Below are positions 1 through 64,000 of a DNA stretch of 64,000 nucleotides, piece after piece. The position numbers were made by a program, and so were the translations under genes. The DNA comes from Cytophagales bacterium. Lineage in GTDB: Bacteria > Bacteroidota > Bacteroidia > Cytophagales > Cyclobacteriaceae. The notes under the pieces were generated by a model that was not told where the DNA came from, made no database searches, and saw nothing but the letters and a program-made list of their open reading frames with translations. Each line of letters begins with the position of its first letter. The stretch's first letter is position 1. The stretch covers positions 62,001-126,000 of the forward strand of contig JANYHI010000046.1 in assembly GCA_025359125.1 (NCBI GenBank), written 5' to 3'.

Positions 1-840
1 CAAAAATGTGGCAAGGCTTTTTCTTCTACAATACCTCCTGCAATCCTAAATACATCAACTGTATTTGATGACACAGGTTTAAAAATATCTTGGCAACAAG
101 ATCCATTGTTCAAAGCAAGTGAATATAATTTGTTAAGATCCTTTCAAGGAAAGTTTGATTCATTTGCCAAGTCAACCACCACTAGTTATTTAGATCCTGC
201 CTATATCACGGGCTTGGGTTTATGTTATAAAATAAATTATGTAGACCCTTGCGCAAATACGAGTCCACAAAGTTTGCCCATTTGCCCGGTAGAACTTCAA
301 GGAAATATCAATGACGAAAATAAAGTTTCACTTTCGTGGAATGCTTATACCGGATGGAATATGGGCGTTAAAAATTACGTTTTAGAAAAGTTTGATAAAA
401 ATGGGGTGCTCGTTAACACCATCGACTTGGGTATCAGTTTAACGTATGCAGAGACTGTTGCCGATCTGCAAAATCAAATTGTCTCTTATAAAATTACTGC
501 TAAGCCAAATGAGGCAGGAGTTACTACTTCTATCTCAAATAAGATTACGCTTATGAAGAACATCAATTTATTTTACCCCACCGCATTTACCCCTGACGGT
601 AAACCTCCTATAGCCAATGAAACATTTACAGTAAAAGGACAATTTATAACTAAGTTAGAGTTATCCGTTTTTGATCGGTGGGGAACGCTTATTTATTATA
701 CAGATAAGAACGAACCTTGGGATGGAAATTTAGCCGGTCAACCAATGCCCATTTCTACCTATGTGTGGACGGCCAACATCATCGACATGTCAGGAAAATC
801 TTATCATAGAAGTGGCACGGTAGTGCTGATGAGAAAGTAA
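1..840 (+). CDS. C-terminal part of a large T9SS cargo protein with type B (gliding-motility-type) sorting domain
   Basis: The reading frame is open from the first base of the window, so the 5' end is missing and no start can be named. The visible 279 residues hold a fibronectin/Ig-like stretch with the pattern of a repeat module (LQGNINDENKVSLSWNAY around residues 98-115), then about 85 residues starting FYPTAFTPDG. This end segment, with the FDRWG and PWDG motifs and a final strand ending in VVLMRK, is the classic CHU_C / gliding-motility-associated C-terminal domain that directs Bacteroidota proteins through the type IX secretion system. The protein is therefore likely exported and attached to, or released from, the cell surface. 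What its N-terminal part does cannot be seen here. There is no obvious terminator before the next gene. Confidence 0.88.
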   Translation, partial: QKCGKAFSSTIPPAILNTSTVFDDTGLKISWQQDPLFKASEYNLLRSFQGKFDSFAKSTTTSYLDPAYITGLGLCYKINYVDPCANTSPQSLPICPVELQGNINDENKVSLSWNAYTGWNMGVKNYVLEKFDKNGVLVNTIDLGISLTYAETVADLQNQIVSYKITAKPNEAGVTTSISNKITLMKNINLFYPTAFTPDGKPPIANETFTVKGQFITKLELSVFDRWGTLIYYTDKNEPWDGNLAGQPMPISTYVWTANIIDMSGKSYHRSGTVVLMRK

Positions 841-897
841 TTCTCGATTAACGCTTTACAAATTATTGCCTACGTATGATTAAGAACTGTTAAACAG

Positions 898-905
898 TAA
901 CTTTG
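898..905 (+). promoter_or_regulatory. Candidate -7 promoter box for ebfC
   Basis: TAACTTTG fits the Bacteroidota -7 consensus TAnnTTTG and ends 21 bases before the ATG at 927. No clear -33 TTTG is seen at the expected distance. Its presence argues against the TTG at 903 as the start codon. Confidence 0.4.
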
Positions 906-926
906 TCCTTCTTAAAATCTGACAGT

Positions 927-1262
927 ATGTTTGACATGATGAAAATGATGGGCAAAATGAAGGAGGTGCAAACCCGCCTAAAAGAAGCTCAAGACAGTTT
1001 AGTGAAAATTACTGCCACTGGAGAATCGGGAGGCGGGATGGTGAAAGCAACTGTGAACGGAAAAAAACAATTAGTGTATTTAGATATTGATGAAACGATA
1101 TTAAAATCAACTGATAAAGTATTGGTTCAGGATTTGGTGATTGCGGCTGTTAATACCGCTACTGAAAAGGCAGAAGTATTGGCTAAAGAAGAGTTAAAGA
1201 AAAGCACCGAAGGATTATTGCCAAACATTCCTGGAATGGATCTTAGTAGCCTAATGGGATGA
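927..1262 (+). CDS. ebfC: YbaB/EbfC family nucleoid-associated protein
   Basis: This is a 111-residue protein beginning MFDMMKMMGKMKEVQ, the typical methionine-rich amphipathic first helix of the YbaB/EbfC family. The central GGMVKATVNGKKQLVYLDID strand region and the C-terminal helix rich in Lys and Glu also fit. Family members are small dimers that bind DNA and associate with the nucleoid; in many bacteria they sit beside dnaX and recR, but not here. A TTG start at 903 would add eight residues but overlaps the candidate -7 box, so ATG 927 is preferred. The stop codon overlaps the next gene's start (ATGA), which suggests translational coupling with the glycosyltransferase. Confidence 0.92.
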   Translation: MFDMMKMMGKMKEVQTRLKEAQDSLVKITATGESGGGMVKATVNGKKQLVYLDIDETILKSTDKVLVQDLVIAAVNTATEKAEVLAKEELKKSTEGLLPNIPGMDLSSLMG

Positions 1263-2275
1263 CGGAAGTAGCAGTCGTCATTCTTAATTTTAATGGTCAG
1301 AAATTTCTGAAACAATTTTTACCTGCAGTAATGCAACACAGTACGGGCGCAGATATTTTTGTGGCAGATAATGGATCGACTGATGGTTCGGTTGACTTTG
1401 TTCTAGAGAATTTTCCTCAAATACGATTAATTCAAATAAAAGAAAACAAAGGTTTTTGTGGAGGATATAATACGGCATTAAAAAAAATTGAGGCTACCTA
1501 CTATGTGCTTTTGAATTCTGATATTGAAGTTACAGCTAACTGGATTACTCCAGTAATTCAATTATTTAAATCAGATCTTTCCATTGGAGCGATTCAGCCC
1601 AAAATTCTTTCTTACAGAAATCAAACAGAGTTTGAATATGCAGGTGCGGGCGGAGGATGGTTGGATAGTTTAGGATATCCATTTTGCCGGGGTAGGATTT
1701 TTAATTCACTTGAAAAAGATACAGGGCAATATAATGACGCATCGCCCATATTTTGGGCAACAGGGGCATGCCATTTTGTTCGATCAGAATTATACCATCG
1801 ATTAAATGGCTTAGATGAAGATTACTTCGCCCACATGGAAGAAATAGATTTTTGCTGGCGCTTGCAGCGGGCAGGGTATAAAATCTATTATCAAGGTGAA
1901 AGTACCGTTTATCATGTGGGGGGAGGAACCCTTTCTGCGGTTAGCCCACGGAAGACTTATCTAAATTTCAGAAATGGGCTTAGTTTGATATTCAAGCACC
2001 TGCCTATGCAGCAACTGATTTGGAAGTTGCCATTGAGAATGATGTTGGATTGGGCTGCCGCCATTAAATTTCTTTTTCAGCCTTCGCACAGAGATGCACT
2101 GGCTGTTCTAAAAGCTCACCTACATTTTTTAGGTAGCCTGCCAAACGAATCGCGAAAGCGTAAAAAACTGGCGCAGACTTTTACTAACTTTTCAGTAGAA
2201 CAACTATATCCTAGGTTCTTGGTAGTAGACTACTTTCTGTTAGGCAATAAAAGTTTTCAGAAATTAAGATTTTAG
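1259..2275 (+). CDS. Glycosyltransferase family 2 protein
   Basis: The 338-residue protein starts with the GT-A fold nucleotide-binding strand (VAVVILNFNG, residues 4-13), followed by DNGSTDG at 37-43 and the metal-binding region NSD at 86-88. A GLDEDYFAHMEEIDFCWR segment near residues 185-202 matches the acidic acceptor/catalytic region of rhamnosyl- and related GT2 enzymes. The C-terminal third is basic with hydrophobic stretches, suggesting contact with the inner face of the membrane. It probably transfers a sugar from a nucleotide-sugar donor during surface polysaccharide or glycoconjugate synthesis; donor and acceptor cannot be predicted. It overlaps ebfC by 4 bases and its end overlaps the convergent pspC gene by 4 bases, so there is no room for a terminator hairpin. 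Confidence 0.9.
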   Translation: MTEVAVVILNFNGQKFLKQFLPAVMQHSTGADIFVADNGSTDGSVDFVLENFPQIRLIQIKENKGFCGGYNTALKKIEATYYVLLNSDIEVTANWITPVIQLFKSDLSIGAIQPKILSYRNQTEFEYAGAGGGWLDSLGYPFCRGRIFNSLEKDTGQYNDASPIFWATGACHFVRSELYHRLNGLDEDYFAHMEEIDFCWRLQRAGYKIYYQGESTVYHVGGGTLSAVSPRKTYLNFRNGLSLIFKHLPMQQLIWKLPLRMMLDWAAAIKFLFQPSHRDALAVLKAHLHFLGSLPNESRKRKKLAQTFTNFSVEQLYPRFLVVDYFLLGNKSFQKLRF

Positions 2276-2496
2276 AAATCCCAGATGGTACTTCTTTTTC
2301 TAAGATGGCCTCTCATGTTAAGTACAAATGCCAAAGACAAGTAAATGATGATTGGAGATCCGAGCGTTAGAAAGGATGTATAAATAAAGAAAAGTCGGAT
2401 GGAGGAGGTAGCAATCCCCATTTTTTCGCCCAAAGCCGCACACACACCAAATGCATAGCGCTCAAAAAAATCCTTAATTCTATCAACGAATATCAT
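2272..2496 (-). CDS. PspC domain small membrane protein
   Basis: The 74-residue protein has the PspC layout: a short amphipathic start (MIFVDRIKDFFERYAFGVCAALGEKMGI) followed by one hydrophobic membrane segment (about residues 34-58) and a basic tail. PspC proteins are envelope-stress-related inner membrane proteins; in Bacteroidota single-domain forms are common and their role is not well defined. It reads toward the glycosyltransferase with overlapping ends. The next gene upstream on this strand is distant, so it is probably monocistronic. The 189-base gap to the lipoprotein at 2686 must hold both divergent promoters; no clear box is visible. Confidence 0.85.
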   Translation of the reverse strand: MIFVDRIKDFFERYAFGVCAALGEKMGIATSSIRLFFIYTSFLTLGSPIIIYLSLAFVLNMRGHLRKRSTIWDF

Positions 2497-2685
2497 AATG
2501 TATAAAAATGCGGCTTTTTATCTTTCAAAACGACTTTTAAACGATAAAATCCAATAACAATGCAAATATAAGTTCTCAGCACGCCCTTTAATACGTCTAA
2601 TTTCCCATTTTTTTGAGTATCATTGCAAAAAAATGGTTCGGGCTTATAAATACCCTTCCTAACAAAAGACACTAACACCAAATCC

Positions 2686-4455
2686 ATGAGAAAATTAGTT
2701 TATTCATTGCTCATCATCGGAACTTTAACTGTTACAAGTTGCACGCTTCCGCAGATGATTAAAGCGGCAAAAAATCAAAAGCTTGAAATCAAGCCAAATC
2801 CGTTGGAAGTTCACAAAGACACAGTCAATTTTGATTTGTCTGGTAACCTTCCTGTAAAGTTGCTAAAGAAAGGTACCGTTTACACTATTAATACTTTTTA
2901 TAAGTATGGAGATAACGAACTAGCACTACCATCATTGCCTTTAAAAGCAGAAGATTATCCTAACAGTGCAAAAGAAGAAACTAAGGTATCTAAAGCTTTT
3001 ATGTTCCCTTACAAGGATGCTTATAAAACAGGTACTATAGAAATACAAGGCGTTGCTTCAAAAGGCACCAAGTCTAAGCCAACACCAAGAATGGCTTATG
3101 CAACGGGTATTATTACTACTTCGAAGTTAGTTCAGAATTCATACTATGCTGCGTTTGCGGGACATAGCTACAATAATCAGGAGGAACTTGTTCCGGTTGT
3201 TATCCCTAATTTTATTTTCGAAAGAGGAAAATCTGTATTGCGCACTTCTGAGACAAAGTCTGAAAAAGGAAAGCAGTTAGATGCATTTATTGCTTCTAAA
3301 AACGTAACCCGCACGGTAACCATCACTGGTACCCACTCGCCTGAAGGTTTGGAGCGCATTAACAGCAAATTATCTGAAGAGCGTGCTGCTGCGATTGAGA
3401 AATTCTATCGTGCAGAAATGAAGAAGTATGACTACAAAGATGTAGCTGATCAAATTAAATTTATTTTGAAACCTATCGTTGACGATTGGTCAGAATTTAA
3501 AACTGCTTTAGCTACTTACGAAGGTATTTCTGCTGACGATAAAGCTGCTTACTTAAATGTGGTTAATAACGGTGCTGCTTTTGAAGAGCAAGAAAAACAA
3601 TTGAAGAAGTTAGCTTCTTACAATAAGGTTTTCAAAGATATTTATCCAGGATTGCGTGCTGCTAAAACCGAAATTTTGACTATTAAGGTTAAGAAGACAG
3701 ACGCTGAAATCTCTGTGTTATCAAAGCAAATGACAACCGGACAAGCGGGAGCAGATGCACTTACTTTTGATGAATTGATGTATGCGGCTACTTTGACTCC
3801 TTCATTAGAAGAGAAAACAGCTATCTATGAGGTCGCTACTAAAAAAGGTACTGACTGGGCAGCTCACAATAACATAGGAGCTGCTTACTTACAAGCTGTG
3901 ATTGAGAACCCGGCAAAGACAGATATGATAGACAAAGCTGCCGCTCAATTAGAAATTGCTGCCAAGTTGAATCCATCGCCTGAAGTACATGCAAACCTTG
4001 CCACCGTAAGCTTAATGAAGGGCAATCCTTACAAAGCTTATAGCCACGCAAAAGCTGCTCTAAATGGAGCTAGTAATGATGTAACACGTGGTGTAAACGG
4101 TGTGAAAGGAGCCTGTGAGATTTATATGGCAAACTACGGAGCGGCTGTAACTTCAACTTCTTCATCTGCAGATACACATGTTAATCTTTTCAATAAAGGA
4201 TTAGCTCAGCTTTTAAATAAAGATTTCAGCAATGCTTCTTCTTCTTTTGCAGAGGCAATTCGCAAAAATTCTAACTACGCAATTGCTTATTATGGAGCTG
4301 CTGTTGCAGCTGCTCGCTCTGGTAACGGAGAAAGCGTTGTTAGCAACCTTGTAAGTGCTGTTAAGATTGATGCAGGCCTTAAAGAGAAAGCTTTAACAGA
4401 TCTTGAGTTTGCTAAGTTTAATACAACCGATGCATTCCGTAATGCTTTAAAATAA
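2686..4455 (+). CDS. Outer-membrane lipoprotein with central OmpA-like domain and C-terminal TPR repeats
   Basis: The 589-residue protein has a lipoprotein signal ending at Cys19 (TLTVTSC). Residues 30-170 form a beta-rich domain. At about 180-250 there is an OmpA-C-like segment: a strand with FIFERGKSVLR, then the helix and ITGTHSPEGLERINSKLSEERA, which resembles the peptidoglycan-binding OmpA core (GhTSpeG...N..LSerRA). The last 200 residues contain tetratricopeptide-like helices (AHNNIGAAYLQAV, EVHANLATVSLMKG, NKGLAQLLNKDFSNASSSF). The order, with the OmpA-like core in the middle and TPRs at the end, differs from PorE-type T9SS proteins. A role in tethering the outer membrane to peptidoglycan or scaffolding an envelope complex is inferred. 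A strong terminator follows, so it is probably transcribed alone. Confidence 0.75.
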   Translation: MRKLVYSLLIIGTLTVTSCTLPQMIKAAKNQKLEIKPNPLEVHKDTVNFDLSGNLPVKLLKKGTVYTINTFYKYGDNELALPSLPLKAEDYPNSAKEETKVSKAFMFPYKDAYKTGTIEIQGVASKGTKSKPTPRMAYATGIITTSKLVQNSYYAAFAGHSYNNQEELVPVVIPNFIFERGKSVLRTSETKSEKGKQLDAFIASKNVTRTVTITGTHSPEGLERINSKLSEERAAAIEKFYRAEMKKYDYKDVADQIKFILKPIVDDWSEFKTALATYEGISADDKAAYLNVVNNGAAFEEQEKQLKKLASYNKVFKDIYPGLRAAKTEILTIKVKKTDAEISVLSKQMTTGQAGADALTFDELMYAATLTPSLEEKTAIYEVATKKGTDWAAHNNIGAAYLQAVIENPAKTDMIDKAAAQLEIAAKLNPSPEVHANLATVSLMKGNPYKAYSHAKAALNGASNDVTRGVNGVKGACEIYMANYGAAVTSTSSSADTHVNLFNKGLAQLLNKDFSNASSSFAEAIRKNSNYAIAYYGAAVAAARSGNGESVVSNLVSAVKIDAGLKEKALTDLEFAKFNTTDAFRNALK

Positions 4456-4480
4456 GCCGAAAGGATTCTAGAATTATAAA

Positions 4481-4516
4481 AAGCCCCCGTCAGTTACTGT
4501 CGGGGGCTTTTGTTTT
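4481..4516 (+). terminator. Rho-independent terminator
   Basis: AAGCCCCCG (4481-4489) pairs with CGGGGGCTT (4501-4509), followed by a T-rich tract. It lies 26 bases after the stop codon of the OmpA/TPR lipoprotein gene. Confidence 0.9.
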
Positions 4517-4613
4517 AAGTTATCATATAAAAATTAAGGTAAAAGTTTTCATTCTGACAGCGTTGCCATTAATTTTACAAACGTCATTTATAGAAATCTT
4601 TAATTAAATCCAT

Positions 4614-5594
4614 ATGAGGGAAATTCAGTTCAGGGAAGCACTTCGCGAGGCTATGCAAGAAGAGATGAGGAGAGATCCGTCAGTATTTTTGATGGGCGAG
4701 GAGGTAGCTGAATACAATGGAGCTTATAAGGTAAGCCAAGGCATGTTGGATGAGTTTGGCGCTAAAAGAGTAATTGATACACCCATTGCTGAGCTTGGAT
4801 TTGGTGGAGTAGGTGTAGGAGCAGCTATGAATGGCATTCGCCCGATTATTGAATTTATGACATTCAACTTTTCGTTGGTAGCCATCGACCAGATAATCAA
4901 TTCGGCAGCTAAAATGCTTTCTATGTCGGGCGGACAATTTAATATTCCCATTGTTTTTAGAGGGCCGACTGGCAATGCAGGAATGTTGAGTTCTCAACAT
5001 TCGCAAAATTTTGAAAACTGGTTTGCCAACACCCCTGGGTTGAAGGTGGTGGTTCCATTTACACCCTATGATGCAAAGGGTTTGTTGAAGACTGCCATTC
5101 GCGATAACGACCCGGTTATTTTTATGGAATCGGAAATGATGTATGGCGATAAGGGAGAAGTGCCTACCGAAGAATATTTAATTCCGATTGGCGTGGCCGA
5201 TATTAAAAGACCCGGTAGCGATGTAACGATCGTATCCTTTGGTAAAATCATGAAAGTGGTTTTAGCTGCCGCTATTGAGTTAGAGAAAGAAGGGATTTCT
5301 GTTGAAGTAATTGACTTGAGGTCAGTTCGCCCGATTGATTATGCAACAGTGGTTGAGTCAGTAAAGAAAACCAACAGGCTTGTTATTGTAGAGGAAGCTT
5401 GGCCGTTGGCTGCTATCTCTTCAGAAATTACCTATCATGTGCAGAAGCATGCTTTTGATTATTTAGATGCTCCTATTCATCGCATCAATAGCTTAGATGT
5501 GCCGCTGCCCTATGCACCTACATTGATTGATGCCATTTTGCCAAACGTAGCCAGAACGGTGAAAGCAGTAAAGGCTGTGATGTACAGAGACTAA
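4614..5594 (+). CDS. pdhB: Pyruvate dehydrogenase E1 component, beta subunit
   Basis: The 326-residue protein is a full-length E1-beta subunit of the heterotetrameric 2-oxoacid dehydrogenase type. It has the N-terminal pyrimidine-binding domain with MGEEVAEYNGAYKVSQG, VIDTPIAELGFGGVGVGAA and the SSQHSQ region near residues 128-133, then the C-terminal transketolase domain (VTIVSFGKIM, IDLRSVRPID, VEEAWP, DVPLPYAPTL). With the alpha subunit and E2/E3 it converts pyruvate, CoA and NAD+ to acetyl-CoA. The E1-alpha, E2 and E3 genes are not adjacent, which is usual in Bacteroidota. The start ATG at 4614 gives the standard N-terminus MREIQFREALREAM. Its stop codon lies three bases from the stop of the convergent phosphoesterase, with a palindromic repeat between them. 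Confidence 0.95.
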   Translation: MREIQFREALREAMQEEMRRDPSVFLMGEEVAEYNGAYKVSQGMLDEFGAKRVIDTPIAELGFGGVGVGAAMNGIRPIIEFMTFNFSLVAIDQIINSAAKMLSMSGGQFNIPIVFRGPTGNAGMLSSQHSQNFENWFANTPGLKVVVPFTPYDAKGLLKTAIRDNDPVIFMESEMMYGDKGEVPTEEYLIPIGVADIKRPGSDVTIVSFGKIMKVVLAAAIELEKEGISVEVIDLRSVRPIDYATVVESVKKTNRLVIVEEAWPLAAISSEITYHVQKHAFDYLDAPIHRINSLDVPLPYAPTLIDAILPNVARTVKAVKAVMYRD

Positions 5595-5633
5595 ACCTCA
5601 ACCCCTGCCCCCTTCTCCACAAGAGAAGGGGTT
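5595..5633. repeat. GC-rich palindromic dispersed repeat (copy R1)
   Basis: CCCCTTCTC (5609-5617) and GAGAAGGGG (5623-5631) form a 9-bp hairpin, preceded by CCTCAACCCCTG. The same architecture (CCTCACCCC lead, then a CCCCTCTC/GAGAGGGG hairpin) recurs three times inside leuS at 7259-7291, 7315-7349 and 7736-7773. Read on the minus strand, this copy encodes the last 11 residues and the stop codon of the phosphoesterase gene. Confidence 0.85.
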
Positions 5634-6134
5634 AAATTTTCCTCTTTTACCGAGTTCAATCACTTCCATGTTTTTGATTTCCTTGTGGAGGATTTCAAAA
5701 CGAATAATGGTTTTCATAGAATGAAACCCATGATTTCCGGCAGCACCCGGATTTAGGTAAAGCATATTTTGGTAGCGCTCATCTTTTTTAATTCTGAGAA
5801 TATGCGAGTGGCCGCAAATAAAAATATTTGGAATTTTTGATTGTAGTATCTTTTTGATTCTTGGGTTGTAGTTGGGAGGCGCTCCGCCAATGTGTGTCAT
5901 CCAAATGCTAAGACCTTCGCATTCAAACCATACATCTTCGGCAAACCTAAGTTGCATTTCTTTGTCATCGATGTTGCCATAAACAGCTCGAAGCGGTTTG
6001 AATTTTTCAAGTTGATCGGCCACTGATTTTTCTCCAATGTCGCCAGCGTGCCATACTTCATCACAATTTTTAAAGTAGTCGAATACTTTTGGATCGAGAT
6101 GGCTGTGCGTGTCAGAGAGGAGTCCTATTTTCAT
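5598..6134 (-). CDS. YfcE/MJ0936-type metallophosphoesterase
   Basis: The 178-residue protein carries all motifs of a small calcineurin-fold phosphoesterase: D8 and H10 (SDTHSH), D32 (HAGDIGE), N54 (YGNID), H81 and the GHSH motif with H109/H111. These residues hold a binuclear metal centre. Family members hydrolyse phosphodiesters in the cytoplasm; the physiological substrate is rarely known. The C-terminus is odd: the last 11 residues (from NPFSCG) and the stop codon come from a palindromic repeat rather than from family sequence, so the native protein probably ended a little earlier and was extended by repeat insertion. No partner gene on this strand is close enough for an operon. Confidence 0.9.
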   Translation of the reverse strand: MKIGLLSDTHSHLDPKVFDYFKNCDEVWHAGDIGEKSVADQLEKFKPLRAVYGNIDDKEMQLRFAEDVWFECEGLSIWMTHIGGAPPNYNPRIKKILQSKIPNIFICGHSHILRIKKDERYQNMLYLNPGAAGNHGFHSMKTIIRFEILHKEIKNMEVIELGKRGKFNPFSCGEGGRG

Positions 6135-6181
6135 GAGAGACTAAAAGTATAAAATGAGTACCATTTTACAACGTGGGATTT

Positions 6182-6259
6182 GCGGCCGGGATAGAGCGCA
6201 TGTTTGAGCCCGAAATGGCAAGTGGGTAAGGTGGCGAGTAGCGATAGCCCGCGAGCCGC
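6182..6259 (+). ncRNA. Candidate structured RNA (Flavo-1-like) upstream of leuS
   Basis: GCGGC (6182-6186) pairs with GCCGC (6255-6259) and CGGG (6187-6190) pairs with CCCG (6248-6251, ATAGCCCG). The loops between them are near-symmetrical (ATAGA and ATAG), and a further GCG...GCG-containing region lies inside. The arrangement GGGAU-A-GAGCG ... AGCGAUAGCCC resembles, from memory, the Flavo-1 RNA motif common in Bacteroidota intergenic regions. The stretch is far more GC-rich than its surroundings and has no convincing protein-coding content. The Flavo-1 assignment needs a covariance-model search; the pairing itself is plainly visible. Confidence 0.45.
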
Positions 6260-6327
6260 CAAAATTGCATTCTTAAACCACTTAGTACTGAGTTTGAAAT
6301 GGGGGTGGCGCTTTGCCCTCTTTGGCT

Positions 6328-6335
6328 TATTTTTG
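6328..6335 (+). promoter_or_regulatory. Candidate -7 promoter box for leuS
   Basis: TATTTTTG fits TAnnTTTG and ends 28 bases before ATG 6364. If used, transcription starts near 6340, downstream of the candidate RNA structure. Confidence 0.35.
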
Positions 6336-6363
6336 CAGTTCGAATTTTTTAGAAAAAGTTATT

Positions 6364-9300
6364 ATGGCCGACTACAGCAAAGAAGAGATTAAGAACATTG
6401 AGCAGAAGTGGAGGGAAGAGTGGGAGAAGAGAGACGTTTATAAAGTCTCGAATGATTCTGCCAAACCAAAATATTATGTGTTGGATATGTTTCCGTATCC
6501 CTCTGGGGCGGGCTTGCATGTGGGCCATCCGCTTGGGTATATCGCGTCTGATATTGTAGCACGCTTTAAACGCATTAAAGGTTTTAATGTACTGCATCCA
6601 ATGGGCTTTGATGCATTCGGCTTGCCTGCAGAACAATATGCATTGGAACATGGAATACACCCCGCTGTTTCTACAGCCGATAACATCAAGAATTTTAAAA
6701 GACAATTAGGCAATATTGGTTTTAGTTATGACTGGAGCCGTGAGGTGCAAACGTGCGACCCAACTTATTATCGCTGGACGCAGTGGATATTCTTACAAAT
6801 TTTTGACAGCTGGTTTAATCGCAAAAAAGAAAAAGCAGAGCGCATTGCAGAGTTGATAAAAATTTTTGAAGCGGAGGGAAATAAGAATCATCCGATCACA
6901 AATGTAAAATTCCACATTTCACATTTTACTTCTGAAAATTGGAAAGCATTTGATGAAAAAACACAGCAAGAGATTTTGATGCAATACCGCTTGGCGTACT
7001 TGGCTAATACTGATGTGAATTGGTGCGAAGCATTAGGCACTGTGTTAGCGAATGATGAAGTGATTAATGGCTTAAGCTATCGCGGAGGATTTCCGGTGGT
7101 GAAAAAGCAAATGCGCCAATGGAGCTTGCGTATAACAGAATATGCAGAGCGCTTGCTGAAGGGGTTGGAGGAGATCGACTTTAGCGATTCGATGAAGGAA
7201 ATACAACGCAATTGGATTGGAAAAAGTGTGGGGGCGATAATTGAGTTTGGCATTTCCTCCCCCTCTCTTTTGGAGAGGGGTGAGGTCATTAAGGATCAAA
7301 TGCATCAGCATAAAAACCTCACCCCTAGCCCCTCTCCACAGGAGAGGGGAACGGCCTCGAACCAAGTACATGCTCAGGATTTTGTTTTTACAACAGATGC
7401 CTCCTCATGGCGTGCATTAAAAGATAATGCACGTGCGAATAGAAAAAATCCTACTGTAGCCGAAGAGAAATTGTGGGAGGCCATTAGAAATGAAAAGCTT
7501 GGAGTAAAGTTTAGAAGGCAACATGCCATCAGTCGTTTTATTGCCGATTTTGTTTGTATTGAAAAAAAATTTGTAGTTGAAGTAGATGGAGCTATTCATG
7601 AAACGCAAAGAAAGGAAGATCATGATCGAACTCAGATAATAAACGGAGAGGGCTTTAAAGTTATCCGATTTACGAATGAGGAAGTGATTAACTCACTCTC
7701 TATAGTATTGGATAAAATTAATAGCGAGCTCACTTCCCCCTCTCTTTTGGAGAGGGGGGTAGGGGGTGAGGTCATTACCGTGTTCACCACCCGCCCTGAT
7801 ACCATTTTCGGAGTCGACTTTATAGTATTGGCACCTGAGCATGAATTGGTAAAGAAGATTACAACTACTGCGCAACAGCCAGACATAGATAACTATTTAA
7901 AGTATGTAGAGAGCCGTTCGGAAGTAGACCGCATGGCAGAGGTGAAAAAAATTACCGGAGCATTTACTGGAGCTTATGCTGTAAATCCTTTTAGCGGAAA
8001 ACAAATGCCGATTTGGATTAGCGAATATGTTTTGGTAGGATATGGAACCGGAGCGATCATGGGGGTGCCATGTGGCGATGAGCGCGATCATAAATTTGCA
8101 AAGCATTTTAATTTGCCGATTACAAATATCATTGGCTCGCATTACAATGGCGAAGAGGCGAATGCAACGAAAGATGCCGTGTTAGAAAATTCAGATTTTT
8201 TGAATGGCGTTCTTATGCGCGAAGCAGGAAACATTGTAATAAAAAAATTAGAAGAAAAGGGTATTGGACAGCGGCAAGTAAATTACAAAATGCGCGATGC
8301 GGGTTGGAGCCGCCAACGTTATTGGGGAGAACCCTTTCCGGTTGTATTTAAAAACGATATGCCCTATGCTATGAAAGAGAGTGAGCTTCCTTTGGAGTTG
8401 CCACCTTCTAATAATTTTAAACCATCGGGAAATGGCGAAGGGCCGCTCGCTAACTTAACCGAGTGGATTAATTTTGCTCCCAACGTAAGGCGCGATAGCA
8501 ACACCATGCCTACGCATGCCGGGGCAGCCTGGTATTTTTTGCGCTACATGGATCCAAAAAATACAAACGCTTTCGCGGATAAGAAGGCGTTGGACTATTG
8601 GGGACAAGTAGATGTGTATGTGGGTGGATCGGAACATGCCGTGGCGCACTTGCTGTACTCACGCCTGTGGACGAAAATTTTACATGACTTAGGTTATTTA
8701 AATTTTGATGAACCATTTAAGAAGTTGATTAATCAGGGGAAGATTACGGGAGAATCTAAATTCATTCACAGGTTGCCCTTAGCATACACTGGTGGCATAG
8801 CATCAACAAATCAAAAAATACCTGAAGTTTTTATTTCAAAATCTATTCTTGATAAATTTCAAAAGAATGAATTGACTAGTTCAGACTTCATGAACATTAA
8901 AGTGGACTTAATAAATCAATTCAATTATTTTTATTACAGTAAAGATAGTTCGGGCTTTCATTTACCTTCATTCGAATTAGCCGATCTTCATAATGCTCAT
9001 GCTCTGCATACCGATATCTCATTAGTAGAAAATGACGAGCTTGACATAGATAAATTCAGATTGCGGAAGCCAGATTATGAAAAAGCAATTTTACTTAGGG
9101 ATAAGGACAATAAATTTACCTGCAGTTCGGCCATTGAAAAAATGAGTAAGTCTTATTTTAATGTGGTTAACCCTGATTCTGTAATTGATAATTATGGTGC
9201 TGATACACTGCGCATGTACGAAATGTTTTTAGGTCCGTTGGAGGCATCTAAACCCTGGAGCACCCAAGGCATTGATGGGGTGTTCAAATTTTTAAGACGT

Positions 9301-9822
9301 GTTTGGAATTTAATTCACGACCAAGCAGGTAATCTTAAAATAGGCGATGCCGAGCCAACACGCGAAGAATTAAAAGTGCTTCATAAGACACTAAAAAAAG
9401 TAGAGCAAGACATGGAGAGTTTCTCATTCAACACTTCAGTCAGTGAGTTTATGATTTGCGTGAATGAACTAGGTTCACTAAAGTGCAACAAGCGCGCGAT
9501 TGTAGAGCCTTTGATAATTGCATTGTCGCCTTTTGCACCACACATTGCCGAAGAGTTGTGGGAGAAACTTGGTCACAAAGAAAGTATTTTGAATGCTACC
9601 TATCCGCAATACGATGATCAGTATCTAACGGAAAGCTCTTTCAAGTATCCTATTTCTATAAATGGCAAAGTGCGCGCGCAAATGAACTTTGCGTTAGATA
9701 TGCCGAAAGAAGATATTGAGAAAGTAGTTCTTGCATCTGAGCTGGTACAAAAATGGAGCGAGGGCAAGCCACCTAAAAAAATTATTGTGGTGCCCGGAAG
9801 AATTGTGAATGTAGTGCTCTAA
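6364..9822 (+). CDS. leuS: Leucyl-tRNA synthetase carrying an in-frame DUF559 nuclease insertion
   Basis: This is a class I synthetase that charges tRNA-Leu. HVGH is at residues 52-55 and KMSKS at 926-930. The CP1 editing domain has VFTTRPDT from residue 473, and the anticodon-binding domain and C-terminal ubiquitin-like end are present. ATG 6364 gives the normal start MADYSKEEI; an upstream TTG start would run through the promoter box. The protein is 1152 residues, against roughly 920-960 for relatives in this phylum. Most of the excess is residues 297-470, just before VFTTRPDT: repeat-encoded peptides (SPSLLERG, TPSPSPQERG, SPSLLERGVGGEV) surround a DUF559 domain at about 346-455. A second, smaller extension of about 50 residues precedes KMSKS (residues 800-880). 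The frame is intact throughout, so one polypeptide is expected; whether the insert is tolerated or removed is unknown. Confidence 0.93.
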   Translation: MADYSKEEIKNIEQKWREEWEKRDVYKVSNDSAKPKYYVLDMFPYPSGAGLHVGHPLGYIASDIVARFKRIKGFNVLHPMGFDAFGLPAEQYALEHGIHPAVSTADNIKNFKRQLGNIGFSYDWSREVQTCDPTYYRWTQWIFLQIFDSWFNRKKEKAERIAELIKIFEAEGNKNHPITNVKFHISHFTSENWKAFDEKTQQEILMQYRLAYLANTDVNWCEALGTVLANDEVINGLSYRGGFPVVKKQMRQWSLRITEYAERLLKGLEEIDFSDSMKEIQRNWIGKSVGAIIEFGISSPSLLERGEVIKDQMHQHKNLTPSPSPQERGTASNQVHAQDFVFTTDASSWRALKDNARANRKNPTVAEEKLWEAIRNEKLGVKFRRQHAISRFIADFVCIEKKFVVEVDGAIHETQRKEDHDRTQIINGEGFKVIRFTNEEVINSLSIVLDKINSELTSPSLLERGVGGEVITVFTTRPDTIFGVDFIVLAPEHELVKKITTTAQQPDIDNYLKYVESRSEVDRMAEVKKITGAFTGAYAVNPFSGKQMPIWISEYVLVGYGTGAIMGVPCGDERDHKFAKHFNLPITNIIGSHYNGEEANATKDAVLENSDFLNGVLMREAGNIVIKKLEEKGIGQRQVNYKMRDAGWSRQRYWGEPFPVVFKNDMPYAMKESELPLELPPSNNFKPSGNGEGPLANLTEWINFAPNVRRDSNTMPTHAGAAWYFLRYMDPKNTNAFADKKALDYWGQVDVYVGGSEHAVAHLLYSRLWTKILHDLGYLNFDEPFKKLINQGKITGESKFIHRLPLAYTGGIASTNQKIPEVFISKSILDKFQKNELTSSDFMNIKVDLINQFNYFYYSKDSSGFHLPSFELADLHNAHALHTDISLVENDELDIDKFRLRKPDYEKAILLRDKDNKFTCSSAIEKMSKSYFNVVNPDSVIDNYGADTLRMYEMFLGPLEASKPWSTQGIDGVFKFLRRVWNLIHDQAGNLKIGDAEPTREELKVLHKTLKKVEQDMESFSFNTSVSEFMICVNELGSLKCNKRAIVEPLIIALSPFAPHIAEELWEKLGHKESILNATYPQYDDQYLTESSFKYPISINGKVRAQMNFALDMPKEDIEKVVLASELVQKWSEGKPPKKIIVVPGRIVNVVL
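7259..7291 (+). repeat. Palindromic repeat inside leuS (copy R2)
   Basis: CCCCTCTC (7260-7267) and GAGAGGGG (7273-7280) form a hairpin, followed by TGAGGTCATTA. That 11-base tail is repeated exactly at 7767-7777 after copy R4, 486 bases (162 codons) downstream. It is read in frame as SPSLLERGEVI. Confidence 0.85.
7315..7773 (+). mobile_element. Putative repeat-flanked DUF559 nuclease unit inserted in leuS
   Basis: The unit is bounded by inverted copies of one repeat. The left end (R3, 7315-7349) reads AACCTCACCCCTAG then CCCCTCTCC-aca-GGAGAGGGG. The right end (R4, 7736-7773), read on the other strand, begins GACCTCACCCCCTA and continues into the same hairpin; the two ends agree at about 22 of 25 positions. 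Between them lie about 110 codons of a DUF559 domain (leuS residues 346-455). It has KLWEAIRNEKLGVKFRRQH, then D395 in IADF, E406 and D408 in VVEVDG, H412, and KVIRFTNEEV. These are the conserved acidic residues of this PD-(D/E)XK, Vsr-like family. The domain has no start or stop codon of its own and is read through in the leuS frame. Confidence 0.7.
7736..7777 (+). repeat. Palindromic repeat inside leuS (copy R4) with duplicated flank
   Basis: CCCCCTCTC (7736-7744) pairs with GAGAGGGGG (7750-7758), followed by GTAGGGGG and TGAGGTCATTA (7767-7777). It is a direct repeat of R2 and an inverted repeat of R3. The final ATTA runs into native LeuRS sequence (ITVFTTRPDT). Confidence 0.85.
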
Positions 9823-9872
9823 AGTTCAGAGTTAGTTTTAAGTTAAAGTTTAAGGTTTTAAGTTTTAAAAGT
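9821..9872 (+). repeat. Heptad (7-bp period) intergenic repeat, GAGTTTA-like
   Basis: After the leuS stop the sequence runs in 7-base steps of the type aagttca, gagttag, ttttaag, ttaaagt, ttaaggt, tttaagt. It fills the entire gap to the next gene. Similar heptads occur at 16168-16248 (same orientation) and 35645-35694 (opposite orientation). Confidence 0.6.
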
Positions 9873-10925
9873 TTGATAAAAGAATTAAAATCTGTGCTGG
9901 CTGCTTACGGAATTGATTCTGATAATTCAATAATTGAAACGATTTCCAGCGGCCTCATTAATCCAACTTGGAAAATAACATCTGGTAAAGATCAGTTTAT
10001 TCTTCAACAAATTAACACTGCTATTTTTCACAAGCCCGAAAAGCTTGCCATAAACATTCGGTTATTGGCTGATTATTCTGCGCAACATCATCCAGAATAT
10101 TTATTTGTTTCGCCACTTCAATCAACAGATGGAAGTGAAACAGTTACTTATCAGAATTTTGTTTACCGCCTTTTTCCATTTGTCAAAAATTCCCATACAA
10201 TCATATCAGTAGCAACCAGTTCGCAGGCGTATGAAGCGGCTTTTCAGTTTGGTAAATTCACGAGCGTGTTTTCAGAATTTAATGCGACTACCCTTCACTC
10301 AACCATTCCCGATTTTCATAATCTCTCGTTTCGTTTCCAACAATTTAAATATGCATTTCGAACTGGAAATCCTGCTAGGATAAAAGAATGTGCAACAGAA
10401 ATAAAACAGATTAATGATTACCTCTACTTGGTTGATTGGTATGAGCAAATAAAAACTGATTCGAAATTTAAACTACGAGTTACTCATCATGACACCAAAA
10501 TTAGCAACGTGCTTTTTGATTCTACTGATAAGGGCATTTGTGTAATTGATTTAGATACGGTAATGCCCGGCTACTTTGTTAGCGATGTAGGAGATATGCT
10601 GAGAACTTATCTATCGCCAACAACAGAAGAAGAAAAAGATTTCTCTAAAATTTATATTAGAAAAGAATTCTTTGAGGCAATAGTAGATGGTTACCTCACG
10701 GGAATGGACGGAAGATTGACAGAAGTAGAACGTGAAAGCATTTTTTTTGCTGGACTCTTTTTAATTTATATGCAGGCCATGCGATTTTTAACTGATTATT
10801 TATTGAATGATGTTTATTATGGCACTAGTTACGAGGGTCAGAATTTGATCAGAACACGCAATCAACTTTATCTCTTGAAAACGCTCTTAAAACAGGAGTC
10901 AGATTTGAAGCCATCCGTTTCCTAA
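9873..10925 (+). CDS. Phosphotransferase of the aminoglycoside/N-acetylhexosamine kinase fold
   Basis: The 350-residue protein has a protein-kinase-like fold. The N-lobe pattern is SGLINPTWKI and FILQQIN, the catalytic loop THHDTKISNVLFD has its base near D207, and the metal motif is VIDLDTVMPG (D226/D228). This combination matches the APH family, and the VIDLDTVMPG motif is typical of the N-acetylhexosamine 1-kinase (NahK)-like branch common in Bacteroidota. It probably phosphorylates a sugar or amino sugar in the cytoplasm. The frame has no nearby ATG; TTG 9873 is the best available start, giving MIKELKSVLAAYGI. The whole upstream gap is heptad repeat, so it may be cotranscribed with leuS. 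Confidence 0.8.
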   Translation: MIKELKSVLAAYGIDSDNSIIETISSGLINPTWKITSGKDQFILQQINTAIFHKPEKLAINIRLLADYSAQHHPEYLFVSPLQSTDGSETVTYQNFVYRLFPFVKNSHTIISVATSSQAYEAAFQFGKFTSVFSEFNATTLHSTIPDFHNLSFRFQQFKYAFRTGNPARIKECATEIKQINDYLYLVDWYEQIKTDSKFKLRVTHHDTKISNVLFDSTDKGICVIDLDTVMPGYFVSDVGDMLRTYLSPTTEEEKDFSKIYIRKEFFEAIVDGYLTGMDGRLTEVERESIFFAGLFLIYMQAMRFLTDYLLNDVYYGTSYEGQNLIRTRNQLYLLKTLLKQESDLKPSVS

Positions 10926-11048
10926 TGGGCTTTCTTCCCCACTTTTTTGTGGCAACAATAAGGTTAAATGCTAGTTTGAAATTAATGTCAGAAATAATTT
11001 TGAATTGCTCTAAAATCAAATTAGTTTCAAGAGACCAAACCTTCTACT

Positions 11049-11486
11049 ATGAATTTCTCAGACTTACTCGGCATCATGCGCACAGGTAAATCGACAGCTA
11101 AAAGTCATATGAAAAACCTGATTGAAATGGCGGCTGTGGATGGCAATTTTGATTCGATGGAATATGATTTATTAAAAGCCATTGCCAAGCGAAATAGCAT
11201 TTCCGAAGGGCAGCTGAAAGAAATCCGCAATAATCCCGGTTCCGTTACTTTTGAAGTCCCTAAAGATCCTAAAGAAAAGTTTAACCAACTCTATGACTTA
11301 GTGCATATGATGAGTATAGACAAATCTATTCATGTAGAAGAAATGAAGCTCTCTCACATCTTCGCCATCAAATTTGGATATAACCGCGATCGGGTAAAAG
11401 AATTGATTGATACTATTCAAGGTAACATCTCAAATGGCCAAACACCAGATGAAGCCATGCGCAGATCAGCACTTTTGCTGAGCTAG
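11049..11486 (+). CDS. TerB-like domain protein
   Basis: The 145-residue all-helical protein has the TerB signature of paired acidic helices: MKNLIEMAAVDGNFDSMEYDLLKAIAKRNSIS at about 21-52 and a repeat-like half YDLVHMMSIDKSIHVEEMKLSHIFAIKFGY at about 80-110. Each half carries the AxxDG / SxDxxI acidic metal-binding pattern. TerB-like proteins are cytoplasmic and are linked to stress sensing in tellurite-resistance systems, but stand-alone copies have no assigned role. No other ter genes are nearby. The gene faces the outer-membrane protein gene convergently with a 12-base gap. The 123-base region upstream shows no clear promoter box. Confidence 0.75.
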   Translation: MNFSDLLGIMRTGKSTAKSHMKNLIEMAAVDGNFDSMEYDLLKAIAKRNSISEGQLKEIRNNPGSVTFEVPKDPKEKFNQLYDLVHMMSIDKSIHVEEMKLSHIFAIKFGYNRDRVKELIDTIQGNISNGQTPDEAMRRSALLLS

Positions 11487-11498
11487 ACTACCCAACAA

Positions 11499-12440
11499 CT
11501 AACCTTTTGGCTTTTTATTTTTCGCTTTAGCGCGATCTGAATTTCCACCTCTGTTTTTAATGGAAGTTCGTTTTGTTTTAAATTTATTTTTGCTTTGAAT
11601 AATATAAGAGAGCCCGAAATCAACTGTTAAATAAATTTCTCTTCGTTGTCCTGGTAAATCAGGTGCTCCTGGGTTGCCATTAATATCGGCAGAGCCAGTC
11701 GGTTTTTTAAGTTCATTTAAATAGGATGTTTGTCGCGGATCGAAGATTCCAAAATTAACGCGTCCGTCAAAATTTATACTCCAGTTGTCATTCAAATCAA
11801 AATCAGATCGAAGACCTAGCCCTGCAAAAACCTGAAACGCATTAAATTTATCAGTAGAAACGTATTCTAAATTGTGCACTTCAGGAATGAAGACTCCATC
11901 ATAGGCAACTACATACCCTGGAGTGGTGGGAATTGAAACACCAGTAGGATACTTTACTTTCGATGCGGAATGCGAAATGATTTCTTTTCCGCTCAGTAGG
12001 TAATTAAAATTAAGTGCTGCTATACCGCTTAATCTAAAAAAAGCGAGGTCGTTGATGTGAATTTTTAAAGCAACGGGTAAACTGATATAGCTCATTTGAA
12101 TTTCGCGCGTTCCAATTTCACCATTAATCGTATTCTTGATGGTGTACTTTTGGCCTATCTGTAAATATTGGGGAGTAATCACAAATCCATGGCCAACCCT
12201 ATCATATCCATATGCGAATCCAATTGGTGTACCTCTAATGGTGAATTCGCCAAAGTAACGGGGATCTTTTTGCAACCCTTCGTCAATAGTAATAGGAGCG
12301 TTGAGACCCGCAAAGAAGCCAAACGACTCAATATTCTGGCCAAGTGAATTTGCCCACACTACAGTCAAAAAAGTAGCAATAACGATTCGCATCGTAAAAA
12401 TCAGTTTAGGCTTTTTGGATAGATAATTATTAAGAGACAT
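11499..12440 (-). CDS. Outer-membrane beta-barrel protein (PorT-like family)
   Basis: The 313-residue protein has a signal peptide ending near NSLGQ. Alternating hydrophobic strands with aromatic girdle residues follow (GFFAGLNAPI, FVITPQYLQIGQKYTI, ISLPVALKIHI, FFRLSGIAALNF, VFAGLGLRSDF, SINFDGRVNFGIF, LTVDFGLSYII). This is the small outer-membrane barrel type abundant in Bacteroidota. The last 35 residues are strongly basic and low in complexity (many Lys, Arg and Asn), unlike a normal barrel end, and may face the periplasm. ATG 12440 puts 16 residues before the hydrophobic core; an alternative ATG at 12392 gives a more conventional signal peptide. Function is unknown. Confidence 0.75.
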   Translation of the reverse strand: MSLNNYLSKKPKLIFTMRIVIATFLTVVWANSLGQNIESFGFFAGLNAPITIDEGLQKDPRYFGEFTIRGTPIGFAYGYDRVGHGFVITPQYLQIGQKYTIKNTINGEIGTREIQMSYISLPVALKIHINDLAFFRLSGIAALNFNYLLSGKEIISHSASKVKYPTGVSIPTTPGYVVAYDGVFIPEVHNLEYVSTDKFNAFQVFAGLGLRSDFDLNDNWSINFDGRVNFGIFDPRQTSYLNELKKPTGSADINGNPGAPDLPGQRREIYLTVDFGLSYIIQSKNKFKTKRTSIKNRGGNSDRAKAKNKKPKG

Positions 12441-12457
12441 TCATCTATCTCAACCAA

Positions 12458-12465
12458 CAAAACTA
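12458..12465 (-). promoter_or_regulatory. Candidate -7 promoter box for the outer-membrane barrel gene
   Basis: On the minus strand 12465-12458 reads TAGTTTTG, matching TAnnTTTG, 18 bases before ATG 12440. It is divergent from the box at 12511. Confidence 0.35.
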
Positions 12466-12510
12466 AGACAATTACTGAAAAGGGCATGGTCTTTTTATGC
12501 CTGATTACCT

Positions 12511-12518
12511 TATTTTTG
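12511..12518 (+). promoter_or_regulatory. Candidate -7 promoter box for the LtaS-like gene
   Basis: TATTTTTG fits TAnnTTTG and lies inside the longest possible open frame, upstream of ATG 12564. This supports 12564 rather than 12486 as the real start. Confidence 0.35.
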
Positions 12519-12563
12519 ATCTTAGATAGTAATGCCTGCAACATTACCCACATACTAACCGAT

Positions 12564-14510
12564 ATGAAGTTTAAAGGAAATATCTATAGCTCACTTTTTT
12601 TTAGCCTATTGCTAGTGATGGTGTTGTACACCATTAGCAGGATTGGGTTCTATTTCTTTAATGCTTCTTTTTTTTCGGACATGAACCTGAATCGGTTTTT
12701 AGTAATCCTGGCCGGAGGGCTGAGGTTTGATTTGGCAGCTACGCTTTACTCTAATTCACTATTTATTCTGTTGATGATCGTGCCTTTTACTTTTAGGTTT
12801 AAAGATTGGTATAAGAAAATAGCTGAATGGATATTTATTCTATTAAATACAATCGCCTTCGCCATCAATTCTGTAGATATTATTTACTACCGATTTACAC
12901 TCAGACGAACAACGCTTAGTGTGCTCCATCAATTTGAGAACGAAACAAATTTAGGTAAACTGCTCTTTAGTTTTGTATTTGACTATTGGTATGCTACTTT
13001 ATTTTTCATCCTTCTCGTTTTTTTACTGGTATACGGTTTCAGAAAAATAAAATATGATGGACCACAAATTCAAAAGCCACTACCTTTTTACGGATTCGGT
13101 TTGCTTGCATTTTTGATTGGTATTGGATTATTTATTGGTGGAGCCAGAGGAGGCTTTAGACAAAGTACACGGCCTATTACATTGAGCAATGCAGCCGCGT
13201 ATGCTAAACAACCTGAAGATGTAAATCTGGTACTCAATACTCCATTTGCGTTGATGCGTACAGCCAAAGCAAACGTAATTCAAAAGGTAAATTATTTTCA
13301 ATCAGAGGCAGAGCTAAAAAAATATTTTGATCCACTTCATCTGCCAGATACAACGACCGTTTTTCAATCGAAGAATGTGGTGGTAATTATTCTGGAAAGT
13401 TTTTCAAGGGAATTTATTGGCGCTTACAATAAAGACACAGCACCTGATTATAAAGGCTACACACCATTTTTAGATTCCCTTATTTCTGTTAGTAGTGCAT
13501 TTCAATATTCCATGGCCAACGGAAGAAAATCTATTGATGCCATGCCTTCGGTAATTTGCAGTATTCCTTCTATTGAAGTGCCTTTTGTGCTCTCGCATTT
13601 TTCTGGGAATAAAGTTAATAGTCTTCCTAATCTATTAAGAGAGAAAGGATATTACAGTGCATTCTTTCATGGTGCACCAAATGGCTCCATGGGCTTTGAT
13701 GCGTTTGCCAACCAAAGCGGATTCACCGATTATTTTGGAAAAGACGAATACAATAATAACAATGATTTTGACGGCATTTGGGGAATTTGGGATGAAAAGT
13801 TTTTGCAATTCTTTGCGCAAAAGATGAACGAATTTAAGCAACCGTTTTACACCACGTTGTTTACAGTTTCATCTCACCATCCTTATCAATTGCCGGAAGA
13901 ATATGAAGGCAAATTTGCTGGAGGCCCTAAGGACGTTCACAAGACTATTGAATATACAGACATGGCGGTGCGTAAATTTTTCAATAAGATTTCTCACATG
14001 CCGTGGTTTAAGAATACATTGTTTATTCTTACGGCCGATCATGCTTCTGCAGAAATCCAGTATCCTGTTTATAATACTGCATGGGGTTATTTTGCCATAC
14101 CGATAATCTTCTTCGAGCCGGGCAAAGGCAAAACGGAAATGAAGAAAGACATTATTCAGCAGGTAGATATTATGCCCACAATTCTCGGCCGTTTAGGTTA
14201 TGATAAATCGTATATAGCTTTTGGCCGTAATGTATTTGATAAAGAAGAACCTTTTGCGTTTAATTTTTTAAATAATACGTACCAAGCTTTTCGCGGAGAT
14301 TACCTCTTGCAATTTGATGGTTCAAAATCTATTGGACTTTATGATTTTAGGCAGGATCAGTTTTTGAAAAATAGCTTACTAGCTACCTTGCCCGACACCG
14401 TTGCCAGAATGGAATTGCGGTTAAAAGCATTTATACAGCAGTACAATAACCGAATGGTAGATAATGACCTTACCCGAGCGGGAAGTCAAATTAAAATTCT
14501 TAAAAAATAG
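12564..14510 (+). CDS. LtaS-like sulfatase-fold membrane enzyme (phosphoglycerol transferase type)
   Basis: The 648-residue protein has about five membrane helices in its first 210 residues and then an extracytoplasmic sulfatase/alkaline-phosphatase-fold domain. Catalytic features are visible: a metal-binding Glu near 277 (LESFSREF), the nucleophile Ser323 in NGRKSIDAMPS, HHPYQLP, and D492-H493 in TADHAS. This matches the lipoteichoic acid synthase-like group found in Gram-negatives, which transfers phosphoglycerol or phosphoethanolamine, or hydrolyses such lipids, at the periplasmic face. The substrate cannot be named; Bacteroidota do not make lipoteichoic acid. A longer form from ATG 12486 exists in frame, but it contains the promoter box and puts 26 odd residues before MKFKGNIYSSLFF. 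It converges on the YebC gene. Confidence 0.85.
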   Translation: MKFKGNIYSSLFFSLLLVMVLYTISRIGFYFFNASFFSDMNLNRFLVILAGGLRFDLAATLYSNSLFILLMIVPFTFRFKDWYKKIAEWIFILLNTIAFAINSVDIIYYRFTLRRTTLSVLHQFENETNLGKLLFSFVFDYWYATLFFILLVFLLVYGFRKIKYDGPQIQKPLPFYGFGLLAFLIGIGLFIGGARGGFRQSTRPITLSNAAAYAKQPEDVNLVLNTPFALMRTAKANVIQKVNYFQSEAELKKYFDPLHLPDTTTVFQSKNVVVIILESFSREFIGAYNKDTAPDYKGYTPFLDSLISVSSAFQYSMANGRKSIDAMPSVICSIPSIEVPFVLSHFSGNKVNSLPNLLREKGYYSAFFHGAPNGSMGFDAFANQSGFTDYFGKDEYNNNNDFDGIWGIWDEKFLQFFAQKMNEFKQPFYTTLFTVSSHHPYQLPEEYEGKFAGGPKDVHKTIEYTDMAVRKFFNKISHMPWFKNTLFILTADHASAEIQYPVYNTAWGYFAIPIIFFEPGKGKTEMKKDIIQQVDIMPTILGRLGYDKSYIAFGRNVFDKEEPFAFNFLNNTYQAFRGDYLLQFDGSKSIGLYDFRQDQFLKNSLLATLPDTVARMELRLKAFIQQYNNRMVDNDLTRAGSQIKILKK

Positions 14511-14524
14511 TTTACTTCACCCGC

Positions 14525-15232
14525 CTACGCCAAATTATGATATACGTTTTGCACATCATCATCGGCTTCTAAGGCTTCAATACATTTTAGCACTTCATCC
14601 TGTTCTGCTTCTGCCAATTCTTTGGTTGTATTAGGGATATATTGAAGTTCTGAACTTTTGGCCTCTAATTTTTTTGATTCCAAAAATTTTACCATGTGAC
14701 CAAACTCTGCAAACTTGGTGTAGACGATGGTCTCTTCTTCATCGCGCTGAATGTCTTCTGCACCCGCATCAATTAATTCTAATTCTAGTTCATCTAAATT
14801 AAGTTTAGCCGGCTCGAATTTAAAAACTCCTTTGCGTTCGAACATAAAAGCAACCGAGCCAGAGTTGCCCATTGTTCCATTATTTTTAGAAAACTGCAAG
14901 CGAATATTTGCCACCGTGCGAGTGGGGTTATCGGTTGCGCACTCAACTAATACAGGAATGCCGTGTGGTGCATAACCTTCGTAAATAATTTCTTGAAAAT
15001 CTTTTTCTTCTTTTGATGAAGCTCGTTTAATAGCGGCATCTACCCTGTCTTTAGGCATGTTAACTCCTTTGGCATTTCGCATTGCCATGCGGAGTTTCGG
15101 ATTATTATCGGGGTTGGGGCCGCTATTTTTCACTGCCATAGCAATGTCTTTACCAATTCGCGTAAAGGCTTTGGCCATTCTATCAAAGCGGGCGAACATG
15201 GTGTGTTTTCTTTTTTCAAATACGCGACCCAT
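14525..15232 (-). CDS. YebC/PmpR family transcription or translation factor
   Basis: The 235-residue protein is full length and shows the family core: FARFDRMAKAFTRIGKDIAMAVKNSGPNPDNNPKLRMAM, VNMPKDRVDAAIKRA, and IIYEGYAPHGIPVLVECATDN. YebC proteins were described as DNA-binding regulators, and more recent work on the family links them to ribosomes stalled on proline-rich stretches. The normal start MAGHSKW is replaced here by MGRVFEKRKHTMFARFD, a variant seen in Bacteroidota. The frame ends 14 bases from the convergent LtaS-like gene, with no terminator hairpin. Confidence 0.92.
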   Translation of the reverse strand: MGRVFEKRKHTMFARFDRMAKAFTRIGKDIAMAVKNSGPNPDNNPKLRMAMRNAKGVNMPKDRVDAAIKRASSKEEKDFQEIIYEGYAPHGIPVLVECATDNPTRTVANIRLQFSKNNGTMGNSGSVAFMFERKGVFKFEPAKLNLDELELELIDAGAEDIQRDEEETIVYTKFAEFGHMVKFLESKKLEAKSSELQYIPNTTKELAEAEQDEVLKCIEALEADDDVQNVYHNLA

Positions 15233-15306
15233 AGTTCTTTCTGGTTAGTAATTAGTTGTGCAAAAATAAGAGTAGAAACCGATTATTAAAACGATTCATT
15301 AGTCGA

Positions 15307-16167
15307 CTATAAATTGGTTGCATTAAATGTATCACCCTCATTTATATCTCCTGTTTGAAAACCTTTGGTAAACCATTTTACACGTTGTTTAGAAGTTCCG
15401 TGCGTAAAAGAATCGGGCGTTACCGTGCCTTGAAATTGTTTTTGCAAATGGTCGTCACCAATGGCGGTAGCTGCATTGATCGCTTCTTCAATATCACCCT
15501 CTTCAATAAATTCTTTTCCATCTTTGGCATAGTGCGCCCACACACCAGCCAGAAAATCGGCCTGCAGTTCTAGCTTAACAGAAAGCTTGTTGTATTCTTC
15601 TTCGCTTAGCTTACTTTGCATAGAATGCATTTTATCGGTAATGCCCAAAAGGTGTTGCACATGATGACCTACCTCGTGAGCGATTACATATGCCTGCGCG
15701 AAATCTCCTGGTGAATTTAGTTGAGTAGCCAACTCACGAAAGAAGCTCATATCTAAATAAACTTTTTCATCTTCACTGCAGTAAAATGGGCCTGATGAAG
15801 CAGAGGCCGATCCGCAGCCCGACTGTACCTGATCGGTGAATAATAGCAATTGCGGATTGCGATAATTTGGTTCTAGCTGATGCCACACATCTTCAGTAGA
15901 GGCCAGAATTACGGATACAAACTTTTTGGTTAGTTCATCCTCCGGTGAAGATTGAACAGGTCGTCCTTGTTCTGTTGCAGGATCAGTTGAAAGATTGGTC
16001 TGCTGAAGGAGAGACAAAGGATTTGTACCCGTTATCCAGCTAATCAACAACACAACTACAATTGTACCTATTCCTCCTTTCGAAAGTAGTCCACCCGGAA
16101 ATCCGCCACCACCACCGCCTCGTTGGTCGTTTACGTTATCGCTTTCTCTTCTGCCTAGCCATTTCAT
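15307..16167 (-). CDS. YpfJ/KPN_02809-type neutral zinc metallopeptidase
   Basis: The 286-residue protein begins MKWLGRRESDNVNDQRGGGGGGFPGG, the usual glycine-rich start of this family. One membrane helix follows (about 31-46, IGTIVVVLLISWITG), then a periplasmic catalytic domain with the zinc motif HEVGHHVQ near residue 162. Further family signatures are CGSASASSGPFYCSEDEKVYLD and the C-terminal QADFLAGVWAHYA and DPDSFTHGTSKQR-like segments. It is predicted to be a membrane-anchored zinc peptidase of unknown substrate. The upstream gap is filled with heptad repeats, so its promoter may lie within or beyond them. Confidence 0.92.
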   Translation of the reverse strand: MKWLGRRESDNVNDQRGGGGGGFPGGLLSKGGIGTIVVVLLISWITGTNPLSLLQQTNLSTDPATEQGRPVQSSPEDELTKKFVSVILASTEDVWHQLEPNYRNPQLLLFTDQVQSGCGSASASSGPFYCSEDEKVYLDMSFFRELATQLNSPGDFAQAYVIAHEVGHHVQHLLGITDKMHSMQSKLSEEEYNKLSVKLELQADFLAGVWAHYAKDGKEFIEEGDIEEAINAATAIGDDHLQKQFQGTVTPDSFTHGTSKQRVKWFTKGFQTGDINEGDTFNATNL

Positions 16168-16326
16168 AAGTTTAGAATTTAGAAGTTCGAATGTAGAGTT
16201 TAGAATACAGAATTTAGAATGTGGATGTTTGAATATAGGAGTTAGTAGATCAAGTAAAGGAAATTCGTAAAGTGAATAACGAAAGCATAATTCTATCTCC
16301 TGCCTCTCACTACTAACTTCTAATTT
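16168..16326. repeat. Heptad repeat array with an internal inverted repeat
   Basis: From 16168 the sequence steps in units of seven (aagttta, gaattta, gaagttc, gaatgta, gagttta, gaataca, gaattta). The block at 16231-16248 recurs inverted at 16309-16326 with 15 of 18 positions matching, including a perfect 9-base AGTTAGTAG/CTACTAACT. The gap holds no open reading frame of note. Confidence 0.6.
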
Positions 16327-16328
16327 CT

Positions 16329-17543
16329 CTAAAACGTCACACTCAATTCAATAAGTTCTTTTTTTCGCATCACCTTTACAGGTGCACTCTGTCCTTTTTC
16401 AAATTTGCCGAGTGCATTCATATAATCTTGAATGTCTTTGATGGTATGTTCTCCAATCTGCGTAATAATATCTCCGGTTAATACTCCTGCTTTTTGTGCC
16501 GGTTTCCCTTCGTTTACGCCATCTACTTTTAGCCCTACCACATCGCTTGTGTAGCTGGGCATGATACCGAGCGTAACTTTAAATGAACGGGCTGAACTCA
16601 TTGATTTATTTTTGGTAGTAAGAAATGTAAGCTTCGGCTGATCATTTAGTTTCTCAATTAGTTTAATGATCAATTGAAGAATTTCTTTTTCACCTTCTGC
16701 ATTTATTTTTTCTGTGTCGTCAGTTGGTTTGTGATAGTCGCTATGCGATCCTGTAAAGAAATGAAGCACCGGAATATTCTTTAAGTAAAAGGAGGTATGA
16801 TCGGATGGGCCAACTCCTGCCGAATCAGTTTTGATTTGAAGTTTATCAGATGAGAGATTTTTTAGCAAGGGCTCCCAAACAGCACTTGTGCCAGTGCCAC
16901 TGACGGCTAAAATTTTTGAAGCATCTAATCTACCCACCATATCCAAATTGATCATGTAATTAGTTTTCGAAAGGTCGATGGTAGGATTCTCGGAAAAATA
17001 TTTGGAGCCATACAAGCCAAGCTCTTCGCCACTGAAGCATATGAATAAAAAATTGTAAGGTTCTTTAATTTTATTTATTTGAAAATAACGAGCCAGCTCA
17101 ATCACACCTGCCACACCCGATGCATTATCATCTGCACCATTGTGAATTTTATTTTGAGGATTAGCATCTAACGAACTTCCTTGGTTTCCTAAACCTAAAT
17201 GATCGTAGTGCGCTCCGATTATAATGGTGTTCATCGCCTTATTATCAATGAAGCCAACAAGGTTGTAAGAAGTACCTTCCTCACCTGTTCCATGAACGCC
17301 TCCTTTGAATTTGAATTTTTGCATGTATTTATTTTTATCGCCTTTGGGCAACAATCCAATTTTTTCCCATTGCGATTGAATATAACTGATCGCTAATTTC
17401 TCTCCTGCTGTGCCGGTTCCTCTGCCTTCTAAAGAATCGCTGGCGAGAATAGCGATGTGTTTTTTAAGGCTGGCGGAATTAATTTGTGCCACCACAGAAA
17501 AGCCGATCAGGGTCAATAAAATCAAATGAATAGTCTTAATCAT
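16329..17543 (-). CDS. Secreted M28 aminopeptidase with C-terminal PDZ domain
   Basis: The 404-residue protein has a signal peptide (about 1-19, ending SVVAQ). A protease-associated-like N-terminal part is followed by the M28 zinc peptidase core: H112 in GAHYDHLG, D138 in NGADDNASG, E173-E174 in SGEELGLYGS, then NLDMVGR and GPSDHTSFY. A PDZ domain occupies roughly 315-404 (GLKVDGVNEGKPAQKAG, LTGDIITQIGEHTI). Enzymes of this layout remove N-terminal residues from peptides in the periplasm or outside the cell, with PDZ assisting substrate or partner binding. It points away from the universal stress protein gene and probably stands alone. Confidence 0.93.
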   Translation of the reverse strand: MIKTIHLILLTLIGFSVVAQINSASLKKHIAILASDSLEGRGTGTAGEKLAISYIQSQWEKIGLLPKGDKNKYMQKFKFKGGVHGTGEEGTSYNLVGFIDNKAMNTIIIGAHYDHLGLGNQGSSLDANPQNKIHNGADDNASGVAGVIELARYFQINKIKEPYNFLFICFSGEELGLYGSKYFSENPTIDLSKTNYMINLDMVGRLDASKILAVSGTGTSAVWEPLLKNLSSDKLQIKTDSAGVGPSDHTSFYLKNIPVLHFFTGSHSDYHKPTDDTEKINAEGEKEILQLIIKLIEKLNDQPKLTFLTTKNKSMSSARSFKVTLGIMPSYTSDVVGLKVDGVNEGKPAQKAGVLTGDIITQIGEHTIKDIQDYMNALGKFEKGQSAPVKVMRKKELIELSVTF

Positions 17544-17607
17544 AGGTAAAGCGCAATGGATTGGAAATTTACATTCTTAATCGCTTTTTTAGTGTACTTG
17601 AATGGTT

Positions 17608-17615
17608 TATTTTTG
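17608..17615 (+). promoter_or_regulatory. Candidate -7 promoter box for the usp gene
   Basis: TATTTTTG fits TAnnTTTG and ends 17 bases before ATG 17633. Confidence 0.35.
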
Positions 17616-17632
17616 ATTTCTAGCTTTTCATT

Positions 17633-18463
17633 ATGGCAATACCCAAGCTTGTTTTGTTAACCGATTTCTCTGAGCTATCTAAAATTGCAATGCGATTTGC
17701 GATAAAAATGGCGGCACCCGTTAATGGAGAGTTTACTATTTTAAATATTATTCGATTTGAAGGCGTGCCTAAAGCAAACTTGCGCATGAAGCAAATTGAA
17801 AAATCGCTGATTCAAATTGCGGACGAGGAAGGACAAATGCTGATTGAAGAACTAAAAGCTGAGATAAAAGGATCTTATAAAATTGAATTTAAGGCAGTGC
17901 GCGCCCACACCGTGGCGGATATGGTAAAGCGTTACACCGAAAAAAACAAAACCAATATGGTGGTGATGGGTTCTCGCGGAGCAAGTGCTCTAAAGAAAGT
18001 TCGATTGGGTGGAACTACCGTTTCTGTTATTGATGATTGCCCAGTGCCGGTAATGGCAATACCAGAGTTTGCCAACTATAAAAACTTGGAGCATATCGTT
18101 TATGCATCAGATTTAAAAGAGACAAAAAATGAATTGGATTTAATTGTTGAGTTTGCTCAGATTTATGGATCAAGTGTTCACATGATTCACGTCATTCCAC
18201 ACCTGGATAAGAAAGTAGAGGCAGCAAAAGTGCAAGTTGAAGAGCTAATTAAAAAAATAAATTACGCTAAGCTGGATTTTAAAATTATTTTGGATGATGA
18301 TATTCCGGGTGCGATTGATAAGCATATAAAAGCAACAAAAGCAGATTTACTTACCACCTTTACTCATAAACTTAGCTTGGAAGAAAAACTTTTTGCGAAG
18401 AGTGTCACTAGAACGCTCGCCTATTTGGGATCAATTCCGCTATTGGCAATTAAGAGAAAGTGA
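17633..18463 (+). CDS. Tandem-domain universal stress protein
   Basis: The 276-residue protein contains two UspA-like domains. The first (about 1-143) is complete, with LLTDFSE at the start and the ATP-binding loop MGSRGASALKKVRLGGTTVSV. The second (about 148-276) keeps the fold (IVYASDLKE, MIHVIPHLD) but its nucleotide loop is degenerate, ending in TFTHKLSLEEKLFAKSVTRTL. This one-good, one-degenerate arrangement is common in Bacteroidota Usp proteins. It is cytoplasmic and presumably a stress-responsive nucleotide-binding protein. The 69-base gap after it contains a short run of AGTTTCC-AGTTTCA heptads. Confidence 0.92.
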   Translation: MAIPKLVLLTDFSELSKIAMRFAIKMAAPVNGEFTILNIIRFEGVPKANLRMKQIEKSLIQIADEEGQMLIEELKAEIKGSYKIEFKAVRAHTVADMVKRYTEKNKTNMVVMGSRGASALKKVRLGGTTVSVIDDCPVPVMAIPEFANYKNLEHIVYASDLKETKNELDLIVEFAQIYGSSVHMIHVIPHLDKKVEAAKVQVEELIKKINYAKLDFKIILDDDIPGAIDKHIKATKADLLTTFTHKLSLEEKLFAKSVTRTLAYLGSIPLLAIKRK

Positions 18464-18532
18464 TTGCTTCATAAGTTTCCAGTTTCAGGTTGCGGGTATT
18501 GATTGGTCACAGGCTTGTAACTAGAAAACCAT

Positions 18533-19072
18533 TTACCTCTTCTTCACAACCCAATAACGATATCCCGTCAGCCCGACAATCGCCAGACAGCAAAAGATCA
18601 CAAACAATTTCTCGGCATCGAGCCAATCAATAGGGCGGTCTTCTAGTTTTGGATCTGTGATTACACTATGCAAAATCATAGGTACAATGGCGAAGTAAGA
18701 CAGATAGTGAAGTGCTCGCCACACAGGTAATTTCATTTGCTCTTTAAAGTAAGAGCTGATCACAACAATTCCTAGTAAGTAAAACGCCACGGAGCCAAAT
18801 GTATTGGCAACCGGCTGGTGTTGTGTCCATGCGGGTAAAAGTAAATCAGTCCAAGTAAAACCAGATTTAGGATCTAAAGGAATTAAAACAATGTGGAGTA
18901 AAATTGCTATTGCAGCCGAGTATCCGGTAAGCTTATGTAGCTGTAAGAAGCTAAGATTATAAGGTAACGGATATTGAGTGCTACCCCAGATACAAATGCC
19001 CACAAAAAAATTAGCGGCTAGGGCGGCCAACCCAATCATTCCTATAATTCCCGATGCTTCGATGGTTTCCAT
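18533..19072 (-). CDS. Ferric reductase-like transmembrane haem protein
   Basis: The 179-residue protein has four to five membrane helices. Paired histidines occur in LHKLTGY (about 46), LLHIVLI (about 60), RALHYLSYF (about 121) and LHSVI (about 134), the pattern of the ferric reductase-like b-haem domain. It lacks the FAD/NAD domain, so it resembles the YedZ/MsrQ-type haem subunit, although no MsrP partner is present here. It lies 42 bases downstream of asnS on the same strand and may be cotranscribed. Likely role: transmembrane electron transfer in the inner membrane. Confidence 0.72.
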   Translation of the reverse strand: METIEASGIIGMIGLAALAANFFVGICIWGSTQYPLPYNLSFLQLHKLTGYSAAIAILLHIVLIPLDPKSGFTWTDLLLPAWTQHQPVANTFGSVAFYLLGIVVISSYFKEQMKLPVWRALHYLSYFAIVPMILHSVITDPKLEDRPIDWLDAEKLFVIFCCLAIVGLTGYRYWVVKKR

Positions 19073-19114
19073 TAGTGGTAAAAGTGGTGATGTATTTACT
19101 CCTAAATTCTCTTT

Positions 19115-20548
19115 TTAAAACTCTGCACTCTTAGGGAAACGAGGAAATGGAATTACATCGCGAATGTTAGTCATGCCGGTAACAAATAAAATCAATCGTT
19201 CGAAGCCAAGACCAAATCCGCTGTGTGGGGCGGTTCCGAATTTGCGAAGTTCCAGATACCACCACAGATCTTTCTCTGGTAAATTTAATTCTTGAATTCT
19301 TTTCGCCAGGTTTTCATAGCGCTCTTCTCGTTGCGAGCCTCCAATAATTTCGCCAATGCCCGGAAACAAAACATCCATTGCAGCCACTGTTTTACCATCT
19401 TCATTCTGCCGCATGTAGAAGGATTTTATTTCTTTAGGATAGTTATAAAGAATTACAGGCTTTTTAAAATGCTTCTCTACCAAATAACGTTCGTGTTCCG
19501 ATTGCAAATCAGCGCCCCACTGATCAATTAAATATTGGAATTTCTTTTTCTTGTTAGGAGCTGAGTTTCTTAAAATATCAATTGCTTCTGTATAGGTTAG
19601 TCTTTGAAAATCATTTTCAACAACAAATTTTAAACGATCTAGCAAACTAAGTTCATTGCGTTGCTCTTGTGGTTTGGCGGCATCTTCTTCTTGCGCGCGC
19701 TTGTTCAAAAATTCTAAATCATCAGCACAGTGGGCAAGCGCATATTTAATTAGGTGTTGCAAAAGGTCGGTGGCCAATTGCATATTATCATTGATATCAT
19801 AAAATGCCATTTCAGGTTCTATCATCCAAAACTCAGCTAAGTGCCTTGCCGTATTTGAATTTTCTGCTCTAAAGGTGGGGCCAAATGTGTAAATATCTCC
19901 TAACGCCATGGCATAGGTTTCACCTTCTAGTTGCCCAGATACGGTGAGGTTTGTTTCTTTACCGAAGAAATCTTGCCTGTGGTCAATATGCCCATTTTCA
20001 TCAAGCGGTGGCTTGGTAGCATGTAGGGTTGTAACCCTGAACATATCGCCCGCACCCTCAGCATCCGATCCTGTTATAATAGGTGTGTGCACATAGTTAA
20101 ATCCTCTTTCGTTAAAAAATTGGTGAACAGCAAAAGCCATTGCATGCCTCACTCTCATTACTGCACTAATCGTATTGGTACGGCCACGTAAGTGAGCTAT
20201 TTCGCGAAGAAATTCTAGTGAATGTTTTTTAGGCTGAAGCGGAAATTTTTCGGGGTCGCTGTCGCCCAATATTTCAAGTTGGGTAACTTTCACTTCTACA
20301 GTTTGGCCTTTTCCCTGAGATGGAATTAATTCACCCAGTACTGCAACACAAGCACCCGTGGTAATTCGTTTTAAGATATCCTCAGTAAGAGAATTTAATC
20401 CAACAACCGCTTGCAAGTTTTGAATGGTAGAGCCATCATTTAAAGCAATAAACTGGTTATTACGAAAGGTGCGCACCCAGCCTTGCACTTTAACTTGTTG
20501 TCCGCCAGGGGTTGTTGTCAGTAACTCTTTGATTTTGATGCGCTTCAT
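19115..20548 (-). CDS. asnS: Asparaginyl-tRNA synthetase
   Basis: The 477-residue class IIb synthetase has an N-terminal OB-fold anticodon-binding domain ([21 protein letters not shown]) and a catalytic core. Motif 2 lies around [25 protein letters not shown], and motif 3 is [15 protein letters not shown] followed by [20 protein letters not shown] and the absence of an Asp-specific insertion distinguish it from AspRS. An internal insert with [19 protein letters not shown] fits the Bacteroidota form. ATG 20548 gives the normal start [10 protein letters not shown]; the longer frame from 20578 adds only [10 protein letters not shown]. It charges tRNA-Asn directly. Confidence 0.95.
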
Positions 20549-20580
20549 TTTTATTTTGGAATATAAAGCGTAAAACAAGG

Positions 20581-20604
20581 CATTTTGATTTTTTAATCAA
20601 AATG
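20581..20604. promoter_or_regulatory. Perfect palindrome between asnS and rpoN
   Basis: CATTTTGATT (20581-20590) and AATCAAAATG (20595-20604) form a perfect 10-bp inverted repeat around TTTT. It lies 33 bases upstream of the asnS start and about 100 bases upstream of rpoN, so it could be an operator for the divergent pair. It is not followed by a long T run on either strand and no gene ends nearby, so it is not a terminator. Confidence 0.4.
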
Positions 20605-20681
20605 TTGTTGAGGTATTCTCGATCAGGTCAATTACTTTTAACTATTCAATAGCTAACTGTTTCACAACCTCGCTATTTGAA

Positions 20682-20689
20682 TAACTTTG
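20682..20689 (+). promoter_or_regulatory. Candidate -7 promoter box for rpoN
   Basis: TAACTTTG fits TAnnTTTG. A GTTTC at 20659-20663 is a weak match to the -33 TTTG at a suitable distance. ATG 20705 follows 15 bases later. Confidence 0.45.
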
Positions 20690-20704
20690 TCTTATATTTT
20701 TAAT

Positions 20705-22204
20705 ATGCAGCGGCTCGGTCTCAATCAATCCCTACAGCAAAAACTGTCTCCACAGCAGATTCAGTTTATCAAGTTGTTGCAGGTGCCTACGGCCGAGCTG
20801 GAAAATCGCATTGAAGAAGAATTGGAGTTAAATCCTGTGCTAGAGGAAGGCGAAGAAGAGGAGCGACAGGATGACCCCCAATCGGAAGAATCTCCATCTG
20901 AGGAATCGCCCTCTGAGGAAACTCAAGAAAGCGAGACAACTCCTGAAGAAACTAATCCCAATGATGAGATTGACATCAACGACTACTTGCGCGATGATGA
21001 CTATACTAGTTACAAGACCCACAATGATGGAGACGATGACGATGATAAGGAAATGCCCATCGCTATGTCAACCTCATTGCACGAAACATTGATGACCCAG
21101 CTTGGGTTTCTGGGTTTGAAAGAGAGACAAAATATAATTGGGAAACAACTGGTTGGCAGTATTGAAGGCGATGGATACATTCGCAGAGAATTAGACTCTA
21201 TAGTAAACGATCTCGCTTTTTCGCAGGGTATTGAAACTTCTTTAGATGAAGTGGAAACGGTTTTAAGAATGATTCAATCTTTTGACCCTGCTGGTATTGC
21301 TGCCAGAAATTTGAAGGAATGTTTGCTCTTGCAGCTAGAGAGAATGGATGACGGACAAGATGTAGATGTAATTGTAGCCAAGCGCGTTTTACTAGAGTGC
21401 TATGAAGAGTTTACTAAGAAACACTATTCCAAGATTCTCAAAAAGTTGGATTTGGATGATGAAGATTTTATTAAAGATGCGATTGAGTTAATTGTAAGAC
21501 TTAATCCGAAGCCGGGAGGAGAAACAAACAGTAGTGGTGGCCCCACCAAAAATCAGTATGTAATTCCGGATTTTATTTTAGTTAATAATAATGGAAAACT
21601 CGAACTGTCGCTTAACTCTAGAAATGCTCCAGAGTTGAGAATTAGTCGCTCTTATTCTGATATGTTTAAGGCGTACGATAAAAGTGATAAGAAAGATAAA
21701 AAGTTGAAGGAGGCAGTATCGTTTGTGAAGCAGAAATTAGATGCTGCCAAATGGTTTATAGATGCCATTAAGCAACGGCAACACACATTGCTAAGAACCA
21801 TGCGCGCCATTGTAGACTTTCAATTCGAATATTTTTTAGATGGCGATGAGACCAAGTTAAGGCCGATGATCTTAAAAGATATTGCGCAATTGATTGGTAT
21901 GGATATTTCTACGGTAAGTCGTGTGGCAAGTAGTAAAACTATTCAAACTGATTTTGGAATTTATCCACTCAAGTATTTCTTCTCCGAAGGGATTGCCACC
22001 GATTCTGGTGAGGAGGTAAGTAGCCGCGAGGTAAAACAAATCATCAAAGATTTGATTGAAAGTGAAGATAAGAATAAACCATATCCGGATGATAAGCTGG
22101 AAGATTTGCTCAATGAAAAGGGTTACAATATTGCTAGGCGCACAGTTGCGAAGTATCGCGAGCAACTAAATATTCCGGTGGCCCGTTTGCGTAAAAAGAT
22201 GTAA
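20705..22204 (+). CDS. rpoN: RNA polymerase sigma-54 factor
   Basis: The 499-residue protein has all sigma-54 regions. Region I is glutamine-rich (MQRLGLNQSLQQKLSPQQ, then IQFIKLLQVP). Region II is very acidic (about 50-120, long Glu/Asp/Ser runs). The core-binding region follows (STSLHETLMTQLGF, FDPAGIAARNLKECLLLQL). The DNA-binding part has RPMILKDIAQLIGMDISTVSR, and the RpoN box ARRTVAKYRE sits near the C-terminus. It directs polymerase to -24/-12 promoters, which need AAA+ activators. ATG 20705 is chosen because the TTG at 20687 lies inside the -7 box. The next gene follows after 19 bases and is probably cotranscribed. Confidence 0.96.
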   Translation: MQRLGLNQSLQQKLSPQQIQFIKLLQVPTAELENRIEEELELNPVLEEGEEEERQDDPQSEESPSEESPSEETQESETTPEETNPNDEIDINDYLRDDDYTSYKTHNDGDDDDDKEMPIAMSTSLHETLMTQLGFLGLKERQNIIGKQLVGSIEGDGYIRRELDSIVNDLAFSQGIETSLDEVETVLRMIQSFDPAGIAARNLKECLLLQLERMDDGQDVDVIVAKRVLLECYEEFTKKHYSKILKKLDLDDEDFIKDAIELIVRLNPKPGGETNSSGGPTKNQYVIPDFILVNNNGKLELSLNSRNAPELRISRSYSDMFKAYDKSDKKDKKLKEAVSFVKQKLDAAKWFIDAIKQRQHTLLRTMRAIVDFQFEYFLDGDETKLRPMILKDIAQLIGMDISTVSRVASSKTIQTDFGIYPLKYFFSEGIATDSGEEVSSREVKQIIKDLIESEDKNKPYPDDKLEDLLNEKGYNIARRTVAKYREQLNIPVARLRKKM

Positions 22205-22223
22205 TTGATTTTGATAGTTGAGA

Positions 22224-22838
22224 ATGAAGTTAGTCGCTAAAATAATTTCTGTAGTCTTTCATCCGCTATTACTTACCACTTATTTAGCAATTATACTAAG
22301 TATTTATTTTCCGGCCATGATGATGATTAGGCCAGACAATAGAAACACTATAATAGGATTAATCTGTGTCTTCACTTTTGTTTTACCTGCCATTAATTTA
22401 CTCATGCTTCGCTATTTTGGATCGGTAACTTCTATCACTTTATATTCTCGTACGCAGCGAATTGTTCCTTTTTTTCTCATTTCACTCCTGTATATCCTGA
22501 TCACTTTTTTATTCATCTATAAGCTACCATTCAGTCAAAATTTTAATAAGCTGATGATGATCATTACCACCATGGTAATTGTTTCTTTCGCGATCACTTT
22601 TTTCTTTAAGATCAGCGTGCATAGTTTGGCCGCCTGTGGTGCCATTGGTATTTTGCTTCCGCTTAATAATGCTACCGAAGAAGCGTTGTTAGTAGTGCCA
22701 ACTGTTTTTGTGATTTTAGCAGCTGGCACAGTGATGTCTTCACGTCTGCTGTTAGAAGCTCACACGCCTAAAGAAGTCTACTATGGCGGAGTAGTTGGTT
22801 TTGCTATCGGATTTTTAGGAATGATTTTATTTTTTTGA
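22224..22838 (+). CDS. PAP2-like integral membrane protein
   Basis: The 204-residue protein has about six membrane helices. Near its end, SSRLLLEAHTPKEVYYGG fits the third phosphatase motif of the PAP2 superfamily (SRxxxxxHxxxD), but Glu replaces the usual Asp. SVHS stands where SGH is expected, and TQRIVP resembles the first motif's RP end. It may therefore be a divergent or inactive lipid phosphatase acting on isoprenyl or phosphatidyl phosphates, or a lipid-binding relative. ATG 22224 is two codons inside the longest frame. It lies 19 bases after rpoN, suggesting one transcript. Confidence 0.62.
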   Translation: MKLVAKIISVVFHPLLLTTYLAIILSIYFPAMMMIRPDNRNTIIGLICVFTFVLPAINLLMLRYFGSVTSITLYSRTQRIVPFFLISLLYILITFLFIYKLPFSQNFNKLMMIITTMVIVSFAITFFFKISVHSLAACGAIGILLPLNNATEEALLVVPTVFVILAAGTVMSSRLLLEAHTPKEVYYGGVVGFAIGFLGMILFF

Positions 22839-23001
22839 GTTACGAATAGAGCTTTTCTTTTAAGCAACACGTAAAGTGTGATTCGTACAAGAGTTTGCAA
22901 TGGAAGTGTAATGCAAGCTGCAATCGATCCTTCGACCCTTGATCAGTAACAATTTAGTTACGTTTTTTTCACAGGTAACGAATCCATAACACAAAATCTT
23001 T

Positions 23002-23091
23002 ATGAAAACTTTTACAAAAACGCGCAGCTTTTTGAGATGGTTGGCGGCTGCATCACTATCAATTACATGCTTACTTTCAATTAATGCATAA
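23002..23091 (+). pseudogene. 29-residue signal-peptide-like frame (truncated gene or small secreted peptide)
   Basis: ATG 23002 opens a frame that begins MKTFTKTRSFLRWLAAAS and continues with a hydrophobic, small-residue stretch ending in INA before TAA at 23089. It has a basic n-region, a hydrophobic core and an AxA-like cleavage end, which is what a Sec signal peptide looks like. Nothing is attached, because the stop comes exactly where a mature protein would begin. It may be the remnant of a deleted secreted protein or a genuine tiny envelope peptide. Confidence 0.4.
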
Positions 23092-23210
23092 TCTGCTCGT
23101 GGGGTTGACGAAAACATTGCTCGTGCAACATTTTGTCAAGGTTAAACCCTGACAATGAAAATCACTCACTGCAATATTTTTTAACATCAGTGTTTGATTT
23201 CATTCGTCAA

Positions 23211-23237
23211 ATTATGCAATTGCATCTATTGCATAAT
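23211..23237. promoter_or_regulatory. Inverted repeat upstream of the crotonase gene
   Basis: ATTATGCAAT (23211-23220) and ATTGCATAAT (23228-23237) form a perfect 10-bp inverted repeat with a 7-base spacer. It lies about 80 bases upstream of the candidate -7 box at 23317. The AT-rich symmetric form suggests a regulator binding site. Confidence 0.4.
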
Positions 23238-23316
23238 GTGGGTTATTGCGGTATTCTTTTACCAGCTTACAAAACTTTACACAACTGTGCTTAGAAATAA
23301 TTTGCGAGAATAAGGT

Positions 23317-23324
23317 TATGTTTG
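23317..23324 (+). promoter_or_regulatory. Candidate -7 promoter box for the crotonase gene
   Basis: TATGTTTG fits TAnnTTTG and ends 30 bases before ATG 23355. It contains the TTG that would start the longer frame, arguing against that start. Confidence 0.4.
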
Positions 23325-23354
23325 ACATCAAGAGGGACTGAATCTTATTTAACT

Positions 23355-24137
23355 ATGGAATTTAAATTTTTGAAGTATCAGGTTTTAGAAGGAGTGGCTA
23401 CTATTTCTTTAAATCGCCCTGAAGTTTATAATGCATTAAATGATGCTATTACGTATGAATTGCAGGATGCTTTTAAAGTTGTTGCCAAAGATGAATTAGT
23501 ACGTGTGGTTATTTTGACAGGAGAGGGTAAAGCCTTTTGTTCTGGCCAGGATTTGAAAGATAGTTCTCAGCAAGGCAAACGATCTTTTTTAGATTCGCTG
23601 CATAAGCGATATAATCCAATAATATCTGCCATGCGCAATTTGCCTAAGCCAATCATATGCAGGCTGAATGGAGTAGCGGCAGGAGCGGGATGCTCGTTGG
23701 CGCTGGCTTCCGATTTAATTGTGGCAGCAGAAGAAGCAACTTTAATTGAAGTGTTTATCAATATTGGGCTAGTGCCAGATTCTGGATCCTCTTATTTTTT
23801 ACCTCGGTTGGTGGGCATGGCCAAAGCATTTGAATTGTGCAGCATGGGCAACAAAATTAAAGCCAATGAAGCCCTTGCTTTGGGATTGGTAAATAAAGTG
23901 GTACCAATGGCAGAGTTAGATTCAGCAGTAAAATCGTATACAGATTATTACGCCATCGCTCCAACTAAAGCAATTGGGCTCATAAAAAAAATGCTGAATA
24001 AATCTTCTACCTCTACTTTAGATGAGATGTTGGAGTACGAAGCATATTCGCAAGAAATTGCAGGCGCCACAGTAGATCATAAAGAAGGTGTGCAAGCCTT
24101 TATCGAAAAAAGAAAGCCAACTTTCGTTGGAAAATAA
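23355..24137 (+). CDS. Enoyl-CoA hydratase/isomerase family protein, PaaG-like
   Basis: The 260-residue protein is a standard single-domain crotonase. The oxyanion-hole segments are GKAFCSGQDLKD and GVAAGAGCSLALASD. The active-site helix reads GLVPDSGSSYFLPRLVG, and the C-terminus HKEGVQAFIEKRKPTFVGK closely follows PaaG of the phenylacetate pathway, a ring-1,2-epoxyphenylacetyl-CoA isomerase, including the Asp after VP. Other paa genes are absent from the window, so a more general role in fatty-acyl-CoA metabolism is equally possible. ATG 23355 gives the family start MEFKFLKYQV. It converges on the barrel protein gene with a 3-base gap. Confidence 0.88.
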   Translation: MEFKFLKYQVLEGVATISLNRPEVYNALNDAITYELQDAFKVVAKDELVRVVILTGEGKAFCSGQDLKDSSQQGKRSFLDSLHKRYNPIISAMRNLPKPIICRLNGVAAGAGCSLALASDLIVAAEEATLIEVFINIGLVPDSGSSYFLPRLVGMAKAFELCSMGNKIKANEALALGLVNKVVPMAELDSAVKSYTDYYAIAPTKAIGLIKKMLNKSSTSTLDEMLEYEAYSQEIAGATVDHKEGVQAFIEKRKPTFVGK

Positions 24138-24140
24138 AAA

Positions 24141-24869
24141 CTAGAATCCGCTTAGAGAAATACCAATCGTAAGTGTATTCATTTTGGTGCGGTCAGGTCC
24201 TTTATCTGTTTGAAAGATAGGAGTTACATTGTAGTAACCGAATAAGCTAAAAGATCCAATTCCTAGTCTGCTGTAAAGTGCATACCGCAACGAATTAACT
24301 CCATGCGATTGAGAGTCTTTGCTGGTTACACTTTCATTATTGATAGTGTAATTAACTTTTGTGTGCGTATCAAAAAGAACTCCTACTCTTACACCAGCAG
24401 AAACATGAATACTTTTGCTAGGATCTTCGGGCTTTGTGTCAAACTGAATTTCTGCAGGCATAAACTCTAAGTAATTCATTATAAACATACTTTTGTCTGT
24501 GCCAGGAAAATTAAGATCTGCGCCACTCGCAGGAAGCAGTTGATATGCTCCGGTGCCATCAGGAAATTTGCTGAGAGTATAATTGTTAGTTAGTTTATAT
24601 CTTTCTAAACTCAATCCAAAAGTAGGTCTGTAACTAAATTTTGAATTCCACAATCTAATCGGATAGGCATAGTAAAGATTCAAAGTGCGAGATCCCCATG
24701 CTCCTTGTTCAAAATTATTGGGTGTGCTACCCTGTGCTCGGTTAAAACCGAATTCAATAATAAAAGCTCCCGGCAAATCAGGTCTTCTTACCCTCTTTTG
24801 AGTTTCTTGCCCATAAGTAGATGCTGCACAAACTAGGATAATGAAGAGAGCAAGAATCGAACGATGCAT
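24141..24869 (-). CDS. Outer-membrane beta-barrel protein of unknown function
   Basis: The 242-residue protein has a signal peptide (about 1-20, ending STYGQ) and then alternating amphipathic strands: FIIEFGFNRAQG, TLNLYYAYPIRL, SYRPTFGLSLERY, IHVSAGVRVGVLF, ALYSRLGIGSFSLFGYYNV and a terminal NTLTIGISLSGF. The final Phe is the classic C-terminal residue recognised by the BAM machinery. The length suits an 8- to 10-strand barrel. Ligand and function are unknown. The gene stands alone on this strand. Confidence 0.75.
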   Translation of the reverse strand: MHRSILALFIILVCAASTYGQETQKRVRRPDLPGAFIIEFGFNRAQGSTPNNFEQGAWGSRTLNLYYAYPIRLWNSKFSYRPTFGLSLERYKLTNNYTLSKFPDGTGAYQLLPASGADLNFPGTDKSMFIMNYLEFMPAEIQFDTKPEDPSKSIHVSAGVRVGVLFDTHTKVNYTINNESVTSKDSQSHGVNSLRYALYSRLGIGSFSLFGYYNVTPIFQTDKGPDRTKMNTLTIGISLSGF

Positions 24870-25025
24870 ATATTTTCAAAATTTTGAACGGCAAAAGTAC
24901 AGTTTTAGTACGCAGTAGCCAAAATTGGTGTTTGGCTAAAGGATTTATTCTATTAAATTTGCCGACTGTTTACGAAACTATGGATGCAGGTAACTGAGCT
25001 TTAGTTTGAAATAGAGAATTTAAAT

Positions 25026-25099
25026 GGGCCTGTAGCTTAACTGAATAGAGCATTTGACTACGGATCAGAAGGTTGGGGGTTTGAATCCCTCCAGGCTCA
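25026..25099 (+). tRNA. tRNA-Arg (anticodon ACG)
   Basis: A 74-nt cloverleaf can be drawn. The acceptor stem is GGGCCTG with CAGGCTC (one G-U pair). The D arm is GCTT/GAGC. The anticodon arm is TTTGA-CTACGGA-TCAGA with anticodon ACG. The T arm is GGGGG-TTTGAAT-CCCTC, and the discriminator is A. The 3' CCA is not encoded; ACTTTTTTT follows and may serve as a terminator. Confidence 0.93.
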
Positions 25100-25191
25100 C
25101 TTTTTTTGATATGGGACAATAATTTAGAATTGTCCCTAGTTATATTTTTAAGATTTAAAACTTTCTTGTACATCAATTAGTCTTACGTGCG

Positions 25192-26583
25192 GTGAAAACA
25201 TTGAGAGAAAGTAAGACTTATACCATAATACGAGCATTGATTCTAGTCCTGTCAATAGGGGCATCATTCGTATTTTCTAGTTCATGCACGGATCCTGGAT
25301 TATTGAATGCGGATCAGAATTTTTCTAAAAGTGGTCTTCAAACAATTTTTGTTGATACCTTTTCAGTTATCACCTCAACCGTTTTAGTTGATTCAATCCC
25401 TACAGCAAATACTAATAATATCTTATTGGGTAGTTATAAGGATGATTTTTTGGGAACGGTTAATTCCTCTACTTATTTTCAGATCGGATATTTTTCTAAT
25501 TTTTTGCCAGTCCCTACCAGTATTTATGATTCAATCGGGCTTATTCTTCATTACAATAAGTATTCGTATGGAGATACAACTAAACTGCTTACGTTAAATT
25601 TTTATGAATTAACTCAGACCATTAAACAGCGATTTATTCCTCCGTATGTTAGTAAAGATAAAATTTCAGCTCTAAATCCGATCAGTTCAATTTACAATAC
25701 GAGCAGCGTACCTTTTAATAGTACACCCATTGCATCTATTACAACGGATTATCATCCACATAGGGATTCAATTTACGTTCAATTTCCTGGTGCATTAGGA
25801 AAAAAATGGTTTGACATTGCAAGAGCTGATACTTCTAGCCATTTTAAAGATGTGGTTTTCTTTATCAACAATTACTTTAAAGGAATTCATATTGAAACGC
25901 CAGTGGGAACTGATGCAAGTATTGCTGGGTTCAATGTAAGCAAAGCCAAATTGAAAATTTACTATCGAAGATTGAATGGGGATGCATTAGTCAATGCTTC
26001 TTTTACTTTTCCCTTGGTAAATGCATTTAATCAATTTAATAAAATATCAGCTGATCGATCCACTACCGTAGTTCCGTTGTTAAAAGATTATGTTCAAGTT
26101 CCTTCCACTCAAACCGGAAATATTTCCTTTGTTCAATCAGGTATTGGCATTTATACTAAAATTGAATTTCCTACACTTAAAAGCGTTCTTAAAAATAAAA
26201 CAAATGTGATAGTAGATGCTGTATTAGAAGTACAATTAGTACAAAATTCGAACTCTTCATTTACAGCGCCACCAGCAGCATTATCACTTTACGGCACAGA
26301 TGAATCAAATATTTTGTTGGGTGGAATTTCTTCTGGTAGTGGCACTATTACAGGGGGCATTATTTACGATAGAGAATATAATTTATCCAACCGTTATTTA
26401 TTTTCCTTAACCAACTATATTAACGGGCAAATTAAAACGGACGCTCCAACGATTCTTCCTATTGCACTTATCTCCAATCGAATTTCAACGGAAGTAAACA
26501 GACTGGTTATAGGAAACCGATTTCACCCTACAAATAAAATAAAATTGAAAATTTACTACTCACAATATGGAACTAATCAATAA
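25192..26583 (+). CDS. DUF4270-type outer-membrane lipoprotein
   Basis: The 463-residue protein has a lipoprotein signal with the lipidated Cys at about 32 (VFSSSC) followed by TDPG. The body is beta-rich with short repeats of the DUF4270 kind: DSIGLILHYNKYSYGDT, LNFYELTQ, and late LSLYGTDESNILLGG and IALISN. DUF4270 proteins are widespread Bacteroidota surface lipoproteins of unknown function, and a kelch lipoprotein gene often follows, as here. The frame has no upstream ATG close by; GTG 25192 is the best start, giving MKTLRESKTYTIIRAL. The end is 4 bases from the next gene's ATG, so the two are probably cotranscribed. Confidence 0.78.
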   Translation: MKTLRESKTYTIIRALILVLSIGASFVFSSSCTDPGLLNADQNFSKSGLQTIFVDTFSVITSTVLVDSIPTANTNNILLGSYKDDFLGTVNSSTYFQIGYFSNFLPVPTSIYDSIGLILHYNKYSYGDTTKLLTLNFYELTQTIKQRFIPPYVSKDKISALNPISSIYNTSSVPFNSTPIASITTDYHPHRDSIYVQFPGALGKKWFDIARADTSSHFKDVVFFINNYFKGIHIETPVGTDASIAGFNVSKAKLKIYYRRLNGDALVNASFTFPLVNAFNQFNKISADRSTTVVPLLKDYVQVPSTQTGNISFVQSGIGIYTKIEFPTLKSVLKNKTNVIVDAVLEVQLVQNSNSSFTAPPAALSLYGTDESNILLGGISSGSGTITGGIIYDREYNLSNRYLFSLTNYINGQIKTDAPTILPIALISNRISTEVNRLVIGNRFHPTNKIKLKIYYSQYGTNQ

Positions 26584-26587
26584 ATCA

Positions 26588-27652
26588 ATGAAAAGATTAC
26601 CCCTCATACTTTCGATAAGCTGTTTAGCTTTTTTTAGTTTGCTTTTATCTTCCTGCGGAGGATCATCTGATCCAACTCCAGCGAAAAAAGGAAGCTGGGA
26701 TCGAGTTGCTGACTTTGGAGGTATAACCAGAGGCAATGCAACAGGTTTTGTAATTGACAATAAAGCGTATGTAGTGGGCGGTTACAACGCAGATGCAAAC
26801 AAAAGACAGAATGATGTTTTACAATATGATCCAGTGAATAATAGTTGGACCACGAAAGCTCCTTTTCCGGGTACCGCCAGAAGTCAAGCAGTAGCGTTTG
26901 TTATTGGTAAGAAAGCCTATGTGGGTACAGGTCTCGATGATCTTTCAAATAGGTTAAAAGATTTTTATGAGTATGATCCTGCTACCGATCTTTGGACTAA
27001 AATTGCAGACTTTGGAGATGGAACAATCAATGGAGCAAGGTATGGATGTTTGAGCTTTAGTGCCAACAACAGAGGGTTTGTTGGTGCGGGATATAATGGC
27101 AATGCTCAAAGTGATTTATGGGAATATCTGCCTGCAACAAATACATGGGTGCAACGGGCAAGTTTATCTTCTAAGCGAGTAAATGGTTTTGCAATGGTTA
27201 TTAACAATGTGCCGTATGTATTGGGCGGATCGAATAATAATATTACCGTAAAGACTGTTGAAAAGTATAATCTTGCTGATAATAATGCAGGAGCTTTTGA
27301 ACAAAAAGCCCAATTGACGCAGCGAGATAAAAGTGGAAATGTAATTACACAGCCAATAGCTCGTGATTTAGCAGCAACTTTTGCGATAGGTAATTTCGGA
27401 TACATTGCTACCGGATCGATAGGAGGTTCTCCATTTGGCGATACTTGGCAATATGATCCTGCTACTGATACTTGGTTGGAATATTATTCTCTTAGCAAAG
27501 AAGCATCTCCACGCGATGGGGCAGTTTCATTCGCTATAGGAAATTTTGGATATATCACTACTGGAAGGGCTGGTAATTCAAGATTTGATGATACCTGGGT
27601 ATTTGACCCACTTGGAGACGAAGGAACCGCAATTGGAGGAAACGGCAAATAA
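26588..27652 (+). CDS. Kelch-repeat lipoprotein
   Basis: The 354-residue protein has a lipoprotein signal (MKRLPLILSISCLAFFSLLLSSC is its first 23 residues, the last being the lipid-anchored Cys) and then a beta-propeller of about six kelch units. Each unit shows the pattern of a Gly pair, a Tyr and a DxWxxxxPxP-type strand: AYVVGGY, DPVNNSWTTKAPFPG, AYVGTGL, DPATDLWTKIADF, GFVGAGYNG, YVLGGSN, GYIATGSIGG, DPATDTWLEY, GYITTGRAG. Propellers of this type bind carbohydrate or protein partners on the cell surface. ATG 26588 is preferred to 26567, which would overlap the upstream gene and push the signal inward. A perfect terminator follows. Confidence 0.88.
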   Translation: MKRLPLILSISCLAFFSLLLSSCGGSSDPTPAKKGSWDRVADFGGITRGNATGFVIDNKAYVVGGYNADANKRQNDVLQYDPVNNSWTTKAPFPGTARSQAVAFVIGKKAYVGTGLDDLSNRLKDFYEYDPATDLWTKIADFGDGTINGARYGCLSFSANNRGFVGAGYNGNAQSDLWEYLPATNTWVQRASLSSKRVNGFAMVINNVPYVLGGSNNNITVKTVEKYNLADNNAGAFEQKAQLTQRDKSGNVITQPIARDLAATFAIGNFGYIATGSIGGSPFGDTWQYDPATDTWLEYYSLSKEASPRDGAVSFAIGNFGYITTGRAGNSRFDDTWVFDPLGDEGTAIGGNGK

Positions 27653-27669
27653 AAATTCACCCAGTCAGA

Positions 27670-27710
27670 AAAAAGCCACAGCATTTAATGCTGTGGCTTT
27701 TTTATTTTTT
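27670..27710 (+). terminator. Rho-independent terminator
   Basis: A perfect 15-bp stem (AAAAAGCCACAGCAT with ATGCTGTGGCTTTTT, 27670-27684 and 27688-27702) with a 3-base loop and a T-rich tail ends the DUF4270-kelch operon. The A/T flanks would also allow termination on the other strand. Confidence 0.93.
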
Positions 27711-27721
27711 CCAGTTGCCTC

Positions 27722-27852
27722 GTCCTGAAATAAGTTGACACAAAAGTTGACTTATTATGAGAACCACAAATGAAATTAGGAACGCATTAAAGCGAACCCA
27801 GAAGGACTATTCACAGTTTCTATTTCCTGCCCTAATATGGCCACTATTATGA
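27722..27852 (+). mobile_element. Possible insertion-sequence end with a truncated transposase start
   Basis: GTCCTGAAATAAGTTGACA begins at about 27722 and AAGTTGAC is repeated 13 bases later. These are GTTGACA-type terminal motifs like those at the ends of IS3/IS21-type elements. ATG 27757 opens a 31-codon basic frame (MRTTNEIRNALKRTQKDYSQ...) that stops at 27850. The matching right end and the rest of a transposase are not present, so this would be a solo remnant. Identification is tentative. Confidence 0.35.
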
Positions 27853-27912
27853 ACGTGCTACATTGCGGTGTCATTAATTGTTGCAATTAGTTTGAATGTG
27901 CCCAGTTACCAC

Positions 27913-27920
27913 TATTTTTG
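27913..27920 (+). promoter_or_regulatory. Candidate -7 promoter box for the PorU2-like gene
   Basis: TATTTTTG fits TAnnTTTG. Transcription from here would give a leader of about 150 bases containing the palindromic and Flavo-1-like stretch at 27997-28092. Confidence 0.3.
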
Positions 27921-27996
27921 GATTTGTATTAAGTAAGGGTGGATAATTTCTTTTAAAAACGGTGAGATTTGTGCGAGTTGTATGCTTGGTAAGTAG

Positions 27997-28092
27997 CTCG
28001 GCTAGGCCTACCTGCCGGCTAGGAAGGGACTGCAATGGAAAGCCCGAATTGAGAGGGATATTTGCGTTGTCGGACTTGCAATGGAAAGCCCG
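27997..28092 (+). repeat. GC-rich palindromic and duplicated leader sequence with a Flavo-1-like fold
   Basis: TAGGCCTA and the imperfect palindrome CCTACCTGCCGGCTAGG (about 28001-28023) are followed by two near-identical 20-base copies beginning GGACTGCAATGG (28027-28046) and GGACTTGCAATGG (28072-28092). The segment 28055-28091 reads GGGATA, then TTGC...GCAA pairing, then GGAAAGCCC, similar to the GGGAU...AUAGCCC frame of the candidate RNA at 6182. It overlaps the start of the PorU2-like gene. Confidence 0.4.
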
Positions 28093-31000
28093 CAAGGCCG
28101 CCATTTTTTTTGTTTTTTGTTTACTTTCTTTTTCAGGATTTTCTCAATTCTCCAATAGCTGGATCAACTTTAGCCAATCGTATTATAAAGTTGCCGTTGC
28201 TAAAGATGGAATTTACCGAATTACCTATACAGATTTGCAATCAGCAAATTTTCCGGTTGGTTCGGTAGACCCACGATTGATCAAACTTTATCATCGTGGT
28301 ACCGAACAAGCTATTTTTATACAAGGGGAAGCAGATGCCATTTTTGATGCATCGGATTTTATAGAATTTTACGGCCAAAAGAATGACGGCACGTTGGATA
28401 AAAATTTGTACAAACCTGCATCGGCACAACCTCATTCTTATTACAATTTATACAGCGACACGACTGCCTATTTTTTAACCTACAGTTTAATACCACCTGC
28501 CGGAAAACGCATGGATTCTTTTTCGGAGGTAAACGTTACGAATATTCCTAAAGAAGTATATCACTACAACACGCGATTAGTGGTGCCGGTTAATGCTTAT
28601 TCAGGTGGAAATACAGTAAACTCTGAACTGCAATATTCTTATTTCGATCAGGGCGAGGGCTGGATGGGATCTTCTATTCAACAAAATCAATCCATTGACT
28701 ATGGGGTGGATTTACTTGTTAACCCAGAGCCATCAGGTGGGCTACCTAAATTAGAACTGATGTTAGTGGGGCGAGATTTATTTCCGCATAGCGCGCAAAT
28801 TTTGGTAGGAACATCTACCAGTTCGTTAAGGCAAGTTAGCAATGTCAATTTTTTTGGTTTTGAAAATCCAGTGACTACTATTGATCTTAATTGGAGTGAC
28901 ATTCGATCGGATGGTAAGATAACAGTGCGCATAAGCACGGGTGCCGCTACTAATAACAGGCCGCAGCTAAGTGTGGCTTATGTAAAAATAATACAACCTC
29001 AAACTTTTGATTTTACGGATGAAACAGAAAAAAATATTAGACTTTCTGCAAACGCATATAATAAGTCATACATCGAAATTACAAACCCTACGGCTAGCGC
29101 ACGCCTGTGGGATATATCAAATACGGATAATGTTTCTACAGTTGGCTCTCGTATAGTAGGCGGAATTTTTAATGCGATAGTATCAGGCACTTCCTCTTCT
29201 CGAAATTTATTGTTTAGTAGCGTAACTCGATCGCCTATTTCTATTCAAGCTATTTCGTTTAGGTCAATCGTGCCGGCTGCACATAATTTTTTAATTATCA
29301 CGAACAAGGCTTTGATGAAATCATCGGGTGCTTACTCCAACGTGGTAAAAGCGTATGGTGGTTATCGAGCTTCTGTAGTGGGTGGAAAATACGACACACT
29401 TACCATTACAGTTGATCAATTATATAATCAATTTAACTATGGTGAAACTTCTTCACTGGCTATTTATGAATTTATGAAATATATGGTGGCGCAGGGTAAC
29501 CCTAAATTTCTTTTCATCATAGGGAAGGGAAGAGATATTTATTCCTACTCGGCTTACCAGCGAAGCGCACCACCCGCGAATGAAATGAAGGACTTGGTAC
29601 ATACCGCTGGCCTACCAGGATCGGACATGGCATTTACAGCTGGGTTGGGAGGCACTACCTACGAACCAAAAGTGGCTACAGGAAGATTGCCAGCCTCAAC
29701 ACCTGCGCAGGTAGCTGCTTATCTTAATAAAATTATAGAGACAGAAGCAGCACCTATTGCAGATATATGGAAGAAACAAGGGTTACATTTAAGTGGAGGC
29801 ATTCAATCTTTTGAACTTCCTCTTTTTAAAAGTTATGTAGATGGCTTTAAAGCCATAGCGAAGGATAATTATTGGGGAGGCAACATTACTTCTATTGCTA
29901 AGCAAGAATCTAACCCTGTTCAAATTATTAATGTATCTGATCAGGTAAATAAAGGCACTAACCTGATTACTTTTTTTGGCCACTCCTCTCCTGGCACGAT
30001 TGATATCGATATTGGTTTTGTAACGGATCCTATCATGGGGTATAATAATCCAGGTAAGTATCCTGCATTCTTGATTAATGGTTGCAACGCAGGTTCCTTC
30101 TTTACCAATGGAACTATCTTTGGCGAAGATTGGATGCTGGCGGCCAACAAAGGTGCTCGCAATTTTATCGCGCATAGTTCTTTTGGATTCACTAGTACCT
30201 TGCGCTATTACTCAGAATTATTTTATAGAATTGGTTTTGGAGATTCTGTTTTTATTAAGAAGGGAATTGGGGAGATACAACAAGAAGTTGCGCGCCAATA
30301 TTTACTTACTAATGGAAGTGATATTTATGCCATCACTCAAATACAGCAAATGGTTTTGCTCGGTGATCCGGCAGTAAAACTATTTGGAACAAATAAACCA
30401 GACTATGCTGTTGAGAATTCAGGAATTATATTGGCTTCGTTAGATGGTCAACCTGTTACTTCTTTAAGCAATAGCTTTGGTATTAAAATCATTAGAAAAA
30501 ATATTGGAGCTACCGGTAATATAGCAGTGCCTGTCCGCATCATTCGTACTCTCTCAAACAATACCTCAAAAACTTACGATTCTACTTTTTCAAATTTGTT
30601 TTATCAAGATACAGTTGTTTTTAAACTTAAGCGCGAAGCAAACGGAGCAGGCGTAAATGAGTTTACTGTAGTGATAGATCCGCTTAACACCATCAAGGAA
30701 ATTAGTAAATTAAATAACACGGCCACTTTAATTGCTACGCTTCCTTCTAACAGCACTAAGAATTTATTTCCGGCTGCGTTGGCGATAACTAACAAGCAAT
30801 CAGTTTCACTAGTTTTTCAGGCTACCGACTTAATATCTTCTACTCGAGATTTTCAGATTCAGATAGATACAGTCAATACATTTAATTCACCTTATTTAAA
30901 ATCGCAAACTATTTCTGCTAAGGTATTGGCAAGGCTGCCCATTACGCTGCTTAGCAAAGACTCCGCCACTTATTATTGGAGAACTAAATTTGATAAACCC

Positions 31001-33025
31001 ATTGGGAGTGAAAGTAAAGATTGGACAACCACTTCATTCTCATTTATTAAAAATGGAGTAGAAGGGTGGGGCCAACTAAAATTTCAGCAGATGATTGATA
31101 ACAGCGTGGTGGGGCTGCTAAAAGATTTACCTCTTCAAAAAATTAATTATCTGGAAACTACGGTGCCAGTTTCGGTGGCAACGTACGGAAGTAATTTCCC
31201 ATCTCCACCACCCACGTCTATTAAGATTGATAATATAGAATACAACATTGCCTCGCAAGGGCAGCCTTGTCGCAATAACACAATTAATTTAGTAGCATTC
31301 AATAAAAACTCGGTGGTGCCATATGCTGGAATACCTTTTAATTTTCAAGATCCAAGAACGTGTGGAAGACAACCTCAATTAATTAATAGTTTTTTGCTTT
31401 CCGAATTAGAAACAGGTTTGGGAGACGACTTGGCAACTTATGTAGACAATATTCAAGAGAGTGATTCAGTAGTTATTTTTTCCATTGGTAATCCCGGGTA
31501 TCAATCGTGGTCTGCCAATGTGAAAAATAAGCTGGCAAATTTTGGAATCAGTCTAACGCAAATAAATGCGTTGCTTAACGGTGAACCACTTGTTATCCTT
31601 GGCAAGAAAGGAGGTACTGTAGGATATGCCAAGGTTTATAGAAGCACTGCTTCTCCTACCGATCAGCAATCACTTACGATTTCAAAAACTATTACCGGAA
31701 GATATTCAAATGGCGTTGTGAAGTCCGGATTGATTGGTCCCGCTAAAGCATGGATTCAATTCATTCATCAAGCTGTGGAGATTCAAGCAAGCGATGTAGT
31801 TTCCTTTTCGATTTATGGACAGTCGTTAGCAGGAGCAGAAACTCTTTTGCAGGATAATATTTCAACTAATATTACGCTCAATTTTATTGACGCAAAAATC
31901 TATCCCTACCTGCGCGTGGAGATGAAAGTTAGTGATGATATTAATCTTACGGCAGCTCAGTTGCGAAAATGGATTATTCAATATGAATCTGTTGCCGAGG
32001 GTATTTTGGTTTATAAGAGCTCACTTGATCTGCAAACTGTGCCCGAGGGACAGAATTTTACAGCGCAGTATGGATTTGTTAATTATTCAGATAAAATATT
32101 TTCAGGTGAGCTTCTGGTGAAAAGTACGGTGCTCACTAAACAATCGGGTGCTAATCTAGTTTCAGATTTTTTAATCTCGGCACCTCTACCTGGCGACACT
32201 TCTAAATTTTCTTTGACAATTGATTCACGCGCGAAATCAGGATTGAATGATATCACTGTCTTTGTTAATCCAAAGATTTTGCCTGAGCAGTACTATGATA
32301 ACAACGTACTAACGCTACCAGATTATTTACTAGTCTTGCCCGATAAAACTCCTCCACTTTTAGAAGTGAGAATTGATGGACGAATTATTTTAAATAACGA
32401 CTTTGTATCTAAAAACCCTACCATTGAAATTGAATTGAAAGATGAAAACCCTTTTCTTTTTAAAACCGATACTACAGGAATCAAATTTTTTTTAAAACGA
32501 CCTTGCGCCATAGTTGGCTGTACTTTCGAGCGCATTTATTTTAAGAGAAGCGATGTCATCTGGGTGCCCGCCTCGGCATCTCAAAATTTTTTAATTCAAT
32601 TTAAACCTATAAACCTAGCCGTTGGAAATTACACATTGCAGGTAGAGGCTGTTGATGCATCTGGGAACAAAAGCGGATCAAAACCGTATCTGGTGGATTT
32701 TCAGGTGAGCGATGATGTTGCAATTATTTTGAGATCCGTTTATCCTAATCCTTCAGTTGCCAATTTTTACTTCAGTTTTGTTTTAAGTGGCGATGCACTA
32801 CCTACTTTTTATTCACTTCAGATTTTTTCGCTCGATGGCAGGCAAATGAAAGAATTTACATCCAAGGATTTTGATATAGTTAATATTGGCACCAACACAC
32901 TTACTTGGGATGCGAGAGACTCCGGAGGCAGAGAAGTGCCGAATGGAATTTATATTTACCAGTTCAGCGTTACGGTAGGAGGAAAGAGCTCTCGACAGAA
33001 AGGCAAATTGCAGCTTACGAAATAA
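28076..33025 (+). CDS. porU2: PorU2-like C25-family T9SS peptidase with its own type A sorting domain
   Basis: This is about 1649 residues. A signal peptide (KAAIFFVFCLLSFSGFSQ) is followed by beta-rich domains and a gingipain-like C25 catalytic domain. The probable catalytic His636 is in FFGHSSPG and Cys670 in LINGCNAG, each with typical surroundings. Ig-like repeats follow, and a C-terminal T9SS type A sorting domain begins VYPNPSVANF and ends GKLQLTK. The layout matches the large PorU2-type putative sortases of T9SS bacteria rather than the shorter PorU. It presumably acts at the cell surface, processing secreted proteins. The start is uncertain: no ATG is in frame, TTG 28076 gives a good signal peptide but lies in a duplicated repeat, and the frame stays open to a GTG at 27962. 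Confidence 0.8.
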   Translation: MQWKARKAAIFFVFCLLSFSGFSQFSNSWINFSQSYYKVAVAKDGIYRITYTDLQSANFPVGSVDPRLIKLYHRGTEQAIFIQGEADAIFDASDFIEFYGQKNDGTLDKNLYKPASAQPHSYYNLYSDTTAYFLTYSLIPPAGKRMDSFSEVNVTNIPKEVYHYNTRLVVPVNAYSGGNTVNSELQYSYFDQGEGWMGSSIQQNQSIDYGVDLLVNPEPSGGLPKLELMLVGRDLFPHSAQILVGTSTSSLRQVSNVNFFGFENPVTTIDLNWSDIRSDGKITVRISTGAATNNRPQLSVAYVKIIQPQTFDFTDETEKNIRLSANAYNKSYIEITNPTASARLWDISNTDNVSTVGSRIVGGIFNAIVSGTSSSRNLLFSSVTRSPISIQAISFRSIVPAAHNFLIITNKALMKSSGAYSNVVKAYGGYRASVVGGKYDTLTITVDQLYNQFNYGETSSLAIYEFMKYMVAQGNPKFLFIIGKGRDIYSYSAYQRSAPPANEMKDLVHTAGLPGSDMAFTAGLGGTTYEPKVATGRLPASTPAQVAAYLNKIIETEAAPIADIWKKQGLHLSGGIQSFELPLFKSYVDGFKAIAKDNYWGGNITSIAKQESNPVQIINVSDQVNKGTNLITFFGHSSPGTIDIDIGFVTDPIMGYNNPGKYPAFLINGCNAGSFFTNGTIFGEDWMLAANKGARNFIAHSSFGFTSTLRYYSELFYRIGFGDSVFIKKGIGEIQQEVARQYLLTNGSDIYAITQIQQMVLLGDPAVKLFGTNKPDYAVENSGIILASLDGQPVTSLSNSFGIKIIRKNIGATGNIAVPVRIIRTLSNNTSKTYDSTFSNLFYQDTVVFKLKREANGAGVNEFTVVIDPLNTIKEISKLNNTATLIATLPSNSTKNLFPAALAITNKQSVSLVFQATDLISSTRDFQIQIDTVNTFNSPYLKSQTISAKVLARLPITLLSKDSATYYWRTKFDKPIGSESKDWTTTSFSFIKNGVEGWGQLKFQQMIDNSVVGLLKDLPLQKINYLETTVPVSVATYGSNFPSPPPTSIKIDNIEYNIASQGQPCRNNTINLVAFNKNSVVPYAGIPFNFQDPRTCGRQPQLINSFLLSELETGLGDDLATYVDNIQESDSVVIFSIGNPGYQSWSANVKNKLANFGISLTQINALLNGEPLVILGKKGGTVGYAKVYRSTASPTDQQSLTISKTITGRYSNGVVKSGLIGPAKAWIQFIHQAVEIQASDVVSFSIYGQSLAGAETLLQDNISTNITLNFIDAKIYPYLRVEMKVSDDINLTAAQLRKWIIQYESVAEGILVYKSSLDLQTVPEGQNFTAQYGFVNYSDKIFSGELLVKSTVLTKQSGANLVSDFLISAPLPGDTSKFSLTIDSRAKSGLNDITVFVNPKILPEQYYDNNVLTLPDYLLVLPDKTPPLLEVRIDGRIILNNDFVSKNPTIEIELKDENPFLFKTDTTGIKFFLKRPCAIVGCTFERIYFKRSDVIWVPASASQNFLIQFKPINLAVGNYTLQVEAVDASGNKSGSKPYLVDFQVSDDVAIILRSVYPNPSVANFYFSFVLSGDALPTFYSLQIFSLDGRQMKEFTSKDFDIVNIGTNTLTWDARDSGGREVPNGIYIYQFSVTVGGKSSRQKGKLQLTK

Positions 33026-33102
33026 GTTGAAATCTTAATTGCTCGTCCCTGTAACTCTATTGCCGTCAATCTAACAATCGTAGTCTCAGGTTTTTACTTA
33101 CC

Positions 33103-33110
33103 TACATTTG
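33103..33110 (+). promoter_or_regulatory. Candidate -7 promoter box for the M13 peptidase gene
   Basis: TACATTTG fits TAnnTTTG and ends 21 bases before ATG 33132. Confidence 0.4.
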
Positions 33111-33131
33111 TTGACATAATAACGAATAGAT

Positions 33132-35183
33132 ATGATTACACTATTACAAATGAATAATCGGGCAATTTTTTCCGCACTTATTCTCTTTTTCGGATCGGTT
33201 GCCATTGCCCAGCAAGAGCCTGGAAAAGCAAAGTTGATTGATCCAACTAACATGGATTTTACCGCCAAGCCGGGAGAAGATTTCAGAGCATACGCGGGTG
33301 GCATTTGGTTGAAGAACAATCCGGTTCCTGCCAAAGAAACAAACTGGGGTAGCTTCACCATCCTCCGCGATTTTAATGTGAAGGCCGTACGTGAAATATT
33401 AAATCAGGCTGCGGCCGATAGAAATGCAGCTCCAGGTTCCGTAAAAAAACGTGTAGGCGATTTTTATACCGCTGCAATGGATAGCATTACCATAGAACAG
33501 TTGGGCAACCGACCTGTCCTTCCTGATTATTTACGTGCAGGTTCTGTACAAACTACTGCGCAGCTAATAGATGAAATTGTTTACATGCGTACCAACGGAA
33601 TTGGCAACCCTCTTTTTGGATTTTTTGTAGGACAAGATCGCAAGCATCCACAAGTGATGGTCGCTCAGTTTTCGCAAGGAGGAACATCTTTGCCAGATCG
33701 TGACTATTATTTGAAAGACGATGCTCGCTCAAAGAAAATACAGGCTGCGCATAGCAACTACATTGCTACTTTGTTTTCGTTAGTGGGCGAATCGGAAGAG
33801 AACTCAAGAAAAAAGGCAGCCACTATTTTTAACCTCGAGAAGAAATTAGCAGCAGCACAAATGAGTCGCGTGCAAATGCGTGATCCATATAAAACATATA
33901 ATAAATTTTTAGTGGGCGATATCAATGCTAAATCACCCTCTGTTGATTGGGCAAATACGTTGGTAAAATTAAAGGCACCCGGTCAAGATAGCATTTTGAT
34001 AAACAATCCACGTTTTTTTGTGGTTGCCGATAGTTTGATAAAAGTTGTTCCGATAGCGGAATGGCAGACTTATTTGCAATGGAATGTATTGCGCTCGGCA
34101 GCTCCGTATTTAAGTAAAGCTTTTAGCGATGCTACCTTTGCCTACAATCAAACATTGAGCGGGCAAAAAGTGCAAACCCCACGTTGGCAGCGCATGTCTA
34201 ATTTAACAGATGGCACTATTGGTGAATTGCTCGGCCAACTTTATGTAGAGAAACATTTTAAGCCAGAGGCAAAGGCTCGCATGGACGAAATGATTAAGAA
34301 TTTGGTGAAGGCCTATGAGATCCGTATAAAAAAATTGGAGTGGATGAGTGATGTTACCAAGCAAAAGGCATTGGATAAACTAAAAGCATTTACTCCTAAG
34401 ATTGGATATCCTGAAAAGTGGCGGACGTATGAAGGATTGCAAGTTAACAGTAAAACATTTTTTGAAAACTTGCGCAGCGCGGGGCAGTGGGGTTACAATG
34501 ATATGGTGAGCCAGTTGGGTAAACCTGTAGATAAAATGAGATTTGGAATGACTCCCCCTACGGTAAACGCTTATTACAATCCGGTTAACAATGAAATTGT
34601 ATTTCCGGCTGGCATTCTTCAATACCCATTCTTCCACCCCGATGCGGATGATGCCTTTAACTATGGAGGCATCGGTGCAGTAATTGGTCATGAAATTTCT
34701 CATGGCTTTGATGACTCAGGAAGTCAATATGATAAAGATGGAACGCTTCGCAATTGGTGGACTGCGGAAGATTTGACAAAGTTTAAAGAGCGCGCTAAGC
34801 AATTGCAAGAGCAGTATGATGCTTACACAGTATTAGATTCTTTGCATGTAAACGGCAAGCTAACGCTGGGCGAAAATATTGGCGACCTGGGCGGATTGAA
34901 TGCTGCCTACGAAGCATTTAAGATGACACCTCAAGGCAAGTCGAATAAAAAGATTGATGGGTTTACACCTGACCAGCGCTTCTTTTTAGCGTGGGCGCAA
35001 GTGTGGCGCAGCAATACCTTGCCAGACACAAAAGCACAATTAATTGTTACCGATTCACATTCGCCAGCAGAGTATCGTACCATTGGGGCACCGGTAAATA
35101 TGGATGCGTGGTACAAAGCGTTTAATGTGCAACCCGGAAATAAATTATATAAAAAACCGGAAGACAGAATTAGAATTTGGTAA
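33132..35183 (+). CDS. Secreted M13 (neprilysin/PepO) family zinc metallopeptidase
   Basis: The 683-residue protein has a signal peptide (about 1-26, ending VAIAQ). It opens with the M13 N-terminal motif DFRAYAGGIWLKNNPVP and shows VNAYYNPVNNEIVFPAGIL. The zinc motif is HEISH (520-524) with the third ligand E581 in ENIGDLGG. NPVN and the C-terminal YRTIGAPVNMDAWYKAFNV also match. M13 enzymes are endopeptidases acting on short peptides in the periplasm or outside. All catalytic residues are present and the length is normal. An ATG six codons later (33150) is an alternative start. A terminator follows, and no operon partner is apparent. Confidence 0.95.
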   Translation: MITLLQMNNRAIFSALILFFGSVAIAQQEPGKAKLIDPTNMDFTAKPGEDFRAYAGGIWLKNNPVPAKETNWGSFTILRDFNVKAVREILNQAAADRNAAPGSVKKRVGDFYTAAMDSITIEQLGNRPVLPDYLRAGSVQTTAQLIDEIVYMRTNGIGNPLFGFFVGQDRKHPQVMVAQFSQGGTSLPDRDYYLKDDARSKKIQAAHSNYIATLFSLVGESEENSRKKAATIFNLEKKLAAAQMSRVQMRDPYKTYNKFLVGDINAKSPSVDWANTLVKLKAPGQDSILINNPRFFVVADSLIKVVPIAEWQTYLQWNVLRSAAPYLSKAFSDATFAYNQTLSGQKVQTPRWQRMSNLTDGTIGELLGQLYVEKHFKPEAKARMDEMIKNLVKAYEIRIKKLEWMSDVTKQKALDKLKAFTPKIGYPEKWRTYEGLQVNSKTFFENLRSAGQWGYNDMVSQLGKPVDKMRFGMTPPTVNAYYNPVNNEIVFPAGILQYPFFHPDADDAFNYGGIGAVIGHEISHGFDDSGSQYDKDGTLRNWWTAEDLTKFKERAKQLQEQYDAYTVLDSLHVNGKLTLGENIGDLGGLNAAYEAFKMTPQGKSNKKIDGFTPDQRFFLAWAQVWRSNTLPDTKAQLIVTDSHSPAEYRTIGAPVNMDAWYKAFNVQPGNKLYKKPEDRIRIW

Positions 35184-35200
35184 ACATTATCAAAAATGTA

Positions 35201-35230
35201 AAAATCCCCGATTAGAGTCGGGTTTTTTTT
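35201..35230 (+). terminator. Rho-independent terminator
   Basis: CCCGA (35208-35212) pairs with TCGGG (35219-35223) between A-run and T-run arms that extend the stem, ending in eight T. It closes the M13 gene and slightly overlaps the convergent SET gene's stop. Confidence 0.85.
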
Positions 35231-35645
35231 ATGCGTTTGATTTGCTGATTTTCCGTTGAAGCTGCCAAAACTCTTTTCCATAGCTAACGAATAGTTCTTC
35301 ACCTCTTTTAATTGAACGCTTAGATTCGATGTAGCATTTGTTGCCTTCGCTAACGTATTCGCAATTATTTTTCAATCCTAGCATGCGACTGAATCCACTA
35401 GCATCATTAGCATATCTTCCTACTGTATGGGTTGCTGGTAGTGCATCGATTACGGCATTTCGAGTAATGTACATCAGGTAGCCATTGTATCCGTCTAGAT
35501 GTTTAACATTTTTCCATTTGCACATTTTTCCTTTGTATTCTACAATGCGTGTGCCTTTCGCAATTTCTTTTTTGGTAAAGAGCCCTTTACCCGCATTTGG
35601 TAATTTTGATTTTTTGATGAACAGATATTTTTCTAACAACGCCAC
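35229..35645 (-). CDS. SET domain protein
   Basis: The 138-residue protein is a compact SET domain. The N-terminal SKLPNAGKGLFTKKEIAKGT and the central ATHTVGRYANDAS region are present. KNNCEY lies at the cofactor/knot position, and GEELFVSYGKEFW provides the Tyr-containing end. SET domains transfer methyl groups from S-adenosylmethionine to lysine; in bacteria such small forms are found in many phyla and their targets are mostly unknown. The usual NHS of the knot is replaced by ND, so activity is not assured. A heptad-repeat stretch fills the upstream gap. Confidence 0.85.
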   Translation of the reverse strand: MALLEKYLFIKKSKLPNAGKGLFTKKEIAKGTRIVEYKGKMCKWKNVKHLDGYNGYLMYITRNAVIDALPATHTVGRYANDASGFSRMLGLKNNCEYVSEGNKCYIESKRSIKRGEELFVSYGKEFWQLQRKISKSNA

Positions 35646-35694
35646 AACTTTGAACTCTAAACTTTAAACTCTGAACTCTGAACTCTGAATTAAC
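35645..35694 (-). repeat. Heptad intergenic repeat, seven copies of AACTYTR
   Basis: On the plus strand the units read aactttg, aactcta, aacttta, aactctg, aactctg, aactctg, aattaac. The reverse complement is the GAGTTTA-type heptad seen at 9821 and 16168. It fills the gap between two minus-strand genes exactly. Confidence 0.8.
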
Positions 35695-36081
35695 TTACTC
35701 TCCCTCAGAATAAAATTCAAGCAACGATCCAAAATAAGCATTCGTCCAGCCCTCTACAATATCATTGTAATCCTGATCAGGAATATTAGTGTGGCGCAAT
35801 TCAACAGAAGTTCCGTCATTATCTTCATGTAATTTGATTGTTACAATCGAAGATTCTTGCTGCTCGCCAAAGTACCATTGCTGAACAATTTTTTTTCCAG
35901 GATCGAATTCCAAATTTTTGCCAACAATGCTTCCATCCCACAGAGAGAATTCACTTTCTGGTTCGGTGCTCATCACGGCTTCCTCTCCCGACCATAAATG
36001 AATAGTATTGGCATTAGTAAGAGCCAGATATACATCATCGGGCGGTGCGGGTATAGAAAAATATTTTTTAAAATCTTTCAT
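35695..36081 (-). CDS. SRPBCC/AHSA1-like START-fold protein
   Basis: The 128-residue protein shows the SRPBCC pattern. An N-terminal strand and helix read FKKYFSIPAPPDDVYLALTN. Strands follow: IHLWSGEEAVMSTEPESEF, SLWDGSIVGKNLEFDPGKKIVQQW and SSIVTIKLHEDNDGTSVELRH. The long C-terminal helix is VEGWTNAYFGSLLEFY. AHSA1-like proteins bind hydrophobic ligands or assist chaperones; no ligand can be proposed. The longest frame begins at 36231 and overlaps the LRR gene's stop, but its first 50 residues are Cys- and Ser-rich without domain character, so ATG 36081 is chosen. Confidence 0.85.
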   Translation of the reverse strand: MKDFKKYFSIPAPPDDVYLALTNANTIHLWSGEEAVMSTEPESEFSLWDGSIVGKNLEFDPGKKIVQQWYFGEQQESSIVTIKLHEDNDGTSVELRHTNIPDQDYNDIVEGWTNAYFGSLLEFYSEGE

Positions 36082-36227
36082 GCTGCTTAAATAAAGTTGC
36101 AAGCTACATGTTTTCTTGCTACAACTATTTAAAATGATATCAGAAAATGAGAAAGCCATTAGGGGCAGACATCTCTTTAATTTACAACGCGACAAGAAAA
36201 GTAATACAATACTTGAAACTTGAGTAT

Positions 36228-38732
36228 TCACCTATAATACATCACACTACAGCCCGGGTGTGCTGTTTTGAAATTCTCAATCACTCGGTTAGAGATTCTT
36301 GTGTTAAAACATTTTAACGTTTTCAAGTTAAGATAGCTAAGTGATTCTAGTTTGTTGGCATTGGTATTTGAGCAATCGAAATATTCGAGCTTATCCAGTT
36401 TTGCCAGTGCTTCTAGCCTTTTAATTTGCGTGCCGGCACAGTTTAGTTTTTTCAATTTACTTAGTTGCCAGATCGGATAAATATCAGCAATGGGCGTGTT
36501 AGAGATATCGAGGTCTTCTAGGTCGGTGAAGAAATTGATCGATTCAATATTCATTAAAGGACTGCCTGTAATATGTAGTGTCTTTAACCACCGTAGACTT
36601 TCTATCGGTACTATTGAGGTGAGTGTTGTACCCGACAAACTCAACTCTCTCACTCGGATAAATTCATTAAGTGAGGAGAGATTATTTACGGCTGCATCTT
36701 TGCCACCCAACTTTGTCTGCTCTATCAGGCGATGTAGTTGTTCTGTAGAAGCGTTTTGTGTCATGCCATCTTGAGAAAGAAAAACTTCTCTCCAACTTTC
36801 CGATAGATTATTCCACCATTCCTTCAGACGATCGGATTTGTAAATCAAAATACATTTCGGATTCTTCTCTAGAAAACGTTCGGCTATAGCATCATTGATG
36901 GAAGTTTCATCGGCATATAGTTTTTCCAAAATAGGAAAGGAATTCAATTCCGCATTTTCAATTTTACTTTGATCTGCAAATAGTACTTTTAATTTAGGCA
37001 AGCGCGCTATTGGAGATAGATCTTTTATGGCTGTTTTTGCAACATTTAATTGTGTTAATTCTTTCAAGCCTGCTAGCGGAGATAAATCAGAGATGGCGGT
37101 TTTTTGCGCGATCAAGATTTTCAGTTTTGGAAGTTTTTGTAAGGCGCGCAGATCCGTTATATTTTGATCGCTTACATTAATGGAATCAATTTGTGAAATA
37201 CCCGCTAGCTCTTCTTTTGTGGGGGTTGCATTTATTCTAGAAGCTTTGCTCAGTATTTCTTTCCATGTATCTGAAATACCCGCCCACCAGCTCATCAAAT
37301 CTTTTGAATCGTATACCACCAATACTTTTGGGTTGGCATTCATAAAGGCTTCGGCCTGCGGCTGTTTAATCAACGATTGGTCGCAATATATTTTCTCAAG
37401 GTTCGGAAGATTGTGCACGGAACTTAAATCTGAAATGGAAGTATGATTGACGGACAATAATTTAAGAGCGGTGAGTTTGTTTGTTGAAGGCAATCTAGAC
37501 AATTGAGTGCTGTCAAGATTTATGATTGTCAAATCGCTGAGATTACTCAACGCACTTGCATCGGTAACAGGCGTATTGCTCAAATTCAATTCGGTAAGTT
37601 TTGTAAGAGATGCCATAGCTGAAATATCACTCACCTGTGTAGAAGCCAAATTCAAACTCAATAGTTGAGTAAGTTCTTTAACAGGCGAAATATCAGACAC
37701 GCGAGTGTTGGCCAAGCAAAATGATTGCAACTGTGGCAACTTTTGCGCAACTGAAATATCGGAAACAAAAGTGTTGCTAATGTCGAGCTTACTCAGGTTA
37801 ATAGCATTTTTTAATAGGGAAATGTCGTTAACGTTAGTCCGTGAGATAATGAGTTCCGTCAACTCACTATGATTTCGCAACGAGCTAATGTCTGTAACAG
37901 GCACGCCAGAAAGTTTTACTACAGTTAATTCGGTAAGTTGACTGAGTGGCTCAATATTGTGAATGAATATATTATTGCTAATGTCTATTTCGGTAAGAGA
38001 AGTAATTGTTTTTATGTCTGCCAGTTGTACACTATCCTCTCTTTGCTTGTTTATTTTCTGTTTGAAAACGTTTTGCCATTCTAACGAAAGTTGATTCCAC
38101 CAATTTTGAAGCGAGGCTCTCTCGTCAAAGGCATGGGTGTAGATACTTACAATTTTCAGATCTTGATCTTTGGGATTACAGTTTACCTCAATGAACCGCG
38201 GCATGGAGTTGTTTATCGGTTTACCATCAGATGTTATTCCATTTAGTTCACGCTTAAGAAAGACTTTATAGTACAACGCATCTGCCAACCTGCCAGACTC
38301 CATAATGGTATCAATCTTAAATTGAAACGTTACGTTTCTGAAAAAAAAGTCCACATCTTTTAAATAGGCCTTCGCGTCTTTATTGGTTGTTACTTCTCTT
38401 TTTTCATCCAGATCATCTTCAATCTGCACTTTACCATCGCGAAATATTTTTAAATAACTTTCGGTGATGATCACATCTTTGTCGCGCGTAGCAGTGCTCG
38501 CATTGCCTAGTGTATTGAGCAGGTATTCGAGAAACTTCACCATGTCGCGTACTTTCTCTTTTTGGTTAGTTGGCGCAGCTACTATTTTCTCTTCTTTCTT
38601 TTTGGAAGCTACTGGCTGTTTCTTTTGAATGGTGGGTTTATTTTTTTTTACAGGCTTGCGTTGCTGGGCTTCTGCGGAAAAGAGAATCAGCACTAGTGCG
38701 AATAAAATAAAAATTGGTCTACCGGCTTTCAT
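36228..38732 (-). CDS. Secreted modular leucine-rich-repeat protein
   Basis: The 834-residue protein has a signal peptide (about 1-22, ending SAEAQ), a Lys-rich linker to residue 50, and an N-terminal domain to about 205. Three blocks of 22-residue LRRs of the internalin-like kind (LTELNLSNTPVTDISAL pattern) occupy about 240-460, 510-610 and 690-815. The blocks are separated by a recurring linker with WWNQLSLEW (211), WWAGISDTW (482) and WWNNLSESW (639). The LRR blocks end in a similar closing unit (F..NP, F..NP and F..HP followed by a V/I-x-Y strand). LRR surfaces bind proteins or glycans, so a binding role in the envelope is likely. It is the last gene of a four-gene minus-strand operon and overlaps the gene before it by 14 bases. 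Confidence 0.82.
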   Translation of the reverse strand: MKAGRPIFILFALVLILFSAEAQQRKPVKKNKPTIQKKQPVASKKKEEKIVAAPTNQKEKVRDMVKFLEYLLNTLGNASTATRDKDVIITESYLKIFRDGKVQIEDDLDEKREVTTNKDAKAYLKDVDFFFRNVTFQFKIDTIMESGRLADALYYKVFLKRELNGITSDGKPINNSMPRFIEVNCNPKDQDLKIVSIYTHAFDERASLQNWWNQLSLEWQNVFKQKINKQREDSVQLADIKTITSLTEIDISNNIFIHNIEPLSQLTELTVVKLSGVPVTDISSLRNHSELTELIISRTNVNDISLLKNAINLSKLDISNTFVSDISVAQKLPQLQSFCLANTRVSDISPVKELTQLLSLNLASTQVSDISAMASLTKLTELNLSNTPVTDASALSNLSDLTIINLDSTQLSRLPSTNKLTALKLLSVNHTSISDLSSVHNLPNLEKIYCDQSLIKQPQAEAFMNANPKVLVVYDSKDLMSWWAGISDTWKEILSKASRINATPTKEELAGISQIDSINVSDQNITDLRALQKLPKLKILIAQKTAISDLSPLAGLKELTQLNVAKTAIKDLSPIARLPKLKVLFADQSKIENAELNSFPILEKLYADETSINDAIAERFLEKNPKCILIYKSDRLKEWWNNLSESWREVFLSQDGMTQNASTEQLHRLIEQTKLGGKDAAVNNLSSLNEFIRVRELSLSGTTLTSIVPIESLRWLKTLHITGSPLMNIESINFFTDLEDLDISNTPIADIYPIWQLSKLKKLNCAGTQIKRLEALAKLDKLEYFDCSNTNANKLESLSYLNLKTLKCFNTRISNRVIENFKTAHPGCSVMYYR

Positions 38733-39546
38733 ATAAAAACCTTTTCATCACCTCGGTATCTTTCGGTGTTTTCAATTCTACCAGATTAGAGATAAGCCAA
38801 CCTGTGTTATACCCAGATCGGTTAATATTCGTCAATTCAAAATACCATCCCTTCACTTGAAAGAAGTGAAACTTGATTTCGTTCACGGTTTTGTATTTCA
38901 AATTTCCTTTCTGCACTTCATAGAGGAACAGTGTAAGTTGATCGGGTACAAAACGTTTTATAGCATATTGACTAATACTGTCTGTGGTATTGAAGGCTTT
39001 ATGGAAATTCATGAAGTCTAGTTCATGGCTGAGGGGATGAAGAAATTTTCCAACTTTCGTGGTGTCGCGTTTAAATGATTTGATAAACGCATCCGCATAC
39101 ACATTACTGATCACCCATTTATATCCGAGTTGTGCCTTTTCCAATTCCATAAACAATGTGATGGCTTGTTCCTTTTCTTGAAAGGTAAAAGTTGTGCTTG
39201 TTTCGCAAAACCAATCTGTGCCGTGAAAATCTAGAAAAACAGGTGCGGATTTGTCCAGCACCTGTTTTGTAAACTGCGATTTTAATTCAGCACTCATGCC
39301 CTTGTTGGCGGCATCGAAAAGAATTTCTAGGTATTTTTTGCGAAGCTTGAGGGTGTGATACGGTTTGTCGTTTTCATAGTAGCGATCGCCCTTCTCATTT
39401 TCTTCTCCATTAAACCTTCTGAAAAATTGATTGACCTGTTTAGTCTGTGCATACAATTTGGGGTCATCCATGTCGCTTACCAGTTGGGCGCGGAGTGGCT
39501 GTATTAGCAGTAGGAACGGACACACAGTTAAAAAAAGAAATTTCAT
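38719..39546 (-). CDS. Secreted protein of unknown function (LRR operon, third gene)
   Basis: The 275-residue protein has a clear signal peptide (MKFLFLTVCPFLLLIQ then PLRAQ). I do not recognise the mature domain. Visible features are a central TDWFCETSTTFTFQEKEQAITLFMELEKAQLGYKW segment, a likely helix-strand arrangement and a C-terminal half rich in aromatic strands. ATG 39546 is used because the longer frame from 39585 places 13 polar residues before the signal. It overlaps the LRR gene by 14 bases and follows the previous gene by 47 bases, so the four genes are very probably one transcript whose products work together in the periplasm or outer membrane. Confidence 0.72.
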   Translation of the reverse strand: MKFLFLTVCPFLLLIQPLRAQLVSDMDDPKLYAQTKQVNQFFRRFNGEENEKGDRYYENDKPYHTLKLRKKYLEILFDAANKGMSAELKSQFTKQVLDKSAPVFLDFHGTDWFCETSTTFTFQEKEQAITLFMELEKAQLGYKWVISNVYADAFIKSFKRDTTKVGKFLHPLSHELDFMNFHKAFNTTDSISQYAIKRFVPDQLTLFLYEVQKGNLKYKTVNEIKFHFFQVKGWYFELTNINRSGYNTGWLISNLVELKTPKDTEVMKRFLYESR

Positions 39547-39593
39547 GTGTGAAGTAAAGTTAAATGGTTTTGCTTTCTTAACCATTTACTTTT

Positions 39594-40175
39594 TCAGGGG
39601 GCAGTTTCTGTCACACGAATGTCTCCTAGCATTACATCCCAGAATTGAACTACCCGGCCTTCAATTTGGGTCTTCTTTCGTTCCACATAAATTGTAATGT
39701 CTTTCTTGGTGGTGTCTTTGTATTTCATGCCGTTTTCAGAAGTGCCTTCGAAGCGTTGATAAATAGTGACAACGCCAACATATCGCCCATCTGGCTGGCG
39801 CTCCAAATCGCTGATGTAATGGATATTGTACCATTGAATGTTTACACGATCATAATTTAATGCCATTAGGTGCTGAAAATATTTGCGCACTTTATAGTTT
39901 ACTATTTCCTTACTTATTATGGACGATACTCCGATTTCGGTTTCGGGTGCAAACAATTCTTCGGCACGATCCATCACGCGGTTTGCTTCAGAAAAAGCTG
40001 TCTTTTTATTTCCGATAATGCTGATGTATTTACTGAGGTCTTTTACTTTCTCTAAAGCAAGCGAGTCAATGGCTTGCTTGCGTTGCGGGCTGATCTCTCC
40101 GGTTTGGGCAAACGTACTTCCGGTGATGATCAGTAGCCCCACTATAAATGCAGGAATATATTTATGGTATGTCAT
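39594..40175 (-). CDS. Secreted protein of unknown function (LRR operon, second gene)
   Basis: The 193-residue protein has a signal peptide (about 1-23, ending STFAQ). The mature part starts with helices and continues with long strands (NIQWYNIHYISDLERQPDG, RYVGVVTIYQRFEG, KDITIYVERKK, VVQFWDVMLGDIRV). This helix-then-sheet pattern suggests an NTF2/cystatin-like fold. It is similar in outline to residues 55-200 of the LRR protein in the same operon, which also has LxxxLxxxGN helices followed by FxFKID-type strands, hinting at related domains. No enzymatic motif is visible. It lies 19 bases after the upstream lipoprotein gene. Confidence 0.7.
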   Translation of the reverse strand: MTYHKYIPAFIVGLLIITGSTFAQTGEISPQRKQAIDSLALEKVKDLSKYISIIGNKKTAFSEANRVMDRAEELFAPETEIGVSSIISKEIVNYKVRKYFQHLMALNYDRVNIQWYNIHYISDLERQPDGRYVGVVTIYQRFEGTSENGMKYKDTTKKDITIYVERKKTQIEGRVVQFWDVMLGDIRVTETAP

Positions 40176-40194
40176 GGTAATCTTTTTAAATTAA

Positions 40195-40734
40195 TTATTT
40201 CTGTTTTATCAATTCTACTTCTTTGATTTTGCCGGCATCATTTGTGACAAGATTAGATATTCGGTTGACATTTTTCTTTTGGTCTTTCAGGTAATTGAGG
40301 TAATCCCTGATGGTGGTAGGTTTATCATAATCCTTTTCTTCACCTTCTTTACTGATTACAATTAAAACGGGTGTTTGATCAGAAGCAAATAGGAAGAGTG
40401 CTTCATTAATTGTGCTATTAGCGGAATTCATATCGGGTGCATTGGCAATAGCAATAAAGTATTTCTCCAATTTGGGTGCCTCGGTCAAACTAAGGGTTGC
40501 TTTGTTTTTCTCTTCGCGCGCCAGCTGTTGCTCTTCTTCTTGGCGGGCTCTTTCTTCTTGCTCTTTCTTCTTCCTCTCTTCTTCTTTTTGTTTTTGCAAC
40601 ATCTCTTCTTGTTGCGCTTTTGCGTGCGCTGCCTGCATGGCTAATTTTTTACTTTTGCATCCACTGGTTAATAAGAGGGTGGCAACTAACGCCACTATTC
40701 CAAGGCGCACGAAATGGTGAATGGATATTTTCAT
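40195..40734 (-). CDS. Lipoprotein with charged coiled coil (LRR operon, first gene)
   Basis: The 179-residue protein has a lipoprotein signal ending at Cys26 (LLLTSGC). An extremely charged Glu/Lys/Gln-rich helix (about 30-80) should form a coiled coil or stalk. A small globular domain (about 85-179) follows, with IAIANAPDMNSANSTINEALFLFASDQTPVLIVIS. That domain has a strand ending in VLIVISKEG and a helix with TIRDYLNYLKDQ. Function is unknown. As first gene of the operon it may anchor the other three secreted products at the outer membrane. The Lys/Glu-rich stretch produces long spurious frames on the opposite strand. Confidence 0.75.
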   Translation of the reverse strand: MKISIHHFVRLGIVALVATLLLTSGCKSKKLAMQAAHAKAQQEEMLQKQKEEERKKKEQEERARQEEEQQLAREEKNKATLSLTEAPKLEKYFIAIANAPDMNSANSTINEALFLFASDQTPVLIVISKEGEEKDYDKPTTIRDYLNYLKDQKKNVNRISNLVTNDAGKIKEVELIKQK

Positions 40735-41009
40735 ATTTTTTGTAGGATCAAAAAGTTAATTTTTATCTCTGCCTTAACGAATTAATTCAACAATCAGTTA
40801 TAGAAGTGGAGACCAAGCGTTGTATAAACCTACAAATAGACTTTATAGTCAACGAACGGTAGAGGATGATTCTTATCATCAAAACCATATATATTTATCG
40901 CTGATTTATTCACAATGAATTCGAATGGAATATAATTGACTTGGTGAAATCTAAACTTCTAAAAGGGCTTTTCACCAAAAACCTTTCGAGGATCACTTTA
41001 GCAGAATGA
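40735..41009. other. 275-bp intergenic region without visible gene
   Basis: The sequence is AT-rich and contains stop codons in all frames. Nothing beyond the expected promoter region of the lipoprotein operon was recognised. Confidence 0.5.
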
Positions 41010-41864
41010 TCACGCTCTAATGGGCTTTACGCGCACATTCAGCGACTGTTCTACAATTACAAAATGATTTGCCGGAATCATGGTCCAATCTTTATCGTCA
41101 GTCAGTTTTTCAGAAACTACGAGCACGGCATTGTCATTATCCTGCGGAGCTTCCAATCTGGTGGTTCCGTTTTCAACTACATACCTGCCTCCTTCTGAAT
41201 GATAAAGGGTAAGAGGTTCCTCTTTTGGGTCGCTAACATATCGAGTTGCCACTAAGAATAATCCATTGGTAAAAACCATATTTAAATAAGCAGCTTCCTT
41301 TATACCATTTTCACTCATTAGTTTTTTAATGGTGACAAACGTTTTTTCAAAAGAATCTACTACGGCATCGGGGCTTACTACTTGGTGATTCTTAAACAAA
41401 TTATGCAACACCAATGCGAAAATATGTTCTGAGTCTGTTTGCCCTTTAATCCAATTATAAAGTTCATCGGTTAGCGGTTCTCTTATTTTACGTTTAACTT
41501 TTTGAAATTCTTCGATGCCTCCATTATGCGCCATCAAAATATTCTTGTATTGAAAGGGATGGCAATTAGATTCCGAAACATCGCCCACACTGGCAGCCCG
41601 CACGTGCGCCACCATACAATCTGTTTTTATTTTAGGAGCCAAGTTGCGTAAGTTTCTATTGCTCCACGCAGGGTTTACAGAAACAAATGTGATTGGTTCG
41701 TAATTCAATTCGGGTACATACCAGCCAATTCCAAAGCCATCGCCATTCAAGGGCTCTTCTATTTCTCTTGCATTAATGCTTTGGTTAATGAGGGAGTTTT
41801 TGGGTTGATAAAGGAGCTGATCAATAATGATAGGTGTTCCTTTGTAGGCGAGCAGTCGGCACAT
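41010..41864 (-). CDS. Class II glutamine amidotransferase (YafJ-like)
   Basis: The 284-residue protein begins MCRLLAYKGTP, giving the N-terminal nucleophile Cys2 after removal of Met. It continues with NGDGFGIGWY, AHVRAASVGDVSESNCHPF and MAHNGGIEEF, the signature of the Ntn-type class II amidotransferase domain. A large C-terminal part with PQDNDNAVLVVSEKLTDDKDWTMIP matches the YafJ/EgtC-related group. It should release ammonia from glutamine or hydrolyse a gamma-glutamyl amide. No ergothioneine genes are nearby, so the substrate is unknown. It is a cytoplasmic, apparently single-gene unit. Confidence 0.9.
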   Translation of the reverse strand: MCRLLAYKGTPIIIDQLLYQPKNSLINQSINAREIEEPLNGDGFGIGWYVPELNYEPITFVSVNPAWSNRNLRNLAPKIKTDCMVAHVRAASVGDVSESNCHPFQYKNILMAHNGGIEEFQKVKRKIREPLTDELYNWIKGQTDSEHIFALVLHNLFKNHQVVSPDAVVDSFEKTFVTIKKLMSENGIKEAAYLNMVFTNGLFLVATRYVSDPKEEPLTLYHSEGGRYVVENGTTRLEAPQDNDNAVLVVSEKLTDDKDWTMIPANHFVIVEQSLNVRVKPIRA

Positions 41865-42027
41865 AGGTTAATTTGAAAGTTAGTTAATTTGAAAAATTTT
41901 AATGGTAGCCACGAACAGCCAAGCATCTAAACTAAAATTAAGCATTTAATTCAAAACTTAATCCATCAATACCTTGTATCCATTTCTAAATAGACTGATT
42001 TTTAAATTAAACGATCTTCAAATTATA

Positions 42028-42513
42028 TCATTTCTTCTTTTCAAATTTCATCGATACTGAGTTCATGCAATATCTTAATCCGGTTGGTTTAGGGCCATCG
42101 TTAAATACGTGTCCTAAATGACCGCCACAGCGGGCGCATTCCACTTCGTCTCGTACCATTCCATAGCTTGTATCGGTGCCTACTTTCACTACTCCCTCTT
42201 TAATCGGTTTATAAAAGCTTGGCCAGCCTGTGCCCGATTCAAATTTGGTCGTAGAACTAAATAGCTCTAAGTGGCATCCTGCGCAATAGTAGGTGCCTGT
42301 TTCATGATTATCCCAATTTTCTCCTGTGAATGGGCGCTCTGTTCCTTTTTCGCGCAAAACCTCATAGGCAAGGGGAGATAATTGCTTTTTCCATTCGGTC
42401 TCACTCTTTTTAATAGGAACTATTGGTGTAACAGCATTGCTCTTGGCCGTTTGGCCGTAGGCACCACAAATCATCAGGTAGAACGAAAATAAAAATAGAA
42501 TTGGCTTTCTCAT
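42028..42513 (-). CDS. msrB: Exported peptide-methionine (R)-S-oxide reductase
   Basis: The 161-residue protein carries a signal peptide ([21 protein letters not shown]) before a complete MsrB domain. The zinc Cys pairs are CAGC and CARC, the fold motif is [12 protein letters not shown], and the catalytic Cys lies in RYCMNSVSM. It reduces methionine-R-sulfoxide in proteins; the signal places it in the periplasm. ATG 42513 is used, since the longer frame from 42543 adds [10 protein letters not shown] before the signal. A matching msrA lies 2.6 kb away on the same strand but has no signal peptide, so the two act in different compartments. Confidence 0.94.
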
Positions 42514-42693
42514 TATTTTAAGATTAGTATTGATTATAGTCATTATACATTAATTTCGATAAAAGGTTTATTCAGTTGTGGGTAATGTCTTTAGTTAGAC
42601 AATTAACTTCAAAACGATATAAACCTTTTTGATGTGGGAAAATGCTTATTTTTCAATATTATTTAATTATTTCAACCTTACTTTTGAGGATTA

Positions 42694-43239
42694 ATGAAGA
42701 CTAGAATACCTTACCTAAAACCGATCTCTCAAAGATTGGTACAAATTAGCCTGTTAGTGGCTCTTATTTTTGGACTCTCTGATTTACGGGCTCAGGTAAG
42801 CTATCAAACACACACGCTCTACATTTATAGTTTTGCTAAATATATTCAATGGCCCGAAGAAGATAGGAAAGGTGATTTTGAAATTGCAGTGCTGGGCGAT
42901 TCTCCCATCCTAGCTGAACTTCAAAAGATGGCAGAGAAAAAGAAAATTGGAGATAGAACAATTAAAATTTCCCGATTTTCATCGCTAAAAGAATTAAAGA
43001 AAACACATATCCTTTTTATACCTGGCGAGATGTCAGCTCAGTTAGCTGAAACCCTTGCTAAAACAACCGATCAATCTACCCTAGTAATTACGGAACAGGC
43101 AGGTATGGGCGCAAAAGGAAGCGATATCAATTTTTTAGTGAAAGAAGGTAAATTAGTATTTGAAATGAATCAGTCTTCTTTATCAAAACATAAATTAAAA
43201 GCAACCAACGAGCTAAGCAGGATGGCTATTAATATTTAA
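42694..43239 (+). CDS. YfiR family periplasmic protein (DUF4154)
   Basis: The 181-residue protein has a signal peptide (about 1-33, ending DLRAQ) and then the YfiR core: YIYSFAKYIQWPEEDRKGDFEIAVLGDSPI, ILFIPGEMSAQLAE, and LVITEQAGMGAKGSDINFLVKEGKLVFEMN. In Pseudomonas the periplasmic YfiR restrains the inner-membrane GGDEF protein YfiN. Here the gene lies 8 bases before a membrane HAMP-GAF protein, so the two very likely form a periplasmic-sensor and membrane-receptor pair. TACTTTTG at 42679 resembles a -7 box but lies only 8 bases before the ATG. Confidence 0.88.
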   Translation: MKTRIPYLKPISQRLVQISLLVALIFGLSDLRAQVSYQTHTLYIYSFAKYIQWPEEDRKGDFEIAVLGDSPILAELQKMAEKKKIGDRTIKISRFSSLKELKKTHILFIPGEMSAQLAETLAKTTDQSTLVITEQAGMGAKGSDINFLVKEGKLVFEMNQSSLSKHKLKATNELSRMAINI

Positions 43240-43247
43240 TAAATAAC

Positions 43248-44981
43248 ATGGAAAAATCTACAGACAAGAAGAAGTTCACTATTCGGTTAAAAATTGGCAA
43301 CAAGATTTTTGGTGGTTTTTTAATCCTGATCGCGCTGTTTGCCATTAATGCGAGCATTATCTTTTTAACAGGAAATAACATCGATAAGAACGTAATGATT
43401 TCCTCACAGGTGGTAAACCCTTCTAAGGATGCCATTAACGAATTAATTACGCTCGTTCACCGCTCGCGCATGTTGGCAACTAACTGGGTGTTTTTGCAAA
43501 CAAATGATGACGACAAAGCGGCCTTACGTCAAATCATTAATTTAGAATTCCCAGCCAATAAAGAGAAGATTGAGAAGCTGATGAAAAATTGGGATGCAGA
43601 CAGCACCTCTTCTACCTTTAAAAAAGATAGTTCTCAGCGTGCTTTAATGAATAGCGCCTTCACTAAGTTTCAATCTTTGTTAGATGGAACCAACGAAAAT
43701 ATCATCAACACCTTAACAGGGTTTGATGCATATGAAGACCCCACTACAAAACTATTGGCTGGAGATTATGTAGATCAAGAGATTATTCCAAAATCTAATG
43801 AGATTATTAAAATCTTGGCTAAGATTAAAGAGAAGCAAGAATTGTTAACAATAAAATCAGGAACTGAGTTGAGCGATTCAACGAGTAAACTTAGGATCAT
43901 TACATTGGTGTTAGGAATAGCCATTATTTTCATTGGTATACTCAGTGCTTATTTGCTGGTACGAAATATCACCCGCCCTATCAACTATATTAAAGATGTG
44001 GTGCTTAAATTGGGAAGAGGAGAATTAGTTGACGATAAGAAAAAAGCATTTAGTAACGATGAGATTGGGGAAATGGCAGTTGCCACTGATAATCTGGTGA
44101 GTGGCTTAAAAGCTACAACCGGTTTTGCGGAAAACATAGGAAATGGAAAATACGATTCTGAATTTACTCCGTTGAGTGATCATGATGTGTTAGGAAACGC
44201 GCTTATAGCGATGAGATCTAACTTAGCTAAAGTTGCGGAAGAGGATAAGAAACGTAATTGGACAACAGGAGGTATTGCCAAGTTTGGTGAGATTTTGCGA
44301 AGCAACAACAGCGATGTTCAAAAATTATGCGATGAGATTATTGGTAACCTAGTGAAATACCTAAAGGCCAATCAAGGGGCGATGTACATCATCGATGATA
44401 CGCAAGATGGTGAAGAAATGACTATGTCGATGATTTCTTGCTATGCTTGGGATAAGAAGAAATTCGTCAATCAAAAGATTCATAAAGGTGAAGGTTTGGC
44501 CGGTCAGGCTTGGCAAGAGATGGATTTAATTTACATTACCGATGTACCTCAAAACTATATTCGTATCACCTCAGGATTAGGTGATGCCAATCCCACTTCT
44601 ATTTTGATCGTACCTTTAAAAGTAAACGATCAGATTTTTGGTGTGGTAGAGATTGCTTCTTTCTTTAAAATGGCCGAGCACGAAATTGAGTTTGTGAAAA
44701 AAGTGGCTGAAAGTATTGCGTCTACTGTTTCTACAGTAAAAGTAAACGAGCGCACCCAAAAATTACTGGCAGAATCTCAGCAGATGACAGAAGAGATGAG
44801 ATCGCAGGAAGAAGAGATGCGCCAGAATATGGAAGAACTGCAAGCTACACAAGAGGAAATGAAGCGTCAGGAAAACGATTTAATTCGCTCGATGGATGAT
44901 CGCATCAATACGATACGCGAAGATGCACGGAAAAAAGAACGCGAGCTGCAAGCTGAAATCGACAAGCTTAAAAAGAAATAA
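43248..44981 (+). CDS. Membrane HAMP-GAF sensor protein with C-terminal coiled coil
   Basis: The 577-residue protein has membrane helix 1 at about 18-41, a periplasmic helical region at 42-215 (four-helix-bundle type) and membrane helix 2 at about 216-238. A HAMP linker follows (RNITRPINYIKDVVLKLGRGE...FSNDEIGEMA), then a GAF domain at about 347-500 (LVKYLKANQGAMYIID, GEGLAGQAW, TSILIVPLKVNDQIFGVVEIAS). It ends in a strongly charged coiled coil (EEMRSQEEEMRQNMEELQATQEEM). That coil usually precedes a methyl-accepting, kinase or GGDEF output domain, but here the protein stops. It could signal by pairing with an unlinked protein. It is cotranscribed with yfiR and followed by a terminator. Confidence 0.88.
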   Translation: MEKSTDKKKFTIRLKIGNKIFGGFLILIALFAINASIIFLTGNNIDKNVMISSQVVNPSKDAINELITLVHRSRMLATNWVFLQTNDDDKAALRQIINLEFPANKEKIEKLMKNWDADSTSSTFKKDSSQRALMNSAFTKFQSLLDGTNENIINTLTGFDAYEDPTTKLLAGDYVDQEIIPKSNEIIKILAKIKEKQELLTIKSGTELSDSTSKLRIITLVLGIAIIFIGILSAYLLVRNITRPINYIKDVVLKLGRGELVDDKKKAFSNDEIGEMAVATDNLVSGLKATTGFAENIGNGKYDSEFTPLSDHDVLGNALIAMRSNLAKVAEEDKKRNWTTGGIAKFGEILRSNNSDVQKLCDEIIGNLVKYLKANQGAMYIIDDTQDGEEMTMSMISCYAWDKKKFVNQKIHKGEGLAGQAWQEMDLIYITDVPQNYIRITSGLGDANPTSILIVPLKVNDQIFGVVEIASFFKMAEHEIEFVKKVAESIASTVSTVKVNERTQKLLAESQQMTEEMRSQEEEMRQNMEELQATQEEMKRQENDLIRSMDDRINTIREDARKKERELQAEIDKLKKK

Positions 44982-45002
44982 TTCTCTCAAGACTATAAAA
45001 GC

Positions 45003-45032
45003 AAAAAACCCCTCCGTCTGAGGGGTTTTTTG
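45003..45032 (+). terminator. Rho-independent terminator
   Basis: AAAAAACCCCTC pairs perfectly with GAGGGGTTTTTT around a 5-base loop, ending the yfiR-HAMP/GAF operon. The symmetric A/T ends could also serve the other strand. Confidence 0.93.
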
Positions 45033-45130
45033 TTACCTAAACCTAAACCTATGAGAGAAATTACTCTACCTTAAGTCAATTAACGGTTCCTGTTTTAAGA
45101 ATGTTTCAAGATGTTGACAAAAAAATCACA

Positions 45131-45673
45131 CTACTTCATCATGCTTTTAAACTCCTTCTTAAACTTTTCAACTTTAGGGCGAACCACATACTGACAATAA
45201 CTCTGGTTCGGATTTAATTCAAAGTAGTTTTGATGATACTCTTCTGCCGGATAGTAGTTTGGTAAAGGGCTAATTTCTGTTACAATTGGGTTTTTAAATA
45301 CATGAGATTCCTCCAATTGATTTTTATAGGCTTCGGCCAGCGCTTTTTGATTCTCATTATGATAAAATACAACGGAACGATATTGTGTACCCTCATCAGC
45401 CCCTTGCTTGTTTAGGGTTGTGGGGTCGTGGGTATTCCAAAATACTTGCAATAATTCTTCGAAAGAAACTTTAGTAGAATCGTATGTGATTTGTGTAACC
45501 TCAGCGTGGCCTGTTAACCCCGAGCAAATTTCGCGATAGGTAGGATTTTTAATTTTACCGCCTGCGTAGCCCGATACCACTTTTACAACTCCCTTAACAC
45601 TTAGAAAAACTGCTTCCGTGCACCAGAAACAACCGCTTCCAAAGGTGGCTGTCTGAATCTGACCTTCATTCAT
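45131..45673 (-). CDS. msrA: Peptide-methionine (S)-S-oxide reductase
   Basis: The 180-residue protein is a standard MsrA with the catalytic Cys15 in GSGCFWCTEAVF, VVSGYAGG, NPTYREICSGLTGHAE and HQNYFELNPNQSYCQYVVRPK. There is no signal peptide, so it is cytoplasmic, unlike the exported MsrB in the same neighbourhood. It repairs methionine-S-sulfoxide. It reads convergently toward the HAMP-GAF gene and is separated from it by that gene's terminator. Confidence 0.96.
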   Translation of the reverse strand: MNEGQIQTATFGSGCFWCTEAVFLSVKGVVKVVSGYAGGKIKNPTYREICSGLTGHAEVTQITYDSTKVSFEELLQVFWNTHDPTTLNKQGADEGTQYRSVVFYHNENQKALAEAYKNQLEESHVFKNPIVTEISPLPNYYPAEEYHQNYFELNPNQSYCQYVVRPKVEKFKKEFKSMMK

Positions 45674-45762
45674 AGTTTTTATGTTTAGAAACTTAAACCG
45701 TGAATGCCGCTAAAAAGTTTAGGAACCAATTAAATGTTAGGTGTTCACCATTCATGCCTCAC

Positions 45763-46866
45763 TTAATACTTATCGTAGAAATAATGAAGTTGTTGAGAAA
45801 TGTTTCTGTGCAAATTATTAATGGCTTGCTTAAATAATTCATCATCGTTGGGGTAAGCTTCGGTGCGTTTAGTCAAATTCAATTGATCGCCCGTCATTGC
45901 GCGACTATCGCCCTTAAAACTAGCCCATGTATATTGCCACTGCGAGTTTCCATCTACTCTGGTGTCTTGCAGAATAGCAGATGTTTTAGCATCGGAGATC
46001 ATTACCGTTGCATTGCTGTTGGCAGTTTTACTTTTGGTGTAATAAGTGATTGTTCCTTTCACAGTTTCCATCACATCTTGGGTTTTACCATCTGGAGTTT
46101 TCTTTTCTCCCACTTTTACATCTCGTTGAATATTTTCGCTTCTGCTTGATGTGTTGGGTCGGGTGTCGCTGTAGTAATTAAAAATTAATTTTAAATATTG
46201 ATGAGGTGGCACCGTGTCTTGTTGTTCGATAGGTTTGAATGTTAAGAATTGTCGTTGCATGCCATTGATGATCGGTTGAAGGCTTCCATAATTAATTCTG
46301 GTAGAATTGATCTCCTGATATGCCACACGCAGGGTTGCATTAAATTCTGCTTGCGTCATCATTTCAACTACCTCTCTGTAACCTGCTTCATACCCGTTGG
46401 CTTCTTTAAAATTGAAATATGCTTCTTTGGCATCTTGTCTTGTAGTCTTCATCATGGCCTGTATACCAGCCTGATAACTTTCTTCTGCTGCGTTTGTCTT
46501 CGCATCTGCTAGTTCTTTATATTTAGTAACAGGAATAGTGATGATCTTCATGGCTCCTAATGAAGTTTTTATCTGATCGTTGAGAAAATTTATTTTTTGA
46601 TAACCCGCCACCGCATTTCTCCACTTGCGTGGATCGTCAGAGTTAAGCCCATTCTGAATTCCGGCTTGAATAAAATCAATTGCTAGCTGATAACTTTGAG
46701 TTAATACGACTGTAGCTTTTTTATGATCCGGTTTTGATCTTAATCGGTTAATCGATTCTAAAGAAGCTTCATAATAATCTCCTTGCTTAAGTGCGGCTTT
46801 TCCGGAAGAGCAGGCATCTAAAAGAAAAAGAAGTGCAAAAAGAAAGGAGGGTAGGCGTAGATGCAT
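45763..46866 (-). CDS. Lipoprotein with TPR-like N-terminal half, unknown function
   Basis: The 367-residue protein has a lipoprotein signal with Cys19 (LLDACSSG). Its next 150 residues look like TPR helices (LKQGDYYEASLESINRLR, KATVVLTQSYQLAIDFIQAG, EESYQAGIQAMM, AYFNFKEANGYEAGYREVVEMM). The C-terminal part is beta-rich (ITYYTKSKTANSNATVMISDAKTS) and ends with a helix (INNLHRNISQQLHYFYDKY). It resembles Bacteroidota outer-membrane lipoproteins without assigned function. The start is clear because the signal sequence begins at the first Met. It is 89 bases upstream of msrA on the same strand and may share its transcript. Confidence 0.78.
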   Translation of the reverse strand: MHLRLPSFLFALLFLLDACSSGKAALKQGDYYEASLESINRLRSKPDHKKATVVLTQSYQLAIDFIQAGIQNGLNSDDPRKWRNAVAGYQKINFLNDQIKTSLGAMKIITIPVTKYKELADAKTNAAEESYQAGIQAMMKTTRQDAKEAYFNFKEANGYEAGYREVVEMMTQAEFNATLRVAYQEINSTRINYGSLQPIINGMQRQFLTFKPIEQQDTVPPHQYLKLIFNYYSDTRPNTSSRSENIQRDVKVGEKKTPDGKTQDVMETVKGTITYYTKSKTANSNATVMISDAKTSAILQDTRVDGNSQWQYTWASFKGDSRAMTGDQLNLTKRTEAYPNDDELFKQAINNLHRNISQQLHYFYDKY

Positions 46867-46938
46867 TTTTATCTGGGTAAGGTATAAGGCTATGAAGACA
46901 AAATTAATGCCTGAAAATAAAAACTCATAGGCTAAAAA

Positions 46939-48111
46939 CTATTTGATGCCATAGAGGTCGATCAGTACATCATCTAGGAGATTACGCCAATTGCCCCAAC
47001 TGTGTCCTTCATTCACTTCTCTGTAATGATAAACACAGCTGTTGGCTTCCAAAACATCTTTCATCTTTCTGCTCTCTTTGCTGGTATCGTTGATTACCCC
47101 TGATGTCATAGAAATTTTAATGGTAGGCTTTGCTGTACTGGTACACAATTGGTAAATCTGTGGCTTGGTCCAAAAGGCAGGAGATTGAATGCCGACTAAC
47201 CCAAACACATCGGGTCTTGTAAATGCAAAATAAGTTGCTGTCAATCCGCCCATTGAGGTTCCCATGATACCTCGTTCACTTGCATGTGTTGATACCGGAT
47301 ATTTTTTTTCAATTTCGGGAAGCAATTCTTTGGTGAAGAAATCTAAATAATTTTGGTTCATGGCTAGCTCCTGCATTCTTCGGTTGTTGGCTCGATTAAC
47401 GGGTTCGCGATGATCAACAAAAACTGCAGCTATGGGTTTGATTTTTTTCTCAGCAATTAAATTATCTAATACGGTTGTCATATTGCCGAGCTGTGGATGT
47501 AAGTATTCATATCCATCGGTAACGTACATCACGGGGAGTTTACCCAATTTTTCAAAACCATGCGGCATGTAAATGCTATACATAGTTTGATAGCCTAAAA
47601 TTTTGCTGTTAAATAAAATATCTGCTTTGACAGAACCCTTTGGAGTATCTGATTTAATCTGTAATTCAGTAGCTTCTTTCCATTCTGACATTCTTAATTC
47701 TGAATTAGGACTGCCGCCACCTACACCGCTCCACTGCTGATGTAAGTTAGCGGGATCTAAAATCCAATTCTTTTCATCCACAACAATTTTATAATCTAGT
47801 CGCGCATTTTTAGGAAAGGCGGCCTTCAGCAGCCAAATAGTTGTACCAGAAATTTTCTTGCCTTTATTCTGGAAATTTTTATCGTAACCCCAACCATTGA
47901 AATCGCCCATCCAAGTTACAGAATTGGCTTGACCGAAATATAAAAATGCAACCGAGTCGTTAACGATTAGTGGAATTCTTCCTTCATCTTTTAGCTTGTA
48001 AAATGAAATGGAATCCTTTAATGAAAATAGGATTCTGTTAAATTCAGAATAGTCTTGCCCCATCGAAGCAAGGGAAGAAAGAGAGAAGAGTAAAAAGAAT
48101 ATTTTTTTCAT
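46939..48111 (-). CDS. Secreted esterase-D-fold hydrolase with N-terminal CBM48-like E-set domain
   Basis: The 390-residue protein has a signal peptide (about 1-18, ending LASMG). Residues 50-140 form an early-set domain with VTWMGDFNGWG, as in glycogen-binding CBM48 and Fes-type esterases. The putative-esterase alpha/beta-hydrolase domain follows, with TMYSIYMPHGF, VMYVTDGYEYLHP and the nucleophile Ser286 in GTSMGG; a His near 372 (NEGHSWGNW) completes the triad. The substrate may be an acylated sugar or a glucan-linked ester. Its start overlaps the stop of the MFS gene by one base, so it belongs to that operon and to the glycan locus. Confidence 0.86.
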   Translation of the reverse strand: MKKIFFLLFSLSSLASMGQDYSEFNRILFSLKDSISFYKLKDEGRIPLIVNDSVAFLYFGQANSVTWMGDFNGWGYDKNFQNKGKKISGTTIWLLKAAFPKNARLDYKIVVDEKNWILDPANLHQQWSGVGGGSPNSELRMSEWKEATELQIKSDTPKGSVKADILFNSKILGYQTMYSIYMPHGFEKLGKLPVMYVTDGYEYLHPQLGNMTTVLDNLIAEKKIKPIAAVFVDHREPVNRANNRRMQELAMNQNYLDFFTKELLPEIEKKYPVSTHASERGIMGTSMGGLTATYFAFTRPDVFGLVGIQSPAFWTKPQIYQLCTSTAKPTIKISMTSGVINDTSKESRKMKDVLEANSCVYHYREVNEGHSWGNWRNLLDDVLIDLYGIK

Positions 48112-49631
48112 TAGATAGTTACTTCTTCAGAAGAACGAACGCGCAACGAAAGCAGCGCAGCTATCAACATACAAACACCCACAAATACAATAATGTAAAT
48201 GGTTTGTCCGCCAAAGGCTGTTTTTAATAAAAAACCAAGAACCGTGCTGGCGATAATCTGTGGGATCACAATGAAAAAATTAAAGACACCCATGTAATAT
48301 CCCATTTTTTCGGGAGGAAGCGAACCTGATAACATTGCATACGGAATAGAAAGAATACTAGCCCATGCAACGCCTACACCAACCATTGAGTACAGAAGCA
48401 TATCTGGATCTGAGATGAAGATAAATGAAATCAGTCCCAATCCACCGCATGTGAGTGCAATGAAGTGAGCAACTCTTCGGCTTGTGTATTTTGCGATAAT
48501 AGGAAGAAGAAGAGCAGCGAGTGCGGCAATTCCATTGTAAATCCCAAAAAGCAAACTTACCCAATCGGCTCCATCATTGTAAGCGGTAGACGAAGGCTCG
48601 TTGGTGTTGTAGATATAACTGGTTACCGCTGGCGTAGTATAAATCCACATAGAAAAAAGTGCAAACCACGAAAAAAATTGAACATAGGAAAGCTGCACCA
48701 TTGTTTTTGGCATAGTGTTAAAATCTTTTACAATGTGAACGAGGCCTAAATAAGATCTGCCTTGACGGATATATAACACGGCCAGTAAATGAACTAGACC
48801 AAAAATGGTGAGACCTGCGCCTAGCACATACAATTCTTTTTCAAGCTCGAGATAATTGATTATCCAAATGATTACTATGCCTAATAGCAATAGAAAGCCA
48901 CCCACCTTTTGAAGTTTAATTTTAGTACCTTCTTCATTATCAATTTTTCTTTTTTCTCGATTTTTCAAATTTGCATGATGCGGTTCTGGTGGATATTCTT
49001 TGGTCGTAAATACGGTCCACATAACAGCAGAGAATAGCATGAAGGCACCTATATAAAATGAATATTTTACCGAATCGGAAATCTGCCCCGGTTCAGGCGT
49101 ATTGTCAATGCCAATCCAATTGGTAAAAATGTAAGGCAAGAAGGAAGCTACGATGGCACCAATGCCTATAAAGAAACTCTGCATAGCAAAACCAGTAGTG
49201 CGCTGGCTAGGGGGTAGCATGTCGCCAACAAATGCTCGGAAGGGTTCCATGCTGATGTTGATCGATGCATCCATAATCCAAAGAACACCCACTGCCATCC
49301 AAAGCGCATACGCATTTGGCATTAAACAAAGCCCCAAAGATGCGAGCACAGCGCCAAGTGCAAAGTAAGGTCTTCTTCTTCCCCAAGTAGGATGCCAGGT
49401 GCGGTCGCTATAAAATCCTATGATGGGTTGAACAATTAATCCTGTGATAGGTGCGGCTGACCAAAATAGAGCAAGACTACTTGGTTCTGCCCCCAGTGTT
49501 TCAAAAATTCTGCTAGTGTTCGCGTTTTGCAATGCAAAGCCAAATTGAATGCCCAAAAAACCAAAGCTCATATTCCAAATTTGCCAGAAACTTAGTTGAG
49601 GTTTTATTGTAGGCGCGGGTGAAGTGGGCAT
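48111..49631 (-). CDS. MFS sugar transporter (SLC45/GPH-like)
   Basis: The 506-residue protein has about 12 membrane helices. Early motifs fit the sugar-cation symporter type: NMSFGFLGIQFGFALQNANTSRIFETLGA, QPIIGFYSDRTWHPTWGRRRPYF (the MFS A-motif region between helices 2 and 3) and MEPFRAFVGDMLPPSQRT. Bacteroidota members of this group usually sit next to alpha-glucosidases and are believed to import maltose-type oligosaccharides across the inner membrane. It is translationally coupled to the esterase gene and stands 147 bases from the GH31 gene; a possible LacI site lies about 85 bases upstream of its start. Confidence 0.9.
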   Translation of the reverse strand: MPTSPAPTIKPQLSFWQIWNMSFGFLGIQFGFALQNANTSRIFETLGAEPSSLALFWSAAPITGLIVQPIIGFYSDRTWHPTWGRRRPYFALGAVLASLGLCLMPNAYALWMAVGVLWIMDASINISMEPFRAFVGDMLPPSQRTTGFAMQSFFIGIGAIVASFLPYIFTNWIGIDNTPEPGQISDSVKYSFYIGAFMLFSAVMWTVFTTKEYPPEPHHANLKNREKRKIDNEEGTKIKLQKVGGFLLLLGIVIIWIINYLELEKELYVLGAGLTIFGLVHLLAVLYIRQGRSYLGLVHIVKDFNTMPKTMVQLSYVQFFSWFALFSMWIYTTPAVTSYIYNTNEPSSTAYNDGADWVSLLFGIYNGIAALAALLLPIIAKYTSRRVAHFIALTCGGLGLISFIFISDPDMLLYSMVGVGVAWASILSIPYAMLSGSLPPEKMGYYMGVFNFFIVIPQIIASTVLGFLLKTAFGGQTIYIIVFVGVCMLIAALLSLRVRSSEEVTI

Positions 49632-49712
49632 ATCGGAAGTAGTTAGTAGTTATTAATTATCTATTTAAACGAATGTGACTTTAAGGTAAGCGTTGTAAGC
49701 TGATTTTCAAAC

Positions 49713-49724
49713 AATATCGTTTTG
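49713..49724. promoter_or_regulatory. Weak candidate LacI-family operator upstream of the MFS-esterase operon
   Basis: AATATCGTTTTG shares the ATCGTTT core with the better sites at 52261-52272 and 53465-53476. It lies 82 bases upstream of the MFS start. Symmetry is imperfect. Confidence 0.3.
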
Positions 49725-49778
49725 TTCATTAATTTCTGACCCCAGCCTCATAAAATCAACTAAATGAAATTACTGACT

Positions 49779-52187
49779 TTACCAGGTACATATAATTTTA
49801 TTTTTTTGGTAGGCGGTGGTAATAAATGGCAAATTAATTTTTGGCCCCTCGGGAATAACGTTTACCGGATCGTAATTACTGATAGGATTTACAAAACGAT
49901 ATTCTGTATAATCAACTATTATTTTATTTCCATTTACTTCTACTTCGTTGAGGTTGTGGAATCCATGAAAATAGATAACTAACTTTTTGAATGATGAGTT
50001 AAATTTTCCTTTAGTTTCGTTAAGGATCAGTTCATTTTTTTGTGGAGTATAGCTCATAGTACGGCTCGAAAAAACTTCATTTTCATAATCAAACGATTCT
50101 CCATCGTCTTCATAAAACATAAAATCATTATCCGAATTTCCTTTATATAAATGAATTTCTAAAACTTCACCATCGTCTTTGGTGGTATTTCCAGCAGTTT
50201 TGCGCATTGGAATAATGGCTGAGCCTTTAACATAGACAGGCAATCTTTCTATTGGGCAATCTGTAATGATTTCTTGGTTGCCGGCATGTGAATGATCATT
50301 ATATAATTCAAACCAACTTCCTTCTGGTAAATACACTTTTAAAAGATCTTTATTACTCTCGGCAGGGGCAACTAAGATGGATGGACCAAACAAATATTGA
50401 TTGTGATATTGGTGATCATAAATTTTAGGATCAAAAGTATAATCAATCGCCAGGCTTCGGTTGATGGGCATTCCCGTTTTAGTCGCATCATAAAATAATG
50501 AATACAGGTAGGGCAATAATCTGTAACGCAGCTTCATGTAATTGCGTGATATCTCCTCCACTTTTTCTCCATACGACCATGGTTCGGAAGCCCGAGTATT
50601 AATCATAGTGTGCCCTCGGAAGAATGGAGAAAAGGCTCCAATGCTAAGCCATCGAGCAAACAATTTTTCATCGGCATTCCCAACAAATCCTCCAATGTCA
50701 TATCCTGTAAAAGCTAAACCAGATAAGCCCATGCTATTCACTAATCGAACGCCAGCCATCATATGCCCATCATAGGCCACGTTATCTCCTGTCCATACAG
50801 CAGCGTAGCGTTGGATGCCTGCAAAGCCTGAGCGGGTCAGATTGAATGGACGCTTCTTCATTAAATTTTTAGTGCCTTCATAGGTACTTCGTGCCATCAT
50901 CATCCCAAATAAATTTCTTCCTTCTCGCGTGGTACTTTTTCTGCCGTCAAAATCAAACTGCATTAAATCAGGCAACATGTTTCCCCAAGTGGCAATCTCA
51001 TTCATGTCGTTCCAAAATCCATCCACGCCAAGTGCAACATAATCTTTAAAGTGGTTTGCCCACCACTTTCGTGCAGCTTCATTGGTAAAATCTGGGAAGT
51101 GACACCAACCGGGCCATACTTGCCCTGTATAGTTTGTCCCATCAGGATATTTAATAAAGATTTCTTCTTTTATTCCCGAGTCGTAAGGCTCATAGCCGGG
51201 CTCTACTTTTATTCCTGGATCGCACATCACCACCACATGAAAGCCGAGTGCTTTCAGTTTTGCAATTAATCCTTTTGGGTCAGGAAAATGCTTTTTATCC
51301 CAGGTAAAGATTTTATATTCATCCATGTAGTGGATGTCGAGAACTATAGCGTCTCCAGGTAAATCTCGTTCGCGAAAATTTTCTGCAATGCGCAATACTT
51401 CTCTATCAGGATAATAACTATACCTACATTGCTGATAGCCAATACTCCACTTCGGTGGGAGAGGAGTTCTTCCAGTTAAATAAGTATAAGAATCAATGAT
51501 TTTAGCAACGGAGCTGCCAGCAATAAAATAGTATTTCATTTCGCCACTATCAGCAGAGAAACTGGAGAAGCGATTGTTAGAGGCGCCAAAATTAAATTGA
51601 CTTCTAAAACTATTATCGAAATAAATCCCATAAGTTTTTTGATGATGAACGCCAATATAAAACGGAATGGAACAATATAAAGGATCGGCATCGGGAGAAT
51701 ATGCATAGGCATCGGTATTCCAATTAATGTAGCCACGTCCTCGTTTGTCAAGCGGACCGTTTTTCTCACCTAGTCCCAGGAAACGCTCACCTTCTTGTAG
51801 TTTTTTGTAACAGTTTATTTGCTCGCCAATCCATTGCAATCCGAGACCTTTATCGTCTTCGTTTATAATAGTTCCGTCTAAATCTGAAATGGAGATGAAT
51901 GAACCTGATTTTGTAATGCTAATTCTTATGTAGGAAGTCTCTATCAACAACGAGTCATTATTTTCATTGATAATAAATTTTACTAACCGAGGAGTTCCAA
52001 CTACCGCATAGCTGAAATCTTCTTTTAAACTTGAGCGGGAGGCTAGTATTTGAACAATGCTTTCAGAATAGAGAGTAAGCCGTAGTACCCCGTGGGTGGT
52101 TTGAATTTCTAACCCGTTGTTATTTTGGTGATATGATTGGTAGTGACCAAGGCCAACACTAGCCGAGCGCGATTGAATTTCTTGCAT
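49779..52187 (-). CDS. GH31 alpha-glucosidase
   Basis: The 802-residue protein has the GH31 order of domains: an N-terminal beta-sandwich (to about 200), a (beta/alpha)8 catalytic barrel (about 220-570) and two C-terminal beta domains. The catalytic nucleophile is D394 in DGFWNDMNE and the acid/base is D468 in WTGDNVAYDGHM. Supporting motifs are PPKWSIGYQQCRYSYYPD, FRGHTMINTRASEPW and RLLPYLYSLFYDA. It removes alpha-linked glucose from maltooligosaccharides, or alpha-xylose in some relatives. No signal peptide is visible, so it is probably cytoplasmic, acting on sugar brought in by the MFS permease. Candidate operator and lacI terminator sequences lie immediately upstream. Confidence 0.94.
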   Translation of the reverse strand: MQEIQSRSASVGLGHYQSYHQNNNGLEIQTTHGVLRLTLYSESIVQILASRSSLKEDFSYAVVGTPRLVKFIINENNDSLLIETSYIRISITKSGSFISISDLDGTIINEDDKGLGLQWIGEQINCYKKLQEGERFLGLGEKNGPLDKRGRGYINWNTDAYAYSPDADPLYCSIPFYIGVHHQKTYGIYFDNSFRSQFNFGASNNRFSSFSADSGEMKYYFIAGSSVAKIIDSYTYLTGRTPLPPKWSIGYQQCRYSYYPDREVLRIAENFRERDLPGDAIVLDIHYMDEYKIFTWDKKHFPDPKGLIAKLKALGFHVVVMCDPGIKVEPGYEPYDSGIKEEIFIKYPDGTNYTGQVWPGWCHFPDFTNEAARKWWANHFKDYVALGVDGFWNDMNEIATWGNMLPDLMQFDFDGRKSTTREGRNLFGMMMARSTYEGTKNLMKKRPFNLTRSGFAGIQRYAAVWTGDNVAYDGHMMAGVRLVNSMGLSGLAFTGYDIGGFVGNADEKLFARWLSIGAFSPFFRGHTMINTRASEPWSYGEKVEEISRNYMKLRYRLLPYLYSLFYDATKTGMPINRSLAIDYTFDPKIYDHQYHNQYLFGPSILVAPAESNKDLLKVYLPEGSWFELYNDHSHAGNQEIITDCPIERLPVYVKGSAIIPMRKTAGNTTKDDGEVLEIHLYKGNSDNDFMFYEDDGESFDYENEVFSSRTMSYTPQKNELILNETKGKFNSSFKKLVIYFHGFHNLNEVEVNGNKIIVDYTEYRFVNPISNYDPVNVIPEGPKINLPFITTAYQKNKIICTW

Positions 52188-52210
52188 AGAAGTTTAGAAT
52201 AAGTTCTGTA

Positions 52211-52248
52211 ATAAAAAAAAAGAGGCTCGTTAATCCTAACGAACCTCT
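52211..52248 (-). terminator. Rho-independent terminator of the lacI gene
   Basis: On the minus strand GAGG-x-TCGTTA pairs with TAACGA-x-CCTC (one mismatch) around a 4-base loop and is followed by a run of nine T. It separates the regulator transcript from GH31. Confidence 0.85.
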
Positions 52249-52260
52249 CATCTAAATTCA

Positions 52261-52272
52261 GAAAACGATTGC
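52261..52272. promoter_or_regulatory. Candidate LacI-family operator upstream of GH31
   Basis: GAAAACGATTGC matches the reverse complement of the susC-upstream site (GCAAACGATTGC) at 11 of 12 positions. It lies 74 bases upstream of the GH31 start, next to the lacI stop codon. Confidence 0.45.
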
Positions 52273-52273
52273 G

Positions 52274-53323
52274 TTACTTTTTTCTGGTTTGTTTTTTTAA
52301 GGAAGACTCTCTAATCACCAATTTTGTTTTCAGCACTTTTATTTCCTCTACAGGTTCGTATTCATCTTTTTCTTTCATGTCAATTTGTTTGATTAGCAAT
52401 CTCGCTGCCTCCTGCCCCATCTCAAAGCCTGGCTGGTCAATAGTAGACAAAGAGGGCTCCATTAATCCTCCAAAAAACCAGTTGCTGAATCCCACAATAG
52501 CAATATCCTGCGGAATCTTAAGGCCTTTTTCTTTTATTGCCATCATCGCCCCCATTGCCATGGGATCATTATTAGCGAAAATAGCATCTACTTTTATTTT
52601 AGAAGCCAATAGTTTTTCAGTTACCGACTTACCTTCTTCAAAAGTCCCAGAATCACAAGCAAAAATAAGCTCTTCGCGCACTTCCATCTTATTCTCTTTC
52701 AAGGCGTCTTTATATCCTCTCAATCTATCGATGCTTATTATTAAATTGGGGGCACCCACCAAGTGCGCAATACTTTTGCACCCTTGTTCAATTAAGTGAT
52801 TAACCGCCTCTTTCGCTCCGGCATAATCATCTACTATTACTTTGCTAGAGGTTGGGCTGTGGTACATCCTGTCGTAGAATACAATCGGAACGCCCTTAGA
52901 GATAATGGATTCAACGTGATCAAAATTGGTTGTTTCCCTCGAGAGGGATAACAGCATTCCATCAACTCTGCTATTAAAAAGTGTTTTTACGTGTGCTACC
53001 TCTCTCACATAAGACTCATTTGATTGAGCCAGAATAACATTGTAGCCAGCCTGGTAGGCAACATCTTCAATTCCGCTTATTATAGTTGAAAAGAAGAAGT
53101 GTACAACTTCGGGAATAATTACTCCAATTGTATTCGTTTTTTTTTGGCGGAGGTTAAGAGCTACTATGTTTGGTTGATAATTTAGCTTCTCAGCAAGGGC
53201 ATTGACCGCCTTTTTAGTATCAACACTAATATCCGGATGATCTTTTAATGCTCTTGAAACGGTAGAGGGAGAAATATTCAGCTCTCTTGCAATATCCTTT
53301 ATGGTTACTTGATTGAATTTCAT
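52274..53323 (-). CDS. LacI family transcriptional regulator
   Basis: The 349-residue protein starts with the LacI helix-turn-helix (VTIKDIARELNISPSTVSRA) and hinge helix (VNALAEKLNYQPN), followed by a periplasmic-binding-protein-like ligand domain (TIGVIIPEVVHFFFSTIISGIEDVA, GVPIVFYDRM, DAIFANNDPMAMGAMMAIKEKG, ALTTIDQPG-like LSTIDQPGFEMG). It should bind a palindromic operator with a central CG and respond to a sugar or sugar phosphate. Its position between GH31 and the divergent susC suggests that it controls both and the MFS operon; candidate operators support this. The short tail KKQTRKK is basic. Confidence 0.94.
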   Translation of the reverse strand: MKFNQVTIKDIARELNISPSTVSRALKDHPDISVDTKKAVNALAEKLNYQPNIVALNLRQKKTNTIGVIIPEVVHFFFSTIISGIEDVAYQAGYNVILAQSNESYVREVAHVKTLFNSRVDGMLLSLSRETTNFDHVESIISKGVPIVFYDRMYHSPTSSKVIVDDYAGAKEAVNHLIEQGCKSIAHLVGAPNLIISIDRLRGYKDALKENKMEVREELIFACDSGTFEEGKSVTEKLLASKIKVDAIFANNDPMAMGAMMAIKEKGLKIPQDIAIVGFSNWFFGGLMEPSLSTIDQPGFEMGQEAARLLIKQIDMKEKDEYEPVEEIKVLKTKLVIRESSLKKQTRKK

Positions 53324-53614
53324 CTAGCTTTAAAACAGGTTTACTTTAGTTTAAAGGTAATCATATTCGCCAATTATTAAATAGGCGTGTTTCATTAGCA
53401 ACCAGTAGGTTTTCTCCCACCAAACCCTCCATAAAATATTTTAAAGAGTTGTCCTTAAAAATTTGCAATCGTTTGCGCAACCGTTACCGAAAAAAATATA
53501 GCGTATTTCTCTGTTCTGGTATTGTTTTACGGTTAACATATGATTAACATTGAATAGGATTAATGATTTGTTTCATTGTCCGAGTTAAACTTTTAAACCC
53601 TAAATCAATAAAGT
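53324..53614. other. Divergent control region between lacI and susC
   Basis: This 291-base gap contains the candidate operator at 53463-53480 and the promoters of both genes. No convincing TAnnTTTG box is seen for susC; no reading frame is present. Confidence 0.6.
53463..53480. promoter_or_regulatory. Candidate LacI-family operator upstream of susC
   Basis: GCAATCGTTTGC (53465-53476) is a near-perfect 12-base palindrome (5 of 6 pairs) with the central CG typical of LacI-type operators, and it is followed by GCAA. It lies about 135 bases before the susC start. Confidence 0.5.
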
Positions 53615-56600
53615 ATGACCAAATTGTATCTGTTTGTTCGCAGGTACCTTACAGTGGTTCTGATGTGTGCAGCCTTGGTAGGTTTCGCACAAGAAAGATC
53701 CGTGTCAGGTAAAGTAACATCATCTGATGATGGCTCGGGAATTCCGGGCGTAAATATTTTGGAGAAAGGAACTACTAATGGAACTGTTTCGGATGCCGAT
53801 GGTAACTTTACCATTTCCGTAGGTGCCAGTTCAACTCTTGTTTTTTCTTTCATTGGTTTTGCCACTCAAGAGGTAACAGTAGGTTCCCAATCGTCATTAA
53901 ACGTATCTCTCAAATCTGACGTAACCGCATTGTCTGAGGTGGTGGTTATCGGTTATGGAACTGTAAAGGTTAATGATGCGACTGGTGCCGTGGCTGCTGT
54001 AAGATCTGAGGATTTTAACGGTGGGATAATTTCTTCGCCAGAACAGTTAATTCAAGGTAAAACTGCGGGCGTACAAATTACTAGTACTAGTGGTGCGCCT
54101 GGTGCTGGGGTTAATTTAAGAATAAGAGGAACATCTTCTATACGTTCTAATAATAACCCTTTATTTGTAGTAGATGGAGTTCCTTTAGCTGGCGGTGGAA
54201 ATCCTGGACCAGCAGATGTAGGGTTTGGTTCAAATCAAGATACAAATCCTTTGAACTTTTTGAATCCTAATGACATCGAAAGTATGAATATTTTGAAGGA
54301 TGCATCTGCAACTGCTATTTATGGCTCTCGTGGTGCTAATGGGGTGGTTTTAATCACTACTAAAACAGGTAAAGGTAAAAAGGGTTCTTTCGAATTTGCG
54401 TCTAGCGTAAGTATTTCCTCTCCTGCTAAGAAGTATGATTTACTAACTGCGCCTCAATTTCTTGATGGTGTAACTCAATTTGGAGGTGACAGAGTTGCTC
54501 AAAATTTTGGTGCTCAAACAGATTGGCAAGATTATATCACCAGAACTGCTGTTTCTAACAAACAAAACCTTTCATATTCAAAAAGCTTTAAAACGGGGGC
54601 TATCAGAGTTTCAGGAGGATATGAGGATCAGGTGGGTATAATTAAGAATTCATCTATGCAAAGATTGACAGGGAGAGTAAATGGAAACAAATCATTTTTG
54701 GATAATAAGCTAAAACTTGATCTTTCATTGACGTTTTCTAATGTTAAGCGGGAAGATCCGGCAATTAGTGGTGGAGCGGGTTTCCAAGGTGACCTCTTAG
54801 GAGCAGCATACTCTGCAAACCCTACTTGGCCAACAGATCCTGACTTCAAAACTGGCGGACAAAGAAGTCCTGCTAATATGTTAGCGTATTACAGGAGTAC
54901 TGGTTCAAATAATAGATTACTAAGTAATTTATCTGCAACTTATAAGCTTACCGATAATTTATCTGCTAAGGCTACATATGGTCTTGATTTAGCAACAGCT
55001 GAAACTTATACATTAGCTTCTGGAAAGACAGTCAACGGTGGTAACGGAGTAAATGGTTATGGATCAGGCCAGTATAATCAAAATAAAACAATTAACAATC
55101 TACTTGAGTTAACGCTAAATTATAATAAGACTGTTGGGAATGTGCAAATTGATGCAGTAGGAGGATATTCAGTTCAGAGTTTCCAAAACAAATATTTCTG
55201 GGCTAGTGGAAAGGGCTTCACAGACTTTGTAAATTTTGATAACATGCAAACTGAGCTCAAGAATTCATATGAGGCTGGTAATGCTGCTGCTCTAGGAAAT
55301 TTTTCAGGGACAGTAAATAACTGGGGAATTTCCAGTGATATTAGAAATGGATCCCAAACTACTGGTGGTTTTGTTAGTGGCTTTGATGCAGGGGCTGGAA
55401 CTTTTACTCAAAAATACTTTGCAAGACCAGCTGGCGTAACCATGAAAGGAATTGGGGCAAATTTCTACGATAACACTGATTACCTACAGTCTTATTTTGG
55501 TAGAACTAATATTACCATAGCAAGCAGATTTTTAATCACAGCAACGCTGAGGATTGATGGTTCTTCTAAGTTTGGAACAAATAACAGATACGGAGTTTTC
55601 CCTTCAGGAGCATTCGCTTGGAAACTTCATGAAGAAGATTTTATGCCTGAATTGTTTAGCACATTCAAATTCAGAGCGGGCTATGGTATTGTAGGTAACC
55701 AAGATGGTTTAGGTTATGGAGAATACGTTAGAAGAGATCGATATTCTGATGTAGGAGTTGGTGATAACCGCGAGATTGTGGTACCAGGAGTAGCAACACA
55801 AGGCTCTGTAAACCCAACACTAAAGTGGGAACAAACTAAACAATTTAGTGCGGGAATTGATTTTGGTATATTTGGTGATAAGTTAAGCGGTAGTTTTGAC
55901 TACTATGTTAAAAATACTACCGACTTATTGCTAAAAGCTAATGCCGCGCAACCAGCTGTAGCAACTCAAATATTTACTAACCTTAATGCAACCGTTGAAA
56001 ATAAAGGTTGGGAATTTGCACTCAGCTATTCAGCAATAGATAAAGCAGATGCGTCTTTGAGTTTCACTGGAAATATTTCTCACAACGAAAATATGTTGAA
56101 GGACTTTGCAGGAGCATTGGATGCAGGCACTATCAGAGGGCAGGGATTATCGCTTGCCTATGCTCAACGGTTAGCAGGGGGATACCCCTTATTCTCTTAC
56201 CACCTTCGCGAGTTTAAAGGTTTTGACGCGACTGGTCAGCCTATAGGTGATAACCAAACTTTCGTTGGAAAGAGTGCACTACCTACTTGGAATATGGGAT
56301 TTTCTGTAAATGCTCGTTATAAGTCGTTTGATCTAGCTACCTACTTTACTGGCCAGTTTGGTCAATATATTTATAATAATACTGCGAATGCATTTTTTAC
56401 AGCTGGTTCTATTAATAACGCTCGAAACGTAACTCGCAATGTACTTACTGCAGGAGAAGCTGGTTCAGCGGAGGCAGCTGTTTCTACAAGGTTTTTAGAG
56501 AAAGGAGATTTTGTAAGAATGCAGAATTTTACCCTCGGCTATAATGTGCCATTGAAGGATAAGAAATACGTAAAAAAATTAAGGTTTTATCTTAATGGCC

Positions 56601-56761
56601 AAAACTTATTTGTTATCACTAGTTACACAGGCTTAGATCCAGAGGTAAGTAGTAGCCCCGCTGCTTTTGATTTGTTAAACGGGTTACCAACAGCGGGTAT
56701 TGATTATGCATCGTATCCTAGGCCTCGTACTTTCACTATAGGATTAAATGCTACTTTTTAA
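53615..56761 (+). CDS. SusC/RagA family TonB-dependent glycan transporter
   Basis: The 1048-residue protein has a signal peptide (about 1-25, ending VGFAQ) and an N-terminal CarboxypepD-regulatory-like domain (RSVSGKVTSSDDGSGIPGVNILEKG, about 28-110). The TonB-box region is ALSEVVVIGYGT, followed by the plug domain (VQITSTSGAPGAGVNLRIRGT, NPLFVVDGVPL, LKDASATAIYGSRGANGVVLITTK), and a long barrel ends in RPRTFTIGLNATF with a terminal Phe. This is the complete SusC architecture. It imports oligosaccharides across the outer membrane with energy from TonB, in complex with the SusD lipoprotein encoded 23 bases downstream. A LacI operator candidate lies upstream. Confidence 0.97.
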   Translation: MTKLYLFVRRYLTVVLMCAALVGFAQERSVSGKVTSSDDGSGIPGVNILEKGTTNGTVSDADGNFTISVGASSTLVFSFIGFATQEVTVGSQSSLNVSLKSDVTALSEVVVIGYGTVKVNDATGAVAAVRSEDFNGGIISSPEQLIQGKTAGVQITSTSGAPGAGVNLRIRGTSSIRSNNNPLFVVDGVPLAGGGNPGPADVGFGSNQDTNPLNFLNPNDIESMNILKDASATAIYGSRGANGVVLITTKTGKGKKGSFEFASSVSISSPAKKYDLLTAPQFLDGVTQFGGDRVAQNFGAQTDWQDYITRTAVSNKQNLSYSKSFKTGAIRVSGGYEDQVGIIKNSSMQRLTGRVNGNKSFLDNKLKLDLSLTFSNVKREDPAISGGAGFQGDLLGAAYSANPTWPTDPDFKTGGQRSPANMLAYYRSTGSNNRLLSNLSATYKLTDNLSAKATYGLDLATAETYTLASGKTVNGGNGVNGYGSGQYNQNKTINNLLELTLNYNKTVGNVQIDAVGGYSVQSFQNKYFWASGKGFTDFVNFDNMQTELKNSYEAGNAAALGNFSGTVNNWGISSDIRNGSQTTGGFVSGFDAGAGTFTQKYFARPAGVTMKGIGANFYDNTDYLQSYFGRTNITIASRFLITATLRIDGSSKFGTNNRYGVFPSGAFAWKLHEEDFMPELFSTFKFRAGYGIVGNQDGLGYGEYVRRDRYSDVGVGDNREIVVPGVATQGSVNPTLKWEQTKQFSAGIDFGIFGDKLSGSFDYYVKNTTDLLLKANAAQPAVATQIFTNLNATVENKGWEFALSYSAIDKADASLSFTGNISHNENMLKDFAGALDAGTIRGQGLSLAYAQRLAGGYPLFSYHLREFKGFDATGQPIGDNQTFVGKSALPTWNMGFSVNARYKSFDLATYFTGQFGQYIYNNTANAFFTAGSINNARNVTRNVLTAGEAGSAEAAVSTRFLEKGDFVRMQNFTLGYNVPLKDKKYVKKLRFYLNGQNLFVITSYTGLDPEVSSSPAAFDLLNGLPTAGIDYASYPRPRTFTIGLNATF

Positions 56762-56784
56762 TAGAAGTTTAATCGATAAAAATT

Positions 56785-58386
56785 ATGGAAATGAAAAATA
56801 ATATACTAAAGAATCGATTTCTAATCGCTTTCTTATTATCAGGATTTTTGTTCAATGCATGCTCATTGGATATTAAAGAGACAGACTCTATAAAGACCAA
56901 AGGAGCTTCGGATGTATTCAATGGTGTACCAGATGTTGATGGAGCTCTGGCTGGCATATATAATAATATTTCAGGCCAGACTGGTGATCAGGCCAATTTG
57001 TATGCTCTGACTGAAGTTACAACAGACGAGCTTCTCGTGCCCACCAGAGGTACAGATTGGGGGGATAATGGAATTTGGAGGACGTTACATGTGCATACAT
57101 TTGGTCCAACTCACAATTTTGTAACACAGGTCTGGAATGATAAGAATGGTGCTGTTTTAACCTGCACTAGTGTTATCGATCCTTTGAGTAAGGCATTACC
57201 CGCCCAATTAGCTTCAGCTAAATTTGCGAGAGCCTACAACATGTGGATTGTAATGGATTTTTGGGGTAAAGTACCCTTTAGAAATCCAAAAGACGGTCCA
57301 GATGTTACTCCTGCTGTAATGAGCAGAAAAGATGCTTATAATATGGTAGTGAAGGATTTAACAGATGCAATTGCTGATTTGCCCGCAAGTGCACCTACGT
57401 CAAGTGATAAAACCAGACCTGTAAAGGCGACTGCCCGTTTTCTTTTGGCAAAGATGAAATTGAACTCTATTGTTTATAACGGGGCTTATGGATCGACTGA
57501 TTTAGATGATGTAATCACATTAGTAAACGCTATTGAAGCGGATGGATATTCAATGGTAAATGGTAATTATTTTGATTTATTTAAAGGCCCTACATTTACA
57601 AATACTGACGTAATCTGGAACGTTAATGCTGGTGCTGGAAATAGAATGTGGAGCTCGCTCCATTATAATCAGGCAAAAAATAACGAAATTGCTGGAACAG
57701 GTACTAATTCTGGTGGAGGTTGGAATGGATTTTCAACCCTAACCGAGTTTTATGATAAATTTCAAGGCCCTGCGGATGACAATTCTAAAGGTCTTGGTCA
57801 AGAAGAAAGACGTGGATACACTCAAACTTTAGCGTCAACAAATGCTGTTAATGAAGGCTTTGGCTTTGGCTTTCAATTTGGTCAAATGTATGGATGGAAA
57901 GATGGAGCTGCGGTAGCTTTGAATGACCGAACAGGTAAGCCTCTAGTTCTCACTAAAGCATTTGCTGAATCAGGTTTGATAGGTAATGGTGAGAGAACTG
58001 GAGCAAGATTGTTAAAGTACTCTCCTGCCAACGGTGCCTTCACGGCTGGTGTGGTGATGGCTCGTTTCTCCGATGCTCATTTAATGAGAGCAGAGGCAAT
58101 GCTAAGGAAGGCAAATGCCGCTGGGGCTTTAATTGAAGTTAATAAGTTAAGAGCACTTAGAGCTAATACTCCAGCTTTAGCGTCTTTAGACTTAAATGCT
58201 ATGCTTGATGAACGTGGTAGAGAATTGTATACCGAAGGTTGGAGAAGAAATGATATGATTCGTTTCGGAACATTTAAAGCTGCTAAAAAATTCAAACCAG
58301 CAGGAGATGGTCATACGGATCTTTTCCCAATCCCAGCAAGTGCTATTTTGTCAAACCCCGGATTAATTCAGAATCCTGGCTACTAA
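56785..58386 (+). CDS. SusD/RagB family outer-membrane glycan-binding lipoprotein
   Basis: The 533-residue protein has a lipoprotein signal with Cys26 (FLFNACS) and the SusD fold of TPR helices and a carbohydrate-binding face. Characteristic segments are the early DVDGALAGIYNNISGQ, ARAYNMWIVMDFWGKVPFRN, and late YSPANGAFTAGVVMARFSDAHLMRAEAMLRKANAAGALIEVNKLRA, RGRELYTEGWRRNDMIRFG, and LFPIPASAILSNPGLIQNPGY. The last motif is the standard SusD ending. It partners the SusC protein and captures glycan at the surface. It is followed by a strong terminator, so the SusC-SusD pair forms a unit. Confidence 0.97.
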   Translation: MEMKNNILKNRFLIAFLLSGFLFNACSLDIKETDSIKTKGASDVFNGVPDVDGALAGIYNNISGQTGDQANLYALTEVTTDELLVPTRGTDWGDNGIWRTLHVHTFGPTHNFVTQVWNDKNGAVLTCTSVIDPLSKALPAQLASAKFARAYNMWIVMDFWGKVPFRNPKDGPDVTPAVMSRKDAYNMVVKDLTDAIADLPASAPTSSDKTRPVKATARFLLAKMKLNSIVYNGAYGSTDLDDVITLVNAIEADGYSMVNGNYFDLFKGPTFTNTDVIWNVNAGAGNRMWSSLHYNQAKNNEIAGTGTNSGGGWNGFSTLTEFYDKFQGPADDNSKGLGQEERRGYTQTLASTNAVNEGFGFGFQFGQMYGWKDGAAVALNDRTGKPLVLTKAFAESGLIGNGERTGARLLKYSPANGAFTAGVVMARFSDAHLMRAEAMLRKANAAGALIEVNKLRALRANTPALASLDLNAMLDERGRELYTEGWRRNDMIRFGTFKAAKKFKPAGDGHTDLFPIPASAILSNPGLIQNPGY

Positions 58387-58396
58387 TCTTCTTTAG

Positions 58397-58450
58397 TGCC
58401 AAACATAAAAAAAGAGGCGAAAGCCTCTTTTTTTATGTTTGGCATTTTTA
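58397..58450 (+). terminator. Strong Rho-independent terminator (22-bp perfect stem)
   Basis: The arms at 58397-58418 and 58423-58444 are perfectly complementary around a GAAA tetraloop. The stem contains GAGGC/GCCTC next to the loop with A7/T7 runs beside it, and T follows. It could stop transcription leaving susD. Confidence 0.95.
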
Positions 58451-58597
58451 ACTTATTTTCTTGATTCGTTGAGAAATGTTTCCTTAGTTGATTCCACTTT
58501 TATATGTCGTAAGATTGATATTTCAATTAAATTAGAATTCAAGAAATTTGTTGCGAAAAATTGGAAGTGTCTATTCAGAAATTAAAGAAAAAAGGAG

Positions 58598-61500
58598 ATG
58601 AGAGTCAGATTGGGAGCATTAGTATTGTTATTTCTTTTCATTTCATGTAGTCAAAAGGGTACTAAAAATGAGATGGTTGTTAAAAAATCTTTATTCACAA
58701 GACTATCAACAAAGGAAACAGGGATTTCATTTGTGAATCAAGTACAGGATACAAAAGACTTTAATATTTTCAGATATCGTAATCTTTATAATGGAGGAGG
58801 TGTTGCAATTGGGGACATCAATAATGACGGGCTTCCTGATATTTTTTTTACTGCTAACATGAATAAGAATCACTTATACCTCAATAAGGGTGATTTCAAG
58901 TTTGAAGATATAACTGATTCTGCTGGAGTAGGGGGAAATAAGCCTTGGGATACTGGGGTGGTTATGGCTGATATAAATGGCGATGGGTATCTTGATATCT
59001 ATGTTAGTAATGCGGGCAATATGGAGGGGAATAATCACGATAATGATCTTTATATAAATAACGGTGATCTAACTTTTACAGAGAGAGCAAATGAATTTAA
59101 TTTGGCTAAAAGTGGCTTTTCAACTCATGCTTCCTTCTTTGATTATGATAAAGATGGTGATCTTGATGCTTACATATTAAATAATAGCAATGTGCCTGTC
59201 AGCAGTTTGGGTTATGCTGCTGATCGGGATAAAAGGGCTGATGATTGGGAGAATGTGCCTAAAAAAAACCGTGGAGTTGGTCACATGCTACTACGTAATG
59301 ATAATGGAAAATTTGTGGACGTCAGCGAAAAGGCCGGTATTTATGGTAGCTTAATTGCTTTCGGTCTTGGTGTTATGGTATGCGATATAAATGATGACAC
59401 CTATCCTGACATTTATATCTCCAATGATTTTTATGAACGTGATTACCTTTATATTAATCAGCAGAACGGCACTTTTGCTGAAGAAATAGAAAACTGGACA
59501 TCACATTTATGTTTATCTGCGATGGGGGTAGATATAGCGGACATCAACAATGATGGGTTGAAAGATATTTTCATTACCGATATGATGCCTGAAAAAATTG
59601 AAAGAACAAAAAAGGTAATGGAGTTTGATAATAATGAAGTGTTTAGGTTAAAGCAAGAAAGGGATTTTTATCAGCAGTATATTCAGAATACGTTACAGAT
59701 TAATAATGGTAATAACTCATTTTCTGAAATAGCCTACTTCAGTGGAGTAGCGAGAACGGATTGGAGTTGGGCAGGTTTAATATTTGACATGGATAATGAT
59801 GGTTACAAAGATATTTATGTTACCAATGGAATGGTACATGATTTAACAGACATTGATTTTGTGGATTTTCTTGCCAATGAAGTTATTCGTGATTTGGTAC
59901 TAACGGGTGATAAGAGCGACATGTTATCAATTATTAATAAAATGCCCGTTACTCCACTTTCAAATTATGCTTACAAAAACAATAAAGATTTCACTTTTAA
60001 AAACGCAGCGGTGGAGTGGGGACTTGAGATTCCAAGTTTTTCAAGTGGTTGTGCTTACGGAGACTTAGATGGGGATGGAGACTTAGATCTTGTGGTGAAC
60101 AATGTAAATATGGAGTCCTTTATTTTCAAAAATGAGAGTAGACAGATATCAAGCAACAATTATTTACAATTTCAACTAAAAGGAATTGGAAAAAATCCCT
60201 TTGCTATTGGCACTTCCGTTAAGCTATTTTTTAAAGGACAGACAATGGTTCAAGAGTTAATGCCATCAAGAGGATTTCAATCATCAATGGATTATATTTT
60301 GACTTTTGGATTAGGAGAACATGAGACGATCGACTCCATAAGTGTTCTATGGCCGAACAATCAAGTCACAATTTTGAAAAATGTAAAATCAAGTCAAAAG
60401 TTAACCCTTCTGCAAAGCGAAGCGAAGAATTGGAAGCCTCAGGCTAAAGAGGCATTGAAGCCAAGACTCTTAACTGAGATCGATAAAAATATTTTGGGAA
60501 GTCATCAAGAAGATGCTTTTGATGATTTTGACAATGAGGGATTAATCATTAAGTATTTATCAAAAGAAGGTCCAGCATTGGCGGTAGGTGATATTAATAT
60601 GGATGGGAACGAAGATATTTTTATTGGTGGCGCAAAAGGCCAGCCAGGAATGATCTATCTACATAAAGGTGATGGTAAGCTCAAATTATCTCCCAGCAAC
60701 TGTTTTATAGAAGATGCTAATTTTGAAGATACCGCTGCTTGTTTCTTTGATGTAGATGGTGATGGTGATTTAGATTTGGTTGTAGGAACAGGGGGAAATA
60801 TTGCTATTGAAAAGGAGACTTATATAAACCGTTTATATTTAAATGATGGTGTAGGACGATTCACCAAATCGCAAAATGAACTTCCTTCTACCCAATCAAA
60901 CATATCGGTAATAGCTCCTTTCGATTTTGATGACGATGGCGATATCGATCTGTTTATTGGTTCAAGAAGTGTTCCCGGAATATTTGGCACCAACCCTCAA
61001 CATTTACTTCTTCTTAACAATGGAAATGGAACTTTTATTGATGGAACCGAGAGGTATGCGTATGATTTGAAAGATGCGGGTATGATTACCGATGCAAAAT
61101 GGCTGGATATTGATGGAGATAAATTGCAGGATTTAGTAACAATTTCTGAATGGGGTACCCCATTAGTTTTAAAAAACTCTGGTAAAAGGTTAAGTAAATG
61201 GACTTGTAGTCTAGATTCACTACACGGCTGGTGGAAGGTGATGGAATCTTCTGACTTAGATAATGACGGAGATCAGGATTTAATCCTTGGAAATGCAGGA
61301 TTAAACATTCCATATGTAGCTACAAAAGAAAAACCGATGAAGTTATGGGTCAATGATTTTGACTCTAACGGGACAATAGAGCAGATTATAACAACTCATG
61401 AGAATGGTGGGGACTATCCGATACATATGAGAAAAGAAATGACTGCACAATTACCGAGTCTTAAAAAGCAAAATTTGAAAGCTTCTGATTATTCTAAAAG

Positions 61501-61939
61501 AACAATTCAAGAACTTTTTAAACCAAGTATAGTAAATAACTCGCTGGTAAGGAGATCTTCTATCTCCGAATCTATTGTAGCAGTGAATGAAGGCAAGGGT
61601 AGATTCTCAATTATAAAGTTGCCTCAAAGGGTACAATGGTCTTGCGTGTGTGGAATTTCTTGTACAGATATCAATAATGATGGTTTTACTGATTTAGTGA
61701 TGGGAGGAAATAATTTTGATTTCAAACCGCAGTTCTCACGTCAGGACGCAAGCTTTGGCCACGTTCTGCTAGGCAATGGTAAACTAGGGTTCGATTGGAA
61801 ATCGTATTCCGAGAGTGGATTGTTCATACGAGATCAAATAAGGCATTTAAAACCCTTTTCTGATAAAATAGGACGGAAATTTATTTTTGCTGCCACAAAT
61901 AATGAGAAGCCTAGGGTTTATAAATACAACAATCAATAG
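58598..61939 (+). CDS. Giant FG-GAP/VCBS repeat lipoprotein with ASPIC/UnbV domain (CRTAC1-like)
   Basis: The 1113-residue protein has a lipoprotein signal with Cys17 (LFISCSQ). It carries two sets of FG-GAP beta-propeller repeats with Ca-binding loops of the type DINNDGLPDIFF, DINGDGYLDIYVS, DYDKDGDLDAYI and DLDGDGDLDLVVNN in residues 60-500, then DVDGDGDLDLVVG and DFDDDGDIDLFIGS in 660-830 and later copies to the end. An ASPIC/UnbV segment lies between them (about 520-610, MPSRGFQSSMDY, LTFGLGEHETIDSISVLWPNN). Such proteins often accompany SusCD pairs in Bacteroidota and are thought to bind ligands at the surface; the exact role is unknown. It follows the SusD terminator by about 150 bases. 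Confidence 0.9.
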   Translation: MRVRLGALVLLFLFISCSQKGTKNEMVVKKSLFTRLSTKETGISFVNQVQDTKDFNIFRYRNLYNGGGVAIGDINNDGLPDIFFTANMNKNHLYLNKGDFKFEDITDSAGVGGNKPWDTGVVMADINGDGYLDIYVSNAGNMEGNNHDNDLYINNGDLTFTERANEFNLAKSGFSTHASFFDYDKDGDLDAYILNNSNVPVSSLGYAADRDKRADDWENVPKKNRGVGHMLLRNDNGKFVDVSEKAGIYGSLIAFGLGVMVCDINDDTYPDIYISNDFYERDYLYINQQNGTFAEEIENWTSHLCLSAMGVDIADINNDGLKDIFITDMMPEKIERTKKVMEFDNNEVFRLKQERDFYQQYIQNTLQINNGNNSFSEIAYFSGVARTDWSWAGLIFDMDNDGYKDIYVTNGMVHDLTDIDFVDFLANEVIRDLVLTGDKSDMLSIINKMPVTPLSNYAYKNNKDFTFKNAAVEWGLEIPSFSSGCAYGDLDGDGDLDLVVNNVNMESFIFKNESRQISSNNYLQFQLKGIGKNPFAIGTSVKLFFKGQTMVQELMPSRGFQSSMDYILTFGLGEHETIDSISVLWPNNQVTILKNVKSSQKLTLLQSEAKNWKPQAKEALKPRLLTEIDKNILGSHQEDAFDDFDNEGLIIKYLSKEGPALAVGDINMDGNEDIFIGGAKGQPGMIYLHKGDGKLKLSPSNCFIEDANFEDTAACFFDVDGDGDLDLVVGTGGNIAIEKETYINRLYLNDGVGRFTKSQNELPSTQSNISVIAPFDFDDDGDIDLFIGSRSVPGIFGTNPQHLLLLNNGNGTFIDGTERYAYDLKDAGMITDAKWLDIDGDKLQDLVTISEWGTPLVLKNSGKRLSKWTCSLDSLHGWWKVMESSDLDNDGDQDLILGNAGLNIPYVATKEKPMKLWVNDFDSNGTIEQIITTHENGGDYPIHMRKEMTAQLPSLKKQNLKASDYSKRTIQELFKPSIVNNSLVRRSSISESIVAVNEGKGRFSIIKLPQRVQWSCVCGISCTDINNDGFTDLVMGGNNFDFKPQFSRQDASFGHVLLGNGKLGFDWKSYSESGLFIRDQIRHLKPFSDKIGRKFIFAATNNEKPRVYKYNNQ

Positions 61940-61951
61940 GAATTATTATTT

Positions 61952-64000
61952 ATGAAAAAGTGTGCTAGAAATAGAAGTACGCAGATTATATTTTTTTTGA
62001 TGTTTGTATTATGCGCTTGCAGTGATCAAAGGCGGTTATTTCAGAAACTTGAATCAATGGAGTCAGCTGTAATATTTGAAAATAAGCTAAGCCCTAGGGA
62101 GGATTTCAATATCATTGATTATGCCTATTTTTATAATGGAGGAGGTGTAGCAGTTGGAGATATTAATGAAGATGGGTTACCCGATTTGTATTTTTCCGGA
62201 AATCAGGTCAAGAATAAATTATACCTCAATAAAGGAAACTTAAGATTTGAAGATATTACTGATCTGGCAGGTGTAGCTGGTAACAGTGACTGGAATACGG
62301 GTAGCATGATGGGGGATGTAAATGGAGATGGTTTGCTTGACATCTATGTCTGTGCCGTTGTTGGATTAAAGAACTTAAAGGGGCATAATGAATTATTCAT
62401 CAACAATGGAGATAATACTTTTTCTGAGAAGTCTGCGGAATATGGATTGAATTTTGAATCGTTTAGCACTTCGGCAGCATTTTTGGATTATGACCTAGAT
62501 GGGGATTTAGATATTTATTTGCTTAGCCATGCAGTTCACACTCCCGAGTCTTTTGGTCACTCGAATCTACGAAATATTCGCACATATGAAACAGGTGGTA
62601 AACTTCTTCGCAATGATGGCTCTAAGTTTATTGATGTAAGTGAAAAGGCAAATATTTATGGAGGAATTAATGGGTATGGTTTAGGTGTAGGGGTTTCTGA
62701 TTTTAATCTTGATGGATATCCTGATATTTATGTAAGTAACGATTTTCATGAAGATGATTATCTCTATATCAATAATAGGGATGGTTCTTTTAAAGAACAA
62801 GGTAAGCAGTCGTTTACCTGTACCAGTAAATTCTCAATGGGCAATGATATTGCAGATATTAATCACGATGGATATCCTGATTTAATAACTCTGGATATGT
62901 TGCCTGAGGATGAAGAAATTATAAAACGTTCAGTAGATGAAGAGAATCTTAGCATCATGAAGATGCGTACAGGAGAGTATGGTTACAATTATCAATTTCC
63001 CCGCAACATGATGCAAATGAATCTGGGAAATGGAAAGTTTGCTGAGTTTGGGTTAATGAGCAACGTATCTGCTACTGATTGGAGTTGGAGTGCTCTCTTT
63101 TCAGATTTTGATCAGGATGGAAATCAGGATTTATTTATTTCTAATGGGATACCACACCGTCCCAATGATCTGGATTATATAAAGTACGTTTCCAGTGAGC
63201 AAGTTGTAAATGTTATCGGGGCAACAAAGTTGGTTGATGAAAAAGCCTTGTCTCTTATGCCCTCTGGAAATGTTCGTAATTATGTTTTTAAAGGTTCTGG
63301 CAGTTATCTTTTTGAAGATAAATCTGCTAACTGGTTGCCAGAAGAAAAAACTTGTTCAACAGCTACTGCATTGGGAGATTTAGACAATGACGGAGACTTA
63401 GATGTTGTGATAAACAATGTTAATGATATGCCAAGCATTTATATTAATCAAATCAATACGTCTGCCAATTATCTAAAAATAAAGCTTCGGTACAGTAAGC
63501 CAAATACTTATGGTATTGGAACGCAAGTATTCTCCTATCATAATGGTGTTTTACAGTTTAAAGAGATGTATACAGTAAGAGGTTTTCAAGCCTCATCTGA
63601 ACCTATAATTCATTTTGGATATGGAAAAAATGCATTAGTTGATTCTATTAAAGTGATTTGGCCAAATGGCCAAGTTCAAAAGCTCACTCAGATAAACACA
63701 AATCAAACACTGGTTATTTCCCCTCGTAATGAATTAGAGCCTGAGACACGATCTTTGATTTCATCAGCAAAACCAATATTCCATAAGATAGACCCACGGG
63801 AGTTGGGATTATACTTTGAACATAAAGAAGATAACTACACAGACTTTGACCGCTTAAAGCTCTTACCTTACCAACAATCTGATAGAGGTCCTGCAATAGC
63901 GGTTGGCGACATTAATAATGATGGCCAAATCGATGTTTATTTTGGAGGGTCAAAGCATATATCAGGGCAATTCTTCATTCAAGCAAATAATGGTTTTGTT
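61952..64000 (+). CDS. Second FG-GAP/ASPIC lipoprotein, cut by the window edge
   Basis: ATG 61952 opens a frame of 683 codons that is still open at the last base. The signal ends in LCAC with the lipidated Cys23. The protein parallels the upstream one in order: YFYNGGGVAVGDINEDGLPDLYFSG, DVNGDGLLDIYVC, DYDLDGDLDIYLLS, DFNLDGYPDIYVSNDF, DINHDGYPDLITLDMLPED and DLDNDGDLDVVINN. The ASPIC/UnbV segment is YTVRGFQASSEPIIHFGYG followed by VIWPNGQVQ, and a second propeller set begins at GDINNDGQIDVYFGGS. It is a tandem paralogue, separated by 12 bases and surely cotranscribed. A surface-bound ligand or glycan binding role is inferred from its position. Confidence 0.9.
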   Translation, partial: MKKCARNRSTQIIFFLMFVLCACSDQRRLFQKLESMESAVIFENKLSPREDFNIIDYAYFYNGGGVAVGDINEDGLPDLYFSGNQVKNKLYLNKGNLRFEDITDLAGVAGNSDWNTGSMMGDVNGDGLLDIYVCAVVGLKNLKGHNELFINNGDNTFSEKSAEYGLNFESFSTSAAFLDYDLDGDLDIYLLSHAVHTPESFGHSNLRNIRTYETGGKLLRNDGSKFIDVSEKANIYGGINGYGLGVGVSDFNLDGYPDIYVSNDFHEDDYLYINNRDGSFKEQGKQSFTCTSKFSMGNDIADINHDGYPDLITLDMLPEDEEIIKRSVDEENLSIMKMRTGEYGYNYQFPRNMMQMNLGNGKFAEFGLMSNVSATDWSWSALFSDFDQDGNQDLFISNGIPHRPNDLDYIKYVSSEQVVNVIGATKLVDEKALSLMPSGNVRNYVFKGSGSYLFEDKSANWLPEEKTCSTATALGDLDNDGDLDVVINNVNDMPSIYINQINTSANYLKIKLRYSKPNTYGIGTQVFSYHNGVLQFKEMYTVRGFQASSEPIIHFGYGKNALVDSIKVIWPNGQVQKLTQINTNQTLVISPRNELEPETRSLISSAKPIFHKIDPRELGLYFEHKEDNYTDFDRLKLLPYQQSDRGPAIAVGDINNDGQIDVYFGGSKHISGQFFIQANNGFV

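Follow-up and report, generated by a model that had tools for sequence, protein, structure and literature searches.

Whether the nuclease domain that lies in frame inside the leucyl-tRNA synthetase (LeuRS) gene, leuS, of this Cytophagales bacterium belongs to a mobile unit, or is an old fused domain of the synthetase, is the question raised by this locus. The original prediction, made on the window (the whole stretch of 64,000 nucleotides that was analyzed), was that the palindromic repeats at the two ends of the insert are transposing ends and the enclosed DUF559 nuclease the mobility factor. From the evidence below, we regard it as fairly probable that the unit is a small mobile element, in which a DUF559 nuclease of about 105 residues lies between inverted palindromic ends and is maintained without splicing in permissive loops. 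The evidence that the unit is mobile is good, and the nuclease is its probable mobility enzyme.

Table 1. Features of the leuS region, in positions of the window.
Feature	Position	Strand	Details
leuS (leucyl-tRNA synthetase, 1152 aa)	6364-9822	+	Insert located in CP1 editing domain; Pfam and reading of the open frame
Palindrome-bounded unit in leuS	7315-7773	+	459 bp = 153 codons, a multiple of three, in frame
DUF559 (PF04480) nuclease domain	7417-7731	+	LeuRS residues 352-456; Pfam E 2e-33
DUF559 core, codon starts	D395 7546 (7546-7548), E406 7579 (7579-7581), D408 7585 (7585-7587), H412 7597	+	
Left end of unit	7317-7349	+	CCTCACCCC lead 7317-7325; hairpin 7329-7349 = CCCCTCTC-CACAG-GAGAGGGG
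Right end of unit	7736-7771	-	Inverted hairpin 7736-7758; GGGGTGAGG lead 7763-7771
Third palindrome, just upstream of unit	7260-7285	-	Orientation that of the right end
15-bp direct repeat GGGGTGAGGTCATTA	7277-7291 and 7763-7777	+	Spacing 486 bp = 162 codons
Fourth hairpin of window	5609-5631	+	CCCCTTCTCCACAAGAGAAGGGG with CCTCAACCCC lead, over the last codons of minus-strand gene 5598-6134

The gene was read as a single open frame with zero internal stops. DUF559 scored 115 bits in LeuRS against a Pfam gathering cut-off of 20.6, which places it in the family, and the Pfam match of the editing domain begins after it, at residue 469. The expectation of a stop-free, repeat-bounded unit in frame with leuS was borne out, at a length of 459 bp where 458 bp had been given; the acidic residues D395, E406 and D408, which had been called intact, are, like H412, at invariant positions in an alignment of 57 DUF559 sequences. 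Inverted palindromes were present at the two ends as described, but the stretch holds three palindromes and not two. The third shares the direct repeat GGGGTGAGGTCATTA with the right end, and the spacing of the two copies makes an in-frame deletion of 162 codons by recombination possible.

When as many as 3 mismatches were allowed, the hairpin pattern gave 5 matches in the window (one a shifted overlap) against 0.04 expected, and a stem-based scan of the 64 kb gave four hairpins, three of them in the leuS stretch; the lead by itself is no rarity (6 matches with at most 1 mismatch, 4.3 expected). In the whole genome (3.68 Mb) the leuS domain was the sole DUF559 match, and a second copy of the window's own unit was absent. 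The palindrome core occurred at eight places, three of them in leuS, and the reversed control at none. Solo palindromes lie in frame at two of the five places outside leuS, in gcvP and tsaB (both named by reading), and that of gcvP sits in a linker variable among nine relatives. Separately, the related hairpin with the CCTCAACCCC lead spans the end (5598-5631) of the upstream minus-strand gene, which is phosphoesterase-like by reading; as the last codons of the gene are covered, the C-terminal residues of its product apparently derive from the repeat.

No Hint/intein splicing family was found in the whole of LeuRS (Pfam matches up to E 0.001) and no intron family in 7100-7950 (Rfam matches up to E 1, none at its gathering score). 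Zero families of the PADLOC defence models were matched (up to E 0.01), and PHROG phage families gave weak matches only, to families without known function. Because no intein domain, known intron RNA or defence model was found, the DUF559 domain is probably kept in mature LeuRS, and the cell would contain a full-length, unspliced protein.

An AlphaFold2 model of the CP1 segment was built from 42 rows (residues in segment numbering). The nuclease, residues 123-234, was modelled confidently (means of ten residues 67-96, mostly >85), residues 78-121 and 238-243 formed low-confidence linkers (<50), and the flanking strands were at 68-75 and 247-252. The best PDB matches of the model were LeuRS editing domains (4k47, E 2.6e-15), and in it the unit is predicted to hang from the CP1 editing domain between two of its strands. 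Modelled alone, the DUF559 domain reached pLDDT 87 and pTM 0.80, with fold matches to 3hrl (E 3e-7), to the catalytic domain of I-Bth0305I (3r3p, E 2.6e-4) and, weakly, to Vsr (E 0.04); PDB sequence matches were 3hrl (E 2.4e-27) and 3r3p (E 3.4e-4). By sequence and predicted fold, DUF559 is related to the homing endonuclease I-Bth0305I and, by fold, to Vsr, and it is on this kinship that a homing role would rest.

Relatives were compared in a genus set of 62 genomes, in 52 of which leuS was readable (L160 was unreadable, the other nine too fragmentary). DUF559 matches were present in 42 of the 62, three of them weak and partial (G011, G016, G021). At the first leuS site a nuclease was present in 21 of the 52 readable genes, palindrome remnants only in three (G009, G017, G052), and neither in 28, so that occupied and empty alleles, which had been proposed as a sign of mobility, were both found among relatives, together with palindrome-only ones. 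The three palindrome-only alleles, like the gcvP and tsaB palindromes of the window's own genome, are in-frame palindrome insertions of the kind that defines the Rickettsia elements. The palindromes of G009 also stand in regular arrays, with 63-bp steps (C71, C302) or with steps of about 125 bp and changing orientation (C128).

A LeuRS tree was built from 50 rows with the insert left out of the alignment (L109 and L119 omitted as short). Insert versus none at the first site required 14 changes on this tree; the 'empty' label clustered no better than when shuffled (138 of 500 shuffles as low), and well supported branches forced at least 13 changes of it. Sister genomes frequently differed in insert state. 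Four of the 'empty' alleles (L132, L133, L134, L144) carry an AT-rich repeat (AATTCAAAATTC and similar) at the same beta turn, a second and unrelated repeat. Its presence there in several empty alleles indicates that the turn tolerates inserts, and site tolerance is part of the answer.

In G052 the left and right ends stand at the first leuS site without an intervening nuclease, a nuclease-free scar from which it follows that loss of the nuclease happens; the nuclease of this genome (L128) lies elsewhere in leuS, at a second site that precedes the TMPGWAGSSWY stretch. This copy matched L126, at the first site of G050, end to end (79% over 465 bp), both leads included, and the sequence beyond the match differed. 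The pair shows one unit, complete with its ends, at a different leuS site in each of two genomes, which supports the mobile reading. The second site was also occupied in L212, L221 and L260, of which L221 was confirmed as LeuS by family scan.

Likeness confined to the unit was seen in this pair and in two stand-alone pairs. L332 and L333, on two contigs of one genome, were 86% identical over 490 bp between unrelated flanks, and their likeness begins some 20 bases, rich in AT, before the left hairpin and continues up to the final bases of the right hairpin, with the tag inside the hairpin and not outside. L292 and L293, from two genomes, were 90% identical over 422 bp and diverge at or beside the palindromes. 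None of the 47 pairs with >78% DNA identity over 200 bp linked two different host genes, and no target-site duplication was established. In the nuclease tree the 29 host labels needed 40 changes (minimum 28) with L128 labelled as second-site, and 39 with it as an ordinary leuS row, which is how it stood in this tree and in the AU test; support in the tree was low because only 108 columns were available.

Nuclease and synthetase were incongruent in several comparisons. L110 and L129 have LeuRS segments 96% identical and nucleases 50% identical. The nuclease of L233 is 70% identical to one genus type at a LeuRS identity of 62-64%, and that of its nearest LeuRS relative only 47%. For L230 and L216 (Maribacter) the nucleases are 59% and LeuRS 44% identical; the L230 domain is at the leuS site of a contig assigned to Paceibacterota, outside Bacteroidota, possibly by a binning error. 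In both leuS nuclease types, taken separately, insert divergence followed LeuRS divergence (Mantel r 0.49 and 0.85), and over 42 leuS genes the distances correlated at 0.58. Synonymous sites were saturated within both types, and no pair pointing to recent transfer between genus members was found by synonymous divergence, in a comparison that covered 20 of the 22 leuS nucleases of the genus (all but L109 and L128). In the same 20, median dN/dS was 0.10 and 0.066 for the nuclease vs 0.037 and 0.042 for LeuRS, from which the DUF559 domain is taken to be constrained by purifying selection. Two independent leuS insertions in the genus, expected from a first tree, were tried and set aside: a single clade for all genus leuS nucleases was not rejected (p-AU 0.79), and the incongruence of LeuRS and insert and the second-site unit are relied on instead.

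These results bear directly on the possibility of an ancient fusion that was passed down together with leuS, was retained because it served the host and disappeared on many occasions, with the repeats as linkers. The original prediction had proposed that the same insert in all relatives, diverging as LeuRS does, would argue for such a fusion; divergence does match LeuRS within types, but the same insert is not in all relatives. Purifying selection, the unrejected single genus origin and the loss seen in the G052 scar all suit a fusion, which nonetheless seems very improbable to us given a leuS state that is unclustered on the tree, near-identical LeuRS proteins with distant nucleases and the reverse, and the same kind of unit at the second leuS site and in many other genes. 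The window's copy is best seen as an old, long-settled element under purifying selection, with frequent loss and some replacement, because its divergence follows LeuRS, synonymous sites are saturated and one clade was not rejected.

About two dozen other Bacteroidota proteins were found to carry similar units in frame, either internally or at a terminus, so that the proposed ability to live inside coding sequence was upheld in many unrelated genes across the phylum. In-frame DUF559 copies came from 62 genus places (of 68; six weak partial ones were dropped), 80 named loci (eight of them duplicates of genus loci) and 50 from a phylum sample of 392 genomes. In that sample DUF559 was present in 222 genomes, and about a third of the domains, among the matches listed, were in frames >250 codons. 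Of the 80 named loci, the first leuS site accounted for 37 by the TTRPD motif and six by reading, four were stand-alone and 33 were elsewhere. In the genus, DUF559 shares open frames with IleS, HsdM, HsdR and HsdS (the last identified by reading alone), and is placed C-terminally in HutG and N-terminally in HutF, QueG and a MobA-like protein; for the N-terminal fusions, an open frame does not prove translation. An NCBIfam/Pfam scan of 30 open frames supported as hosts IcmF, UvrA, RecG, acetyl-CoA synthetase, MetG, MutS, MetH, RecJ, AroC, WecB, IleS, the LeuS second site, UvrC, HsdR, QueG, HutF, HutG, the MobA-like protein, HemF, a PurL-type amidotransferase end, a UvrD-like helicase and restriction-modification proteins; HsdM, a RecB-like helicase and an IGHMBP2-like helicase fell below curated cut-offs.

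Two loci from these scans were unusual. At L219, on a contig assigned to Nomurabacteria, again outside Bacteroidota (possibly a binning error), DUF559 is in a long open frame with a methyltransferase domain adjoining and hairpins on both sides. A single contig carries the two identical DUF559 domains of L329, separated by 3.25 kb, and neither has a hairpin within 250 bp. An assembly error or a chance reading frame would be suited by the large share of metagenome assemblies among the genomes; this explanation is refuted for practical purposes by the occurrence of the insert at the same site in 21 genus genomes, several of them near complete, and in cultured strains (e.g. Cellulophaga baltica, Gillisia mitskevichiae), and by the constraint on its sequence.

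Hairpins (stems of seven or more) were counted near the domain (within 250 bp) and far from it (the rest of the same loci); L086, L088, L093 and the eight duplicates were omitted from the end counts and from the nuclease tree. A near hairpin was present at 155 of 181 distinct DUF559 copies (left 119, right 133, both 97) and absent at 26, and hairpin density near DUF559 was 9-41 times background. Densities per kb, near vs far, were 3.57 vs 0.087 at the 62 genus places (hairpins on both sides 32, one side 25, none 5), 3.31 vs 0.12 at the 80 named loci (45, 25 and 10), 4.41 vs 0.31 in the best 30 of the phylum sample (20, 4 and 6) and 2.9 vs 0.31 at 20 stand-alone copies of that sample (9, 4 and 7). 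Among the 119 left and 133 right ends, a CCTCACC lead faced outward in 34 and 38 respectively, and same-strand leads that faced inward numbered 1 and 0; paired ends were more alike inverted in 49 cases and direct in 23, with 25 ties. Inverted ends of this kind, looked for around other DUF559 copies, were thus found, and the palindrome pair behaves as the ends of the unit. Palindrome type differed by nuclease subfamily. The C6-TNNNA-G6 palindrome was present only in the 6 of 62 genus genomes with a queG-type nuclease, and it is hardly dispersed there (9 of 10 copies adjoin a queG-type gene); this nuclease and its palindromes are probably one inherited locus.

Palindromes of the CCTCTC type, the element's own ends included, had a median of 12 per genome in the 39 nuclease genomes and of 1 (range 0-5) in the 23 others, which have no DUF559 or weak matches only (p 4e-8, kinship ignored). 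Independent pairs were then compared, with figures given as means over 200 pairings. With the cutoff set at four palindromes, the direction was the same in 7.7 of 10 pairs and opposite in 0.0 (median p 0.008), and 8.7 of 10 (p 0.004) without three genomes of other subfamilies, an exclusion chosen after the counts were seen. At a cutoff of 6, p was 0.03 (all) and 0.016 (without the three genomes); at a cutoff of 10 significance was lost (type-specific contrast, p 0.06). Solo palindromes, and a palindrome number that tracks nuclease presence, lend support to the mobile-unit reading.

The palindromes could instead be moved by another enzyme, with the DUF559 gene as cargo caught between two of them. 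Solo palindromes inside genes without a nuclease would fit this, as would the few palindromes kept by nuclease-free genomes. Y1 transposases, the obvious alternative mover, were examined as a control: 30 Y1 transposase loci of the genus, covering 94 kb, contained none of these palindromes and had hairpins of other kinds or no hairpins. Y1 transposases as palindrome movers were therefore not supported, and a weak correlation of palindrome number with Y1 transposase number (rho 0.36) remains. That the nuclease is a mere passenger is improbable in our view, as nuclease presence predicts palindrome number in independent contrasts, end type tracks nuclease subfamily and no other gene was seen inside the units. 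Four of the Y1 loci (L174, L176, L180, L183) have a hairpin family of their own (CCGTCCC...GGGACGG and similar), a separate REP-type system.

Homing proper was also weighed, in which each nuclease lineage recognizes one unoccupied site in a conserved gene and spreads by cutting and repair, the palindromes being mere stop-free linkers. The same sites are indeed used in different taxa (the first leuS site in 60 of 181 tree rows, icmF in 7, metH in 6, recG in 5), distant nucleases occupy the same leuS site, DUF559 is akin to an EDxHD homing endonuclease, and several units adjoin conserved motifs, among them TTRPDT and a Walker A motif. Taken alone, homing leaves unexplained the dispersed solo palindromes and their correlation with the nuclease, the subfamily-specific ends, the stand-alone copies with palindromes and the like units at unrelated sites, and we consider it unlikely as the full account.

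Under the reading that we prefer, a mobile element with palindromic ends, the palindromes would be read in frame and serve as flexible, stop-free linkers, through which the element would be tolerated unspliced in loops of conserved proteins. DUF559, akin to I-Bth0305I and Vsr, would most probably make the initiating cut, either at the unoccupied site or at the palindromic ends, and the unit would then be copied in by repair. End fragments or deletion forms, whether mobilized in trans or remaining after loss, would account for the solo palindromes. The original prediction is supported in part, DUF559 as the mover and a host gene that it makes self-maintaining being putative. The recurrent sites favour recognition of the empty site, as in homing, and the dispersed, subfamily-linked palindromes favour recognition of the ends, as in REP systems.

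Several known systems resemble parts of this element. Rickettsia palindromic elements are palindromes inserted in frame in protein genes, and to our knowledge no nuclease accompanies them. The present palindromes, likened to them by description, share the in-frame placement and differ in phylum and in a full form that carries a nuclease. In REPtrons (RAYT) the gene of a cutting enzyme is flanked by inverted, tagged palindromes and short palindromes are dispersed in the genome, a layout described in the accessible part of PMC3733652. An inverted palindrome pair around the gene and dispersed copies are found here too, other than in the queG-type subfamily, and the original comparison with REP/RAYT is apt as an analogy. 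The REPtron enzyme is a Y1/HUH transposase, whereas here it is DUF559, with no Y1_Tnp in the protein by Pfam; the REPtron tag is GTAG or CGTC and here CCTCACCCC-like; and DUF559 units, unlike REPtrons, are placed in frame inside conserved genes.

Of the EDxHD and Vsr-like nucleases, I-Bth0305I resembles DUF559 in sequence and fold and Vsr in fold, but this DUF559 is not in a self-splicing intron or intein, has about 105 residues, and is without the long DNA-binding extensions that the accessible text of PMC3943268 gives for EDxHD homing endonucleases. Inteins, too, place a nuclease in frame at conserved sites of essential genes; here a splicing domain is missing by Pfam and low-confidence linkers stand in its place. 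Group I/II introns differ in that the leuS frame is open throughout, with no known intron RNA in 7100-7950. The term DUF559 is absent from the accessible part of a paper on PD-(D/E)XK nucleases (PMC1913061). No description of palindrome-ended DUF559 units was found in a literature search to which subscription papers and preprints were external, and none of the papers naming DUF559 appears, judged by listing, to treat repeats or insertions. The palindrome-ended DUF559 unit, little noticed so far, is without a defining feature of the REPtrons, inteins and introns that resemble it, while the layout is that of a REPtron inside genes.

The chances seem to us evenly balanced that these units form a distinct, splicing-free class of element, common in Bacteroidota, in which permissive loops of essential proteins are invaded by a compact nuclease of EDxHD type with palindromic ends, which then persists as a constrained extra domain and drives a family of small palindromes genome-wide in trans. 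If the mobile reading is true, it would provide a candidate mobility enzyme for in-frame palindromic insertions and a second system of REP type that relies on an unrelated nuclease. It would account for the DUF559 domains and 'SPSPxERG'-like linkers in LeuRS, MetH, RecG, MutS and other proteins, and would mean that selfish nucleases are able to settle in essential proteins without splicing, their positions forming a catalogue of naturally tolerated protein insertion sites.
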